From Prochlorococcus sp. AG-402-M18 (lineage in GTDB: Bacteria; Cyanobacteriota; Cyanobacteriia; PCC-6307; Cyanobiaceae), in assembly GCA_003216595.1 (NCBI GenBank), contig QCIQ01000003.1:62001-126000 (forward strand): a stretch of 64,000 nt of DNA, read 5' to 3'. The position numbers and the translations under genes were made by a program. This document shows, one piece after another, positions 1 to 64,000 of this stretch (the first letter of the stretch is position 1; each line of letters starts with the position of its first letter). The notes under the pieces were generated by a model. It was given only the letters and a program-made list of their open reading frames with translations, ran no database searches and was not told where the DNA came from.

Positions 1-561
1 AGTTAATTGACCTGCATTGGCAACTGTTGCCGAAAGAGCAACAAACTGAACTGATTTAGGACAATGAATAATTGATTCCTCCCACACTGTCCCTCTATGA
101 GCATCATTCATGTAATGACATTCATCAAGAACAACCGTTTCTATATCAAGTAGAGGGTCATCATTTCTATCTGCTGCTGCATATAGCATATTTCTAAAAA
201 TTTCAGTAGTCATAACAAGAATCGAAGCCTCTCTATTCAGGCTTAAATCACCTGTTAAAAGACCCACATTGCTTGAACCAAATTGATTCCTAAAGTCTCG
301 GAGTTTTTGGTTAGATAAAGCTTTTAAGGGGGTTGTATAAAACACCTTATTTCCATGAGAAATCGCTCTATAAATTGCATACTCCCCTATTAAGGTTTTT
401 CCTGATCCCGTAGGAGCACTAACAACTACAGAATGCCCTTGATTGAGTGAGTCAATTGCTTTAAGTTGAAACTCATCCAATGCAAAAGGAAAGATTTCCT
501 TTGGATTTAAATTGTTTTGGAGGATTTCGTTCTCAGACGTATCTCTTTCTGATGAAGTCAT
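1..561 (-). CDS. DEAD/DEAH-box (Ski2-like) helicase, N-terminal part, runs off the window
   Basis: Reverse-strand reading from ATG at 561 gives ...FALDEFQLKAIDSLNQGHSVVVSAPTGSGKTLIGEYAIYRAI...VVLDECHYMNDAHRGTVWEE...; Walker A and DECH motifs. Confidence 0.88.
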   Translation of the reverse strand, partial: MTSSERDTSENEILQNNLNPKEIFPFALDEFQLKAIDSLNQGHSVVVSAPTGSGKTLIGEYAIYRAISHGNKVFYTTPLKALSNQKLRDFRNQFGSSNVGLLTGDLSLNREASILVMTTEIFRNMLYAAADRNDDPLLDIETVVLDECHYMNDAHRGTVWEESIIHCPKSVQFVALSATVANAGQLT

Positions 562-687
562 TACTAAATCCTAGGGGAATATTCTATGACCACATGATTT
601 TTGATGTGGATACATAATAAAATCGAGAAACCAAAAAAATGTTAAGCCAACACCCAAATCTTTGAATTTAGAAAGCAAAATAACAAC

Positions 688-1830
688 ATGCCTGCAATCC
701 CTAACTCTAGAATTCGTAAATTAAGGACTTGGGTTCCAGGAAAAAGATCCTCAGAATTGATTGGTGTAGATGAAAATCAAAATCAAATAACGTTAATTGA
801 TCTAGCGAGTAATGACTATCTAGATCTGGCAAGGCATCCATTATTAATTGAGGCAGCTAGACAAAGCTTAGAAACTGATGGGGTTGGTTCTGGAGGATCA
901 AGGTTTATTACTGGTAGTAGAAATATTCATCAAAGACTTGAAACGAAGCTTGCCCAATGGCTTGATCGTGAGATTGTCCTAATTTACCCGAGTGGTTTTC
1001 AGGCTAATCTGGCTGCAGTTTTAGCACTCACTGATCGTCACACTCCTGTCATTTGTGATCGTTTGATACATCATTCTCTGCTCGTTGGAGTCAAAGCGAG
1101 TGGAGCAAAACTTATTAGATTCAAGCACAACAATTTATCTGAACTAGAAAGACTTTTAAAAAAATCCAGACAAAGCAATCCTCAAAAACAACCTTTAGTA
1201 ATTACTGAAAGCCTTTTTAGCATGGAGGGTACAACAGCACCAATAAAAGAAATTTCAAAGCTATGCATTAAGTATGATTCAAAGTTATTGATAGACGAAG
1301 CGCATGCTTTTGGCGTCATGGGTCCAGAAGGAAGAGGAGAGTCTTTTGGACTCAAAGAACCAATATCAATTATCAGTGGGACCTTTGGTAAAGCATTTGG
1401 CAGTGGGGGGGCATTTCTAGCAACAGACAAGATAACAGGAGAAAATTTAATACAAAACTGTGGTGCATTTCGCTATACAACTGCTTTGGCTCCTCCACTT
1501 TGTGCAAGTGCTTTAGCCGCATTAAATCTAATTGAAAGTAACCCTAACTGGGGTAGCGAACTAAAAGAGAAATCAAAAGCTTTAAGAGATAGATTAACTC
1601 AAATTGGGTGGCAACGGCCTGTTGGGGGAGGTCAAATAATCTCCATAATTCTAGGTTCAGACGAATTAGCCTTGGATTATCAGAAGAGGCTTGAGGCTCA
1701 ACGCCTTCTAACTGTTGCGATCCGTCCACCAACTGTTCCGGAAGGTAAATCTAGGCTCAGGTTAGTGATCAGGCGAAATACTCCCGTTCAGGCCTTCGAA
1801 AGACTTATCGAAGTTCTTAAAAACAAATGA
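688..1830 (+). CDS. bioF: 8-amino-7-oxononanoate synthase
   Basis: PLP aminotransferase family motifs (LASNDYLDLARHP, GSGGSRFITGS, DEAHAFGVMG, SGTFGKAFGS); first gene of a bio operon. Confidence 0.93.
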   Translation: MPAIPNSRIRKLRTWVPGKRSSELIGVDENQNQITLIDLASNDYLDLARHPLLIEAARQSLETDGVGSGGSRFITGSRNIHQRLETKLAQWLDREIVLIYPSGFQANLAAVLALTDRHTPVICDRLIHHSLLVGVKASGAKLIRFKHNNLSELERLLKKSRQSNPQKQPLVITESLFSMEGTTAPIKEISKLCIKYDSKLLIDEAHAFGVMGPEGRGESFGLKEPISIISGTFGKAFGSGGAFLATDKITGENLIQNCGAFRYTTALAPPLCASALAALNLIESNPNWGSELKEKSKALRDRLTQIGWQRPVGGGQIISIILGSDELALDYQKRLEAQRLLTVAIRPPTVPEGKSRLRLVIRRNTPVQAFERLIEVLKNK

Positions 1831-2555
1831 AAGAAATAATTGCCATGCATGGCTGGGCTGGCGATAGTCATCAATGGTCAACTTGGGAAAAGATATTCAA
1901 AAAATGTGATTGGGAATGGCAAACTTCTGAACGCGGATATAAAGAGATAAGTCCTCATACACCCAAATGGAATAATAACTCAAATCAATTCCATTTTAAA
2001 AGAGTTGCTATATGTCATTCGCTTGGCTCACATTTGATAGATAATGAAGTTTTACACTCAGCTACTCATATTGTATTAATCAATAGTTTTAGTCGTTTTA
2101 TTCCAATTAGCAAAGAGAGTCGCCCTATAAAACTGGCCCTCAACAGGATGATGAATGCAATTAATACACCTAATGAAGCAGCTATGTTAAGGAAATTTCA
2201 GATAAAAGCTTATAAACCCAATTACATAGATGTTAAATCATCCGTATCAAATCTCCTTCATATATCAGATTCAGGAAGGTTGAGACTAAAAAATGATTTA
2301 GAACTTCTTATGAATTCTGATTCTCTTCCAATTGGCTTAAAGAGTTCCACTAAAGTACTGATTGTTAACAGCGAACAAGACTATATTTTAGCTAATCAAA
2401 CAAAAGAAAAGCTAGCTGAAGATTTAATAAAACACTTAGAGACCAAACCCAAAATAATTAACCTTCAAGACGACGGGCATTCCATCACAAAAATTAAAAA
2501 TATCAAAAAAGTCAAACACTGGCTAGAATTTGATCATGCACAAAACATGGTCTAG
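1827..2555 (+). CDS. bioK: alpha/beta-hydrolase-like protein, candidate pimeloyl-ACP methyl ester esterase (BioK-like)
   Basis: HGWAGDSHQW oxyanion region, nucleophile elbow CHSLGSH, C-terminal DDGHS; 4-nt overlap with bioF, overlaps bioC. Confidence 0.72.
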   Translation: MKEIIAMHGWAGDSHQWSTWEKIFKKCDWEWQTSERGYKEISPHTPKWNNNSNQFHFKRVAICHSLGSHLIDNEVLHSATHIVLINSFSRFIPISKESRPIKLALNRMMNAINTPNEAAMLRKFQIKAYKPNYIDVKSSVSNLLHISDSGRLRLKNDLELLMNSDSLPIGLKSSTKVLIVNSEQDYILANQTKEKLAEDLIKHLETKPKIINLQDDGHSITKIKNIKKVKHWLEFDHAQNMV

Positions 2556-3291
2556 CCAAGTTAAAAAAAACTTTAACGAAGCTGCATTAAATTATAACGA
2601 ATCAGCATCAATTCAAAAAAATACTGCTTTAAAACTTGCAAAAATATGTTCTCATCATTCAATTGAACATGGACTATGGGTTGATCTTGGCACTGGCACT
2701 GGACTCCTCGCTAAATCATTAGAAGATCTACATCCAAACCAATATGTAGTGAGATTGGATAATTCTAAAAAGATGATTGATCAACATTCAGACAAGAGTG
2801 TTACGCAACTTTGGGATTTAAATAATGGGTTACCTAAGTGGTCTGAAAAACCAAATTTATTAGCTTCGAGTTTTGTTTTACATTGGCTTGATAATCCACC
2901 AAAAAAACTTAAGGAATGGTTGAATTCTTTAAGTGTAGATGGATGGATTGCTTTAGCAATCCCAATCAAGGGAAGTTTTCCAGAATGGTATGAAGCTGCA
3001 GAAAAGGCAGGATTGACATGTACGGCTCTTGATTTACCATCATACGACTCACTAATTAGAGTCGTTCCGAAAAAAAGTATTTTATATAATAAAATTGAAG
3101 TTATTAAACAAACAGCGTCGAAAGCGACTTCTTTATTAAAACCGATGATCAAGGTCGGAGCACAAAGTAGTCGGAAGGAACAATTAAGTGTTTCAGATTG
3201 GCGAAATCTATTGTCTTTTTGGCCAATTTCCAACAAGGATAAACAAGTAAGCCTTAGTTGGTCAATTCAGTTTTTATTAATCAAGCGATGA
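2530..3291 (+). CDS. bioC: malonyl-ACP O-methyltransferase
   Basis: SAM-binding motif VDLGTGTGLLAKSL; bio operon context. Confidence 0.85.
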   Translation: MIMHKTWSSQVKKNFNEAALNYNESASIQKNTALKLAKICSHHSIEHGLWVDLGTGTGLLAKSLEDLHPNQYVVRLDNSKKMIDQHSDKSVTQLWDLNNGLPKWSEKPNLLASSFVLHWLDNPPKKLKEWLNSLSVDGWIALAIPIKGSFPEWYEAAEKAGLTCTALDLPSYDSLIRVVPKKSILYNKIEVIKQTASKATSLLKPMIKVGAQSSRKEQLSVSDWRNLLSFWPISNKDKQVSLSWSIQFLLIKR

Positions 3292-3938
3292 GTACTTCCA
3301 AAAAAAGAATTATTATTTGTGGTACAGATACAGATGTAGGTAAAACGATAGTAAGTGGTTTTTTCGTCCAAGGTCTTAAAGGTATTTACTGGAAACCCAT
3401 TCAAAGTGGAACAGAGGAAGGGACAGATACCAAAACTGTTTGCAATCTCTTAAATCTTGAACCCAACCGCTATCTTTCTGAAAGATATAAATTCAAGGCT
3501 CCTGTCTCTCCTCATTGGGCTGCCGAACAAGAGTCTGGTTTTATTGAACCAAGCAATTTAAAATTACCTGACTTAGATGAATTAATAATCATTGAGACTG
3601 CAGGTGGATTAATGGTTCCTTTAAATCGGGATTGGCTACAAATAGACCAATTAAAGGTTTGGGGGGCACCAATAATTCTTGTGGCCAGGACCGGTCTTGG
3701 CACTCTCAATCACACCTTATTAAGTCTAGAAGCCTTGAAACATAGAAATTTAGATGTATTAGGAATAGTATTAAACGGCCCTCCACACAAAGACAATCCG
3801 AAGACTCTAGAACAATTTGGAGATACTAAAATTCTTGCAAGTCTTCCTATCTTTGACGAAGTCAACGCAAAAGTACTTTCACAAGAGTGGAATAAACAGC
3901 AATTAGATCAAAAGCTTAAAAAATACATTCGAAAATAA
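3288..3938 (+). CDS. bioD: dethiobiotin synthetase
   Basis: IIICGTDTDVGKTIVSGFF P-loop; ATGA overlap with bioC; start set at ATG 3288 rather than 3258. Confidence 0.92.
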   Translation: MSTSKKRIIICGTDTDVGKTIVSGFFVQGLKGIYWKPIQSGTEEGTDTKTVCNLLNLEPNRYLSERYKFKAPVSPHWAAEQESGFIEPSNLKLPDLDELIIIETAGGLMVPLNRDWLQIDQLKVWGAPIILVARTGLGTLNHTLLSLEALKHRNLDVLGIVLNGPPHKDNPKTLEQFGDTKILASLPIFDEVNAKVLSQEWNKQQLDQKLKKYIRK

Positions 3939-4013
3939 AATTTTATTTTTTTCTTAATCAAAAGATTATTTTGACTTCAATCAAGTTAAATGAAATAAGA
4001 GAGAAAACTAAAT

Positions 4014-5315
4014 TTGATGAATGAGAAAGAAAATTCTAATCAAACTATTCAGAATCCTCATATATGGCCACCATTCACACAACTTACATCCTCTAAGCCT
4101 CAATTATTGGTAGAAAAAGCCAAAGGTGCCCTTTTATTTCCTAAAGACAGAGATCCAATAATCGATGGCATAAGTAGCTGGTGGGTCACTCTTCATGGTC
4201 ATGCAAATGAATATATTGCTAAGGCTATCGCAACGCAAGCAGAGCAATTAGAACAAATTATTTTTGCAGATTTTACACACCCTCAAGCTGAGCTATTAGC
4301 TAATCGACTAAGTAAATTAACAGGTCTTGAAAAGTTATTCTTTTCAGATAATGGCTCTACAGCAGTAGAAGTGGCTTTAAAAATGGCTCGTCAATGGTGG
4401 AAAAATAAAGGTGACAATAGATCTCAAATCATTGCATTCGAAGGTGCCTACCATGGAGATACATTTGGAGCAATGGCAGTAGGCGAACGAAATATATTTA
4501 GCGAGCCTTTTGATCAAATGCTATTTCCTGTTAGCAGAGTCCCTTGGCCTGAGACATGGTGGGGTGATGAAGATTTTGAAAGAAGAGAAAAGGAGGTTTT
4601 AGAGACCCTTGATCGGCTCTTGAAGACACCAACTATTGCCGTGATTCTTGAGCCATTAGTTCAAGGGGCCGGAGGGATGCGAATGGTGCGTTCAGGTTTT
4701 TTAGTAGAAGTCGAAAAAAGAATTCGCCAGGCTAATTCTTTACTTATTACAGATGAAGTCTTGACTGGCTTTGGGAGGTGTGGGGAACTATTCGCTTTTC
4801 AAAGAGCAGGATTAAAACCAGACCTTATATCACTCTCAAAAGGGTTAACCGGTGGATTCCTTCCAATGGGAGTTACTATGTCCAGCAAAAGGATTTCTGA
4901 AGGTTTCCTTGGAGAAGATCCTAAACAAACTTTCTGGCATGGTCATAGTTTCACTGCTAACCCCTTAGGCTGCGCAGCTGCAAATGCAAGCTTAGATCTT
5001 TTAGAAAACTCCCCTCAAAAATATTTGAATTTTGAGTCACGTCATCTACCTCATCTCCAAAAAATAGTTAAAGATCCAAGAATTGAATGTCCAAGAATTA
5101 CAGGAACCATTGCTGCTTTTAATATTAAAGTGAAAGGTAAAAAAGGGTATTTAAGTTCCGTTGGAAAAATCATGAAAGCGAGTGCATTGAGTGTTGGTGT
5201 TTTCATTAGGCCATTAGGAGATGTAGTTTATCTAATGCCACCACTGTGTATCACCGATGAAGAACTAGAAAAATGCTATTTTGGAATCCAAGAGGGCTTA
5301 AATTCTCTATCTTAG
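4014..5315 (+). CDS. bioA: adenosylmethionine-8-amino-7-oxononanoate aminotransferase
   Basis: IWPPFTQL, GAYHGDTFGAMAVG, LITDEVLTGFGR, LSKGLTGGFLPMG. Confidence 0.94.
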   Translation: MMNEKENSNQTIQNPHIWPPFTQLTSSKPQLLVEKAKGALLFPKDRDPIIDGISSWWVTLHGHANEYIAKAIATQAEQLEQIIFADFTHPQAELLANRLSKLTGLEKLFFSDNGSTAVEVALKMARQWWKNKGDNRSQIIAFEGAYHGDTFGAMAVGERNIFSEPFDQMLFPVSRVPWPETWWGDEDFERREKEVLETLDRLLKTPTIAVILEPLVQGAGGMRMVRSGFLVEVEKRIRQANSLLITDEVLTGFGRCGELFAFQRAGLKPDLISLSKGLTGGFLPMGVTMSSKRISEGFLGEDPKQTFWHGHSFTANPLGCAAANASLDLLENSPQKYLNFESRHLPHLQKIVKDPRIECPRITGTIAAFNIKVKGKKGYLSSVGKIMKASALSVGVFIRPLGDVVYLMPPLCITDEELEKCYFGIQEGLNSLS

Positions 5316-5373
5316 AATTTTTTCTTACCAAGGTTCTAAGCACTTAGGTATATAACTTTTTCTGAAGTTAAAT

Positions 5374-5814
5374 TTACATCAACCAACTTGGAATAAAATT
5401 CAAGTTTCCGCCTCTTAAAAAAGCAATAAACACTCCTAAAACCAGGCTCAAAAAAATGGAAGTTATTAAAAGAAGAAGCGAGAACAGTTCTCCTCCTGAT
5501 AATGATCGCCTTACTCCTATCGATTTAGAAAATTGTACAGATTGTATATTATTTAAATAAGGTTCATTTTTCTGACTTATCAGATTATTCTCTTTTTCTA
5601 AAAATAAGTCATAGTTTGCCCTTAAGACAGGATCACTTAATAAATCATAAGCCTCACAAACATTTTGAAATTGCCTTGTCGCTTCATCACTTGGCAAAGG
5701 TGTCGTATCCGGATGAAGTTGCTTACTTAATTGATGGAAAGCTTTTCTAAGCTCTGCATTATTAGCAGAGCTAGAAACACCAAGCAGTTCGTAACAATTA
5801 GGGGAAAGAGTCAA
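5374..5814 (-). CDS. DnaJ-domain protein with C-terminal transmembrane segment
   Basis: NCYELLGVSSSANNAELRKAFHQLSKQLHPDTTP: J-domain with HPD; hydrophobic C-terminus. Confidence 0.88.
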   Translation of the reverse strand: MTLSPNCYELLGVSSSANNAELRKAFHQLSKQLHPDTTPLPSDEATRQFQNVCEAYDLLSDPVLRANYDLFLEKENNLISQKNEPYLNNIQSVQFSKSIGVRRSLSGGELFSLLLLITSIFLSLVLGVFIAFLRGGNLNFIPSWLM

Positions 5815-5836
5815 CTAAAGAAAATATGATCTAAGA

Positions 5837-6640
5837 ATGTATAGATTTTATCTAAATATCTCAGGACTGACTATTTCAAAAAAACAATTCAAAATGTCTA
5901 CTGATAAAAGCAACAAAAAAGCAAATCATCTCATGATATGGAATGAGCTTAAATGGGTTCCAAGTGAAAAACAATTAGCTCAATTTATCCATTTGCAAGA
6001 GTTACTTAAAGAATGGAATAAGAAAACCAACCTTACTCGTCTGGTAGATGGAGATGATTTCTGGACTGCACAAGTATGTGACAGCTTGTTGCCACTGCAT
6101 GAAGAACTTCAATACCCTGAACTTTCTCATAAATATATAGATATTGGTTCTGGCTGTGGATTTCCTGGTATGGCCATAGCAATAGCAATGCCAAATTCAA
6201 ATATTACTCTTTTAGATTCTTCAAGTAAAAAAACGACTTTTCTGAAAGAAGTTTCTAAAGAAATTGGATTGAATTCTCGTATAACAGTCGTAACTGAACG
6301 AGCTGAGACAGCCGGAAGGGATCAAATCCTTCGAAGTAATTTTGACTATGCCATTGCAAGAGCAGTTGCGTCTGCAAATGTAGTAGCAGAATATCTCGTG
6401 CCTTTTTTAAATTCGACAGGTCAAGCGCTCATATTTAAAGGAGGCTGGAGTGAAGCAGAGCAACAAATACTAAAAAAAGCTTTAATTAAACTAAATGCAG
6501 AGATCCAACGAACGCATAGATTCGTACTCCCTAATAACCGCGGTATTAGGAATATAATTAGGATTAGTTCTATTAATAAATGTCCTAATCAATATCCAAG
6601 ACCAATTGGCAAACCAAAAAAACAGCCTTTAGGTTACTAA
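5837..6640 (+). CDS. rsmG: 16S rRNA (guanine527-N7)-methyltransferase (true start may be the internal ATG at 5894)
   Basis: WNKKTNLTRL, YIDIGSGCGFPGMAIAIAMP, RAETAGRD. Confidence 0.9.
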   Translation: MYRFYLNISGLTISKKQFKMSTDKSNKKANHLMIWNELKWVPSEKQLAQFIHLQELLKEWNKKTNLTRLVDGDDFWTAQVCDSLLPLHEELQYPELSHKYIDIGSGCGFPGMAIAIAMPNSNITLLDSSSKKTTFLKEVSKEIGLNSRITVVTERAETAGRDQILRSNFDYAIARAVASANVVAEYLVPFLNSTGQALIFKGGWSEAEQQILKKALIKLNAEIQRTHRFVLPNNRGIRNIIRISSINKCPNQYPRPIGKPKKQPLGY

Positions 6641-7863
6641 ATTCCCCATAATCTATCTCTTCTTTCTCCACCCAATCTGTCTTTCAATTTTCTAAGTATA
6701 AAAAGTATTTCAGAACTCCACGGGCTATTAATCAAGACTTTTTTCAAGTCATCCTCGCTCACTTCACAATCCAAACAATCTGCGTTTGAACCTGGGAACC
6801 AATGTCCTCCTCTACCTAAAAGACCATAACGATCTTTAGCAAAGTTTTCCATATCCCAAGCCTCTAATAAATTATTTAGCCATAGCAAAATAGGTATATT
6901 AATCTCTCCTGGAGTTTGGTGCCAACTAGGTAAACCTATCTTCCAAGTAGTCAACCATGACTCTCCAAGCGACTTATATGAGGCATTAACTAATCTTTTT
7001 TCTATAGCATTAATCAAACCATGCATTATATCCATTTTAGAGATTGCACTTAAATGAATATCTAGATCTTCAGGCTTTGATGCTCCAACACTTAATGTAT
7101 GGATTCTTTTATCCCTCAAACAAAACAGATCATTAAATTCTATTGGATGCAGAGGACTACATAAATCTAAAAGTTTCAATGACGGTGTATGTAAGTGACC
7201 TCCCTTATCAGTAGGACTTATAATAAAAACCCCCATATCATTAGAATTCGCTGCTTGTAAGGCTCTTTCGTTTTCCTGACGTATAAAATACCAATGCAAA
7301 TTAACATAATCAAAAAGTCCTGTTTCAATTGTTTTAATGATCAGATCAACGTTTGCATGAGTTGAGAATCCAACATGACCAACAAGACCATCTTTTTGCC
7401 ATTGCCGAACAATATGTAGACATCCATTAGGACGAATAGTCATATCTAAGTGCTCAGGGATATTGATACCATGAATAGCTAATAAATCAATTTTTTTGGA
7501 ACCTAATCTACTCATACTTAACTCAAGTTCCTGCTCAAATATCGAAGGGTCATTATTTGGTGGGATCTTTGTTTGCAATATTCTTTTTGGGTCATCTACT
7601 TGACCAAAGGCCCACCCTAGCTGGCGCTCTGATGTTCCATAATGACGAGCAGTTTCTATATGATGCATACCTTTTTGAGACGCATGCTGAATAGTTTTTC
7701 TCAAGATGTCTTGTTGTTGATTATCAATCTCTTTAGGATCTAAATCCTTCCAGCTTTGTTGAAAGCGCATCCCGCCAAGAGATAAGACTGGCATCTGAAT
7801 CTCTGTTCGACCAAATCTTCTTCTAGGGATTGAATTGTTTTTACTATCTTTAATTATTGACAC
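6637..7863 (-). CDS. aldo/keto reductase family protein
   Basis: RRRFGRTEIQMPVLSLGGMRF, HHIETARHYGTSERQLG, LGSKKIDLLAIHG; C-terminal Cys pair CLDCE. Confidence 0.88.
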   Translation of the reverse strand: MSIIKDSKNNSIPRRRFGRTEIQMPVLSLGGMRFQQSWKDLDPKEIDNQQQDILRKTIQHASQKGMHHIETARHYGTSERQLGWAFGQVDDPKRILQTKIPPNNDPSIFEQELELSMSRLGSKKIDLLAIHGINIPEHLDMTIRPNGCLHIVRQWQKDGLVGHVGFSTHANVDLIIKTIETGLFDYVNLHWYFIRQENERALQAANSNDMGVFIISPTDKGGHLHTPSLKLLDLCSPLHPIEFNDLFCLRDKRIHTLSVGASKPEDLDIHLSAISKMDIMHGLINAIEKRLVNASYKSLGESWLTTWKIGLPSWHQTPGEINIPILLWLNNLLEAWDMENFAKDRYGLLGRGGHWFPGSNADCLDCEVSEDDLKKVLINSPWSSEILFILRKLKDRLGGERRDRLWGI

Positions 7864-7878
7864 TTCTATATTTCAAAA

Positions 7879-8298
7879 TCAAGTAACTGGTGGTAAACCT
7901 AAATTCCTAAAATGATGATTTTTTATAACTTCTTCCAATTTAATTAAGTCTTCAAAAGAAACCCAATCTATGCAATCGACAGGGCAGGTATCTATTGCTT
8001 CTTGTATTAATTCATCACTATCTCCATCTTGTCTAAACGCTCTTGCTCTACCTTGTTCAGGCTCCATTGCAAAAGTGTTAGTAGCAACTGAACTGCAGTA
8101 TGTACAGCCAATACATTTCCTCTCATCAACCCAAACGGCTTTTTCCCTTAACTTCCCTCCAAGGACTGGATCTCTACCGCTAAGCTCAAAATCTTCATTA
8201 TTAGCTGCTTCGTATGCAACATTTGGATCATAAATATCATTTGAAGGGTGATATTCAATAGACCTGGTTTCAAAAGCAGCTCTAGGATCAAAAGTCAA
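7879..8298 (-). CDS. 4Fe-4S ferredoxin-like protein
   Basis: CIGCTYCSSVATNTF...DTCPVDCIDWV. Confidence 0.85.
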   Translation of the reverse strand: MTFDPRAAFETRSIEYHPSNDIYDPNVAYEAANNEDFELSGRDPVLGGKLREKAVWVDERKCIGCTYCSSVATNTFAMEPEQGRARAFRQDGDSDELIQEAIDTCPVDCIDWVSFEDLIKLEEVIKNHHFRNLGLPPVT

Positions 8299-8312
8299 TT
8301 TTCAAAACAATC

Positions 8313-8705
8313 TTAGGAATCCCAACGAGTAACTACTAATTCTATTGATCCATCTAAATTTTGCTTTTGCTCAGACACTTGAAATCCTTCCTGAGCAGTT
8401 GAATCAAGAACAGTGTTTAGAGCATAACGTTGAGTGACCTGAGCTAAAAATCTCTCAATTGGTATTGATTGTTTCCAGAGATCCAGATCAGTTACAAGTT
8501 CATATGATTTTGAGCCTTCATTCCAACGAAATCCAATATCTGCTCCCTTACTCATCTCAACAGTCATTTGAGCTTTTACAGTTTGACCTCTATAGCCTCT
8601 AACTAGATTTTCACCTTCGTTGGGAACATACCCTAAGTCAATTAGAGCCTGTTTAAGGAACTCTTTCTTACGAAGTTGAGTTTTAACTGTGCTGAAATGT
8701 GACAT
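8313..8705 (-). CDS. DUF1257 / Ycf35-type protein
   Basis: SHFSTVKTQLRKKEFLKQALIDLGY...; abuts DUF2997-like ORF and ferredoxin. Confidence 0.82.
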   Translation of the reverse strand: MSHFSTVKTQLRKKEFLKQALIDLGYVPNEGENLVRGYRGQTVKAQMTVEMSKGADIGFRWNEGSKSYELVTDLDLWKQSIPIERFLAQVTQRYALNTVLDSTAQEGFQVSEQKQNLDGSIELVVTRWDS

Positions 8706-8908
8706 CAGTAAATTTCTGCGGAAATAGTCTGTTTTTGAACGTTTTCGCGAAGGAAGGTATCAGAGGTTGGCTCTCTCCTTTCAACGGTGCCTAAGGCATC
8801 CTCAAGCTTCTCAGTTAAATCAATACATGCCTCTCCAACAAGACCTTCAACGGTTTCTTCAACACGTCCATCTTGTCGGATTTTAAAGCGCAATGTGCGT
8901 TGTGGCAT
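8705..8908 (-). CDS. DUF2997-like small protein
   Basis: TLRFKIRQDGRVEETVEGLVGEACIDLTEKLEDALG; coupled to Ycf35-like gene. Confidence 0.75.
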   Translation of the reverse strand: MPQRTLRFKIRQDGRVEETVEGLVGEACIDLTEKLEDALGTVERREPTSDTFLRENVQKQTISAEIY

Positions 8909-8998
8909 GAAATTGAAGCCCCTAAGTCAAGCATGATATAGAAAAAAACTCTAGAAACGCGAATTATTAATTACAACGAATTGTTTTTGTACCAAAAA

Positions 8999-9808
8999 TT
9001 AAACCAATTGCCCATCATCAATTAAGGATTTTAATTTTTTTTGTACCTCTGGATTATCCAATTGCTCCAAAGCTGTCCTTGCTTCATACCTAACTGAAGG
9101 CTCTCTATCATTTAATAAAACAGAAATAAAAGTCTCTACTATTTGAGTTTGGATTTCCGCACTCAAAAGGGCATAAAGGCGGCCTAGGGACCAAATACAG
9201 TTACTTCGAACTATTGGTTCACCATCTACTTGCAAACTTTCAAGTAATTGATTCGCAGCTGGGGGAGAACTCTCTACTGAATTTAGTCCAACCTCTGCTA
9301 GAGAGCTTGATGCCCACAATCTCACGGCAGCGACATCTTGTTTTAATGCATTAATCAGAGGTTCAAGAACTGGAGCGTCAGGGTAATTTCCGAGACTCCA
9401 TGCAGTAGCTTTTCGAACATAGGCGTTACTATCAAACCTCAATAAATGCAATAAAAGATCAATAGCTTTTGGACAAGGATTTCTACCTAAAGCATAAACA
9501 GCACTCATCCTGACTACAGGAGAAGGCTCGTCAAGTAAAGGTAATAAGAATGGAAGAGCTCTAGGGTCTCTATGCTCGCAAAAGACTCTTAAGCCCTGAA
9601 GTCTCTCATTATTACCAGATTGCAGCCATTTCAACGCAAGATCACATTCTTTTGATGAATTCCCTTGATCTCCATCAATTTTATCCAATTCAATTTCATC
9701 TAAAGGATCTCCTGCCAATTGAGCAGCTAATTCTCTAGCTAAAAGATCAGGGTCTATAGCCAAATTAGCTAACCCTTTTTCACTTAATTTTTGATTTTCA
9801 TCATTCAT
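8999..9808 (-). CDS. HEAT-repeat / PBS-lyase-like repeat protein
   Basis: Repeated helical units DPRALPFLLPLLDEPSPVVRMSAVYALGR / DSNAYVRKATAWSLGNYPD / DREPSVRYEARTALEQL. Confidence 0.85.
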   Translation of the reverse strand: MNDENQKLSEKGLANLAIDPDLLARELAAQLAGDPLDEIELDKIDGDQGNSSKECDLALKWLQSGNNERLQGLRVFCEHRDPRALPFLLPLLDEPSPVVRMSAVYALGRNPCPKAIDLLLHLLRFDSNAYVRKATAWSLGNYPDAPVLEPLINALKQDVAAVRLWASSSLAEVGLNSVESSPPAANQLLESLQVDGEPIVRSNCIWSLGRLYALLSAEIQTQIVETFISVLLNDREPSVRYEARTALEQLDNPEVQKKLKSLIDDGQLV

Positions 9809-9831
9809 AGCTCTGACAGAAGAAGAGCAAA

Positions 9832-9957
9832 TTAATTAATTGGTGCTGGTGCAAGCATATCCCCGGGAAGCCATATCCGAGCGCTGACGGCGAACAAAGC
9901 AACAACAAAAAGAGCAACAATTAAAATAGGAAAAAGAGTTGTTCGTAAAAAAACCAA
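9832..9957 (-). CDS. small single-TM protein, possible TTG start (not in ORF track)
   Basis: Reverse-strand reading LVFLRTTLFPILIVALFVVALFAVSARIWLPGDMLAPAPIN*; one TM helix plus a proline-rich tail; no ATG. Confidence 0.5.
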   Translation of the reverse strand: MVFLRTTLFPILIVALFVVALFAVSARIWLPGDMLAPAPIN

Positions 9958-10006
9958 AATTAAAACTAGTTAGAGTTCTATTCTGCTCTAAATTTTGACC
10001 ATTTGG

Positions 10007-11785
10007 CTATCGAGGGTCAACTTTTTGAGTTATTAGTTTTGTTTTCTTCATTAAAAACATACAACTCACAGCAATTAAAAGCGCAATCCATGCGCTTCTC
10101 TCTTGATGTAATAAGAAAGCCCCAATACTAACTAATCCACCATAGAGAATTCCTGAGCCTAAAACGAAGCGAGATCCAAGCACTGATAAATTGTCAACTG
10201 GATTGATATTCAGACTTTTTCTTATTTTTTTCCAACCAGGACCTGGGGGTTTTACCTGTTTAACAAATTCATTGAGTATCTCTTCTGACTCTGGCTCAGT
10301 AAAAAACAAGGTAAGCAACCAAATCACAGCTGTAAATGAAGTAGTAAATAAGAGTCTTTTCCCAAAATCTTCAATTGTAAAATAGGGAGAAACCGAGGTA
10401 ATTAAGCCCATAAAGAAACCACTCAGCATTGCGGAAAGTTCCGCTAGAGCATTAACTCGCCACCAAAACCACCGAAGGACAAGAACAGCACCTGGTCCTG
10501 TTCCTATTGCAATAACAAGTCGAAACATTGAGCCAATACTGTTACTAAATAGAGCCGTGACGACTCCAATTAGAAGCAACAAAATGCTTCCAACCTGGCC
10601 AATAAAAATCATTTCTTTAGGGCCAGCTGATGGCCTCACAAATCTCTTATACAGATCATGAGCAAGATAACTTGCTCCCCAGTTAATTGATGTACTTACA
10701 GTACTCATAAATGCAGCGACCAATGAAACCACGACTAATCCAAGTCCAACAGGTGGCAAATATCTAACAGCGAGATTTGGATAACTTAGTTCCCAGTCAG
10801 CCTGTTGAGGCAAGAGGACTAAACCAGCCAAACCAACTAAAATCCAAAGCCAACTGCGAATAAGATAATTAACAATTAAAAAAACTATTCCTGCCAAAGT
10901 TGCTTGTTTTTCATCTTTAGTAGCCAATAAACGCTGAATAAATTCTCCACCACCATCACTACGCCTAAAGCTCCACCACTGCAAAGAAATAAAAGCGAAA
11001 AAGGTAGTAATACTTATTCCTGAACTATCCAACCAATTGAAACCATCTTTATTTAATGTCCATGGGAATAAAGAAAGGAGCTCAGGTCGATCTAATGCCT
11101 CTATTTTTATTAACAAAGCCGTCATACCACCAGAAGCATCCAGTGCTACAAAGCAAACAGCAAACGCTCCTAAAAGAGCTAATACAAGTTGGACAAAATC
11201 ATTAACCACTACTGCCCAAAGACCACCTAGTACAGTGTAAATAAGCAAAAATAAAGCAACTAAAACCATTAAAAGTATCGTGTCAGTAAAGGGGCCAAAC
11301 ACAATATGTCCATCCACGACACCTAATGATTCAGCTACTTTACGCATTGCCAAGAATGCATAAGCAATCCCAATACAATTGATTGGAACAGAAAGCAAGA
11401 AAGCTTTTATACCTCTTAAATAAGCTGCTGGCTTACCTCCATAACGTAATTCAGTGAAAGCTGCATCAGTCAATACTCCACTACGCCTCCAAAGTGGAGC
11501 GAATATAACTGTCATGGCGACATGTGCAAGCCCAAAACTCCACCACTCCCAATTCCCAGCCAAGCCTCTAGTCCCAATAATTCCGGCCACATAAAGAGGG
11601 GTATCAATAGAGAATGTTGTAGCAGCCATGGACATTCCAGCAAGCAAACCAGTTAGACGACGACCAGCAACAAAATAATCGGTTTCATTATGATTTTTTA
11701 GAGAGATATAAATTCCTAATGCCAGAGAAAATATTAAATAAAGAAATAAAATAAACCAATCAATAAATGTCATAAGAGTTCTCAA
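10007..11785 (-). CDS. sodium:solute symporter (SSS) family transporter
   Basis: Multi-TM protein; NETDYFVAGRRLTGLLAGMSMAATTFSIDTPLYVAG typical of the SSS family. Confidence 0.88.
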   Translation of the reverse strand: MRTLMTFIDWFILFLYLIFSLALGIYISLKNHNETDYFVAGRRLTGLLAGMSMAATTFSIDTPLYVAGIIGTRGLAGNWEWWSFGLAHVAMTVIFAPLWRRSGVLTDAAFTELRYGGKPAAYLRGIKAFLLSVPINCIGIAYAFLAMRKVAESLGVVDGHIVFGPFTDTILLMVLVALFLLIYTVLGGLWAVVVNDFVQLVLALLGAFAVCFVALDASGGMTALLIKIEALDRPELLSLFPWTLNKDGFNWLDSSGISITTFFAFISLQWWSFRRSDGGGEFIQRLLATKDEKQATLAGIVFLIVNYLIRSWLWILVGLAGLVLLPQQADWELSYPNLAVRYLPPVGLGLVVVSLVAAFMSTVSTSINWGASYLAHDLYKRFVRPSAGPKEMIFIGQVGSILLLLIGVVTALFSNSIGSMFRLVIAIGTGPGAVLVLRWFWWRVNALAELSAMLSGFFMGLITSVSPYFTIEDFGKRLLFTTSFTAVIWLLTLFFTEPESEEILNEFVKQVKPPGPGWKKIRKSLNINPVDNLSVLGSRFVLGSGILYGGLVSIGAFLLHQERSAWIALLIAVSCMFLMKKTKLITQKVDPR

Positions 11786-11803
11786 GTCATACGAGTTTCT
11801 TTC

Positions 11804-13062
<1,259 letters not shown>

Positions 13063-13098
13063 TTAGAAAGTTTATAAGACTATTGTAGATAAATTCAT

Positions 13099-17217
<4,119 letters not shown>

Positions 17218-17249
17218 CTATTCAAGAAAAAAGGAATTTGTTCTAAGAG

Positions 17250-19157
17250 TTACGAAGTAGCTGCTACGGCATCAATAATTGTATGGTTCATTACCACTCG
17301 GCCAACGGTAGTCAAGATGTAACGGCTAATTAAACTTCCATCTTCATCTAATCGGTCACGTCGATATGTCCACTCCTCAATACGGGTACCATCTTTCAAA
17401 GTCTCAGACTTACGCGGTTTTTGAAGCTCATCATCGTCCTCAATTTCACCCGAGAATCGAACCCAAACCCAATCATGCAAATCTATTCTTTTATCTTCCA
17501 GAGCTTGTAAAACGTCTTCAAGTGATGCATATGTATGTGAATGATCTCCAAACTTTGGCTGATTTGCTTGAGGTTGAATTGCGGTTAGATAGTAAGACCC
17601 TAAAACCATATCTTGAGATGGGGTAACAATTGGATCCCCAGTTGCAGGGGAAAGAATATTGTTACTAGCTAGCATTAACATCCTTGCCTCTGTTTGTGCC
17701 TCAATTGCTAAAGGAACATGAACAGCCATTTGATCTCCATCAAAATCAGCGTTAAAAGCTGGACATACCAATGGATGTAGCTGTATAGCTCGTCCAGCGA
17801 CTAATTTAGGCTCAAAAGCTTGTATGCCTAGTCGATGCAAAGTAGGGGCTCGATTGAGCAGGATAGGATGACCATCTATAACTTCCTGCAATACCTGCAT
17901 CACTTCATCGTCGGCTTTCTGTATCAATTTTTTTGCTGCTTTGATGTTGTTGACAATATTCTGGCGAATCAATCTATGAATTACAAAAGGCTGAAAAAGC
18001 TCTATAGCCATTTCCTTTGGCAATCCACATTGATGCATTTTTAACTTGGGGCCAACTACTATTACCGATCGACCCGAATAATCAACTCTTTTCCCAAGCA
18101 AGTTCTGTCTAAATCTACCTTGCTTACCTTCGATAATATCGCTTAATGATTTCAAGGGGCGATTATTTGCACCAACAACAGTTCTTCCCCTTCTACCATT
18201 ATCAATAAGTGCATCTACAGCCTCTTGTAGCATCCTTTTTTCATTTCTAACTATTATCTCGGGCGCTAATATCTCCTGAAGACGAGCTAGACGATTATTC
18301 CTATTAATTACTCTTCTATATAGGTCATTTAAATCTGAGGTGGCAAATCTACCCCCGTCTAATTGCACCATAGGCCTCAGATCAGGAGGTATAACAGGTA
18401 TCGCATCTAAGACCATCCATTCTGGACTTGCACTTGTAGCAATAAAATTATCTATAACCCTTAGTCTTTTGATAAGCTTAGCCCTTTTTTGACCTTTGCT
18501 TGTTGCAATTTCTTCTCTTAATTGCTCAGCAACTTCCTTTAAATTTAAATCTTCAAGTAATTGTTTTAAGGCCTCTGCACCTATCCCAACAATTGGTTCA
18601 TTCTCGATAGTTGAATCCTCAGCATAAATCTCGTCTTCAATCTCAAGCCATTCATCTTCTGTTAATAGCTGCTTATATTTAAGATCTTTACTATCTCCAA
18701 TATCTAAAACAACATAACAATTAAAGTAAACAATTTGCTCAACATCTCTAAGAGGCATGTCTAACAAAATAGCTACATAACTAGGGATACCTTTTAGATA
18801 CCAAACATGAGATACGGGAGCTGCTAATTTAATAAATCCCATTCTATGTCTCCTTACCCGACTTTCTGTTACTTCAACACCGCACCTTTCACAAACAATT
18901 CCACGATGTCTAACTCTCTTATATTTTCCACAATGACATTCCCAATCCTTTGATGGGCCAAAGATCTTTTCACAAAACAATCCGTCCATTTCAGGCTTAA
19001 GTGTTCGATAATTTATTGTTTCTGGCTTGGTTACCTCCCCTACTACCTGACCATTGGGTAAAGTTCTTTGCCCCCATTCCATTACTCTTTCAGGCGAGGC
19101 TAGTTTTATTTTGACGTAATCAAAATGATTTTCCGTACGTAAGTTGCTATTAGTCAT
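17250..19157 (-). CDS. rpoC1: RNA polymerase gamma subunit
   Basis: [15 protein letters not shown] catalytic motif; [24 protein letters not shown]. Confidence 0.97.
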
Positions 19158-19199
19158 GAGAAATTTAGTGTGATGAGATGATTTTTTCGATTGAGTCAG

Positions 19200-22100
19200 T
19201 TACTCCTCGTATTCTTTACCTAATGATTCATAGGTAGGTCTACTTGGCGTGCTTCTACGAGGATTAACATCTTGCATTAGATCAACTTCTTTTCCATCAT
19301 CTGTATAAACGCCAATATCTAATCCCAATGACTGAAGTTCTCTCATTAAAACTTTGAAAGATTCTGGAGTCCCAGGCCTTGGAATTGGTTTACCTTTTAC
19401 AATTGAATTAAGAGCTTCATTACGACCTTGCATGTCATCAGACTTTACAGTTAGCAGCTCTTGCAAAGTGTATGCTGCACCATAAGCCTCAAGTGCCCAT
19501 ACTTCCATTTCTCCCAGTCTCTGTCCACCTTGTTGGGCTTTTCCACCTAGAGGTTGTTGAGTAACTAAAGAATATGGACCTGTAGACCGAGCATGAATCT
19601 TATCGTCTACTAAATGTACAAGTTTTAGGAAGTGAGCATAGCCAACAGCTACTGGTTGATCAAACGGTTCTCCTGTTCGACCATCTTTAAGGAGTAACTT
19701 TCCAGGATCCTCAGGGTTGTATACCCATGATTTACCTGGCTGCTTTGCAGCTTCTTTCAAGTAGGCTTGTACAGTCTGATTAGACATTTCTGGCCCATAC
19801 ATCTCATCAAATGGGACAATTTTAACTCGGCAATCCAAGTTTGAGGCAGCCCAACCCATGAGGAGCTCAAATACTTGCCCTACATTCATTCTACTTGGAA
19901 CCCCAAGTGGATTAAGACATATATCTACAGGTGTGCCATCAGGAAGGTAAGGCATATCTTCTCTTGGCAGTATTCTGCTAATAATCCCTTTATTGCCATG
20001 TCTGCCTGCCATTTTATCGCCAACTTGAATTTTTCTGCGTTGCGCCACATAGACTCTTACAACCATGTTAGCTCCAGGTGGTAGCTCATCACCTTGTTCT
20101 CTTGTATAGATTCTGACATCAACTACTCGTCCTCTCTCAGTTGAGGGAACTCGAAGTGAGTTATCTCTTACATCTCTAGCTTTTTCTCCAAAAATTGCTC
20201 TTAACAGTTTTTCTTCAGGTGGTTGATCTGATTCTCCTTTAGGGGTTACTTTCCCAACAAGGATATCTCCACTCTCAACAAACGCTCCTATTCGAATGAT
20301 TCCCATTTCATCCAAATTCCCAAGACTTTCTTCAGATACATTGGGGATTTCTCTTGTTATTTCTTCAGGACCTAGCTTCGTTTGGCGAGCTTCTATTTCA
20401 TATTTTTCTATATGAACAGAGGTATATAGATCATCTTTAACTAACCTTTCGCTAACCAAAATTGCATCTTCATAGTTGTAACCTTCCCATGGCATATATG
20501 CAATTAATACATTTTGACCAAGAGCTATTTCACCTCCCTCACATGCCGAACCATCAGCCAAGACTTGCCCCACAATTACTGGGTCACCATTAAAAACTAT
20601 AGGCCTATGGTTTAAACAAGTATCTTGATTAGATCTCTGATATTTTTGCAAGTAATGAGTGTGATCATTGCCTTCTTCATCAGTAACAACGATTGCATTT
20701 GCATCAACATAACTCACTGTTCCATTAACTTTTGAAATTGGAACCATTCCAGAGTCTCTCGCAACCTGAGTCTCTAAACCAGTTCCAACTAAAGGCCTTT
20801 CTGGACGCAAAAGAGGGACCGCTTGTCTTTGCATATTGGAACCCATCAAAGCTCTATTAGCATCATCGTGTTCCAAAAATGGAATTAAGGATGCAGCGAC
20901 AGAAATAACCTGAACAGGTGATAGTTGGACATAATCAACTTGCTCAGGAGAAACCGTTTCAAAATCTTGACGATATCTAACTGGAACAAGTTCTGCCATA
21001 ATTTTTCCTTCTTCGTCGGTAGCTACATCCCCTGGAGCAACCCTACATTCATCTTCTAAATCTGCAGAAAGATAAATAGGATTACCTTCTTTGATTAATC
21101 GTCCATTTTCCACCTTCCAAAATGGTGTCTCAATAAAACCGTATTCATTTACTCTCGCGTGAGTTGCTAAAGAATTAATCAAACCTGCATTTGGTCCTTC
21201 AGGGGTTTCAATTGGACACAGTCTTCCATAATGAGAGGGATGAATATCCCTAACTGCAAAACCAGCTCTTTCACGAGTTAAACCTCCAGGTCCCAAAGCA
21301 GAGATACGTCTCTTATGAGTTAATTCTGCTAATGGATTGGTTTGATCCATAAATTGACTTAATTGACTTGAACCAAAAAATTCTTTTATTGCAGCAACTA
21401 AAGGTTTTGGGTTTACTAACTGCGCTGGAGTAAGTGAATCTGTTTCCCCAACGGTCATCCTTTCTTTAATTATCCTTTCAAGTCTATTTAAACCAACTCG
21501 AACTTGATTTTGTAAAAGTTCGCCGACTGATCTAACTCTTCTATTACCTAAATGATCAATATCGTCCAAAGTTGCCCCACCAACATCTAATTCTAAATTG
21601 ATTAAATAATCCAACGTAGAAAGAACATCTTCGTTTGTAAGTGTTCTTACGTTATCAGGAATAGTTAAGCGTAATTTCTTATTTATTTTATATCTACCAA
21701 CTCTTCCTAAGTCATACCGTTTTGGATCGAAAAATCTTGTTTGGAGTAACTGTTGACCACCACTAACTGAAGGAGGCTCGCCTGGCCTTAACTTTTTATA
21801 AAGCTCCAACAAGGCTTGGTCTTCCGAACTTATACCTTCTTCATTGGCCGCATCAATTGACTTTTTATAAAACTCAGGATGTCGTAATTTATCTATCACA
21901 TCATTATCTGATAAACCCATTGCCCTCATTAAGACATGAGCATTAATTTTTCGTGTTTTATCTACACGAACATGAAGCAAATCGTTTTTATCCGTTTCAA
22001 ACTTTAACCATGCTCCGCGATTAGGAATAACGCTTGCATTGTAAGTTCTTCTACCATTTTTATCCTGCTCATCTTTGAAATAAACTCCTGGACTTCTAAC

Positions 22101-22487
22101 AATTTGATTGACTATTACTCTCTCAGCACCATTAATTATAAAAGTTCCACGTTCAGTCATTAAAGGTAGTTCACCTATAAAAACTTCTTGTTCTTTAATC
22201 TCTCCGGTCTCTTTATTAACTAAACGACAAGTGACATACATTTGAGAAGCAAAAGTTGCATCTCTTCTCTTTGCTTCTTCTACATCATGCCTTGGACGCT
22301 TAAGTTTATATTCTGCACCTATAAAATGCAGTTCAAGCTTACCGGTGTAGTCTGTAATGGGAGAAAAATTGTCTAATTCTTCTATTAAGCCTTTATCCAA
22401 AAACCACTTAAAACTGGATCTTTGCACCTCAACCAGATCAGGCAGATATGTAGCGGCTTTGGCTACCTGAATCGCGCTTCTGCTCAT
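19200..22487 (-). CDS. rpoB: RNA polymerase beta subunit
   Basis: [60 protein letters not shown]. Confidence 0.97.
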
Positions 22488-22740
22488 TCGAGAACCTGCG
22501 TTTATATGTAGAGGACGGGGTTAATGTCTTGTCCTTAAGGTCGAAAAATGATCTTTACTAAGAAAAAACCAAAAAACAATCTCATGGAAGATTGGGATTT
22601 AAATTGAATTTACTTAATCAACGAACAAACTGACTCAAAAGGCAGAACCTTCAAGGTTTAAGCGTAGATACCACGCATAGACAAGACAATAAGTAACTCT
22701 ACACTCAAATCAGAGAATTAACTAGAGGATAAAATGATAT

Positions 22741-23532
22741 TTAAGGCAACGCAAACAATTCCCTTGCGTTTTGAGTCGTTTTTTCAGCAATTTCAGAAAA
22801 GCTTTCTCCTCTAATTTCTGAAATTTTATCTACCACATGCTTTACGAAAGAAGGTTCATTCCTTTTCCCTCTATGAGGAACAGGCGACAGGAAAGGACTA
22901 TCGGTTTCTACTAGAAATCTACTGTCAGGAACTTCTTTGGCGCATTCATGAATATCAATGGCATTTTTGAAGGTTACATTTCCACTGAAACTGATATAAA
23001 AGCCAAGATTAAGAAACTCTCTCATATCTTTGACATTACCGCTCCAGCAATGCATAACACCTTTTGGGCAGCAACCATCTTCAGAAAGTTTAGAAAAAAC
23101 TTCTAACATTTCTTTTGCAGCATCTCTGCAATGAACAATGACTGGCAAATTCAATTCACAAGCCAAGTTTAATTGCGGCATTAAAATTGAAAGTTGCTCA
23201 CTCAAGTTCTCTGCTTTGAAAAGATCAAGTCCTAATTCTCCTATTGCAACTACTCGACTGTCATCAAGAGCAGCATGTTTCAAAACACTTACAGTGTCAG
23301 GTCTCCAATGATGGACATCCAATGGATGTACTCCTACTGAATATCGAATCTCCTTAAATTGATCAGCCATTGACTTAATAGCTGGGATTTCAGAGGGTTC
23401 TACGCAAGCGTGCAACAATGCTTTAACGCCCTGTGATCTCCATCTTTGTGCAACTTTTTCTCTATCTTCGTTAAAGTTAGAGAATACAATATGACAGTGA
23501 CTATCAATTATTGAACTTTTGGAATCGCTCAA
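22741..23532 (-). CDS. tatD: TatD family metal-dependent hydrolase
   Basis: IDSHCHIVF, AIGELGLDL, VIVHCRDA, ETDSPFLSPVPHRGKRNEP. Confidence 0.92.
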   Translation of the reverse strand: MSDSKSSIIDSHCHIVFSNFNEDREKVAQRWRSQGVKALLHACVEPSEIPAIKSMADQFKEIRYSVGVHPLDVHHWRPDTVSVLKHAALDDSRVVAIGELGLDLFKAENLSEQLSILMPQLNLACELNLPVIVHCRDAAKEMLEVFSKLSEDGCCPKGVMHCWSGNVKDMREFLNLGFYISFSGNVTFKNAIDIHECAKEVPDSRFLVETDSPFLSPVPHRGKRNEPSFVKHVVDKISEIRGESFSEIAEKTTQNARELFALP

Positions 23533-23581
23533 GATGAAAAATAAAATGTTCTTTCAATATTAAATCTTAGATTATTTATTC

Positions 23582-23884
<303 letters not shown>

Positions 23885-23995
23885 TTAGTGTTTTAGTCTT
23901 ATATTAATCCACACTACCTCAAGACCATGAAGAAGATCTACATAAATCAAAATTAAGGCATAAGATAATCAAATTGAACCAATAGCTAAGAGTTC

Positions 23996-25345
23996 ATGAC
24001 GCAAATAATTAATAAAGATGAGGTTCAAGAAACCCCTTCAAAAAAATCGATCATAAAAACAGCTAATAATTTTGACCAGGCTCAGTCTGAGCTCAAGAAA
24101 ATCACTGATCGAACATCTGGAACCGTTCAAGATAAAGCTATAAAAGTGGTCGATGGCATTCTTGAAAATGTTAGTAAAAGAGGGGATGAGGCGCTTAGAG
24201 AATATACTTCTCGCTTTGATGGGTTTGTAACGGAAAATTTTCAAGTTCCATCAAATTTAATACTTAAAGCTTGGGAAGAGACTTCTAAGGAATTACAAGA
24301 TTCACTTTTATTGGCAAAAAAAAGAATTGAAAAATTTCATAGTCTTCAGATACCAAAAAATATCAACTACAACGGTCCCAATGGAGAATCCCTAGGACGA
24401 AGATGGAGTCCTGTAGAAAAAGCGGGAATATATATTCCTGGAGGAAGAGCCGCCTATCCAAGCACAGTTCTAATGAATGCTATTCCTGCTTATGTTGCAG
24501 GAGTTAATCAAACCATCATGGTTTCTCCTGCCAACTCACAAGGCGAGTTAAACCAAACCGTATTGGCTGCAGCACATATCACAGGAATCAACAAAGTTTT
24601 TCGTGTTGGAGGTGCTCAAGCAATTGGCGCGCTTGCAAGTGGAACTGAGTCAATTCCAAAAGTAGATGTAATTACTGGGCCAGGAAATATTTATGTAACT
24701 TTGGCTAAGAAAAAAGTTTATGGAAAGGTAGGAATTGATTCTTTGGCTGGTCCAAGTGAGATCCTAATCATTGCTGATCAATCAGCAAAATTGGAACATG
24801 TTGCATCCGATATGTTGGCGCAATCTGAGCATGATCCTTTGGCTTCAGCAATATTAATAACAACTAATAAAGAATTAGCGGAAAAATTACCAGCAGAAAT
24901 AGAACGTCAGTTAATTAATCATCCAAGATTGGAAATATGCAAGGAATCACTTTCTCAATGGGGTTTAATAGTCCTTTGTGATGATTTAGAAACTTGTGCA
25001 AAATTAAGTGATACTTTTGCCCCAGAGCATCTTGAATTACTTGTAGAGGAACCAAAAGAATTATCAAAAAGCATTAAGAATGCTGGAGCAATATTTATGG
25101 GGCCATGGAGCCCAGAAGCTATTGGAGATTATCTTGGGGGGCCAAATCACACTCTTCCCACTTCAGGCACTGCAAGATTTGCTGGTGCTCTTGGAGTTGA
25201 AACTTTTATGAAAAATACTTCACTTATAGATTTTTCCAAAGAAGCCTTTAATGAGAATAAAGATGCAGTTGTGCATTTAGCCAATAGCGAGGGGTTGCAT
25301 AGTCACGCAGAATCAATACGAATTAGAGATTCTAAATTTTGTTAA
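23996..25345 (+). CDS. hisD: histidinol dehydrogenase
   Basis: [46 protein letters not shown]. Confidence 0.95.
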
Positions 25346-26042
25346 GTGAGTCAACACCAACTACTTCATTTTCAACTTTTCCAACTAATACTTCATCTGC
25401 CAGGTTTACAAAAAGTCCATTTTCAAGAACACCTGGAATGTTGTTAATTTGACTCTCCAATAGCTCAGGTTGTTCAATACCATTCCTAAAAGTTAAATCA
25501 AGTATCAAGTTTCCTTGATCAGTAACTATTGGTCCAGCCTTTTTCTGAGCCATTCTTAGATTTCCTTCTCCCTCAAGATTTTTTAATGTTTTTTGTACTT
25601 GTTTCCAAGCTGAAGGAAGAACCTCTACTGGTAATTTGAAATCAAGGTTTAATTTCTCAACAAGTTTGGTTGAGTCAACCACCACTATAAATTTTTTAGC
25701 CAAAGCAGCAACAAGTTTTTCCTGAACATGACAAGCTCCTCCCCCTTTAATTAATTGAAATTTGGGATCAACTTCATCTGCACCATCAATTGCAAGGTCA
25801 ATTTCTGAAACTGAGGATAGAGATTTCAGCGGTATCCCTAATTCAGACGCAAGAACTTCACCCTGAAAAGATGTAGTCACTCCAACAACATCTTTAATTT
25901 CTCCTGATTTTAGTTTGGCAGCAAGAGCCTCAATCATTAAAGCTGCTGTAGAACCAGAGCCAAGACCAAGAATCATACCGTTTTGAATCTGATCTACAGC
26001 AGCTTGAGCAACTGCTTGTTTCATTTGATTTTGGAGATCCAT
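25332..26042 (-). CDS. rpiA: ribose-5-phosphate isomerase A
   Basis: [35 protein letters not shown]. Confidence 0.94.
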
Positions 26043-26078
26043 TTAGTCGTACCTTTTCGAAAGACAGTAGCAAGATTT

Positions 26079-27308
<1,230 letters not shown>

Positions 27309-27322
27309 CTAGTAATATTTGA

Positions 27323-27874
27323 TTGCCTGACGGTACCTCTTTGAATAGGGGCGGGTCAAAACTTAAACCGCTCGGGCTTCCTGCCCGACTTCGACACTGC
27401 CTCTTGTCTAATCAAACCATTACAGAATTGAAAGTTCTTGCAGCAAAGTCCGCAACTAATTATGGCTTTGATGTAACTGATTTTAAGATGTTCACTCATC
27501 TAAATCCCTTATCAATTCAAGTAAATATCCGACATAAGAATCCCGATAAGAAAGTCACTATTGATGACTGTTCTATTCTTAGTCAACATATTGATGAAGC
27601 AATTCATGGTTCTTCAATCCTTAATCAGCCTTTCATTCTTGAAATCAGCAGCGAGGGGGTTGGTGATTTCTTAACTGAGGATAAAGATTTTCAAATTTTC
27701 AAAGGTTTTCCAATTGAAGTTACTTATCAGGATTTAAAAAAAATTGAACAACAAACAAATGGTTTGCTTCTAAAAAGGACAGATAATGATTTACAAATAA
27801 ATCAAAAGGGTAAAACTCAACGAATCCCAGTCGAAGACATTATTCAAGTTCGACTCACAAAACCCACTGGTTAA
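27323..27874 (+). CDS. rimP: ribosome maturation factor RimP (5-prime end uncertain)
   Basis: ELKVLAAKSATNYGFDVTDFK...FILEISSEGVGDFLTEDKDFQIFKGFPIEV; upstream of nusA. About the first 30 codons of the ORF may be leader. Confidence 0.82.
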   Translation: MPDGTSLNRGGSKLKPLGLPARLRHCLLSNQTITELKVLAAKSATNYGFDVTDFKMFTHLNPLSIQVNIRHKNPDKKVTIDDCSILSQHIDEAIHGSSILNQPFILEISSEGVGDFLTEDKDFQIFKGFPIEVTYQDLKKIEQQTNGLLLKRTDNDLQINQKGKTQRIPVEDIIQVRLTKPTG

Positions 27875-27929
27875 AATCTAGATATTAATTATCTAACCCA
27901 ATCCTTCTCATCTCTATATCCCATCATCG

Positions 27930-29363
27930 ATGGCTCTTGTTCTACTCCCAGGCTTAAATAACTTAATTGAAGACATTAGTGAGGAAAAAAAACTTCCATC
28001 ACAAGTTGTCGAAGCTGCTTTAAGAGAAGCACTTCTTAAAGGTTACGAACGATATCGAAGAACCCTTTATTTAGGTATCAGCGAAGATCCTTTTGAAGAA
28101 GAATACTTTAGTAACTTTGATGTAGGCTTGGATCTCGAAGAGGAAGGTTATAGAGTTTTGGCAAGTAAAATAATAGTTGAAGAAGTTGAGAGTGATGATC
28201 ATCAAATAGCAATTGCTGAGGTCATGCAAGTTGCTGATGATGCTCAAGTTGGGGATACGGTTGTCCTGGATGTAACTCCAGAGAAAGAAGATTTTGGAAG
28301 AATGGCTGCAGCTACAACCAAGCAAGTTTTAGCCCAAAAATTGAGAGATCAGCAAAGAAGAATGATTCAAGAGGAATTTGCTGACTTAGAAGATCCAGTG
28401 CTAACAGCCAGAGTAATAAGATTTGAAAGGCAGTCAGTAATAATGGCAGTTAGTTCTGGTTTAGGTAGACCAGAAGTAGAAGCTGAGCTTCCAAGACGAG
28501 ATCAACTGCCAAATGATAATTATCGAGCAAACGCAACATTTAAAGTCTTCCTTAAAGAAGTTAGTGAAATTCCAAGGAGAGGGCCGCAACTTTTTGTGAG
28601 CAGGTCAAATGCTGGACTGGTTGTCTATTTATTTGAAAATGAAGTTCCTGAAATTCAAGAAGGTTCAGTTCGAATTGTTGCTGTTGCTCGTGAAGCAAAT
28701 CCACCTTCAAGAGCAGTTGGGCCCAGAACAAAAGTAGCTGTTGATAGTATTGAAAGAGAAGTAGATCCTGTTGGAGCATGTATTGGTGCTAGAGGATCTC
28801 GAATTCAACAAGTAGTAAATGAACTTCGTGGAGAAAAAATAGATGTAATTCGTTGGTCTTCTGACCCTGTTCAATACATCTGTAATTCATTAAGTCCTGC
28901 AAGAGTTGAAGTAGTAAGACTTGTGGATCCAGAAGGTCAGCATGCTCATGTCTTAGTTCCTCCAGATCAACTTAGCCTCGCAATCGGTAGAGAAGGGCAA
29001 AATGTAAGACTTGCTGCAAGGCTTACAGGATGGAAAATAGATATAAAAAATTCACAAGAATATGATCAAGCCACTGAGGATTCTGAAGTTGCAGAATTAA
29101 TTTCTCAAAGGGAAGAAGAAGAATCTTTACAGAGAGAAGCTGAACAGAGATTAGAGGCAGAACAAGCCGCTAGAGCTGAAGAAGATGCACGATTAAGAGA
29201 ACTTTATCCTCTACCAGAAGACGAAGAAGACTTTCAAGATGAGCAATCATCAGATATCGATGCTGATGCCACAGCAACCGATGAAAGTGATATTGGGGAA
29301 GCAATTGAAGAGGCGGGTCCTATCGAAGATAAAGTAATTAGACAAGAGGAAGGAACCCGGTGA
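27930..29363 (+). CDS. nusA: transcription termination/antitermination factor NusA
   Basis: REALLKGYER, GACIGARGSRIQQVVNELRGEKIDVIRWS, LAIGREGQNVRLAARLTGWKIDI. Confidence 0.95.
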   Translation: MALVLLPGLNNLIEDISEEKKLPSQVVEAALREALLKGYERYRRTLYLGISEDPFEEEYFSNFDVGLDLEEEGYRVLASKIIVEEVESDDHQIAIAEVMQVADDAQVGDTVVLDVTPEKEDFGRMAAATTKQVLAQKLRDQQRRMIQEEFADLEDPVLTARVIRFERQSVIMAVSSGLGRPEVEAELPRRDQLPNDNYRANATFKVFLKEVSEIPRRGPQLFVSRSNAGLVVYLFENEVPEIQEGSVRIVAVAREANPPSRAVGPRTKVAVDSIEREVDPVGACIGARGSRIQQVVNELRGEKIDVIRWSSDPVQYICNSLSPARVEVVRLVDPEGQHAHVLVPPDQLSLAIGREGQNVRLAARLTGWKIDIKNSQEYDQATEDSEVAELISQREEEESLQREAEQRLEAEQAARAEEDARLRELYPLPEDEEDFQDEQSSDIDADATATDESDIGEAIEEAGPIEDKVIRQEEGTR

Positions 29364-29635
29364 GTCAAAGCCCCATTCTGCGTAGATGTGTAGCTTGCAA
29401 AAAAGTTCTTGATCGCAAGTGTCTTTTAAGAGTTACTAGAGATTTTCAGAATGGAGTAGTTCTCTCAGGCGGGATGGGAAGATCAGCCTATCTCTGTCCT
29501 ACTGATTCATGTTTTGAAGAAGCTTTGAAGCGTAAACGATTACAAAAAGCTTTGAGATGTCATATTCACTCAAGCGTTTTCAATATGCTCCAAAAACAAC
29601 TTAATACCTGCATTGATTCAGATAGTGAGGCATGA
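29360..29635 (+). CDS. ylxR: YlxR family (DUF448) RNA-binding protein
   Basis: RRCVACKKVLDRKCLLRVTRD...GRSAYLCPTDSCFEEALKRKRLQKALR; between nusA and infB. Confidence 0.9.
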   Translation: MSQSPILRRCVACKKVLDRKCLLRVTRDFQNGVVLSGGMGRSAYLCPTDSCFEEALKRKRLQKALRCHIHSSVFNMLQKQLNTCIDSDSEA

Positions 29636-29695
29636 TGTTTATTAAGAGAACTTAGTCAACTCAAAAACCAAATCTAAAGTTCAAGCACACCATTA

Positions 29696-32600
29696 ATGAC
29701 CAGCAGCGGCAAAATCAGAATTTATGAATTGTCCAAGGATCTAAACCTTGACAATAAAGATGTGCTAGACGCAGCTCGAGAACTTGCCATAGCGGCAAAG
29801 AGCCATAGCAGTTCTATTAGCAGTCTTGAAGCAAAACAAATCAAAGATTTTCTTAAAAAAAGTAATACTGTAAATAAAACAAATAAACCCACTAAGAAAT
29901 TAGATAAAGAAATTCTTTCCGTTAAAAAAAGCCCTGCCAAAACTCAAAAGAATCAGAAGCCTGAACTCAAGCAAAATACTTCTGATCAATCAAAGCTTTC
30001 ACAAGCAAAGTCAAAAGTCCCTTTACAGTCAAGTCAAACTTTGGTTAAAAGCCAAGTATCTTCTCAAATCAATAATCAAAAAACTTTAATAAATAATTTT
30101 CCTGCTAAACAACAAATAACCGCACCCTCTAAGCCAAACAAACCATTACCTCCCAAACCAAGACAAGAAGTAAATCCAACCATTAATAAGCCTTTAACTC
30201 AAACTAAAAATGAAATTCCTCTTGCAGGAACTAAAACAGATAACAAATCAATAAATCAACCAAAAAATACTCAATCAACTAAAAAGCCCATAAGTCAACC
30301 ACAACAAACTTATACAAAGCAACCTAAGCGCCCATTAGCACCACCAAGTAGACCAAAAATAAATAATCAAGATAAAAAGCCATTACCATCTATTAACCAA
30401 AAACCAAAAGCAAGGATAAATCAAGGGGACATATCCCCTCAGAAAGTTGCAGCAGGTAATTTTCAAAGAATCAAAAGTCAAAATAAACAGAATTTACCTT
30501 CAAGACCCCCCCAGCCTCCAACTAAAGGGAATACTCTTGAACTTGTAGGTGCACCCATTCGAAGAGAAAAACCTACAAGTAAACCTCAGACAAACGAAGC
30601 AAGAAACAAACCATTGATCCCATCGAGACCTGGAGCACCAAAGCCCCCAGTCTCTGCAAATCGTCAAGGATTATCAAATCGACCTGGTCCTAATAACAGA
30701 GTAGGAGGACCAAATCGTCCTGGATCGCAAAATAGACAAGGTCCTAATCGAGTCGGTGTAGCCAATCGACCTATTCAAAGTCAAAATCGTCCAGGGTCTA
30801 ATAATCGAGCTGGAAGTCCAGTTCGTCCTGGAACTCATAATCGAGGAGGAATGCAAAATAGGCCTGGAGTTCCCACAAGGGCTAATGGTGCTCCTAACCG
30901 TTCTAATAATCGTCCAGGTGTTCCATCTGGCATGAGAAAACCAGTTGCACCTAGTGAATTGATGCAACTCCAAAAGCCACAGGCAAGACCAAGTATTCCT
31001 CAAAGAAAATCTGATTCTCCAACGAGTCCTAGACCAAAAAGAGAAAACCCAACTGGAGCAAGGCCCCCAGTAAACAGACCAACTCCAGCAGCGCCTAAGA
31101 AGCCAGCTCATAGACCAGGTGGTACAGCCACTGCTCCAAGAAGGACAGGAAGGCCTGATTGGGATGACAGTGCAAAGCTAGATGCTTTAAGAAACAAATC
31201 GCCTCAAAAACAGCGTCAAAAAGTCCATATAATTGGAGAAAATGATGATGCTCTTACTGCAGAGACAAGTGGATTTGCAGGGGAAAAACAGGCAGTCGTT
31301 CTCTCAGCAAGTTTAGCCCGACCATCAAAGCCTAAAGCTAGCAAGAGAAGCAATGGTAAGCCTCTAACTGCGCTCAAAAAACGTAAGAAAGAAACTACTC
31401 GTCAAAGGCAACGAAGACGAGCGATGGAATTAAGAGCTGCTAGAGAAGCAAAACTTGTAAGACCTGAAATGATTGTTGTCCCAGAAGACAATCTCACAGT
31501 TCAAGAGCTTGCTGACATGTTGAGTGTTGAAAGTTCCGAAATAATTAAATCACTATTTTTCAAAGGAATTACTGCCACAGTTACTCAATCACTAGATTTA
31601 GCCACAATAGAAACAGTTGCAGAGGAATTTGGAGTACCTGTTCTTCAAGATGATGTTGAAGAAGCTGCAAAGAAAACAGTTGAAATGATTGAGGAGGAAG
31701 ATTTAAAACACTTAATAAGAAGACCTCCCGTTGTTACGGTGATGGGGCACGTGGACCATGGAAAAACGTCTTTACTAGACGCTATTAGAAAAGCGAGGGT
31801 TGCGGCAGGGGAAGCTGGGGGGATTACTCAACACATCGGTGCTTATCAAATTGAGACTGAACATGATGGTTTAACTAAAAAACTAACTTTTCTTGACACT
31901 CCAGGACACGAAGCTTTCACAGCGATGAGAGCTAGAGGCACTAGGGTTACAGATGTAGCAATTTTAGTTGTAGCTGCAGATGACGGCGTTAGGCCTCAAA
32001 CCCTTGAAGCGATTAGCCATGCAAGAGCAGCAAAAGTTCCCATTGTCGTAGCAATCAATAAAATAGATAAAGAAGGATCTTCTCCCGACCGAGTAAAACA
32101 AGAGTTATCAGAGCAAGATTTATTGTCAGAAGAGTGGGGAGGAGATGTAGTAATGGTTCCCGTTAGCGCCATAAAAGGGGAAAACATAGATAAACTCTTA
32201 GAAATGGTTTTGCTCGTAACTGAAGTAGAAGATTTACAAGCGAATCCAGATAGATTGGCAAAAGGAACAGTTATTGAGGCACACTTAGATAAAGCAAAAG
32301 GACCCGTTGCAACATTACTGGTTCAAAACGGTACCCTTAAGTCGGGAGATGTAGTTGCTGCGGGGCCAGTGCTTGGAAAAGTAAGGGCGATGGTGGATGA
32401 AAATGGATCCAGAATCAAAAGGGCAGGTCCATCTTTTCCAGTCGAAGCTCTTGGATTCAGCGAGGTTCCAACAGCTGGTGATGAATTCGAGGTTTACCCA
32501 GATGAAAAGGCAGCAAGAGCTGTGGTTGGAGAACGTGCCACAGATGCTCGTGCAGCAAGACTTGCTCAGCAAATGGCTTCCAGGCGAGTATCACTTTCCT

Positions 32601-33247
32601 CGATGTCTGGCCAAGCAAATGATGGTGAGCTTAAAGAATTAAATATCATCCTCAAAGCTGATGTTCAAGGAAGCCTAGAAGCAATACTTGGCTCTTTAGA
32701 ACAGCTTCCTAAAGATGAAGTTCAAGTTAGAGTATTGTTATCGGCTCCAGGTGAAATTACTGAGACTGATGTTGACTTAGCAGCTGCTTCTGGTGCCGTT
32801 ATAGTTGGATTCAATACTTCAATGGCATCGGGTGCTAAACGTGCAGCGGATGCGAATGGTGTTGATGTAAGAGATTATGAGGTTATCTATAAGCTTTTAG
32901 AAGATATCCAATTAGCGATGGAAGGTCTTTTAGAACCAGAAATGATAGAAGAGGCTTTAGGGGTTGCAGAGGTTAGAGCAATATTCTCAATTGGCAAAAG
33001 TGCCGTTGCTGGTTGCTACGTAACAAATGGAAAAATACAACGGAATTGCAGAGCCAGAGTAAAACGTGGACAGCAAATAGTTTTTGAAGGCGATCTAGAC
33101 TCACTCAAAAGAAATAAAGATGATGTAAAAGACGTATCAACAGGTTTCGAATGTGGAATAGGGTGTGATCGCTTTGCGAACTGGGAAGAAGGTGATCAAA
33201 TAGAAGCATTCAAACTTGTAACTCAAAGAAGAAAATTAACCAATTAA
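29696..33247 (+). CDS. infB: translation initiation factor IF-2
   Basis: [41 protein letters not shown]; long N-terminal low-complexity region. Confidence 0.96.
30650..30960 (+). repeat. imperfect low-complexity repeats encoding Arg/Pro/Gly/Asn-rich IF-2 N-terminus
   Basis: Protein repeats [33 protein letters not shown]...[24 protein letters not shown]. Confidence 0.7.
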
Positions 33248-33305
33248 ATTGGGTCGTTTTGTTCGATTATAAAGTTGACTACATATAATTAATTAAAGCG
33301 ATAAA

Positions 33306-33590
33306 CTAATCATCACCTTGTTTGTTTCTATCTTTAAATAATAAAAAACCAAGAATAAATATTGCTGAGGTTTGTATTAAAAGATCATTAGTAGATACCT
33401 TATCTCCAGCGATTACATTGGTCAACATAATAAAAAAGCCAAGTACCGCTGACCCGAAAAGAGCTATCCAAACAGCTCTTCTTAATCCCCGATAAGGATT
33501 TTTAGACTCCTTCAAAAGTCGAGCTCTTAAATTAGGATCTAAATTTGATCCAGACTTATTAGAATTACTCAAAAATAAATTCAAAGATGA
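33306..33590 (-). CDS. DUF3493-like small membrane protein (start uncertain, must lie 3-prime of the tRNA)
   Basis: DPNLRARLLKESKNPYRGLRRAVWIALFGSAVLGFFIMLTNVIAG; the ORF-track start at 33668 overlaps tRNA-Thr and is not credible. Confidence 0.72.
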   Translation of the reverse strand, partial: SSLNLFLSNSNKSGSNLDPNLRARLLKESKNPYRGLRRAVWIALFGSAVLGFFIMLTNVIAGDKVSTNDLLIQTSAIFILGFLLFKDRNKQGDD

Positions 33591-33605
33591 TAACTTTATT
33601 CTAAT

Positions 33606-33677
33606 GCCGGTGTAGCTCAGGGGTAGAGCAACTGTTTCGTAACCAGTAGGTCGGTGGTTCAATTCCACTCATCGGCA
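33606..33677 (+). tRNA. tRNA-Thr (anticodon CGT)
   Basis: GCCGGTG...CATCGGC-A acceptor stem; GCTC/GAGC D-stem; loop TTCGTAA; T-arm GGTGG TTCAATT CCACT; 72 nt. Confidence 0.9.
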
Positions 33678-33940
33678 TCAAGTTATGAAAAGGCTTTAGA
33701 GAACAAATTCCCTCAAAGAAAGAATCTTTCATGTGAAGCAATGAATAAGAAATTTGATCTCTAATGAAAAATTTTCTAAATACTGAAATCAATAAGACCT
33801 TCATATAAAAAATTAACTGTGACTAATAATTCGAGGGAAAGCACCTAGTTATTCTGTTCATAACGAAAGTGATCTCGATATGTTAGGGTCTTAGCGCTCT
33901 AAATGTATGTCATCGGTTTTTCCCCTTACAAATAAAGGTT

Positions 33941-34687
33941 ATGACTTCTACTGCTCCAAATGAGAATGTTAAAGATAATTTAAAAGAACAAATTTCTTGC
34001 AAATTAGTCTCAGAGATAATTCGCGAACGTATAGAAGCAAATGGGGCCAGATTCCATGCTAACGATAATATTTCTGATTTCATTCAGCCAGGAGAACTTG
34101 AAACTCTTGAGAGAGAAGTTGCAACAAGAGTTAGAGATCTACTCAAAACTTTATTAATAGACGTTGATAATGACCACAACACCCAAGAAACCGCAGAACG
34201 CGTTTCCAGAATGTATCTGAATGAAGTATTTAAAGGAAGATATCATCCTCAACCTAAAGTTACTAATTTCCCTAACGATAGAAATTTAGATGAGATTTAT
34301 ACACTTGGGCCTATAACTGTCCGATCAGCATGTTCTCACCACTTTGTTCCAATCCTTGGAGATTGCTGGATAGGTATTAAACCTGGAGAAAAAGTTATTG
34401 GGATTTCTAAGTTTGCAAGAGTAGCTGATTGGGTTTTTTCTAGGCCACATATTCAAGAAGAAGCTGTGATGATTCTCGCTGATGAAATAGAGCGTTTGTG
34501 CGAACCTAAGGGCCTTGCAATTCTTGTTAAAGCTCAACACTATTGTATGAAATGGAGAGGAGTAAAAGAGCCCGAAACCAGTATGATCAATTCCATTGTT
34601 AGGGGTGATTTTCGACATGATGCAAGCTTGAAGCAGGAATTCTTCGAACTTGTTAAACAGCAGTCAAACTTCGGTAAAAATTACTAA
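33941..34687 (+). CDS. folE: GTP cyclohydrolase I
   Basis: SACSHHFVPILGDCWIGIKPGEKVIGISKFARV, CEPKGLAILVKAQHYCMKWRGVKE. Confidence 0.95.
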   Translation: MTSTAPNENVKDNLKEQISCKLVSEIIRERIEANGARFHANDNISDFIQPGELETLEREVATRVRDLLKTLLIDVDNDHNTQETAERVSRMYLNEVFKGRYHPQPKVTNFPNDRNLDEIYTLGPITVRSACSHHFVPILGDCWIGIKPGEKVIGISKFARVADWVFSRPHIQEEAVMILADEIERLCEPKGLAILVKAQHYCMKWRGVKEPETSMINSIVRGDFRHDASLKQEFFELVKQQSNFGKNY

Positions 34688-34732
34688 ACAACTGAAAGAG
34701 AGTTTATAAGTACAACTTGTGAAAAAATCCTC

Positions 34733-35215
34733 TTAGAGAAATGAGGGGTCTAAAAGTGATGGTCGATAAGAAAGCAAAAATGGCCTTTCGTTGCTCTTAA
34801 CTGCAACAATCACATCTTCTCCTTTATGCCATATCCATTGTTGCTGAGAATACCCCTCTTCAACATCAGCATTTGTTCCAACTGGAGGACCAAAACGGTA
34901 ACGTAATCCTGCTAAGACTTCAGTCATGTTTTCATTGTCAATTTCATAAGCAAGCTGTCTTAATCCATCCTCCTTTTCAATTCGAACTCTAAGCGTCTCT
35001 ACAGGTAAACCACTTATTTGAATATCTTTCACTTCGAACAAATTCTGATTTGTTTTTCCTTTGATAGGAATTAAAGATACACCCAGATGACGCTCTACAT
35101 TCGGCAGATCCATCCCACATCTCAAGCCTTCAACACATGCATTAACTGGTTGAGAAAAAACTTGAATAAGAAAAGCAAAAACTATAATAAAAATATATTT
35201 AAAAGCCTTAGACAT
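34733..35215 (-). CDS. hypothetical secreted protein
   Basis: N-terminal signal sequence (KAFKYIFIIVFAFLIQVFSQPVNA); no recognised domain. Confidence 0.6.
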   Translation of the reverse strand: MSKAFKYIFIIVFAFLIQVFSQPVNACVEGLRCGMDLPNVERHLGVSLIPIKGKTNQNLFEVKDIQISGLPVETLRVRIEKEDGLRQLAYEIDNENMTEVLAGLRYRFGPPVGTNADVEEGYSQQQWIWHKGEDVIVAVKSNERPFLLSYRPSLLDPSFL

Positions 35216-35367
35216 AGCAGAATTAAACCTTTTTCAAGCTTGACAATAGATCTCTAGGTATAAATAGTCATTGTTTCCACTTATTAGAAATTACACCTCT
35301 AAAATTGAGACAATGATTTCAATACTGACTACGCAATTAGCTTAACTGAAAATCCAGAGCATTTACA

Positions 35368-36567
35368 TCAGAACTTGAAAGTGGTTTTAATTAAAGCTCC
35401 ATTAATGTCATCCTTACCATCTTGTTCAATAACAAAAATAGCTGGAGTAACTGTGACGCTATCGTTCACCGTGAAATCATAAAAAGCTTCCCAAGCCAAA
35501 GGATCATCATAGCCACTGTCATCTCTATGAGTTTCGGCTGTTCCAATACCAAACCCAAACTTATTCCCCTCAATAAAAGCATCATGCCATAGGAAGCCAA
35601 CAGACCATGTATTGCCATCCTCCACCTTATTCATTGCAGTATCAGGACTATCATCGTTTTCAGGATTCTTCCAACCAATACCAGCACTCAGGCTATAGTC
35701 GTCTCCAAATTGATAACTACCACTAATTCCATAAGAAGAGTAATCATTCACATCAGGAGAATCATCAGTTTTCCCATTATCTGCCTGTGTATATGCAGCT
35801 GCAAGAGTAAATTTCTCATCAACCCATGCCAACTGAGTTGTTATGTGATCTTTACCGTCATCAGTTAAGAAGCCAATCGAAGAGTTTGATGCGTCTTCTG
35901 AAACGAAGAGTGCAGAAGCAACTAATTTGTCATGGGACCAAGTAATACCAGCACCAGCTCCCATTCTTTTGGAATAAGTATCATTGGCTCCTGCCTGGTT
36001 TAGTACAAACAAGACCCCATCGCCTGGGTAAGCACTTGGCCACGCACCAAGCAAATCATCTTGACGAAGCTTGGGGCCAAAAGTTACTTGAATATCGTCT
36101 CCAACAGGGAATTGGTAATAAGCCTTGTGAAGTTCTAACGAATCACTACTACTAAAAGCAGTATCTAATCTTGCCTCACCCATCATCCCGAAGGGCTCCA
36201 TCATCCCAAAATTACCTATGCGAACAGCAGTCTTAAGCATGTCTTGGCCAGTAAAACTGGTCATAAACATGAGCTTTGTATCGTAATGAAAAACTGTCCC
36301 ATCCTTGTCACCAGAAGAAGACATTCCACCCATTCCACCCATTCCACCCATTCCAGAATCGCTTACGCCATCTACTCCACCCAAAACAAAAGTTGTTTTA
36401 CCCATAAACATAGTCGAAGGGTATGAATCCCCCATCTTCATGTGACTATCATGGTGATCATGATGACCTTTATGATCGCCACCTCCTGCTTCAACAGCCA
36501 TTGGAGCCATTAAGCCTAAGGCAGCAGGAATCAAGATTAATCGCGAAAAGAGCTTCATAGATCTCAC
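35368..36567 (-). CDS. porin-like outer-membrane beta-barrel with His/Met/Gly-rich N-terminus (likely start ATG 36558)
   Basis: Signal MKLFSRLILIPAALGLMAPMAVEA; HKGHHDHHDSHMKMGD; GMGGMGGMGGM; C-terminus ends in aromatic FKF; alternating strand pattern. Confidence 0.75.
   Translation of the reverse strand: MRSMKLFSRLILIPAALGLMAPMAVEAGGGDHKGHHDHHDSHMKMGDSYPSTMFMGKTTFVLGGVDGVSDSGMGGMGGMGGMSSSGDKDGTVFHYDTKLMFMTSFTGQDMLKTAVRIGNFGMMEPFGMMGEARLDTAFSSSDSLELHKAYYQFPVGDDIQVTFGPKLRQDDLLGAWPSAYPGDGVLFVLNQAGANDTYSKRMGAGAGITWSHDKLVASALFVSEDASNSSIGFLTDDGKDHITTQLAWVDEKFTLAAAYTQADNGKTDDSPDVNDYSSYGISGSYQFGDDYSLSAGIGWKNPENDDSPDTAMNKVEDGNTWSVGFLWHDAFIEGNKFGFGIGTAETHRDDSGYDDPLAWEAFYDFTVNDSVTVTPAIFVIEQDGKDDINGALIKTTFKF
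36322..36357. repeat. 9-bp tandem repeat (cattccacc) encoding MGG units in porin
   Basis: cattccacc x3 plus a partial fourth copy cattccaga. Confidence 0.85.
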
Positions 36568-36757
36568 AAATACTAGTCAAACTAGTAAAACTATATATAG
36601 ATGCGAATATAACCTCAAACACTTGTGAAAGCGATAACAGATGTGCCTTTCACTACAAAAATAGTGTGCGTTTTGATACAAATATTCAAGGTCTTTTACT
36701 GACAACGTTCACTATTTAATTAACCTAAAACTAGACGAACTAGATAAACCTAGAAAG

Positions 36758-36997
36758 ATGAACAATCTCAAGCCTATTTTCACCGCCATCATTATTTCTA
36801 TGTCGTTTTCACTGATGGGATGCTCAGGTAATTCCCAAACAAACGGAACTCCTGCACTTTTTGAAACGAAAGCAGAAGCTGAAAAAGCAGCAAAAAATTT
36901 CAATTGCACTGGAGCGCATAAGATGGGAGATAAATGGATGCCTTGCAAAAGTCATACAGATCATGAATCTCATGATGGGCATCACCATCATCACTAA
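36758..36997 (+). CDS. small lipoprotein with DUF3721-like motif and His-rich tail
   Basis: Lipobox-like SLMGCSG; FETKAEAEKAAKNFNCTGAHKMGDKWMPCKSH; tail HTDHESHDGHHHHH. Confidence 0.78.
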   Translation: MNNLKPIFTAIIISMSFSLMGCSGNSQTNGTPALFETKAEAEKAAKNFNCTGAHKMGDKWMPCKSHTDHESHDGHHHHH

Positions 36998-37009
36998 TAT
37001 TGTTAGATA

Positions 37010-37453
37010 ATGACAAATTCAAATAGTAACGATCAGAACAATTCCGAAAGTCCTTCTCATTGCGGAAGTAAACCAAAAAAAATTGCATTTGGGATAGCAC
37101 CACTCGGATTTATATCCATTGGAATTGTTCCCATGGGAATTGTTACCATTGGGATTGTTCCCATGGGTGTCGTTTCTATAGGCGTAGTAGCTATGGGAGT
37201 CGTTAATGCCTCAATAGTAGGAATGGGAATATTTTCTGCAGGAATAACAACTATGGGTCTAAAGGTGTGGAGTCCGGAAAATAATGCTATTCACGAGTCA
37301 ATCAATCGTTCACATTCTCCTTCTTCAAAAAATATATATGCATATCCAACTAAAGCTCAGGCAGAGATCGAAGCCAAAAAGATCGGATGCAATGGTGTCC
37401 ATAAGATGGGTGCATTATGGATGCCTTGTGCAATCCATATCAACCCTAACTAA
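37010..37453 (+). CDS. pentapeptide-period (GIVPM-type) repeat membrane protein with C-terminal DUF3721-like motif
   Basis: GIAPLGFISIGIVPMGIVTIGIVPMGVVSIGVVAMGVVNASIVGMGIFSAGITTMG; then YPTKAQAEIEAKKIGCNGVHKMGALWMPC. Confidence 0.75.
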   Translation: MTNSNSNDQNNSESPSHCGSKPKKIAFGIAPLGFISIGIVPMGIVTIGIVPMGVVSIGVVAMGVVNASIVGMGIFSAGITTMGLKVWSPENNAIHESINRSHSPSSKNIYAYPTKAQAEIEAKKIGCNGVHKMGALWMPCAIHINPN

Positions 37454-37587
37454 TATTGAAGTAATTAAGAATTTTAAAGTTCTGAAATAAAATTCTTGGC
37501 AATATATCTACAAAAGACTCAATTCATCCCCCCTGTTTTCTAACAAATTAGGATTTAATTAACTTTCAAAAATTGATCTTAATTGGT

Positions 37588-38205
37588 CTAAGAATATATA
37601 TCTTCAACTAACATTGAACCCTTTTCGCAAATTTGCTCCTGTGAAGGGAACTCTTTATCGGAGCAACAACATTCTCCTTTATCTGAATTGTTGATCCAAT
37701 TAATAATCCCTGTTCGGATTGGTTGAGAACATACTTGTCCTTCTTTAAGGTGATTGATTTCTTCGCTTGTTAAAGGATCAGCATGTTCAATAAAAAGAGA
37801 CTCTTTAAGCCTAAAAGAACATGTCTCATTCCATTGCTCAAAACAATTTATATGGTTTATAAAATCATTCCATGCTTCTTTCATTGATCTATATCCCTTC
37901 CTTTTTAACTCTTTGCTGAAAACAGCTTTAATGAATTCATTAAAATTCTGCAATTCATGAGGTGTAAAAGATTGTTTGACATGGCTTTCATAATCAGGAA
38001 AGTCAAGTTTTTTCTCTATTGATTGCAGTCTTTGTTCAATCATATGAAATCGAGAATCTATCGATTCAACAGGCAGATTCTCTATTTGATTAACAAAACA
38101 ATCAGAGACATAACTAACCAATGATTTCCCCGAAATCCTCGCACTCTCTTTAATCTTTTCTAAAAGTTTTGAATCAATACTTACATTGAGTTGCGTTCTC
38201 TTCAT
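37588..38205 (-). CDS. ribbon-helix-helix-type DNA-binding protein with Cys-rich C-terminus
   Basis: MKRTQLNVSIDSKLLEKIKESARISGKSLVSYVSDCF (RHH pattern); coiled region; tail GECCCSDKEFPSQEQIC. Confidence 0.6.
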   Translation of the reverse strand: MKRTQLNVSIDSKLLEKIKESARISGKSLVSYVSDCFVNQIENLPVESIDSRFHMIEQRLQSIEKKLDFPDYESHVKQSFTPHELQNFNEFIKAVFSKELKRKGYRSMKEAWNDFINHINCFEQWNETCSFRLKESLFIEHADPLTSEEINHLKEGQVCSQPIRTGIINWINNSDKGECCCSDKEFPSQEQICEKGSMLVEDIYS

Positions 38206-38365
38206 GAGTTAATCAATGAAAGGGTGGAAAATATCCAATTAATCAATATTTTATTGAATTCAAAACCATATCGTTACCATTTTCAGATTTCTTGACCTTT
38301 AAGAAACTATTTCTTTTCATCCATCCAAAAAGCACCTCTTAGAAGCAATAAGCGTAAAAATAAAT

Positions 38366-39151
38366 CTATCTATTGTTTGGTAGCAAAATCAATGAAATCA
38401 CACAAAGAACACTAATCAAAGGTCCAGGAGGCAAATTCAAAATCATGGCAAGAGAAAAACCTATAAGAGATAAAATCAATCCAAATATGGAGGATCTAAC
38501 CATCGCAATCCATAAAGATCTTGCTTTCTGTAATCCCAACAAAGTTGGGGTTGAAAGTAACGCAATCACAAGAATGACTCCCACTGCAGACATTGAACTC
38601 ACGATGACAAGTGCCGTAGTAAAACCAAGAGCCAAATTTAAAAAAGATACATTAACTCCACTTGAAGCAGCTCCTTCTGGGTCTAAACCAATATGAACAA
38701 GCTTGTCGTAACCAAAAAGCATCAAGCAAATAAATACCGAGAAAGCGATCAAAGTCCTTAGCAGATCACTCAAATTTGCAGTTAATAAATCTCCAAATAA
38801 AACAGCCTCCAAATCAATCCTGATACCCAGTAGAGGTATAAGCAAAACACCGAGTCCCATCGAACCAGCAAGAATTGTATTCATAACAGCTTCATAATTT
38901 TGATTTTTTTTATTTGTCAAACTTTCTGCTGCAATAGCTCCTACCAAGCCACTGACGACTCCACCAATAGAAGGGTCCAAACCAAGCGCCATAGCCAAAG
39001 CAAGACCTGGCAGCACACAATGCGAAATTAAATTAACTTGAAGAAGCCTTTTATGAGTGATCAATACAGTTCCCATGGCAGGGCAAAGTATTCCTGAAAA
39101 GGAAGTTATCAAAAGAGGAATTATCCACCAATTTGTATTAAAAAAAGACAT
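38366..39151 (-). CDS. znuB: zinc ABC transporter permease
   Basis: ABC-3 family permease: GTVLITHKRLLQVNLISHCVLPGLALAMALG; adjacent to zur/znuC. Confidence 0.88.
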   Translation of the reverse strand: MSFFNTNWWIIPLLITSFSGILCPAMGTVLITHKRLLQVNLISHCVLPGLALAMALGLDPSIGGVVSGLVGAIAAESLTNKKNQNYEAVMNTILAGSMGLGVLLIPLLGIRIDLEAVLFGDLLTANLSDLLRTLIAFSVFICLMLFGYDKLVHIGLDPEGAASSGVNVSFLNLALGFTTALVIVSSMSAVGVILVIALLSTPTLLGLQKARSLWIAMVRSSIFGLILSLIGFSLAMILNLPPGPLISVLCVISLILLPNNR

Positions 39152-39168
39152 TAAGCCAATGATTCAGT

Positions 39169-39609
39169 ATGGTCAGTAAGAGAGATCAACTTAAGATCTT
39201 GTTAATGAGTAAAAGCAAGCCTGAAATCACTAAACGTCAACAGCAACTGCTCAATGAGCTTAAGAAATGTACTGATGAATTGAGTGGGCAAGAACTGCAT
39301 AGACAACTTCATAATGGTGAAAAGGCAATGGGACTGACCACGGTCTATCGAAACCTGCAAGCACTAGTAAAGCAAGGTTTGATTCGTTCCAGACATCTTC
39401 CCAATGGTGAGGTTCTTTATGCGCCAGTTGAAAGAGATATTCATCATTTAACTTGCGTAAGCTGTGGAGAAACCACACGCTTGAAGGGATGTCCGGTCAA
39501 AATGATGGATCTGTCGAAAAACACTTCTAAAAAATTTGAGCTTTTGTTTCATACTCTTGAGTACTTTGGTCTCTGCCAAAATTGTTCTCAGCAACTTAAT
39601 GCTGGATAA
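39169..39609 (+). CDS. zur: Fur-family regulator, probable zinc uptake regulator (start may be ATG 39205)
   Basis: TTVYRNLQALVKQGLIR, HHLTCVSCGETTRLKGCPV, CQNCSQQ; within znu locus. Confidence 0.85.
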   Translation: MVSKRDQLKILLMSKSKPEITKRQQQLLNELKKCTDELSGQELHRQLHNGEKAMGLTTVYRNLQALVKQGLIRSRHLPNGEVLYAPVERDIHHLTCVSCGETTRLKGCPVKMMDLSKNTSKKFELLFHTLEYFGLCQNCSQQLNAG

Positions 39610-39632
39610 GATTATTTGAATATGAATCAAAC

Positions 39633-40331
39633 CTATAACTTCCACCTCAAATAATTAATTGAACTTAGTTTTTCTTGAACTTCCTGAGGGCTGCCAGAAG
39701 CCAAAATAATTTTATCTAAAGCAACAACCTTGTCATAGGCATTTAAAGATGTTCCCCAGTCATGACTACTAACAAAAACCGTGAATCCCGAATCGGCTAG
39801 CTGACGAATGATTAAGAGGAAATCTTCTTTAGCGGGAGGATCAAAAGCGGAGCAAGGTTCATCAAGAAGAAAAATTTTGGCTGGATTCATTAATGTTTTG
39901 GCAAGTAGTGCTCTTTGTTGTTGTCCACCAGACAAAGCATCCAGTCTCCTTTTTGCTAAATGAGATATTCCAACACGTTGAAGGGCAGCTTCTAATTCAC
40001 AACAAGTCGATTTGGAATGATTTACTCGACCTAAAGAGACTAATCCTTCAACAGTAATTGGAAAATTCCAATTCAGCTTTCCCCTCTGAGGCATTAAAGC
40101 CACTTGAGATCGATTATTTCTCAATGGTTTTCCGTCAACAGTAATTTCTCCTTGATCCGGAGTGCTACTCCCTTGCAGCAAGCTTAATAATGTAGACTTA
40201 CCAGCGCCATTCGGACCAACAAGAGCAGTCAAAGTACCTTGCTCAAGCTTTAGAGAAACCTTGCTTAAAGCAGGTTTGATATTACTCGAATAGGAATATG
40301 TCACATTTTCAGCAATCAAACTAGACATCAA
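39633..40331 (-). CDS. znuC: zinc ABC transporter ATP-binding protein
   Basis: ALVGPNGAGKSTLLSLLQG, LSGGQQQRALLAKTLM, IFLLDEPCSAFD. Confidence 0.9.
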   Translation of the reverse strand: MMSSLIAENVTYSYSSNIKPALSKVSLKLEQGTLTALVGPNGAGKSTLLSLLQGSSTPDQGEITVDGKPLRNNRSQVALMPQRGKLNWNFPITVEGLVSLGRVNHSKSTCCELEAALQRVGISHLAKRRLDALSGGQQQRALLAKTLMNPAKIFLLDEPCSAFDPPAKEDFLLIIRQLADSGFTVFVSSHDWGTSLNAYDKVVALDKIILASGSPQEVQEKLSSINYLRWKL

Positions 40332-40378
40332 TTAGAGGATTTGCTGACAAGAAACATAATATACTTGCCAAGACCAAA

Positions 40379-40393
40379 TGAAAATGATTATCG
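40379..40393. promoter_or_regulatory. putative Zur box between znuC and znuA
   Basis: TGAAAATGATTATCG closely matches cyanobacterial Zur consensus TGATAATNATTATCA (two mismatches), in the divergent znuC/znuA intergenic region. Confidence 0.65.
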
Positions 40394-40417
40394 TTTTAGA
40401 TACGCTTAATATTTTTG

Positions 40418-41944
40418 ATGTCGAATTTTTCTAATCAGTCCAAAAAGGCTAAACCCATAATCAATAAAACAGTTCTCAAAAGTTCTCTTGTTGCTGGAGC
40501 ATTTTTATTTTCTGGAATTAATCAGAGTGCACAGGCAAATTCAAAACCAATTGTTGCCGTAGAGCCATTAGTCTGCGATGTCGTTTCTGCGATTGCACCA
40601 CCTTCAACACCTGTAACCTGCTTAATTGATAGAAAACAAGATGTTCATGATGTCAAAATCACTCCGAGGCAAGCTCAAACACTAAAAAGTGCAAACCAAG
40701 TATTTACTCTTGGTTCAGAGATGACCCCTGCAATGAAAAAATGGTTAGATAATCCTTTAACTGTTGTTGTAGGCGTAAGTGCAATAGAAATAGACGATCA
40801 TCATGACGATCACGATGATCATTCAGCTGCTAAGGATGATGACCACGATGATCATGACGATCATTCAGCTGCTAAGCATGACGATCATGACGACCACGAT
40901 GATCATGGCGATGCCCATGGAGAGGGAGCTTTTGAATGGGCTGGTGTTTTTGATCTTTCAGCAGGAACATACAAATGGTCTTTTGCCAAAGTCGATGGAG
41001 ACTATGCTGATCCTGCAATGAAAATGGTTATTCTCAACTCTGGTGATATTGAAGCATCAGAAAAGCTTGCTAAAGAATTATTAGGGTCTCAGAATTCAGA
41101 AACTAAACGCAATAATGACAAACTTGTTGCGCAGGAAAAAGCATATTTTCTCTCATTTAATCAGAAGAAAGACATCACAACATTTACTGTAGAAATCAAA
41201 AAAGCTGGTAAATATGCATTCTTTACTGAGCATATGCCTTTTGAATTTGAAGCCGACGAACATTTCTTTAAGGATATTTCAGGCGACGATGTTGAACCTA
41301 TTGCTCAAGTCCCAGATGAAGGCGATCACCATCATCACCATGACCATGGTGGGCTAGATCCTCATATCTGGCATGACCCTCATAACATCATCAAGATGGG
41401 AAATGTCATTTCTAAAAATATCAATAAGAAAATTTCCTTCTTTGACAGAGAAACAAAAAAAGTTTTAAAAGAGAGGACTCAAGCAGTTAATTCTATTTTG
41501 GAAGATCTCGATTTATGGACTCAAAAACAAGTTGCCACAATCCCTACTTATCGAAGGACAATCGTTTCTAAGCACAAAGCGATGGAATATTACGGAGATG
41601 CATTTGGCTTGAAGACTTTGAGTCTATTAGATTACGTTGGTGATTCTTCCAGCCTTAGACCAGAGACTATTTCAACGGTAATAGCTGAGCTGAAAGAAGA
41701 AAACGTGAAAGTATTATTCGCTGAGCAAAAGCCTCCTTCCAAGCTATTGAAAAACCTGAGCAGACAAACTTCCACCCCTATTGCAAGAAATCAGATCTTT
41801 GTTGATGGTCTAATGCTAGAAGGGAATACTGTTTCAGTAGCAGTACACAACACATGTACAATTGTTGATTCGCTTGGTGGAGAATGTGACGAGAAAGAGG
41901 GTGATGAACTTGAGAGTAAATGGAATGATTTAAGTAACCCTTAA
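40418..41944 (+). CDS. znuA: zinc ABC transporter substrate-binding protein with His/Asp-rich repeats and an inserted extra domain
   Basis: Signal peptide; VAVEPLVCDVVSAIAPPSTPVTCLIDRKQDVHDVKITPRQAQTL; HHHHHDHGGLDPHIWHDPHN; SLRPETISTVIAELKEENVKVLFAEQ. Confidence 0.9.
   Translation: MSNFSNQSKKAKPIINKTVLKSSLVAGAFLFSGINQSAQANSKPIVAVEPLVCDVVSAIAPPSTPVTCLIDRKQDVHDVKITPRQAQTLKSANQVFTLGSEMTPAMKKWLDNPLTVVVGVSAIEIDDHHDDHDDHSAAKDDDHDDHDDHSAAKHDDHDDHDDHGDAHGEGAFEWAGVFDLSAGTYKWSFAKVDGDYADPAMKMVILNSGDIEASEKLAKELLGSQNSETKRNNDKLVAQEKAYFLSFNQKKDITTFTVEIKKAGKYAFFTEHMPFEFEADEHFFKDISGDDVEPIAQVPDEGDHHHHHDHGGLDPHIWHDPHNIIKMGNVISKNINKKISFFDRETKKVLKERTQAVNSILEDLDLWTQKQVATIPTYRRTIVSKHKAMEYYGDAFGLKTLSLLDYVGDSSSLRPETISTVIAELKEENVKVLFAEQKPPSKLLKNLSRQTSTPIARNQIFVDGLMLEGNTVSVAVHNTCTIVDSLGGECDEKEGDELESKWNDLSNP
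40791..40925. repeat. tandem repeats encoding (HDDHDDHSAAK)n metal-binding loop in ZnuA
   Basis: Protein HDDHDDHSAAKDDDHDDHDDHSAAKHDDHDDHDDHGDAHGEG; near-identical gatcattcagctgctaag units. Confidence 0.8.
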
Positions 41945-41956
41945 CTTTTACAAATA

Positions 41957-41993
41957 CAATCCTGTCTACATTGATAAAATGCAGACAGGATTG
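41957..41993. other. strong intercistronic stem-loop downstream of znuA
   Basis: CAATCCTGTCT...AGACAGGATTG, 11-bp perfect stem, plus inner CATT/AATG; no T-tract follows. Confidence 0.75.
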
Positions 41994-42001
41994 CAACAAA
42001 A

Positions 42002-42319
42002 ATGTTTCCAACTAAAGGGTTTAACGCCTATAGACAACACTGGGAAGATCAGGCAAGTTTTATGGATAAAGCCCCATGGGATAGAGATAAAATCTTAAAA
42101 CTTACTATCTCAACTGACTTCGATGACAATTTAAAAGAACTTCAATTTTCAAATCATTCGCTGAAGAAAGAAAATGGAAAAAATACAGTAAGATTAAAAG
42201 TTCCTTACAATTATTTTGAGCTAGATGATTTTGAATCAAAGTCACTAGACTTATTGGGAATACAAGAGACTTGGCTAACTGATATTTCTCTTGACAACTC
42301 ACATTGTTCACATTTTTAG
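42002..42319 (+). CDS. hypothetical protein in operon with COG0523 GTPase
   Basis: 105-aa ORF ending 9 nt before the next CDS; no recognised family. Confidence 0.6.
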   Translation: MFPTKGFNAYRQHWEDQASFMDKAPWDRDKILKLTISTDFDDNLKELQFSNHSLKKENGKNTVRLKVPYNYFELDDFESKSLDLLGIQETWLTDISLDNSHCSHF

Positions 42320-42328
42320 TTAAAGGAA

Positions 42329-43711
42329 ATGAGCATTAAGGGAAAAGTACCGGTAACCATATTGACTGGTTTCCTAGGATCTGGCAAAACGACTCTACTT
42401 AATCGAATCCTGAGCGAAGAACATGGTAAAAAAATAGCTGTTATTGAAAATGAATATGGTGAAGTTGGTATTGATCAAGGATTAGTAATCAATGCTGACG
42501 AAGAGGTCTTCGAGATGTCCAATGGTTGCATCTGCTGCACCGTACGTGGAGATTTAATTCGTGTACTAGGAAACCTCATGAAGAGGCGAGACAAATTTGA
42601 CTATGTATTAGTTGAAACTACTGGTCTCGCTGATCCTGGTCCTGTCGCTCAGACATTCTTTATGGACGATGAAATCCGTGAGGAGTTTTCACTTGATGGA
42701 ATAGTCACACTTGTTGATGCCGCCCATATAGAGCAACAACTTGGTCGAAGTGATGAGAGTTCGGAGCAAGTTGCCTTTGCTGACGTCCTTGTCCTAAATA
42801 AAACCGATCTAGTTTCAGATGAATCACTCGACAACTTAGAATCACGGCTACGCGACATGAATCGTATGGCTCGTGTCATACGCAGTAAACAAGCAGACGT
42901 CTCAATTGATAATGTGCTTAATCTAAGTGCTTTTGATCTAGATCAAGTACTTCAGCGTCGTCCAACTTTTCTTGAACCAGAATACCCATTTGAGTGGACA
43001 GGTGTTTTTTCACTTGAAAAAGGTCGCTATGAACTTACGCTCGAAGAAGGTCCAGACCCCACAATGTCTCTTGTCCTGTTATTAAACCAAGGCAAGGATG
43101 AGACATCACTCAACTCAGGGGCTGAATCATGCGTAAGACTATATGCCGAACAAGAACAACTTATGAATCCAGGGGATATGGTTCCAGTCGGCAAACATGT
43201 GAGCCTTCAACTGCAATCCGAAGGGAGTAAGTCCTTCTTCATAGATGTTGATAAGGCAAGGGATATAGGTCTATTCACTCAACATACAGCCGAAGAATTT
43301 AATATGAAATTAACGAAAGTAAATACTCCTTCTACAGACGAGATAGATAATGATCAGAACATCTCTACAATTTCTCCAATAGCTGAGAGGGTCTGGGTGG
43401 CCGAACACGAACACGACGATGAAGTTGGTTCATTCGCTATCGAGAGAGTAGGCAATGTCGATCCAGAAAAACTAAATAAATGGTTAAGTCGACTCCTGTC
43501 AGAAAAAGGTGTGGATATATTTCGTACGAAGGGATTCATTAGTTATGCGGGAGAGTCTAAGCGAATAGTTTTTCAAGGAGTACACATGCTCTTCACCGCA
43601 CAACCTGATAAAGAATGGGGCAATGAACCTCGCCGTAACCAACTCGTCTTTATCGGTAGAAATCTTGATGAAGCAGAAATGAGTAGGGAGTTTAACAAAT
43701 GTCTGGTATAG
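42329..43711 (+). CDS. COG0523-family (CobW/ZNG1-like) GTPase metallochaperone with inserted extra domain
   Basis: VTILTGFLGSGKTTLLNRIL; EMSNGCICCTVRGDL (CxCC); VLNKTDLV; C-terminal CobW_C-like region; HEHDDE. Confidence 0.9.
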   Translation: MSIKGKVPVTILTGFLGSGKTTLLNRILSEEHGKKIAVIENEYGEVGIDQGLVINADEEVFEMSNGCICCTVRGDLIRVLGNLMKRRDKFDYVLVETTGLADPGPVAQTFFMDDEIREEFSLDGIVTLVDAAHIEQQLGRSDESSEQVAFADVLVLNKTDLVSDESLDNLESRLRDMNRMARVIRSKQADVSIDNVLNLSAFDLDQVLQRRPTFLEPEYPFEWTGVFSLEKGRYELTLEEGPDPTMSLVLLLNQGKDETSLNSGAESCVRLYAEQEQLMNPGDMVPVGKHVSLQLQSEGSKSFFIDVDKARDIGLFTQHTAEEFNMKLTKVNTPSTDEIDNDQNISTISPIAERVWVAEHEHDDEVGSFAIERVGNVDPEKLNKWLSRLLSEKGVDIFRTKGFISYAGESKRIVFQGVHMLFTAQPDKEWGNEPRRNQLVFIGRNLDEAEMSREFNKCLV

Positions 43712-44772
43712 AAGCATTTAGTCCCAAGGGAATGCTTCATGAAGGTTGGTCTACTCAAGTTGACGACTACGCGATTGTCTGCGGTTGGGCACTACAAGGT
43801 AAAACTTTTTTAGTAGGTGATGTCGCTGGTGGGCTTTACGCATTTGAGGGGAAAGATGGAAAGCTCATTTGGAAAGTAAAAGACATACATGAAGGTGGCT
43901 TACTAGCAATGTCTATTCATCCAGATGGAAATACTTTTGCAACTGCTGGCCAAGATGGACATGTGTATATATGGGAAAGCCAAGAGGGTAAATCAACTAA
44001 AAATTTGGAACTTGGGAAAGGATGGGTTGAGCACATCGAGTGGTCCCCAGATGGAAGATTTTTAGCAGTAGTTTTTACCAAGTATGTCTATGTTTTTGAT
44101 GAAAAAGGTAAAGAACACTGGAGGTCAGAGGAACATCCCAGTACTGTCAGCGCGATTGCATGGTCTGATTCAAATGAATTAGCAACAGCATGTTATGGCC
44201 AGGTAACTTTTTTTGATGTAGTTAGCGACAAGGTAAATCAAAAGTTGGAATGGCGAGGTTCACTGGTATCTATGGTGCTTAGTCCAGATGGAGACATAGT
44301 GGCATGCGGTAGTCAGGATAATTCTGTTCATTTCTGGCGTCGTTCAACTAATGAAGATTCAGAGATGACAGGTTATCCAGGTAAACCAAGCCACCTGGCT
44401 TTTGATCAAACTGGCACAGTTCTTGCTACCGGAGGTAGTGATCGAGTGACAGTTTGGAGCTTTCATGGCGATGGCCCTGAGGGCACTGTGCCAGGCGAGT
44501 TAATGCTTCATACGGAACCAATTTCTTGCCTTGCCTTCTCAAATGGTGGGATGCTTTTAGCTTCTGGTGCTAGAGATGGTTCGGTTTTTTCTTGGTTTCT
44601 CCAAAAAGATGGACAGGGTGATCCGATTGGTGGAGCTTTTTCAGGTGATCTTGTAAGCCAAATCGCTTGGCATCCTGATGACAGTGCCTTGGCTGCAATA
44701 AATGCAAACGGAGGAATTACGGTTTGGAAGTTCAAGTTTCGGACATCAACAGCACCTAAAGGATTCGAATAA
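43699..44772 (+). CDS. WD40 beta-propeller protein
   Basis: Repeats LAMSIHPDGNTFATAGQDGHVYIWES, SMVLSPDGDIVACGSQDNSVHFWRR, CLAFSNGGMLLASGARDGSVFSWF; overlaps GTPase gene by 13 nt. Confidence 0.88.
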   Translation: MSGIEAFSPKGMLHEGWSTQVDDYAIVCGWALQGKTFLVGDVAGGLYAFEGKDGKLIWKVKDIHEGGLLAMSIHPDGNTFATAGQDGHVYIWESQEGKSTKNLELGKGWVEHIEWSPDGRFLAVVFTKYVYVFDEKGKEHWRSEEHPSTVSAIAWSDSNELATACYGQVTFFDVVSDKVNQKLEWRGSLVSMVLSPDGDIVACGSQDNSVHFWRRSTNEDSEMTGYPGKPSHLAFDQTGTVLATGGSDRVTVWSFHGDGPEGTVPGELMLHTEPISCLAFSNGGMLLASGARDGSVFSWFLQKDGQGDPIGGAFSGDLVSQIAWHPDDSALAAINANGGITVWKFKFRTSTAPKGFE

Positions 44773-44918
44773 AATCAAAAGCTCTTACTTCCAATAGTCA
44801 ACAGAGAACTGCTTGATTGTTGTTGACTAGAAAATTAAAAATTCAACAAGAGGAGTTTTTACTGATGTATAAACATTCCACATAACTTATATATGGTTAT
44901 ATCCCACCAGAGGACTCA

Positions 44919-45062
44919 ATGAAAAAAACAATTCTTTGGCTTCAAGAATTACTCATTTCAATGGGAAATGCTCTATTTCATCCTTATAAAGAGAACTCAC
45001 CTCCAAGTTTTGAGGCGCAGCCTTTCAAAGATGACCCTTATAAGAACCGAGGAATTGCATAG
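44919..45062 (+). CDS. small hypothetical protein (not in ORF track)
   Basis: MKKTILWLQELLISMGNALFHPYKENSPPSFEAQPFKDDPYKNRGIA*; followed by a terminator. Confidence 0.55.
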   Translation: MKKTILWLQELLISMGNALFHPYKENSPPSFEAQPFKDDPYKNRGIA

Positions 45063-45090
45063 GTTAAGGTCAAAATTGTTTAAAAATTTC

Positions 45091-45119
45091 AAAGAGGGGT
45101 TCAAGTGAGCCTCTTTTTT
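45091..45119 (+). terminator. Rho-independent terminator
   Basis: AAAGAGG ggttcaagtgag CCTCTTT TTT. Confidence 0.75.
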
Positions 45120-45190
45120 ATTATCTATTTACGAGAAGAAAAAGTAACGACCGAACCACAAAGAATTAGAGGATGTGCTTTAATAGTCCC

Positions 45191-45346
45191 ATGAATACAC
45201 AGATTAAGAAGAAGTTCAGCACTAGCAATTCTGGCGTTAACTTAAAAAAAACAGACAACAAACAACCTACTTGGCATTTTGAAGTAGAAGGTAGCGGTCA
45301 AAGAAAGAGATACTTAAGATCTCTTAAAGACAAAGCTGTAGCTTGA
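45191..45346 (+). CDS. small basic hypothetical protein (not in ORF track)
   Basis: MNTQIKKKFSTSNSGVNLKKTDNKQPTWHFEVEGSGQRKRYLRSLKDKAVA*. Confidence 0.45.
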   Translation: MNTQIKKKFSTSNSGVNLKKTDNKQPTWHFEVEGSGQRKRYLRSLKDKAVA

Positions 45347-45497
45347 TTTATAGCCTTTTAATTAAACAACTTCATCTAAATTAAACTTAACAGCTAGCCA
45401 ACCAAGAGAGGGCAAAAGACCAAGTGGGATTTTCGTTGAAATGGTACTTTCAAGTGATTTAGAGTTTCCAGAGATCAAAAAACCTTAAAAAAATTCT

Positions 45498-46127
45498 ATG
45501 AATTTAATAGCTAGTTATAGAAATAAAGGTTTTGAATCTGTCGCAGATGGCGTGATGTCATTTTTCGATCGTCGCACAGACTTACATCGCAATGGAATCG
45601 CCTTCAGTAATGGGGCAAATAATGATTCAGATCCTGCAAAAATTTCTACAGATATCAGCCTTGTAGCAATAGATCGAACTGATCCAGAATCATTTGCTTT
45701 GTCTGAAGTGATAATAAGAGGAGTCAATGCTGGTCTTCAAAAATACCTTGAAGAACGCCCACTTTTTAGCGAATGCGCTCCTGAAAAATCTCTCTTTGTT
45801 AATCCCATTTTCAATCTACAACGTTATGCTCCTGGGGAGGGGTTTAAGAAATGGCACTGTGACTGGACTATTAGCGAAGAAGCGACCGAACCAGTTCACA
45901 GAGTCTTAGCTTGGATTCTTTATTGCAATGATGTCGATTCAGGAGGAACAGAATTTCACTGGCAGGAATATCATGAGACAGCGGAACGAGGAAAACTAGT
46001 TATTTTTCCCGCTGGTCTTACACATATTCATAGAGGTCGAGTTAACAAGACTCATCCAAAAACAATTGCAACCGGATGGATCAATGCCGGTTCAAGAGAT
46101 TCATACATTTCTAGACTGGCTCGATAG
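45498..46127 (+). CDS. 2OG-Fe(II) oxygenase (prolyl-4-hydroxylase-like)
   Basis: LQRYAPGEGFKKWHCDW (HxD), DSGGTEFHWQEY, GKLVIFPAGLTHIHRGRV (distal H, R). Confidence 0.83.
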   Translation: MNLIASYRNKGFESVADGVMSFFDRRTDLHRNGIAFSNGANNDSDPAKISTDISLVAIDRTDPESFALSEVIIRGVNAGLQKYLEERPLFSECAPEKSLFVNPIFNLQRYAPGEGFKKWHCDWTISEEATEPVHRVLAWILYCNDVDSGGTEFHWQEYHETAERGKLVIFPAGLTHIHRGRVNKTHPKTIATGWINAGSRDSYISRLAR

Positions 46128-46344
46128 TTAGTTAGTTATTTTATTCATTTAAATAAGACCTCTCACTAGGAATATTCAATCTGTTTGCCCCTAATTCTTT
46201 AATGAATCACGGAGTTCAAATCTAGATTGATAATAATTTTTGAAGAAACATCAACAGATTGAGAATGTATTGTGTATTATCTACAGACGTTCAGCTCTAC
46301 GTGAGTCGCAGTTAGATTCAAGCCATGGAACGGGGACTTGAACA

Positions 46345-46500
46345 ATGGCATCTATTTTAATGGCTGAACTTACTTACAGAGGACTTAAGTACATTCAAAC
46401 TAAATCTGCTAAAGGCTCACAAGAGGTGCACTTGCATTATTGTGGTCATGAAATTATGAGCAAGCGAATCCATGAAGCTATGAAAGCTGAAATGGGTTGA
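46345..46500 (+). CDS. DUF4278-like small protein (not in ORF track)
   Basis: MASILMAELTYRGLKYIQTKSAKGSQEVHLHYCGHEIMSKRIHEAMKAEMG*; LTYRG start typical of DUF4278. Confidence 0.55.
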   Translation: MASILMAELTYRGLKYIQTKSAKGSQEVHLHYCGHEIMSKRIHEAMKAEMG

Positions 46501-46668
46501 AATTATTTCAAAAAAATTTATTTACTCTAGTTAAATATAATTTTCAATTATATATTCTTTACCATTTTATTTGTAAAATAAATAATAAAATATATCTGGA
46601 AATACTGAATCAATAACTACAGATTTAATTTAATTAGTGTCTTAAAGATATGCTCTTTCAAGTTCAAC

Positions 46669-46869
46669 ATGCAATACGAGCCAGGGACAATAGATTGCCA
46701 TGTCTTCTTAGACTGCAAAGAGCAAATAGAGAAAATGCTACTTAGATTATACAAAATAGAAAATACTGAGCATATTTGCGATCAACTTCAATCTATTTAT
46801 CAACAAATAGAAGGTATGCACGAGTTAAAAAAAATTAAACGAAAAAAGATTATTTCTAGTCAAGCCTAA
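46669..46869 (+). CDS. hypothetical protein
   Basis: 66-aa ORF with low-complexity charged C-terminus; no recognised family. Confidence 0.4.
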   Translation: MQYEPGTIDCHVFLDCKEQIEKMLLRLYKIENTEHICDQLQSIYQQIEGMHELKKIKRKKIISSQA

Positions 46870-46996
46870 AGCAAATAAAATCAAAACTTACTCTAATTAT
46901 TGATAGATTTTTATTTTTGTATCAATTAAGTCTTAACTTATTCAATTAAATTATCTATAACTGTTTTATCAGAAAACCCGTTCCAAAGTTTTCTGT

Positions 46997-47035
46997 AGGG
47001 AGGTCAGCACTACTGGGAAGGGTTTTGACCTCCCT
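46997..47035. other. GC-rich inverted repeat / stem-loop in AT-rich intergenic DNA
   Basis: AGGGAGGTCA - 19 nt - TGACCTCCCT, 10-bp perfect stem. Confidence 0.7.
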
Positions 47036-47069
47036 TCCTAATATAAAAGAAAAGAAAAAAATAAATTTA

Positions 47070-47276
47070 TTAATTAAATCCTAGTTTCAAAGTGCCCCAA
47101 AGATCAAATGCTCCAAATAAAAAAGCTATTAGAACCAAGTCCCATGCTTTCTGCTTAATAGCCCAAGGAGCAAAAAAGACCTCACCGATCCCATGAAGAG
47201 CTGCTCCAACTCCTAGGTGATCTAAAACCAAAAGGCCATGAGATAATAGAAACAATCCGCTAGCAAAGTATCTCAA
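47070..47276 (-). CDS. hypothetical small membrane protein
   Basis: MRYFASGLFLLSHGLLVLDHLGVGAALHGIGEVFFAPWAIKQKAWDLVLIAFLFGAFDLWG; hydrophobic. Confidence 0.6.
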   Translation of the reverse strand: MRYFASGLFLLSHGLLVLDHLGVGAALHGIGEVFFAPWAIKQKAWDLVLIAFLFGAFDLWGTLKLGFN

Positions 47277-47630
47277 AAATGTATCGTAAGTTATAAGTTT
47301 AATTTTTTTTTATGTTCGAAAAAGTTATAGCTGTTGCTGGTATTGATTTAAAGGTTTTAATCATTGCATCAACCAAAAGTTTTTTATTTTTGATACTTGA
47401 TTTAGTCATAACCTAATCGCTTTAATATGACTAATTTATTAATAATTTTTATGCACTTATGTAGCATTAATTGCTTTGTCAGCTAAACAAAATAAAGAAT
47501 ATTTATCGCCTTTTAGTATAATTAAATACTGTTCCTCTAGTCTACAAGATAATTAATCCTCTAAAAGTGAATTAATTAATACAGTTAGATATATTTATTC
47601 AAGTAATCTTTGGTACAAATAAAATTTTTA

Positions 47631-48140
47631 ATGAAACTCAATTTTGTACCGGTTAATATTTTTCGAGAGACTCCTGAAGTAACTTTTTTAGATGCCAGTG
47701 TTGAAAGTTCAAATGGTAGTGATGTTGTTATTCATAGAGGAGGAGCAACTTCACCTCCTGATTTAAATGGCTTTGAGCAATATTATGTACACCATCATCA
47801 AACAGATAATAATCTTGTACTTGAGGGAGATAGAACTTTTACACTATTAAATCCCATTTGGGATGAACCTCATCACATAATTTATCTCCATAGATTCATG
47901 GGTGCACTTCAAATACCTATCGGTACATTTCATAGATCAATATCTGGAAAAGATGGCAGTATTGTTATCAATCAGGCAATTAGAGATAAACAATTTGAAG
48001 CAAATGCAGAATTTAATCCTATAAGTATTGAAAATAGAATTGATCTACAACAAGCAAAATCTACAGAGCCTATTATCTGGTTATGGAAAGACGGAAAAAT
48101 TAAGCGAATAAAAGATTCTCTATTTTTAAAAGTAGCTTAA
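47631..48140 (+). CDS. hypothetical protein, cupin-like fold possible
   Basis: ORF 47610..48140, likely ATG 47631; GFEQYYVHHHQTDNNLVLEGDRTFTLL...HHIIYLHRFMGALQIPIGTFHRSISG. Confidence 0.55.
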   Translation: MKLNFVPVNIFRETPEVTFLDASVESSNGSDVVIHRGGATSPPDLNGFEQYYVHHHQTDNNLVLEGDRTFTLLNPIWDEPHHIIYLHRFMGALQIPIGTFHRSISGKDGSIVINQAIRDKQFEANAEFNPISIENRIDLQQAKSTEPIIWLWKDGKIKRIKDSLFLKVA

Positions 48141-48184
48141 TCAAAAAGGTTCTAATAAAACCAAATTAATTTAATATATAGTAT

Positions 48185-48295
48185 CTAATAAAAATTTATT
48201 TTAGTTGCTATTTCTATAATTAAAATAAATAATACGCCTGACATTGCAACCCTCCCATGAAATATCTCAGTCTTGCTTAGTCTTTCGAAAGACAT
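48185..48295 (-). CDS. hli: very small high-light-inducible protein (36 aa, not in ORF track)
   Basis: Reverse-strand reading MSFERLSKTEIFHGRVAMSGVLFILIIEIATKINFY*; ExFHGRxAMxG chlorophyll-binding motif. Confidence 0.78.
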   Translation of the reverse strand: MSFERLSKTEIFHGRVAMSGVLFILIIEIATKINFY

Positions 48296-48492
48296 ATAAT
48301 AAAAGATAATATATTTATTTTATAACAAACTAAACAGAGAAAGCAAGTATCGAAAAAATGCTTTTTAATGTTAATTAAATTATTCAATTTTATTTTTGAA
48401 AAGAAAAGACTATAGTCCAAAGGATATGGTATCTCTTACGACAGACTAAAAATAGTATTATAAATAATCATATTAAAAAGATTCAGTAATAA

Positions 48493-48642
48493 ATGAGTCC
48501 ACTCTTTAAATGCCTTGGTTGTGGACAAAATATCGAAAGGTCAACAAAGACTTTTTGGAAAAAGAAAGGTCATATTCTTTGCTCAACTTGTCAGGACAAA
48601 ATCGAGCGAGAAACTGCTTTTACTCAAACAAAAAAGACTTAA
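48493..48642 (+). CDS. small zinc-ribbon-like protein (not in ORF track)
   Basis: MSPLFKCLGCGQNIERSTKTFWKKKGHILCSTCQDKIERETAFTQTKKT*; two CxxC; 3-prime ends overlap urtE. Confidence 0.5.
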   Translation: MSPLFKCLGCGQNIERSTKTFWKKKGHILCSTCQDKIERETAFTQTKKT

Positions 48643-49346
48643 ACACTAAGAAATTTCTCTACTACAGATTTACTTAATTCACTCGTTGGGCCATTAGCAA
48701 CTATTCCTCCACGTTGCATTGCATAATAACGATCTGCTTGCCTGACAAAATGCAAATGTTGCTCTACCAATAAAACTCCAACACCAGTCTCACTAATGAT
48801 CCTTTTCACTGCTGACTCAATATCTTGAACGATATTCGGTTGTATCCCTTCGGTTGGTTCATCAAGTAAAAGTAACTTTGGTTTTCCAAGTAATGCTCGC
48901 GCAATTGCTAGTTGTTGCTGTTGCCCTCCGCTTAAGTCACCTCCTTTACGTGCTAGAAATTGTTTTAAAACAGGAAAAAGTTCATATACAAGTTCATCAA
49001 TCTTTTTATGCGTTGCTAACCCTCCAGGTAAAGCTTCCAATCCAAGTTGAAGATTTTCCTCTACGGTTAGATAAGGTATTATTTCTCGTCCTTGAGGAAC
49101 ATATGCAATTCCGGAACGAGCCCTTTGATGAGGTGGCTTTCTATTTACCAAATCTCCATTAAAAATAATCTCTCCATACCGTGGAGTTAATAACCCTATT
49201 AAAGATTTAAGCAAAGTTGTTTTACCTACTCCATTTCGGCCAATAAGACAAATCATCTCACCTTGATTGATATTCATATCAACATCTCGAAGAATATGAC
49301 TCTCGCCATAGTAAGTATTCAAGCCTTTTATCTGAAGCATAGTCAT
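48639..49346 (-). CDS. urtE: urea ABC transporter ATP-binding protein UrtE
   Basis: LIGRNGVGKTTLLKSLIG, LSGGQQQQLAIARALL; last gene of urt cluster. Confidence 0.92.
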   Translation of the reverse strand: MTMLQIKGLNTYYGESHILRDVDMNINQGEMICLIGRNGVGKTTLLKSLIGLLTPRYGEIIFNGDLVNRKPPHQRARSGIAYVPQGREIIPYLTVEENLQLGLEALPGGLATHKKIDELVYELFPVLKQFLARKGGDLSGGQQQQLAIARALLGKPKLLLLDEPTEGIQPNIVQDIESAVKRIISETGVGVLLVEQHLHFVRQADRYYAMQRGGIVANGPTSELSKSVVEKFLSV

Positions 49347-50098
49347 TCTTCTTCCTCCTCAGATTTTCCTAGATAAACCTCTATCACTAAAGGATCTTTT
49401 TGTATGTCGCTCATAGATCCCTCTTTCAATACATGCCCTTGATGTAAAACACTAACAGGACAATCAAGTCGACGAATAAATTCCATATCATGATCAATGA
49501 CTAAGACAGTATGGTCGCCAGCTAAAGATTTAAGAAGATCAGCAGTTAAATCTGTTTCTTCATCAGTCAAACCAGCTACAGGTTCATCAACAAGTAAAAG
49601 ATCAGGATCTTGTCCAACTAGCATCGCTATCTCAAGCCATTGTTTTTGACCATGAGAAAGCGCTCCAGCCCTGATATTGGCTTTTGCTTGCAGGTTGACA
49701 ATACTCATCAAATGTTGAATTTGATCTAAATGCTTAACCTTTAAACTATTAATTAATAATGAAAAAGGAGTTTTAGGTCTGCTAACTGATAGAGCTAAAT
49801 TTTCTTGTACAGATAAATTCTCAAATATCCTAGGACTTTGAAATTTCCTTCCAATCCCTTTACGCGCTATTCGAAACTCTTTTTGACCAAGCAACGATTT
49901 TTCTTTAAAAATCACATCCCCCTTTGTCGGTGCTACTTTCCCAGTAATTACATCTAAAAATGTAGTTTTACCTGCACCATTGGGACCAATAACTGCTCTC
50001 AGATCACCTTGATTCAAAATCAGATCAAGATCTCTGAGGGCAAGAAATCCTTCAAAACTAACTGAAATTTGTTTTAGCTCTAGCAATGGAGAAGTCAT
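49343..50098 (-). CDS. urtD: urea ABC transporter ATP-binding protein UrtD
   Basis: VIGPNGAGKTTFLDVITGK, GRKFQSPRIFENLSVQENL, LSHGQKQWLEIAMLV. Confidence 0.92.
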   Translation of the reverse strand: MTSPLLELKQISVSFEGFLALRDLDLILNQGDLRAVIGPNGAGKTTFLDVITGKVAPTKGDVIFKEKSLLGQKEFRIARKGIGRKFQSPRIFENLSVQENLALSVSRPKTPFSLLINSLKVKHLDQIQHLMSIVNLQAKANIRAGALSHGQKQWLEIAMLVGQDPDLLLVDEPVAGLTDEETDLTADLLKSLAGDHTVLVIDHDMEFIRRLDCPVSVLHQGHVLKEGSMSDIQKDPLVIEVYLGKSEEEEE

Positions 50099-51222
50099 GA
50101 TTTCACCTCACCTTGTTCATTAATTTCAAGACTTGGATATGTCTCTAGTTTTTTATTTATGCCAATTAAAAAAAGTAATTTCTTGGGACCGTCTTTCCGA
50201 ATCCATCCTAGTACACCCTCTGGGAGAGCTGTTACAACAAGAATAAATAATCCACCTTGAATAAACATCCAGCTTGCTGGTAATGCTTCACTTACTAAAC
50301 TTTTTGCATAATTAATTAAAACAGCCCCAAGAATTGCCCCTAGTAAAGTTCCTCTACCACCAACGGCAACCCAAATAACCATTTCTATAGAAAAAGGAAC
50401 AGTCATAAACTGAGGTGATACTATTCCGGATTGAACTGTATACAAAGCCCCTGAAATACCAGCCAATCCTCCTGCTATTGAAAAAATTATTGTCTTAAAA
50501 ATTACTGGATTATAGCCAGTGAAACGAACTCGAGCTTCATCATCTCGAATTCCAATAAGAATATTTCCAAATCTATCTCGAACAATCCACCGAGCAAAAA
50601 ACCATGCAAGTATTACTAAAACAGCTGATATCCAAAAAAACCATCTTTGCATTATTTCCGACCCTACCATTTGTCCAAAAAGTTGAGTAACATCTGTTTT
50701 TAAACCATTTGTTCCATTAATCAATTTCTGTTGTCCATTAAAGAAATTGAAAAAAACCAAAAGGGCCGCTTGTGTAAGAATTGAAAAATAAACGCCCTTA
50801 ATTCTATTTCTAAAAACTAAATACCCAAGAAGACCAGCAATTATTGCCGGTAACAACCAAATGGAAATAAGAGTAAAAATTAAACTTTTAAAAGGCTCCC
50901 AAAAAAATGGAAGTTTTTCAACTCCATATAAACCAAAAAACTCGGGAATACTATTTGGGAATTCTCCTGCACTATTCAATTGGAGGAACATCGCAGCACA
51001 ATATCCACCAAGAGCAAAGAAAATTCCTTGCCCTAAACTCAACATCCCTGTGAATCCCCAAATCAAATCAACTCCAAGAGCCACAATTGCAAGAGATAAA
51101 TATCTCCCTAAGAGATTTAATCTAAAAACAGGAAGTAAGGAGGGTGCTGCAATAATTAAGACAATGATTAATACCCAAATCGTTAAGTTAATCCAACTTT
51201 TCTTTGTAGAAAAAATAGTCAT
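50095..51222 (-). CDS. urtC: urea ABC transporter permease UrtC
   Basis: Branched-chain-type permease; GFTGMLSLGQGIFFALGGYCAAMFL; gene order. Confidence 0.92.
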   Translation of the reverse strand: MTIFSTKKSWINLTIWVLIIVLIIAAPSLLPVFRLNLLGRYLSLAIVALGVDLIWGFTGMLSLGQGIFFALGGYCAAMFLQLNSAGEFPNSIPEFFGLYGVEKLPFFWEPFKSLIFTLISIWLLPAIIAGLLGYLVFRNRIKGVYFSILTQAALLVFFNFFNGQQKLINGTNGLKTDVTQLFGQMVGSEIMQRWFFWISAVLVILAWFFARWIVRDRFGNILIGIRDDEARVRFTGYNPVIFKTIIFSIAGGLAGISGALYTVQSGIVSPQFMTVPFSIEMVIWVAVGGRGTLLGAILGAVLINYAKSLVSEALPASWMFIQGGLFILVVTALPEGVLGWIRKDGPKKLLFLIGINKKLETYPSLEINEQGEVKS

Positions 51223-51225
51223 AAT

Positions 51226-52383
51226 TCAAGACTCCACCATTCTTCCTTTTTGAGGGAACATCCCAGTTGGCCTGAATTGAAGGAATATGACTATTAGAGC
51301 AAATATCATTACTCTAGCCATACTTGTTGTCGCAAAAAAATCGATTGTTGAATAAAGAGGGGACGGCATTTCTGGCCAAATGGTAAGTAGTCTTCCTGCT
51401 CCTATCAAGTCGGTCATTATTCCAATAGAGAAAGAAGCAAGGATAGTTCCTAATAAATTGCCTACTCCACCTAGAACGACAACCATAAAACATCCCACAA
51501 TATAATTTCCACCAACATTTGGTCCCACTGAGCCAAGGAGGGAAACCGCAACGCCTGCAACACCAGCTAAACCAGATCCAATTCCAAAAGTAATAATATC
51601 TACTGTTTCTGTTGATATGCCTAGACAATCACTCATAGGTCTATTTTGAGTAACTGCTCGGATTCTCATTCCCCACGCAGTTTTATCAAGAAAGAAAATC
51701 ACTACTAAAACAGATATTAAGGTAATAAAGATTATTAAAAGACGAGTTTTAGGAAAAGTAATTCCAACAAAATCAATTCCACCTCTCATCCAAGCAGGAG
51801 CTGTAACATCAACATTTCTTGCACTAGCACGACTAAGTTTGCTTACTAAAGATGATAAAATCCCTCCTGTTGCTACACCTAATAATGCTGAGAAGCCCCA
51901 AGTAGATGCCCTTATTAATTTACCTTTTGCGCCCTGAAGTAAGTCATCCGAAATAAATAATGGTGCAAATAAGCCAAAGAACAGTGCTATTACCAATCCA
52001 CTTCCATAGGCTAAAGGAACACTTCTGACAAATTGTTGAAGTATGAGGCTAACTCCCCATGTCGCTAAAAGAGTTTCGAGCGGACTTCCATAGAGACGTC
52101 TAATTACTGTTCGTTCTAAAAGAATACCAACTGTTCCACTAACTAAAAAAGCAATCCCAATAGCAACAATGACATATGAATCATAAAAAGGTTTTAAAAA
52201 AGAAACTTGTTTGAAAATCAATTGGGTTATGTATGTTGAATATGCTCCAAGCATCATCAATTCACCATGAGCCAGATTGATGACACCCATTAATCCAAAG
52301 ACAATTGCCAGTCCCAGTGCTGCGACAAGCAAAACTGAGCCAATAGCAACGCCATTAAAGAGGCTTTCAAGAATAAGTTGCAC
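51226..52383 (-). CDS. urtB: urea ABC transporter permease UrtB
   Basis: GVINLAHGELMMLGAYSTY; RAVTQNRPMSDCLGI. Confidence 0.92.
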   Translation of the reverse strand: MQLILESLFNGVAIGSVLLVAALGLAIVFGLMGVINLAHGELMMLGAYSTYITQLIFKQVSFLKPFYDSYVIVAIGIAFLVSGTVGILLERTVIRRLYGSPLETLLATWGVSLILQQFVRSVPLAYGSGLVIALFFGLFAPLFISDDLLQGAKGKLIRASTWGFSALLGVATGGILSSLVSKLSRASARNVDVTAPAWMRGGIDFVGITFPKTRLLIIFITLISVLVVIFFLDKTAWGMRIRAVTQNRPMSDCLGISTETVDIITFGIGSGLAGVAGVAVSLLGSVGPNVGGNYIVGCFMVVVLGGVGNLLGTILASFSIGIMTDLIGAGRLLTIWPEMPSPLYSTIDFFATTSMARVMIFALIVIFLQFRPTGMFPQKGRMVES

Positions 52384-52460
52384 TAGCTTGGTTGATATTT
52401 TTAAAGAAATAAGGAGCCCGCAGGCTCCTTACTAGATTCTATTTATAAGTCAAAAATGAA

Positions 52461-53738
52461 TCATAATCTGTATTTTTCACCTTTCTTAGGATCAGTCCAA
52501 TCACAAGCGTAACCTTTAGAACTTGGATGTTTTTGGTTCCATGCTTGTGGTTCAACTACTCCTGTTTCTTCGAGAATTGTAAATCCACCTTCTGAGTTAA
52601 TTTCACCGATTCTCACTGTTTGAGATAGATGATGATTAGGCATAACTTCTACAGGCCCTTGTGGTGCATCGAATGTCTGACCAACCAAAGCTTCTCTAAC
52701 AGCATTGTCATCAAATGTGCCGGCATCTTCAACTGCCTGCTTCCATAGATAAACCATGTTATAAGCAGATTCTTGAGGATCAGCTACAACACGATCGTTA
52801 CCCCATCTCTTCTTAAAGCTCTTGGCAAATTTCTTAGAAGCTGGTGTATCAATAGACATCATGTAGTTCCAAGCACCATAATGGCCCTCAAGGAACTCAG
52901 GGCCAATCGTACTAATCTCTTCTTCCGCAATGGAGTAGTTCATTACGTAGTAACCATTAGAAGGAGTAATTCCTGCGTCCTGGATTTGCTTGAAGAAAGC
53001 AACGTTTTGATCACCATTCAAGGTGTTAATAATTATTCCACCTTCAGGAAGTGCAACTTTTATCTTCGAGATAATAGGTGCTACCTCTGTGTTACCCAAA
53101 GGAAGGTAATCTTCGCCAACAACTTTACCGCCAAGTTGCTTAACTTGAGCTTTAGTAATTGTATTAGACGTTCTTGGGAAAACATAATCAGAACCAACTA
53201 AGAAGAAATCTCCTCCAGCAGCTGGCGAGCGCTTGTACATGAAATCGGTAGCAGGCTCGGATTGCTGATTAGGAGTCGCTCCGGTATAGAAAATGTTATT
53301 GGAGCACTCTTGGGCTTCATATTGAATTGGGTAGTAAAGAAATGCATCTTTAGATTCATAAACAGGAAGCATTGCCTTACGACTTGCAGATGTCCAGCCA
53401 CCAAAAACAACTGGAACTCCATCCTGGTCAATTAACTTCTTAGACTTCTCAGCAAAGGTAGGCCAATCTGAGGCACCATCTTCAACGATGTACTCAATTT
53501 TATAACTTTTACCATCGACTGTTACACCACCAGCTGCATTGATCTCCTCAATAGCCATTTTCTCTGTATCAACAAGAGTTGATTCGGAGATTGCCATTGT
53601 CCCTGATAGAGAATGGAGAATTCCAACAGTTACGGTGTCGTCAAAGTTGCCTGCGGAATCTGATCCACCACAAGCAGTTACAGTTACAGCCAATGAGGCA
53701 GTAGCTAAACCTGCAAAAATACGCTTTGAAAGCTTCAT
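52461..53738 (-). CDS. urtA: urea ABC transporter substrate-binding protein UrtA
   Basis: Lipoprotein-type signal VTACGGSDS; VTVGILHSLSGTMAISESTLVDTEKMAIEEINAAGGV. Confidence 0.93.
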   Translation of the reverse strand: MKLSKRIFAGLATASLAVTVTACGGSDSAGNFDDTVTVGILHSLSGTMAISESTLVDTEKMAIEEINAAGGVTVDGKSYKIEYIVEDGASDWPTFAEKSKKLIDQDGVPVVFGGWTSASRKAMLPVYESKDAFLYYPIQYEAQECSNNIFYTGATPNQQSEPATDFMYKRSPAAGGDFFLVGSDYVFPRTSNTITKAQVKQLGGKVVGEDYLPLGNTEVAPIISKIKVALPEGGIIINTLNGDQNVAFFKQIQDAGITPSNGYYVMNYSIAEEEISTIGPEFLEGHYGAWNYMMSIDTPASKKFAKSFKKRWGNDRVVADPQESAYNMVYLWKQAVEDAGTFDDNAVREALVGQTFDAPQGPVEVMPNHHLSQTVRIGEINSEGGFTILEETGVVEPQAWNQKHPSSKGYACDWTDPKKGEKYRL

Positions 53739-53814
53739 GAATTACTAACTAAATTAGTTGGTTGCCCACCTTGGGGGGTCAACGGAAGGTATCCAACTGA
53801 ACACCCATCTTTTT

Positions 53815-53828
53815 GTAGCCAATGTGAC
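53815..53828 (-). promoter_or_regulatory. putative NtcA box of urtA
   Basis: Minus strand GTC-ACATTGGC-TAC (consensus GTA-N8-TAC, one mismatch), 23 nt before TACCTT (-10-like), upstream of urtA. Confidence 0.6.
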
Positions 53829-53884
53829 TTTTTTTACTATTTCAGTGAACGAAAATAATTTTTGGTATCACACATAACACTTCT

Positions 53885-54490
53885 TCAAGAGTTTTGTATT
53901 TGATTACACAAAAAAGCTTCGATGATGTTAAGTCCCTCCCCTGTCTTAGTATTTGTAAAGCACCATGGAAGATCTGCCCTCATCAACAAGGTATCTCTCT
54001 CCATTACTTTCAAACTTGCACCTACCATTCCTGCAAGATCAATCTTATTGATCACTAATAAATCTGAGCGTGTTATCCCAGGTCCTCCTTTTCTTGGAAT
54101 CTTATCTCCAGCTGCAACGTCAATTATATAAATACATAAATCTACTAACTCAGGACTAAAGCTTGCTGAAAGATTATCACCACCACTTTCAACAAATACT
54201 AAATCTAGATTTTCAAATCTCTGTTCTAACTCTTCAACAGCAATGCGATTTATGGAACAATCTTCTCTTATCGCTGTATGTGGGCATCCTCCAGTTTCAA
54301 CTCCTTTAATACGTTCTGGTGCTAAAGCCTTTGCATTAGTCAAGAATTTTGCATCTTCTTGCGTATAGATATCATTAGTTACTACGGCAATCTCTAATTG
54401 ATCTTTAAGGTTTTCACATAGTCTCTGAATAATAGCCGTTTTACCAGATCCTACTGGACCAGCTATCCCAACCCTTAATTTACTTTCCAT
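53885..54490 (-). CDS. ureG: urease accessory GTPase UreG (start at ATG 54490)
   Basis: [42 protein letters not shown] overlaps ureF stop. Confidence 0.94.
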
Positions 54491-55161
54491 TAGCTTCTGA
54501 ATAGTCTTGAATAAAGTTCTACATGCGACTGTTGAGCCATAATAGCGCCAACATCGCCGACCCAAATATCTTTGGGATTCTTTGCCAACAAGTAACTTGC
54601 TTGAGACTTAATAAGTTTGAGAGATCTCTTTTGAAGCTGTTGAGCTTTTGTTGGTCCTAATGACAAAAGTCTTAACGCTGCACTTAATTGATTAGCCACC
54701 CAACTATATAAAAAACCCTCTACTAAATCAATTTGAGGTATATCCCAGCAGACTCCAGCCCAAGCCCAAGCTATCGGCCATATAAATTTCTTTCCATTAT
54801 TTGGAAGAGGGTGATCAAGATCAATGAGCAACTGTAAAAGAGATTCACCCATTTGTGTTTGTTGAGATCTAAGCTCTGGAGAATCTCTTAGGGAAGTAAG
54901 CCAAGAATTCCACTCTTCAATAAGTGACTTATATTGATCATCTTTCTTATCCCTCCAATCAACTAAATCTTTCATGATGTGCACAATTGAGCTTGCCTCA
55001 ATTGTTATTTGACCTCGAGACAGTTCGCTTTCAATCCAATTGAAAAGACTGATCTCGTCATGGACTTTTTCATTTTGCACAAGCCACTCCAATCCCTCAG
55101 AATAACTAAAAGCTCCAACTGGTAATGATGGGCTTATTAATTGTAAAAATTCAAGTTTCAT
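54490..55161 (-). CDS. ureF: urease accessory protein UreF
   Basis: [25 protein letters not shown]. Confidence 0.92.
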
Positions 55162-55181
55162 AAATGGAGTTAATCCACCCT

Positions 55182-55622
55182 CTACTCATAAGCTCCAATC
55201 TCAGGAGAAAAAGGTCTTTTGAAACTTTCTATTGCAAAACCTTGTCTCACTAACATCTTTTTCATGATTTCATCATTGAGTAAATATAACTCTTTATCAT
55301 GCAACTCAATCTCAACATGTCTATTACCTAAATGATAAGCAGCTTTTAACAATTTCAATCTATTTTCTGAGCTAATTCTTATGACATCTTCTTGAGCAGC
55401 CTGAATGCTCACAAAAACTTGTGAATTTTCACTTTTCAATACCTCTCCAGGCATCAATCTTCCTCCTCCTCTAGGCAAATTTAAAATAACATCGATCCCA
55501 TCTAAAGTTGTTCGCTTCCCCCGAAGTTGAGTCCTCTCTTTTGCAGACAAGGGAAGTACAAGACAATGATCTATACCTCGAGCACTCATTCTCTCAGTAA
55601 GATAGATTGATTCGTGTAACAA
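55182..55622 (-). CDS. ureE: urease accessory protein UreE
   Basis: AKERTQLRGKRTTLDG..LNLPRGGGRLMPGEVL...AAYHLGNRHVEIEL. Confidence 0.9.
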   Translation of the reverse strand: MLHESIYLTERMSARGIDHCLVLPLSAKERTQLRGKRTTLDGIDVILNLPRGGGRLMPGEVLKSENSQVFVSIQAAQEDVIRISSENRLKLLKAAYHLGNRHVEIELHDKELYLLNDEIMKKMLVRQGFAIESFKRPFSPEIGAYE

Positions 55623-55724
55623 GCTTCAATTTTTTGTAGATGTAGATTTTAAAGCTTATATCTACCAGATCAAACATTTATTATTTTCTCAATAATAAAT
55701 GTGCAAAATCGATACAACTTTTCA

Positions 55725-56624
55725 ATGACATCTCAATGGCATGGAACTTGTGATCTAAGACTTTTCAAGAAATCAAGTCCTAAAGAGATCGATAGTTTCA
55801 AAACAATTCATCAAGCAAAATGCACTGCCCCATTGAAACTAATGAAAGTATTCAATGATAAAAAAGATGGAAGATGTGAAATACCAATTCTCCATAGTGC
55901 TGGTGGAATAGTTGGAGGTGATCAACTCACAATAAATATAAATGCTGAAGAAGCTAGCAGGGCTCTATGTTCTTCAGTAGCAGCTCAAAAGATTTATGGC
56001 AGTAGAGGAAGATCAAAATTAAATCCTCAAGGGAACTGGGCAAATCAAAAGTGTTTAATTAATATTGAAAAAAATTCTGACTTTGAGTGGATACCACAAG
56101 AATTGATTATTTATCAGGGAGGTCTTTTTGAACAAAATATGACTGTTAATCTTGATCCTTCATCAAGCTTTTTATGTGTTGATGTGGTTCGCTTAGGACG
56201 TACTGCTGCAGGAGAAAAACTAGGTAGTGGCGTATGGAGATCATCTTTGGATATCTTTAAAGAAAATGATCAAGGAAAACATTATGAATTTAGTGATCGC
56301 TTAGAACTTTCTGGAGAAGCTTTAAAATCCATTCATGGCTTAGAAGAACAACCAGTATTTGGATCTTTGACTTGGATAACGCCTCAAGGAATAAACCAAA
56401 AAGATTTATTTGATTTACTAATTAAATGCCGACAACAAAGAGTTGGACTTGAAGGCTTTATGACTTGTAGCGCTCTTGAGAATGGCATATCAGCAAGGTA
56501 TGCAGGCTCATCAACACAATCCGCTCGGTTTTGGTTTTATAGGATTTGGGCTCTTAGTAGAGTTTTAAGAAAATTAAGCTTGCCTGACTATATGAGAATT
56601 TGGCCTATGCAGGAAAATCCATAA
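55725..56624 (+). CDS. ureD: urease accessory protein UreD (start at ATG 55725 preferred)
   Basis: PILHSAGGIVGGDQLTININ, AQKIYGSRGRS, WIPQELIIYQGG. Confidence 0.9.
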   Translation: MTSQWHGTCDLRLFKKSSPKEIDSFKTIHQAKCTAPLKLMKVFNDKKDGRCEIPILHSAGGIVGGDQLTININAEEASRALCSSVAAQKIYGSRGRSKLNPQGNWANQKCLINIEKNSDFEWIPQELIIYQGGLFEQNMTVNLDPSSSFLCVDVVRLGRTAAGEKLGSGVWRSSLDIFKENDQGKHYEFSDRLELSGEALKSIHGLEEQPVFGSLTWITPQGINQKDLFDLLIKCRQQRVGLEGFMTCSALENGISARYAGSSTQSARFWFYRIWALSRVLRKLSLPDYMRIWPMQENP

Positions 56625-56697
56625 TTAGGTACAAAATGTTCATGATGAACTTTTAAGCATTTTATTGCTAGTAAAATATAATTCTAACTATTAAAAA

Positions 56698-57000
56698 ATG
56701 TACTTAAGTCCTCAAGAAAAAGACAAATTACTTGTGGTTACCGCTGCTCTTTTAGCAGAGCGAAGATTGAATAGAGGTTTAAAATTAAATCATCCTGAAG
56801 CGGTTGCTTGGCTTAGCTTTCAAGTACTTGAAGGTGCTAGAGATGGAAAAAATGTCTCAACTTTAATGAATGAGGGGACCAAATGGTTAACAAGAGAACA
56901 AGTTATGGACGGCGTGCCTGAACTTATTCATGAAGTACAAATAGAAGCTGTTTTTCCAGATGGAACGAAACTGGTAACACTTCACAATCCAATTAGCTAA
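56698..57000 (+). CDS. ureA: urease gamma subunit
   Basis: [39 protein letters not shown]. Confidence 0.96.
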
Positions 57001-57008
57001 CTAAAATC

Positions 57009-57329
57009 ATGTCTTATTTAATTCCTGGAGAACTTATTCCCGAAGATGGTTTTATTGAACTCAATAAGGGCAGAGAAATAACAACTCTAAAAGTTGCTAA
57101 TACATCTGATCGACCCATACAAATTGGCTCTCATTATCATTTCTTTGAGTCTAATAAAGGTCTAGAATTCGACCGTCAACAATCTCTCGGCAAAAGGTTA
57201 GATATCCCAGCTGGTACTGCAATCAGATTTGAACCAGGTGACCAAAGAGAAGTCAATCTTGTCCCTTATGAAGGAAACCAAAAAGTTTTTGGATTCAACG
57301 GACTCATCAACGACTCACTTCAAAAATAA
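57009..57329 (+). CDS. ureB: urease beta subunit
   Basis: [43 protein letters not shown]. Confidence 0.96.
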
Positions 57330-57330
57330 A

Positions 57331-59040
57331 ATGCCTTTTCAGATTTCTCGCCAAGCTTATGCAGAGACTTATGGTCCTACTAAAGGGGATCGCATTAGAC
57401 TTGCAGATACAGACTTAATACTGGAAGTTGAACAGGATCATACTCACTATGGAGACGAAGTTAAATTTGGTGGAGGTAAAGTTATTCGTGATGGAATGGG
57501 GCAATCACAACAAACTAGAGACAATGGAGTAGTAGATACAGTTATCACGAATGCACTAATACTGGATTGGTGGGGAATTGTTAAAGCTGATATTGGTATT
57601 AAAAATGGCAAAATCTCAGGCATTGGAAAAGCTGGAAACCCTGACACTCAAAAAGGTGTTAACATTATTGTTGGAGCTAGTACGGAAGCGATAGCAGGAG
57701 AGGGCAATATTATTACGGCTGGTGCTATTGATAGTCATATTCATTTTATCTGCCCACAACAAATAGAAACTGCTTTAGCTAGTGGAGTTACAACGATGCT
57801 CGGAGGGGGGACAGGTCCAGCAACAGGTACTAATGCAACTACATGTACTCCAGGAGCATTTCATATTTCAAGAATGCTGCAATCAGCAGAAGGATTTCCT
57901 GTTAATTTGGGATTCTTCGGGAAAGGCAATGCAACTAATAAAGCAGCATTAGAAGAACAAGTAAGGGCAGGTGCATGTGGATTAAAACTTCATGAAGACT
58001 GGGGAACGACACCAGCTTGTATTGATGGATGTCTAAGTGTTGCAGATCAACTAGACGTACAAGTTTGTATTCATACAGATACCCTAAATGAAGCTGGTTT
58101 TGTTGAAGATACAATTAGAGCAATAAAAGGAAGAACAATTCATACTTTTCATACTGAGGGAGCTGGAGGTGGTCATGCTCCCGACATTATCAAAATTTGT
58201 GGGGAATCTAATGTCATCCCAAGCAGTACAAATCCCACCAGGCCTTTCACTCTAAATACTCTTGAGGAGCATTTAGACATGTTAATGGTTTGCCATCACT
58301 TGGATCCCAAAATTCCTGAGGATATTGCATTTGCCGAGTCAAGAATACGTCGTGAAACTATTGCTGCTGAAGACATACTCCACGATTTAGGAGCCTTTTC
58401 TATTATTGCTAGTGACTCCCAGGCTATGGGAAGAGTTGGAGAAGTTATTAGTCGAACTTTTCAAACTGCTCATAAAATGAAAATTCAAAGAGGATCCTTA
58501 CCAGAGGATAATACAAGGAATGATAATCATCGACTTAAAAGATATATCTCAAAGGTAACTATTAATCCAGCTATAGCTCATGGAATCAGCGATCATGTTG
58601 GGTCGATAGAAGTTGGAAAACTAGCAGACTTAGTACTTTGGAAACCAGGTTTTTTTGGAATAAAACCTGACTTAGTCCTCAAAGGAGGATCTATCGCATG
58701 GGCTCAGATGGGAGATGCAAACGCCTCCATTCCTACTCCACAACCAGTACACGGTCGTCCAATGTTTTCCTCTTTTGGAAAAGCAATAAATCCCACATGC
58801 CTAACTTTCTTAAGTGAGACCGCAATAGATGCTGGCGTGCCAGAACGACTCAAACTTGAACGTTCTTATGCTGCCGTTAAAGAAACAAGAAAGATATCTA
58901 AACAATCAATGAAACTGAATGATGCAAGACCAAAAATAGAAGTTGACCCTCAAACATACGAAGTATTTGCAGACGGAGATCTTTTGACTTGTGAACCGGC
59001 TGAAACACTACCACTTGCTCAAAGATATCTATTGCTATGA
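57331..59040 (+). CDS. ureC: urease alpha subunit
   Basis: [59 protein letters not shown]; start at ATG 57331, not 57229. Confidence 0.97.
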
Positions 59041-59061
59041 ATGATTAATTAGTTCGAGGAT

Positions 59062-59289
59062 CTAAGCCGCAACTGGATCTTCTGCCATAGAAGAAGATAC
59101 TCTAAGTCGTTGCTCTAAATTCGGCCCATAAGACTCAATCCCCCAAATTTCCAGCTGAGACCCTTCTGGTGCCATAGAAGAAAAAACTTCTTGGGGAAAA
59201 ATAGCTCTTTCTAAAAAAAAACTATCTGGTCCAATACATTTCAATATGACCATACTTGACGTTATGTTTTTGTAAGAGAAACCGACCAT
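59062..59289 (-). CDS. conserved-looking hypothetical protein
   Basis: VILKCIGPDSFFLERAIFPQEVFSSMAPEGSQLEIWGIESYGPNLEQRLRV; no recognised domain. Confidence 0.55.
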   Translation of the reverse strand: MVGFSYKNITSSMVILKCIGPDSFFLERAIFPQEVFSSMAPEGSQLEIWGIESYGPNLEQRLRVSSSMAEDPVAA

Positions 59290-59443
59290 AAGGTATAAAT
59301 ATTTGTTGAAATTAAAACAAATAAATAAAAAAATATTTGTACTTTTTTATACCGAAAATACAACTTAAAATACAAAATAATTCTAAAAGTGTTCATGATG
59401 AACGGCGGTCCAAGATTCGCTTAGTTAAAAAAAATAAAAAGTC

Positions 59444-59623
59444 ATGATCTCTGCTGCAACAAGAATTCGAATTCAAAACATACTTAACCGAATAGAAAAT
59501 AATGAATCAGTTACTTTAGAAGAAAGGATTTTTCTTAATAAATTATCCAGTGTCTCTGTTGTTATATCGCAATGGGTTGTTTCTGCTCTGGGCTCTGAAG
59601 CCAGCTCAATAGATAATGATTAA
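59444..59623 (+). CDS. small hypothetical protein (not in ORF track)
   Basis: MISAATRIRIQNILNRIENNESVTLEERIFLNKLSSVSVVISQWVVSALGSEASSIDND*. Confidence 0.5.
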   Translation: MISAATRIRIQNILNRIENNESVTLEERIFLNKLSSVSVVISQWVVSALGSEASSIDND

Positions 59624-59913
59624 CTATATAAATTTAAGAGGCTCATTTCCCAAAAACTATTCTAAAGCAAGAGATCTAAAGGGAAAACCAAAAGCATTAA
59701 GTTAATAAATATTTTTTATTCTTTTATGAATATGTTATCACATTATTCAAAATAGTACGGAATAAATTGACTTCAAATTCAAAAAGGAAAAACTTAAATA
59801 GATTTAAAATGTATTCTCAGATACCTAATTATCCCTAAAAATGTATTAGTAAATACTTCACATCTAAGTATTAACTACGAAAATAAATTGCTCTTAATTT
59901 GTGTGAGGACACA

Positions 59914-60924
59914 ATGAAGCTTTTTCAGCGTTTGCTAGTAGCTCCCGCTGCATTGGGCCTAATGGCTCCAGTTGCAGTTAATGCAGATACTGCATTTTCA
60001 TCAACCACTTCTCTTTCTGGTGGTGCTGTTTTTACAATCGGTTCTGTTGCCGATGGTGGAACAACTGATACGGAAGAAGAACTCTATATGCAATATGGCT
60101 ATGCACTTGACGTAACTTCTAGTTTTACTGGTGAAGACATGCTTTACATGGGCATGGAAACTGGTAATGCTAGTGGTCCATTAGCAAGTATGGATAGTTC
60201 AGTCGGCGGTACTGGTGCTATTACATTGCATTCTTTATTTTATGCTTTTCCAGTAGGCGATCTAGAAGTAACTGCTGGTCCTTTACTCGATCAGGACGAT
60301 GTAGTTGCTGCAACAACTTCTGCTTACTCAGATGCTTTCAGACTAGGCAGCATGCCTTACTCACTAGCTGGTGGTGAAACTGGTCCTGGAGTTGGTATTG
60401 CATACTCTGGAGACAACGGCGTAGTTGCTTCTGTTAGTTTCGTGTCCGTTGGTGGTTCTGATTCAACAGTAGGTATTGGTGCTGATGATGGCGATGATGT
60501 TTCAACCTTCACTCTTGGCTATGACGGCGACGGATTTGGAGGCGGTCTTGTAATCGCGACCAACGACGGTGAAGGCGGAACAACTGGATACGACACATTT
60601 GGTGGAGGTATCTATTACAGCCCTGAGTCAGTCCCCGCAACCATTAGCCTTGCTTATGACACAACTGATCCAGAAACTGGCGCTGATGCAACTGATTTAT
60701 TCGTTGGTGTGGACTATGAAGTTGGGCCTGGAACATTAAGTGCTGCTTACAATTCAACTGACATTGATGGAAGTGATTCTGAAGATTCAACAGGATTTGA
60801 AGTTTCTTACAGCTATGGACTCAATGACTATGTTTCGGTCACCGCTGGATTCTTCACTGTGGAAGATACAAGTACTGGTGATGACGACACCGGTGTAGTT
60901 GCTGAAACTTATTTCAGTTTCTAA
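59914..60924 (+). CDS. acidic porin-like outer-membrane protein
   Basis: Signal MKLFQRLLVAPAALGLMAPVAVNA shared with the 35.4-kb porin; alternating beta-barrel pattern; C-terminal YFSF. Confidence 0.72.
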   Translation: MKLFQRLLVAPAALGLMAPVAVNADTAFSSTTSLSGGAVFTIGSVADGGTTDTEEELYMQYGYALDVTSSFTGEDMLYMGMETGNASGPLASMDSSVGGTGAITLHSLFYAFPVGDLEVTAGPLLDQDDVVAATTSAYSDAFRLGSMPYSLAGGETGPGVGIAYSGDNGVVASVSFVSVGGSDSTVGIGADDGDDVSTFTLGYDGDGFGGGLVIATNDGEGGTTGYDTFGGGIYYSPESVPATISLAYDTTDPETGADATDLFVGVDYEVGPGTLSAAYNSTDIDGSDSEDSTGFEVSYSYGLNDYVSVTAGFFTVEDTSTGDDDTGVVAETYFSF

Positions 60925-60944
60925 TCCTAAAAAGTTAAATAAGA

Positions 60945-60972
60945 AGCCTCCTGATTACACAGGAGGCTTTTT
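60945..60972 (+). terminator. Rho-independent terminator of porin gene
   Basis: AGCCTCCTG attaca CAGGAGGCT TTTT. Confidence 0.85.
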
Positions 60973-61004
60973 ATTTGATGAAAATAAAAAATTAATTTAA
61001 AAGT

Positions 61005-61148
61005 TTATTTATTATTCAAAAATTTCTTTTTTTGTTTTACAAGTGCATTTGAATTAATTAGACTTTCATAAGGATCAAGTTTTTCTAATCTCACAATATC
61101 TTCATAAGGGTCAGGATTAATTTTATTATTATCTTCGATTTTTCTCAT
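61005..61148 (-). CDS. small hypothetical protein with duplicated DPYE motif (not in ORF track)
   Basis: MRKIEDNNKINPDPYEDIVRLEKLDPYESLINSNALVKQKKKFLNNK*. Confidence 0.45.
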   Translation of the reverse strand: MRKIEDNNKINPDPYEDIVRLEKLDPYESLINSNALVKQKKKFLNNK

Positions 61149-61529
61149 TTAATTTTGACAGATAAAGAATTGATCTATGTTTTCAACTTTATGCACCAAT
61201 ATTAGGTTTCAAACCCATATCACAACTATATTTATACCATCTAAATTGAAGAGTAATACGATGTCCATTAGGATACAAGTAAGGAAGATTTTCAATATTT
61301 TGACTTATAATCTCCTTATCATTTCTATTAACAATCTCTTGAGAAATATCAATTTTTTTTTGATTGATTTCCATAAAAAGTTTTTTCACTAAACTATTAA
61401 AAACATTCAATCCATTAGCTGGTGTCCGTCATGAACAAAACTATGATTCCAAAACAAAATGGTCGAACAAAGAGATCAGCTGCATAAAATTATTCTCATC
61501 ATAATTTCTTAAATTTAATTTTCTAATAC

Positions 61530-61560
61530 AAAAAAGGCAGCTGATTAAGCTGCCTTTTTT
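61530..61560. terminator. bidirectional Rho-independent terminator
   Basis: AAAAAAGGCAGC tgattaa GCTGCCTTTTTT. Confidence 0.85.
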
Positions 61561-61595
61561 GTAAAATCGATTTTATTTATTTGGAGCTTAAAAAT

Positions 61596-61868
61596 TTAAA
61601 AATATTTAAAAGGGAAAAATATCTTATCAGGACCTGCGAGCATAACTGAAGCAGCAATAAGTGCAGTAACTACTTGAACACCAATAAATTGTTTTTGAAG
61701 GTACTTATAAGAACCTGTTTCAGAAAGCTCAACTGATGGTTCATTCTCAGGTAATCCATAATAATAAATTTGAGAGATCTGAAAAAAGATGACTAAACCA
61801 GCAATTGCTGCCAAAGGATTAAATCCACCAAAGGTGATTGTAGAGAAAGGGATTGTTGAGTAAAGCAT
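61596..61868 (-). CDS. hypothetical small membrane protein
   Basis: Two hydrophobic segments; MLYSTIPFSTITFGGFNPLAAIAGLVIFFQISQIYYYG. Confidence 0.6.
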   Translation of the reverse strand: MLYSTIPFSTITFGGFNPLAAIAGLVIFFQISQIYYYGLPENEPSVELSETGSYKYLQKQFIGVQVVTALIAASVMLAGPDKIFFPFKYF

Positions 61869-61897
61869 TTAAAAGGCATCGCTCTTAACTGCTAATC

Positions 61898-61929
61898 ATT
61901 ACAGCATTAATTTGAGAAAATGCTGTAAT
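61898..61929. other. 11-bp inverted repeat / stem-loop
   Basis: ATTACAGCATT aatttgagaa AATGCTGTAAT. Confidence 0.7.
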
Positions 61930-62029
61930 CGCTAATAGACTGAAATCTAAAATTTATTAAATTCAAAAAATCAGTATTCGAAGTCCTGAAAGTTTAGCTA
62001 GTGAAACAATAAAAACGTTCTGAATCTAA

Positions 62030-62278
62030 TCAATTGTTTTTCGGTCTTGCTTTTGTAACCCTAATAGCCCTACCCATCCATTCAACATCTTGAAGATCAT
62101 CGATTGCTTTTTGTTCTTGATCATCATCACCCATATCAACAAAGGCGAAACCTCTTTTCCTTCCGGTTTCCCTTTCTAATGGCAGCTTACAATTAGTCAC
62201 TTCGCCATAAGTGCTAAACACACCAACAATATCTTCAACCTCAGCATCAAACGAGAGATTCCCGATGTAAATAGTCAT
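62030..62278 (-). CDS. RRM-type RNA-binding protein
   Basis: MTIYIGNLSFDAEVEDIVGVFSTYGEV...GRKRGFAFVDM (RNP2/RNP1). Confidence 0.92.
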   Translation of the reverse strand: MTIYIGNLSFDAEVEDIVGVFSTYGEVTNCKLPLERETGRKRGFAFVDMGDDDQEQKAIDDLQDVEWMGRAIRVTKARPKNN

Positions 62279-62476
62279 TGGATAACGGACCTATAAAGTA
62301 ATGAATGAATGGTCCGAAAAGGAGAAAACCTCAATGATTTGACTAATAGGCAAAACTTGAAGAAAGCTATTTGGATAATTCAGTATCTATTCTAGATCTT
62401 CCACTCGCAAAAAAGAGCAAAACGAAAATTTGCTTTATCGTCCTGTAAAATTATCCAATAATATTTTTTTATCTTT

Positions 62477-62653
62477 TTGACTCAAGTAACTGTTGGAGAA
62501 AACGAAGGCATTGAATCAGCACTTCGCCGATTTAAACGTCAAGTTTCCAAAGCCGGCATCTTTGGAGAGCTAAAGCGCCTGCGACATCATGAAACTCCTG
62601 TCGAAAAATATAAGCGTAAATTGCAACAAAGACGCAGAAGCAGAAGAAGATAA
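62477..62653 (+). CDS. rpsU: 30S ribosomal protein S21 (TTG start; not in ORF track)
   Basis: [58 protein letters not shown]. Confidence 0.9.
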
Positions 62654-62701
62654 AAAATGAGGTCAAAATTGAAATTCCAAGACCCTTATTAGATTGATCA
62701 A

Positions 62702-62926
62702 ATGGAAAGAGAAAACTGTTGGGTTTGGTTTAAAGGTTCACTCAAAGAAGGAGGTGCTTGGAAGGGAGGTTTTACTTACAAAAAAGATGAGAATCCAGGT
62801 GTTCTTATTCAAAACCCAGCATATGTGCAATGTCGTGTACCTGACTGGCGCATAAGCACTACTGAACCAATTGATAAATACAAAGGGCCAATAATCCCAG
62901 AAAATTCTGTTTGGAAAATTTTATAA
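62702..62926 (+). CDS. hypothetical protein
   Basis: 74-aa ORF, MERENCWVWFKGSLKEGGAWKGGFTYKKDENPGVLIQNPAYVQCRVPDWRIS. Confidence 0.55.
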   Translation: MERENCWVWFKGSLKEGGAWKGGFTYKKDENPGVLIQNPAYVQCRVPDWRISTTEPIDKYKGPIIPENSVWKIL

Positions 62927-62975
62927 ACTTAATCAGCATTTTTGAATAATTGTTTTTATTTTTTTTAATACATTT

Positions 62976-63488
62976 CTAATTAGCATTGACAATATGGGTT
63001 AAATACTTAACCAAAGCTGGAGTGATTAACAAAACCGCTATCAATCTAAATGCATGAATTGCTGCTACTGCAGCCCCGACTCCAAGCTCAGCACCAACCA
63101 GGCTCATCCCAAGAGTGCCTCCAGGAGCAGAACCTAGCAAAGCGATTAAAGGATCAATACCAAATAAACGTACCACTAAAAACCCAACGACTAGACCAGT
63201 AAGAATTAGAGTAATCGTAATTAAGATGGCTGGCTTCCAAAGAGTTTGTAACTCTGTAAGAGTGTCCTTATTAATACCAGTACCAATAACAGTCCCCACA
63301 CCAATACCAAGTAAAGTTTTAGTTCCCATAGGCCATTGGGCAGGTTCAAATTGACCACTAATGCTTAAGCATCCTGCGGCCAAAATCGAGCCAAGAAGAG
63401 GAGCTGCGGGAATACCGCTTAGCAGCATCAAACATCCTAGAGAAGCTCCACTGAGAATGTATATAATCAAAGTCATTGGAGGATTCAT
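62976..63488 (-). CDS. AbrB-type membrane protein, single-repeat length
   Basis: GIPAAPLLGSILAAGCLSISGQF; LLGSAPGGTLGMSLVGAELG; integral membrane, 170 aa. Confidence 0.7.
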   Translation of the reverse strand: MNPPMTLIIYILSGASLGCLMLLSGIPAAPLLGSILAAGCLSISGQFEPAQWPMGTKTLLGIGVGTVIGTGINKDTLTELQTLWKPAILITITLILTGLVVGFLVVRLFGIDPLIALLGSAPGGTLGMSLVGAELGVGAAVAAIHAFRLIAVLLITPALVKYLTHIVNAN

Positions 63489-63778
63489 GATCCAAGCATT
63501 AAATCTATATCGTTAGTCTGATCTATTTTTTGTTTTTTAAACAAAATGGGCAATATCAATTCAAAAAGCCTCTAAAAAAACTTTGCCTTTCAATTAAATT
63601 ATTAAATTACTTCTTGCAAAAAGGATGAAAAGGGACACTACAACTAAGTTTTGGCTAGATTAGGAATGGAGTTAAATTTTCTTGCTTTTAACTATTAATC
63701 TAATTTTTAATCAAAAAGGTCAACATATTGTTAGTGTTTATCTCTAAATGATTATTTTTGTTATCAATAGATGTTCTG

Positions 63779-64000
63779 ATGAAATCAAATTTGACTTCTA
63801 AATTAAAACTTCTTGGTCCTAAATCAGAGGCTAAGATCTTGTATGTCAGACTTCCTTGTAATCCTATTTTTCCTATTGGACCAATTTATTTAGCTGATCA
63901 TGTCCATAAATGCTTTCCAAATATTCAACAACTAATTGTAGATTTAGCTTCATTACCCATTTTAGATGTCGAAAGAATACTAATAAATAATATAAAAAGT
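63779..64000 (+). CDS. N-terminus of a probable B12-binding/radical-SAM-type protein, runs off the window
   Basis: MKSNLTSKLKLLGPKSEAKILYVRLPCNPIFPIGPIYLADHVHKCFPNIQQLIVDLASLPILDVERILIN. Confidence 0.45.
   Translation, partial: MKSNLTSKLKLLGPKSEAKILYVRLPCNPIFPIGPIYLADHVHKCFPNIQQLIVDLASLPILDVERILINNIKS

What the first reader, a model, noticed from the sequence alone, without database searches (positions are those of the whole stretch)
37010..37453. GIVPM-type pentapeptide-period repeat protein fused to a DUF3721-like Cys motif
Seen directly: about eleven tandem 5-residue units (GIAPL GFISI GIVPM GIVTI GIVPM GVVSI GVVAM GVVNA SIVGM GIFSA GITTM), Gly at position 1 and Met/Ile/Leu at position 5. 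They are followed by YPTKAQAEIEAKKIGCNGVHKMGALWMPC. The five-residue period recalls, but does not match, the A(D/N)LXX pentapeptide family. It could form a hydrophobic solenoid or a Met-lined membrane structure. The same C-terminal Cys...HKMGxxWMPC motif lies next door on a His-tailed lipoprotein, suggesting a two-component metal-binding pair.
Basis: partly seen in the sequence, partly recalled or inferred. Interest (0 to 1): 0.72.

Follow-up and report, generated by a model that had tools for sequence, protein, structure and literature searches.

The report
Met-ladder repeat protein beside zinc genes
Nearly all sequenced small marine and freshwater cyanobacteria of this family carry a small protein in which a methionine recurs every ten residues of an oily glycine-rich repeat, fused to a Cys/His motif and often near metal-handling genes, so it is probably an uncharacterised metal-binding (copper or zinc) protein rather than a curiosity of one genome.

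Summary
The 147-residue ORF at 37010-37453 carries a Gly-paced repeat (residues 28-83; Pfam GLTT, 63 bits) followed by DUF3721 (63 bits), and starts 12 bp after a His-tailed DUF3721 lipoprotein gene. The repeat unit is better read as ten residues. In 72 homologues the Met at position 5 of decads 2-6 (M42, M52, M62, M72, M82) is about 99% invariant. In relatives lacking DUF3721 that slot holds only Met, His or Cys (83 of 83 cells), while the slot five residues away varies freely. The fusion occurs in 225 of 251 genomes of its family; DUF3721 was found in no other cyanobacterial family. Context points to metal handling: here znuABC, a Zur orthologue and a His/Met-rich porin. DUF3721-less relatives in other families mostly end in His-rich tails, and 5 of 19 sit near copper genes. 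I also found a probable local regulator: the neighbouring ribbon-helix-helix-like gene co-occurs with CTAG-N5-CTAG sites before the porin and lipoprotein. I favour envelope-associated soft-metal (Cu(I) or Zn) binding. Metal identity, fold and localisation are unproven; two single-sequence structure predictions disagree.

The parts
37010..37453 (+). fusion protein, 147 aa: HCGSKPK motif, GLTT-type repeat, linker, DUF3721
   Evidence: homologues in 225/251 family genomes
37058..37072 (+). residues 17-21 HCGSK, Cys18 just before the repeat, conserved in the fusion proteins listed
37091..37258 (+). repeat, residues 28-83, five and a half ten-residue units; Met ladder M42, M52, M62, M72, M82
   Evidence: PF01744 63.3 bits; ladder conservation and shuffles; GRAVY 1.77 with one DEKRHNQ residue
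37343..37438 (+). DUF3721 domain, residues 112-143; C127, G129, H131, W137, M138, P139, C140 invariant in 107 aligned domains
   Evidence: helix plus beta-hairpin at pLDDT about 75
36758..36997 (+). 79-aa lipobox protein (LMGC) with DUF3721 and a His-rich C-terminal tail, same operon by spacing (12 bp)
35368..36567 (-). divergent porin (por_somb-like, 96.3 bits, just under the NCBIfam cut-off of 100) with a His/Met-rich N-terminus
36573..36585 (.). CTAGTCAAACTAG, putative operator before the porin gene
36731..36743 (.). CTAGACGAACTAG, putative operator before the lipoprotein-fusion operon
37588..38205 (-). 205-aa ribbon-helix-helix-like protein with conserved C-terminal Cys (C..PIRTG..GxCxC..IC); putative regulator
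   Evidence: (RHH_1 below cut-off)
38366..39151 (-). znuB (permease), assigned from sequence character and position in the cluster
   Evidence: gene cluster as in PMC9337993
39169..39609 (+). Fur-family protein carrying the SynZur sensory residues (D, H, C95- and H115-equivalents) and the CxxC pairs: Zur
   Evidence: FUR 63.6 bits; residue pattern
39633..40331 (-). znuC (ATPase), assigned from sequence character and position
40379..40398 (.). TGAAAATGATTATCGTTTTA, Zur-box-like site between znuC and znuA
   Evidence: position as in PMC9337993
40415..41944 (+). znuA with His/Asp-rich loop, assigned from sequence character and position

Best explanation
The pair is an envelope-associated metal-binding unit for a soft or borderline metal, most likely Cu(I), with Zn(II) the main alternative. 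Inferred mechanism: the exported DUF3721 lipoprotein catches metal in the periplasm with its Cys/His/Met hairpin and His tail. The fusion protein, held in or on the membrane by its hydrophobic repeat, carries a second DUF3721 domain and a column of Met residues ten residues apart that binds, buffers or passes on the metal. In this genus the two genes and the divergent porin are probably controlled by the neighbouring ribbon-helix-helix-like protein through CTAG-N5-CTAG operators. Shown here by computation: the architecture, the invariant Met/His/Cys ladder, the invariant DUF3721 Cys/His, the gene contexts, and the operator-regulator co-occurrence. Inferred: metal binding, the metal's identity, location and direction of transfer.
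For: Ladder: in 72 fusion proteins, position 5 of decads 2-6 is Met in 70 of 71 counted cells each, while position 10 varies among I/V/L/F/A/W; in 18 relatives without DUF3721 (7 of them paralogues inside the family) the ladder cells hold only M (74), H (4) or C (5) (alignment). A plain hydrophobic filler would be expected to vary with L/I/V/F. DUF3721: C127, H131, W137, M138, P139, C140 invariant in 107 domains. Relatives in other cyanobacterial families lack DUF3721 but mostly end in His-rich tails. Context: znuABC and Zur beside the pair in this genus; Zur and/or znu within 6.5 kb in 7 of 40 sampled loci from five genera. In 5 of 19 loci around DUF3721-less relatives there are copper genes within three genes: CopC+CopD and DUF1775 with a c-type cytochrome, BlaI-like regulator plus protease (PetR/PetP type) twice, DUF411 plus multicopper oxidase, an efflux-type protein judged by eye; PF03965 lies within 0.5 kb of the repeat gene in G407 and G454. 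PMC7896320 describes PetR/PetP as the copper switch of cyanobacteria, with two regulon members of unknown function. PMC8374608 states that the Prochlorococcus strains tested lack metallothionein and that it is not known how Prochlorococcus deals with excess zinc.
Against: No direct metal-binding or expression data for any member. The metal is contradictory by context: zinc genes in some genera, a Fur-type gene in marine Synechococcus loci (10 of 40, convergent), copper genes only around DUF3721-less relatives. Most sampled loci have no recognised metal gene next door. The neighbours of the DUF3721-less relatives were inspected by eye before the count was made. Both structure predictions are single-sequence and disagree. 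WH8102's measured Zur regulon (PMC9337993) has eight genes among which I could not identify this pair, so zinc control is not established.
Confidence: 0.5

Rival explanations
1. Zinc rather than copper: the pair is a zinc scavenging or buffering accessory to ZnuABC, and the repeat is mainly a membrane anchor.
For: znuABC and Zur adjacent here and in several genera; His-rich tail and Cys/His motif suit zinc; Zur-box-like site at 40379-40398.
Against: I found no Zur-box-like site before the pair; it shares CTAG-N5-CTAG with the porin instead; a Met ladder is unusual for zinc; some DUF3721-less relatives sit with copper genes.
Confidence: 0.3
2. Structural membrane protein: the Gly-paced hydrophobic repeat is a glycine-zipper transmembrane element, Met is conserved for packing, and only DUF3721 (perhaps a disulfide-stabilised hairpin) has a function, possibly unrelated to metal.
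For: GRAVY 1.77 and one polar DEKRHNQ residue in 56; the isolated repeat folded as a hairpin plus a 33-residue helix, block pLDDT 77-93 in most of the helix.
Against: A period of ten does not keep Met on one face of an alpha helix; ladder replacements in DUF3721-less relatives are only His and Cys, never Leu or Ile; the full-length prediction gave no helix there.
Confidence: 0.2
3. Iron or redox role: a protective or sensing protein of the Fur network.
For: A Fur-type gene lies convergent to the fusion in 10 of 40 loci, all marine-Synechococcus-like.
Against: Convergent orientation gives no evidence of co-regulation; Met/Cys/His ladders suit soft metals; no iron genes recognised near the DUF3721-less relatives inspected.
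Confidence: 0.1

Closest known systems
Pfam PF01744 GLTT repeat
   Same: five-residue period with a Gly per unit; profile score 63.3 bits, three times the cut-off
   Different: here the units alternate so that the true period is ten, with Met/His/Cys in every second unit; no paper in the held library mentions the GLTT repeat
Pfam PF12518 DUF3721
   Same: full-length domain match, invariant C-x-G-x-H...WMPC
   Different: fused to a long hydrophobic repeat, whereas the other DUF3721 proteins seen here are mostly small exported proteins; no paper in the held library mentions DUF3721
Pentapeptide-repeat proteins (A(D/N)LXX, quadrilateral beta-helix)
   Same: period of five residues
   Different: no Pfam match up to E=1; Gly-led, almost no polar residues, Met ladder
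Met-motif copper proteins (CusF, CTR1, CopC type) and bacterial metallothionein (from general knowledge)
   Same: Met, His, Cys ligands in an envelope or storage setting
   Different: no sequence relation found; PDB sequence searches gave nothing credible
SynZur of Synechococcus WH8102 (PMC9337993)
   Same: the Fur-family gene at 39169 has the same sensory and structural residues and sits within znuABC
   Different: it is a neighbour of the finding, not part of the fusion

Membership tests
PF01744 GLTT repeat | profile score over the gathering cut-off | tested here: met
   63.3 bits versus 21
PF01744 GLTT repeat | five-residue XGLTT consensus in every unit | tested here: not met
   Gly every five residues but G[IV]VPM / G[IV]VSI alternation, true period ten; so it is called a relative by profile only
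PF12518 DUF3721 | full-length profile match over cut-off | tested here: met
   62.8 bits versus 27, positions 1-32 of 33
PF12518 DUF3721 | conserved C-x-G-x-H and WMPC | tested here: met
Pentapeptide repeats (A(D/N)LXX) | profile match | tested here: not met
   no hit up to E=1
Pentapeptide repeats (A(D/N)LXX) | right-handed quadrilateral beta-helix | tested here: inconclusive
   single-sequence models of low confidence that disagree
Metal-binding proteins | binds a d-block metal | not testable with these tools
   needs purified protein
Ribbon-helix-helix regulators (neighbour at 37588) | profile match over cut-off | tested here: not met
   RHH_1 12.5 bits versus 20.5; DUF6364 19.7 versus 27.3; called RHH-like from the N-terminal QLNxxIxPxLLxxxK pattern only
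Cyanobacterial Zur (neighbour at 39169) | SynZur sensory D/H/C/H and two CxxC pairs at the published spacing | tested here: met
   residue pattern and spacing

The most novel reading that the evidence does not exclude
The repeat forms a continuous column of Met (or His, Cys) side chains that holds a row of Cu(I) ions in or on the membrane: a metal-storing or metal-conducting repeat architecture not described before, used by picocyanobacteria, some of which lack metallothionein.
Probability: 0.18. Interest if true: 0.8.

Novelty: new variant of a known kind. Interest (0 to 1): 0.55.

Why it matters
The family includes Prochlorococcus and marine Synechococcus, whose copper and zinc sensitivity is ecologically important, and published work says it is not known how Prochlorococcus handles excess zinc (PMC8374608). 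A near-universal, uncharacterised protein with an invariant Met ladder and a Cys/His domain is a concrete, testable candidate, and the CTAG-N5-CTAG operator offers a handle on a regulon not described in the papers I found.

Tried and rejected
Fold search was left out since the models are too weak. PDB sequence searches with the protein and with the 25-row profile gave only non-credible hits (photosystem PsbY E=0.56; gp41 E about 1). Phages: none; plasmids: one weak Nostoc hit. The operator motif alone is not enriched genome-wide (21 exact CTAGN5CTAG sites versus 47 for the reversed control); the case rests on position and on co-occurrence with the regulator. Considered and dropped: a chance low-complexity ORF (rejected); amyloid or ice-binding role (no supporting context).

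Full report
What is there. The ORF at 37010-37453 (+) is real and exactly as quoted. It has an N-terminal polar stretch ending in HCGSKPK, a 56-residue hydrophobic Gly-paced repeat (residues 28-83), a linker and a DUF3721 domain (residues 112-143). Pfam puts both over the curated cut-offs. The gene starts 12 bp after the stop of a 79-residue protein with a lipobox (LMGC), a DUF3721 domain and a His-rich tail.

The repeat. Across 72 fusion proteins, Met at the fifth place of decads 2 to 6 is nearly invariant; the one exception appears to be L008, which has a five-residue in-frame deletion in the repeat. In 18 relatives without DUF3721 the same cells hold Met, His or Cys only. The tenth place, also hydrophobic, varies freely. 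That contrast is the strongest argument that the ladder is a ligand column rather than packing.

Distribution. The fusion is found in 225 of 251 genomes of its family. In a sample of 294 cyanobacterial genomes, DUF3721 appears in 35, all of this family. The repeat without DUF3721 occurs in about 30 genomes of other families; most of those examined end in a His-rich tail such as HHxHH, and in several of them the first ladder positions are His (GISPHGLISIGAIPHG). Family members with a repeat-only paralogue beside the fusion also exist (G010, G065, G026).

Context in the family. Own-genus loci show the order porin (divergent), lipoprotein, fusion, RHH-like gene, znuB, Zur, znuC, znuA, a small ORF and a CobW-type gene (znu and CobW names are from sequence character and cluster layout, not from a profile search). 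The Fur-family gene at 39169 has the D/H/C/H sensory residues and CxxC pairs reported for SynZur, and a Zur-box-like palindrome lies between znuC and znuA. In WH8102 Zur represses synw0968-0973, the znu cluster with unknown neighbours (PMC9337993). Zur or znu genes lie within 6.5 kb of the fusion in 7 of 40 sampled loci spread over five genera; a different Fur gene lies convergent to it in 10 others. A DUF3721 gene lies just upstream in 27 of 40 loci by a strict motif, and in 20 of 35 genomes by the Pfam positions.

Context outside the family. Around 19 repeat-only relatives, five loci have copper genes within three genes: CopC/CopD, DUF1775 and a c-type cytochrome (L112); BlaI-like regulator plus protease (L119, L128, the latter also with an HMA-domain protein); DUF411 plus multicopper oxidase (L127); an efflux-type protein (L114, judged by eye only). 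PetR/PetP, a BlaI-like factor and BlaR1-like protease, is the copper switch of cyanobacteria and controls two proteins of unknown function (PMC7896320). In the 294-genome sample the PF03965 gene lies within 0.5 kb of the repeat gene in two genomes, and none of the 20 genomes of this family listed has a PF03965 match. The copper count was made after looking, so it is suggestive, not a test planned beforehand.

A putative regulator. In the whole genome the exact motif ACTAG-N4-ACTAG occurs only at two places, both in the porin-lipoprotein intergenic region, one before each gene. The relaxed CTAG-N5-CTAG is present upstream of the pair in exactly the 4 of 40 loci that also hold the RHH-like gene, and in none of the other 36 (Fisher p = 1e-5; related loci are not independent). 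Twelve of sixteen own-genus loci keep both sites and the rest keep one. In genomes where the RHH-like gene stands elsewhere, the motif lies about 90-120 bp upstream of that gene in 5 of 7 loci (L163, L164, L165, L166, L168), against a background of 7 sites in 611 kb. The protein's C-terminal half keeps several Cys in most members, which could be a metal or redox sensor. Its ribbon-helix-helix assignment is by pattern; Pfam scores are below cut-off.

Structure. Single-sequence AlphaFold gave pLDDT 50 overall, with DUF3721 as a helix plus beta-hairpin at about 75. In that hairpin C127 and C140 would lie near each other and H131 near M138; this is inference from the strand pairing. The isolated repeat gave a hairpin and a long helix. 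The two do not agree, and a ten-residue period does not line Met up on an alpha-helical face, so I leave the fold open.

Conclusion. The finding is a conserved, uncharacterised family, not an oddity. I rate a soft-metal-binding role at about even odds or slightly better, copper ahead of zinc by chemistry and by the relatives, zinc ahead by the local neighbourhood. Both domains already exist as Pfam families without described function in the held library, so this is a new variant of a known kind; the ladder model, if true, would be new.

Noticed in passing
36573-36585 and 36731-36743; L163-L166, L168: CTAG-N5-CTAG sites tied to a ribbon-helix-helix-like gene family with conserved C-terminal Cys; a putative undescribed regulon.
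   Followed up: partly
35368-36567: Porin with His/Met-rich N-terminus (GGGDHKGHHDHHDSHMKMG, MGGMGGMGGM), where other porins of the family start with an SDVVPGDWAY-type segment (L086, L167).
   Followed up: partly
G000:C5:188-769: A second, 35% identical paralogue of the RHH-like protein elsewhere in the same genome.
   Followed up: no
L048, L049, L051: A second DUF3721 subfamily (HKNQDKWMPC, no Met after HK) in exported proteins; many genomes hold several DUF3721 genes.
   Followed up: no
L084, L085, L086: Repeat-only paralogue (about 84 aa, Cys in place of the fifth-decad ladder Met) directly downstream of the fusion in some genomes.
   Followed up: partly
L008: One own-genus homologue has a five-residue in-frame deletion in the repeat, which shifts the ladder.
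   Followed up: no
L120, L131: GLTT profile hits that look like unrelated simple repeats (NPCAG, PVPGL); the Pfam profile also gathers other low-complexity proteins.
   Followed up: no

Follow-up and report, generated by a model that had tools for sequence, protein, structure and literature searches.

Binding proteins of Cluster A-I (PF01297), including ZnuA, AztC and PsaA, share the backbone of the ZnuA described here, and ZnuA proteins commonly carry a His-rich loop; the known structures and most homologues are without a folded module. Similarly, the COG0523/G3E family (YjiA, CobW and ZigA) shares with the GTPase described here the G domain with its CXCC motif and the CobW_C domain. An added metal-handling domain is found in AdcA, a ZnuA-like protein fused to a C-terminal ZinT domain which has its own Pfam family. 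Within COG0523, the members of subfamily 5 are clustered with WD40 and znuABC genes, and Zur sites in Prochlorococcus have been reported (PMC2770081); no mention of an inserted domain was found in the part of that source dealing with this subfamily. Likewise, within the open-access literature, a search of an account of the Zur regulon of a marine Synechococcus (PMC9337993) brought up no such domain. ZepA, a Zur-controlled zinc exoprotein with a beta-sandwich domain A, occurs in cyanobacteria and other phyla, and is defined by an H-X2-9-H-F/Y-H motif and PEP-CTERM (PMC10957091).

The stretch of 64,000 nucleotides of Prochlorococcus sp. AG-402-M18 analysed here (hereafter the window) encodes a ZnuA protein and a COG0523 GTPase which each incorporate a copy of the same additional module. 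The features of the locus are as follows, with coordinates counted from the first base of the window.

38366..39151, minus strand: znuB, ABC-transporter permease (ORF translation, by eye)
39169..39609, plus strand: Fur-family regulator, probably Zur (ORF translation and position, by eye)
39633..40331, minus strand: znuC, ABC-transporter ATPase (ORF translation, by eye)
40379..40393, plus strand: putative Zur box TGAAAATGATTATCG in the znuC/znuA intergenic region, with 2 mismatches to TGATAATNATTATCA
40418..41944, plus strand: znuA, exported PF01297 protein with inserted module (ORF, translation, Pfam)
Up to about 40537, plus strand: signal-peptide-like stretch of ZnuA (sequence)
40793..40921, plus strand: His/Asp-rich tract of ZnuA, immediately 5' of the module (sequence)
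40928..41257, plus strand: module core, ZnuA copy (BLASTP, hhalign, AlphaFold2); the predicted fold may extend to about 41311
40934 (E), 41009 (D), 41231 (H) and 41243 (E), plus strand: invariant residues of the ZnuA copy
42002..42319, plus strand: ORF of 105 aa, function unassigned, between znuA and the GTPase gene
42329..43711, plus strand: COG0523/G3E GTPase (cobW and CobW_C) with inserted module (translation, Pfam, YjiA alignment)
42527-42538, plus strand: CXCC motif of the GTPase (NGCICC in the translation)
42986..43309, plus strand: module core, GTPase copy (BLASTP, hhalign, AlphaFold2)
42992 (E), 43055 (D), 43283 (H) and 43295 (E), plus strand: invariant residues of the GTPase copy
43400..43426, plus strand: His-containing tract AEHEHDDEV between the module and CobW_C (sequence)
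43699..44772, plus strand: WD40-repeat gene, overlapping the GTPase stop codon (ORF, Pfam)

The best first codon of znuA is the ATG at 40418, while the mechanical ORF starts one codon upstream at a TTG (40415). The window ZnuA occurs in a zinc context of znuBC, a Zur-like gene and the putative Zur box, which is the sole site in the window with two or fewer mismatches to the Zur-box pattern. The GTPase is clustered with WD40 and znuABC genes, a neighbourhood that fits subfamily 5. The GTPase stop and WD40 start overlap by 13 bases (43699-43711), and an identical overlap is present in a second cyanobacterial locus (L062; 8283-8295) and an archaeal locus (L187; 2184-2196), which suggests translational coupling conserved across domains of life. 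No Pfam or NCBIfam match was obtained for the 105-aa ORF, a counterpart of which occurs at the equivalent position (9070-9396) in locus L124. Elsewhere in the window, two adjacent ORFs with DUF3721 (36758-37453), one with a His tail (GHHHHH) and the other with GLTT repeats, are possibly metal-related, and a 205-aa ORF (37588-38205, minus strand) has an N-terminal region that is CopG-like by eye and only weak Pfam matches (DUF6364, Globin).

The earlier note, made from the sequence alone, had claimed that the same extra domain lies in ZnuA (about 40925-41270) and in the neighbouring COG0523 GTPase (about 42982-43315). The segments were found in these spans and frames, and the claim is borne out by BLASTP, hhalign and AlphaFold2 models. 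Comparison of the whole ZnuA with the whole GTPase by BLASTP gave one strong match (E=5e-9), starting at the modules, while the ZnuA module searched against the whole genome matched only itself (4.6e-88) and the GTPase (3.6e-6). The alignment of the two segments with HHalign was significant, with a profile-profile probability for the families of 98.3 % (E=1.9e-14). The AlphaFold2 models of the ZnuA module (mean pLDDT 93.1, pTM 0.87) and the GTPase module (mean pLDDT 83.6, pTM 0.77), which might have proved unrelated, have the same order of main strands and helices (E E E H E .. E E E h E); as their input alignments had members in common the models are partly dependent, and their likeness was judged by this element order. 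That the ZnuA and GTPase segments are one homologous domain of ~110 aa is near certain, and the models predict it to be an independently folding, beta-sandwich-like domain of ~110 residues.

The module does not form part of the fold of either host. The Pfam ZnuA family (PF01297) matches the window ZnuA (154 bits; gathering cut-off 29) only on the flanks of the module, and in the GTPase the module lies between the matches to cobW (PF02492, 7e-62; 8-184) and CobW_C (PF07683, 4e-25; 367-459). Furthermore, positions 7-214 and 363-455 of the GTPase align to 4-214 and 221-313 of E. coli YjiA, so that 148 GTPase residues, including the module, take the place of the 6-residue YjiA linker. A His-rich linker is usual at the module position in the module-less COG0523 proteins of related cyanobacteria, while a short, sometimes His-rich linker is found there in module-less ZnuA proteins. 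The module thus occupies the same position as the His-rich loop of ZnuA and the His-rich linker of COG0523, but differs from these low-complexity stretches in being folded and conserved, and it lies between or next to them. Membership of the canonical ZnuA or CobW fold, an outcome which would have overturned the earlier claim, is ruled out by the Pfam flanks, the YjiA alignment and the module-less homologues. Taken together with chance similarity, against which the BLASTP, genome search and hhalign results also stand, this explanation retains next to no probability.

No known domain could be assigned to the module. Comparison with Pfam, NCBIfam and PDB sequences yielded no consistent or significant match, and comparison of the fold likewise gave no significant match, the nearest neighbours being generic beta-sandwich proteins. 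The ZinT family was absent from the Pfam matches of 19 modules at E values up to 5. The module therefore represents a domain family without a name so far, with no entry in the copies of Pfam and NCBIfam that were searched. The window ZnuA resembles AdcA in that a domain for metal handling has been added to a metal-binding protein, but the module is internal, matches no family and occurs in four kinds of protein, whereas ZinT is appended at the C terminus. With ZepA the module shares a beta-sandwich domain, zinc handling, Zur control and occurrence in cyanobacteria and other phyla, but the alignments, on inspection, contain no H-X2-9-H-F/Y-H motif, and the modules are without PEP-CTERM.

Each of the six genomes of the genus that are closed in a single contig contains both module copies, while in the further 36 genus genomes the ZnuA module was matched in 31 and the GTPase module in 32, those without a match being incomplete assemblies. 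Across an even sample of the cyanobacterial phylum the module was found in 31/386 genomes. Among these, both copies occur in several genera of the same family and only the GTPase copy in a few genomes; four carriers belong to other families, and their readable hosts are GTPases. In a genome of another family (L062; 4.7 Mb), a NicO-type transporter gene, the GTPase copy and a WD40 gene follow one another. Two tandem modules, with no unknown residues within them, occur in the ZnuA of some Prochlorococcus (L078, L144, L145, L147 and L157) and represent natural duplication. By comparison, an 873-aa double-module frame (G271) contains a run of Ns and was treated as an assembly artefact. Duplication between neighbouring genes can be rejected as the sole origin of the two forms, as the ZnuA and GTPase copies are hundreds of kb apart in some genomes (G341 and G397), and many lineages have the GTPase form only.

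Outside the cyanobacteria, profile searches for further module proteins and their neighbourhoods, as proposed in the earlier note, revealed four kinds of host in bacteria and archaea, namely ZnuA-type binding proteins (SBPs), COG0523 GTPases with WD40, haloarchaeal stand-alone lipoproteins and an Alicyclobacillus membrane protein. Among 84,980 species genomes scanned, 271 relatives of the ZnuA form were identified. The 80 listed among these include proteins of Halothiobacillaceae, another gammaproteobacterium, a Rhizobiaceae MAG, a Pelagibacteraceae SAG and a Nitrosopumilus MAG, all five of which are ZnuA-family proteins with the module at the same position. In sampled genomes, and with seed genomes counted, an earlier profile matched 2/399 Pseudomonadota and 2/200 genomes of an archaeal phylum, while a broader profile matched 6/385 and 7/369 genomes of two proteobacterial classes (seed genomes again counted); the new proteobacterial matches are mostly COG0523 GTPases. 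The Nitrosopumilus genome contains both forms, as in Prochlorococcus, with the GTPase gene followed by WD40, a pairing that other cyanobacteria, Pantoea and Paraburkholderia also show. Plasmid records include haloarchaeal binding proteins with the module, as well as GTPases with WD40 in Pantoea and Paraburkholderia. No module was found in viral contigs or phage records, and a phage-borne module was rejected on this basis. ZCRP-B of diatoms, reported as a NikA-type protein, shows no sign of the module and was likewise rejected as a host. Three GTPases (L225, L226 and L231), from two alphaproteobacterial genomes (about 1.4 Mb) and one gammaproteobacterial genome, are by look very close to the cyanobacterial form, which suggests transfer of the entire GTPase gene.

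The remaining two architectures likewise come from plasmid records. The haloarchaeal lipoprotein-like hosts (183-208 aa) comprise almost solely module and His tracts. The stand-alone module gene of Natrinema versiforme (L190) is located directly 3' of a urease operon, pointing to nickel as a possible ligand of the module. The Alicyclobacillus host (P0006) is a 303-aa membrane protein with an HX4DH motif (HSILPDH in the translation), in which the module lies in a loop between His tracts; no Pfam or NCBIfam family match was obtained, and the motif provides a lead only to a putative NicO/NiCoT-type transporter. The module usually occurs among or beside His-rich tracts, with no such tract 5' of the module in locus L156 and only a short tract, 3' of the module, in the GTPase copies.

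Comparison of the modules with the backbones in which they occur indicates that the module itself has moved. The SBP modules are 69-76 % identical across cyanobacteria, proteobacteria and Nitrosopumilus, whereas the lobes share 20-35 % identity in most pairs, and such near-constant modules in divergent backbones argue for movement of the module. For example, the modules of the proteobacterial and Nitrosopumilus SBPs are 69-74 % identical to that of the window ZnuA, against 20-31 % for the N-lobe and 20-27 % for the C-lobe, while within Prochlorococcus ZnuA the module and both lobes diverge in step. The nearest solved backbone relatives also differ, being enterobacterial ZnuA for L141, the 5W56/5KZJ periplasmic group for L155 and Mn-binding proteins for the window protein, the zinc specificity of which is thus not certain. 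In the module tree, a single clade (100/96) unites the SBP modules from cyanobacteria, proteobacteria and Nitrosopumilus, and those of haloarchaeal SBPs group with the haloarchaeal stand-alone proteins (89/77); the tree is unrooted with many weak deep branches, and does not decide the original type of host. In L141 and L142, GC3 is lower in the module (0.34-0.38) than in the backbone (0.49-0.50), as acquired DNA would show. The GTPases show the reverse of the SBP pattern, with modules that are 25-44 % identical outside close relatives against 60 % or more in the G domain, which fits a long, stable residence of the module. An assembly chimera is unlikely to underlie the cross-phylum SBPs, as their modules differ mutually and from those of Prochlorococcus by 20-31 %, and module SBPs were recovered from several independent genomes, in two cases on contigs of more than 200 kb. 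The 5 kb contig of L155 is weak evidence alone, and a further proteobacterial genome (L233) has the module in a similar backbone. As the module spans four architectures and both bacteria and archaea, and stays nearly constant in backbones that are unrelated, the suggestion of a mobile, beta-rich module of ~110 aa is upheld.

Among 208 distinct modules, which include 39 representatives at less than 80 % identity, five residues never vary (E, G, D, H and E; 208/208) and W, G and P hardly do; the five positions are retained across all four architectures. The Glu, Asp, His and Glu residues are, from this conservation, candidate metal ligands, but the four charged residues may instead be structural. 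A signal peptide is present in ZnuA but not in the GTPase, which starts at its P-loop strand; this places the hosts on opposite sides of the membrane. A link to zinc or transition metals on both sides is supported for the exported ZnuA and cytosolic GTPase, and extends to the wider metal-linked hosts, the metal context of which includes the Zur box, the NicO-type transporter gene (L062), the urease operon, and metal-regulator and cation-transporter genes. Recurrent His tracts, metal transporters and the Zur box point to a ligand that is probably a transition metal.

On balance we favour the module as a metal-gathering and transfer domain acting with the flanking His tracts, and consider this reading rather probable, while metal binding by the module itself has about an even chance. 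Of the roles originally proposed (sensor, transfer or docking), transfer fits best; nothing found supports sensing. On this view the module was inserted into His-rich linkers of several transition-metal carriers that are unrelated to one another; in ZnuA it sits within the loop outside the inner membrane, and in the GTPase within the linker between the G domain and C-terminal region in the cytosol. Zn2+ (or Co2+/Ni2+) would be gathered by the His tracts and held or positioned at a putative site by the four invariant charged residues (Glu, Asp, His and Glu), and the metal may then be handed to the carrier's own site, the cleft of ZnuA or the CXCC of the GTPase. Against this gathering and transfer role stand the many ZnuA and COG0523 proteins that function without the module, the His tract that is missing 5' of the module in L156 and short in the GTPase copies, and structural neighbours that are generic beta-sandwiches.

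A docking domain that binds no metal, and joins carrier and acceptor through a partner such as a membrane component, the WD40 protein or another carrier, would account for the conserved hydrophobic positions (F, W and F) and for the WD40 gene that is almost always found 3' of the GTPase gene, WD40 proteins being docking platforms according to the part of PMC2770081 concerned with them. The invariant set is, by contrast, chiefly charged (E, D, H and E), and no WD40 gene is found near SBP-only or stand-alone hosts. The hosts are moreover distributed over the cytosol, periplasm, and cell surface or membrane, which makes a single common protein partner unlikely and a shared ligand, such as a metal ion, likely; docking is thus an unlikely role. 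Alternatively, the module could be passive, a rigid spacer by which the His-rich loop is shaped or protected, its invariant residues only stabilising the fold. Its constant location in or beside a linker, the structural roles open to charged residues and the likeness to generic beta-sandwiches are consistent with such a spacer, which is hard to square with the 69-76 % identity of SBP modules across phyla or with stand-alone proteins of little but module and His tracts, and we regard it as improbable.

Much of the dissolved Zn and Co in the marine plankton setting is organically bound, and the module clade that is common in SBPs stems largely from marine plankton. Binding of an organic metal complex or metallophore rather than the bare ion, by which the carrier would take up complexed metal, is in keeping with this origin, but the GTPase copy acts in the cytosol and no small-molecule binding fold was matched, leaving this the least probable of the proposed functions. 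Returning to metal gathering and transfer, a wider and distinctly tentative proposal is that the module is a general metal hand-over domain for import and cytosolic delivery, which would make the carrier a better scavenger at extremely low Zn or Co, would have spread by domain-sized transfer between bacteria and archaea with repeated insertion into metal-relay loops, and would form a matched chain from ZnuA to the COG0523 chaperone.

The near-constant modules in unrelated backbones represent an unusually clean natural case of horizontal transfer at the level of a domain, and the occurrence of a small domain with invariant residues in both ZnuA and COG0523 makes metal hand-over by His-rich loops directly testable. 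The module appears to be a metal-handling unit that can be used again and again, shifted from protein to protein in evolution, and in an ocean phototroph that ranks among the most abundant this family connects the capture of zinc outside the cell with the delivery of metal in the cytosol.
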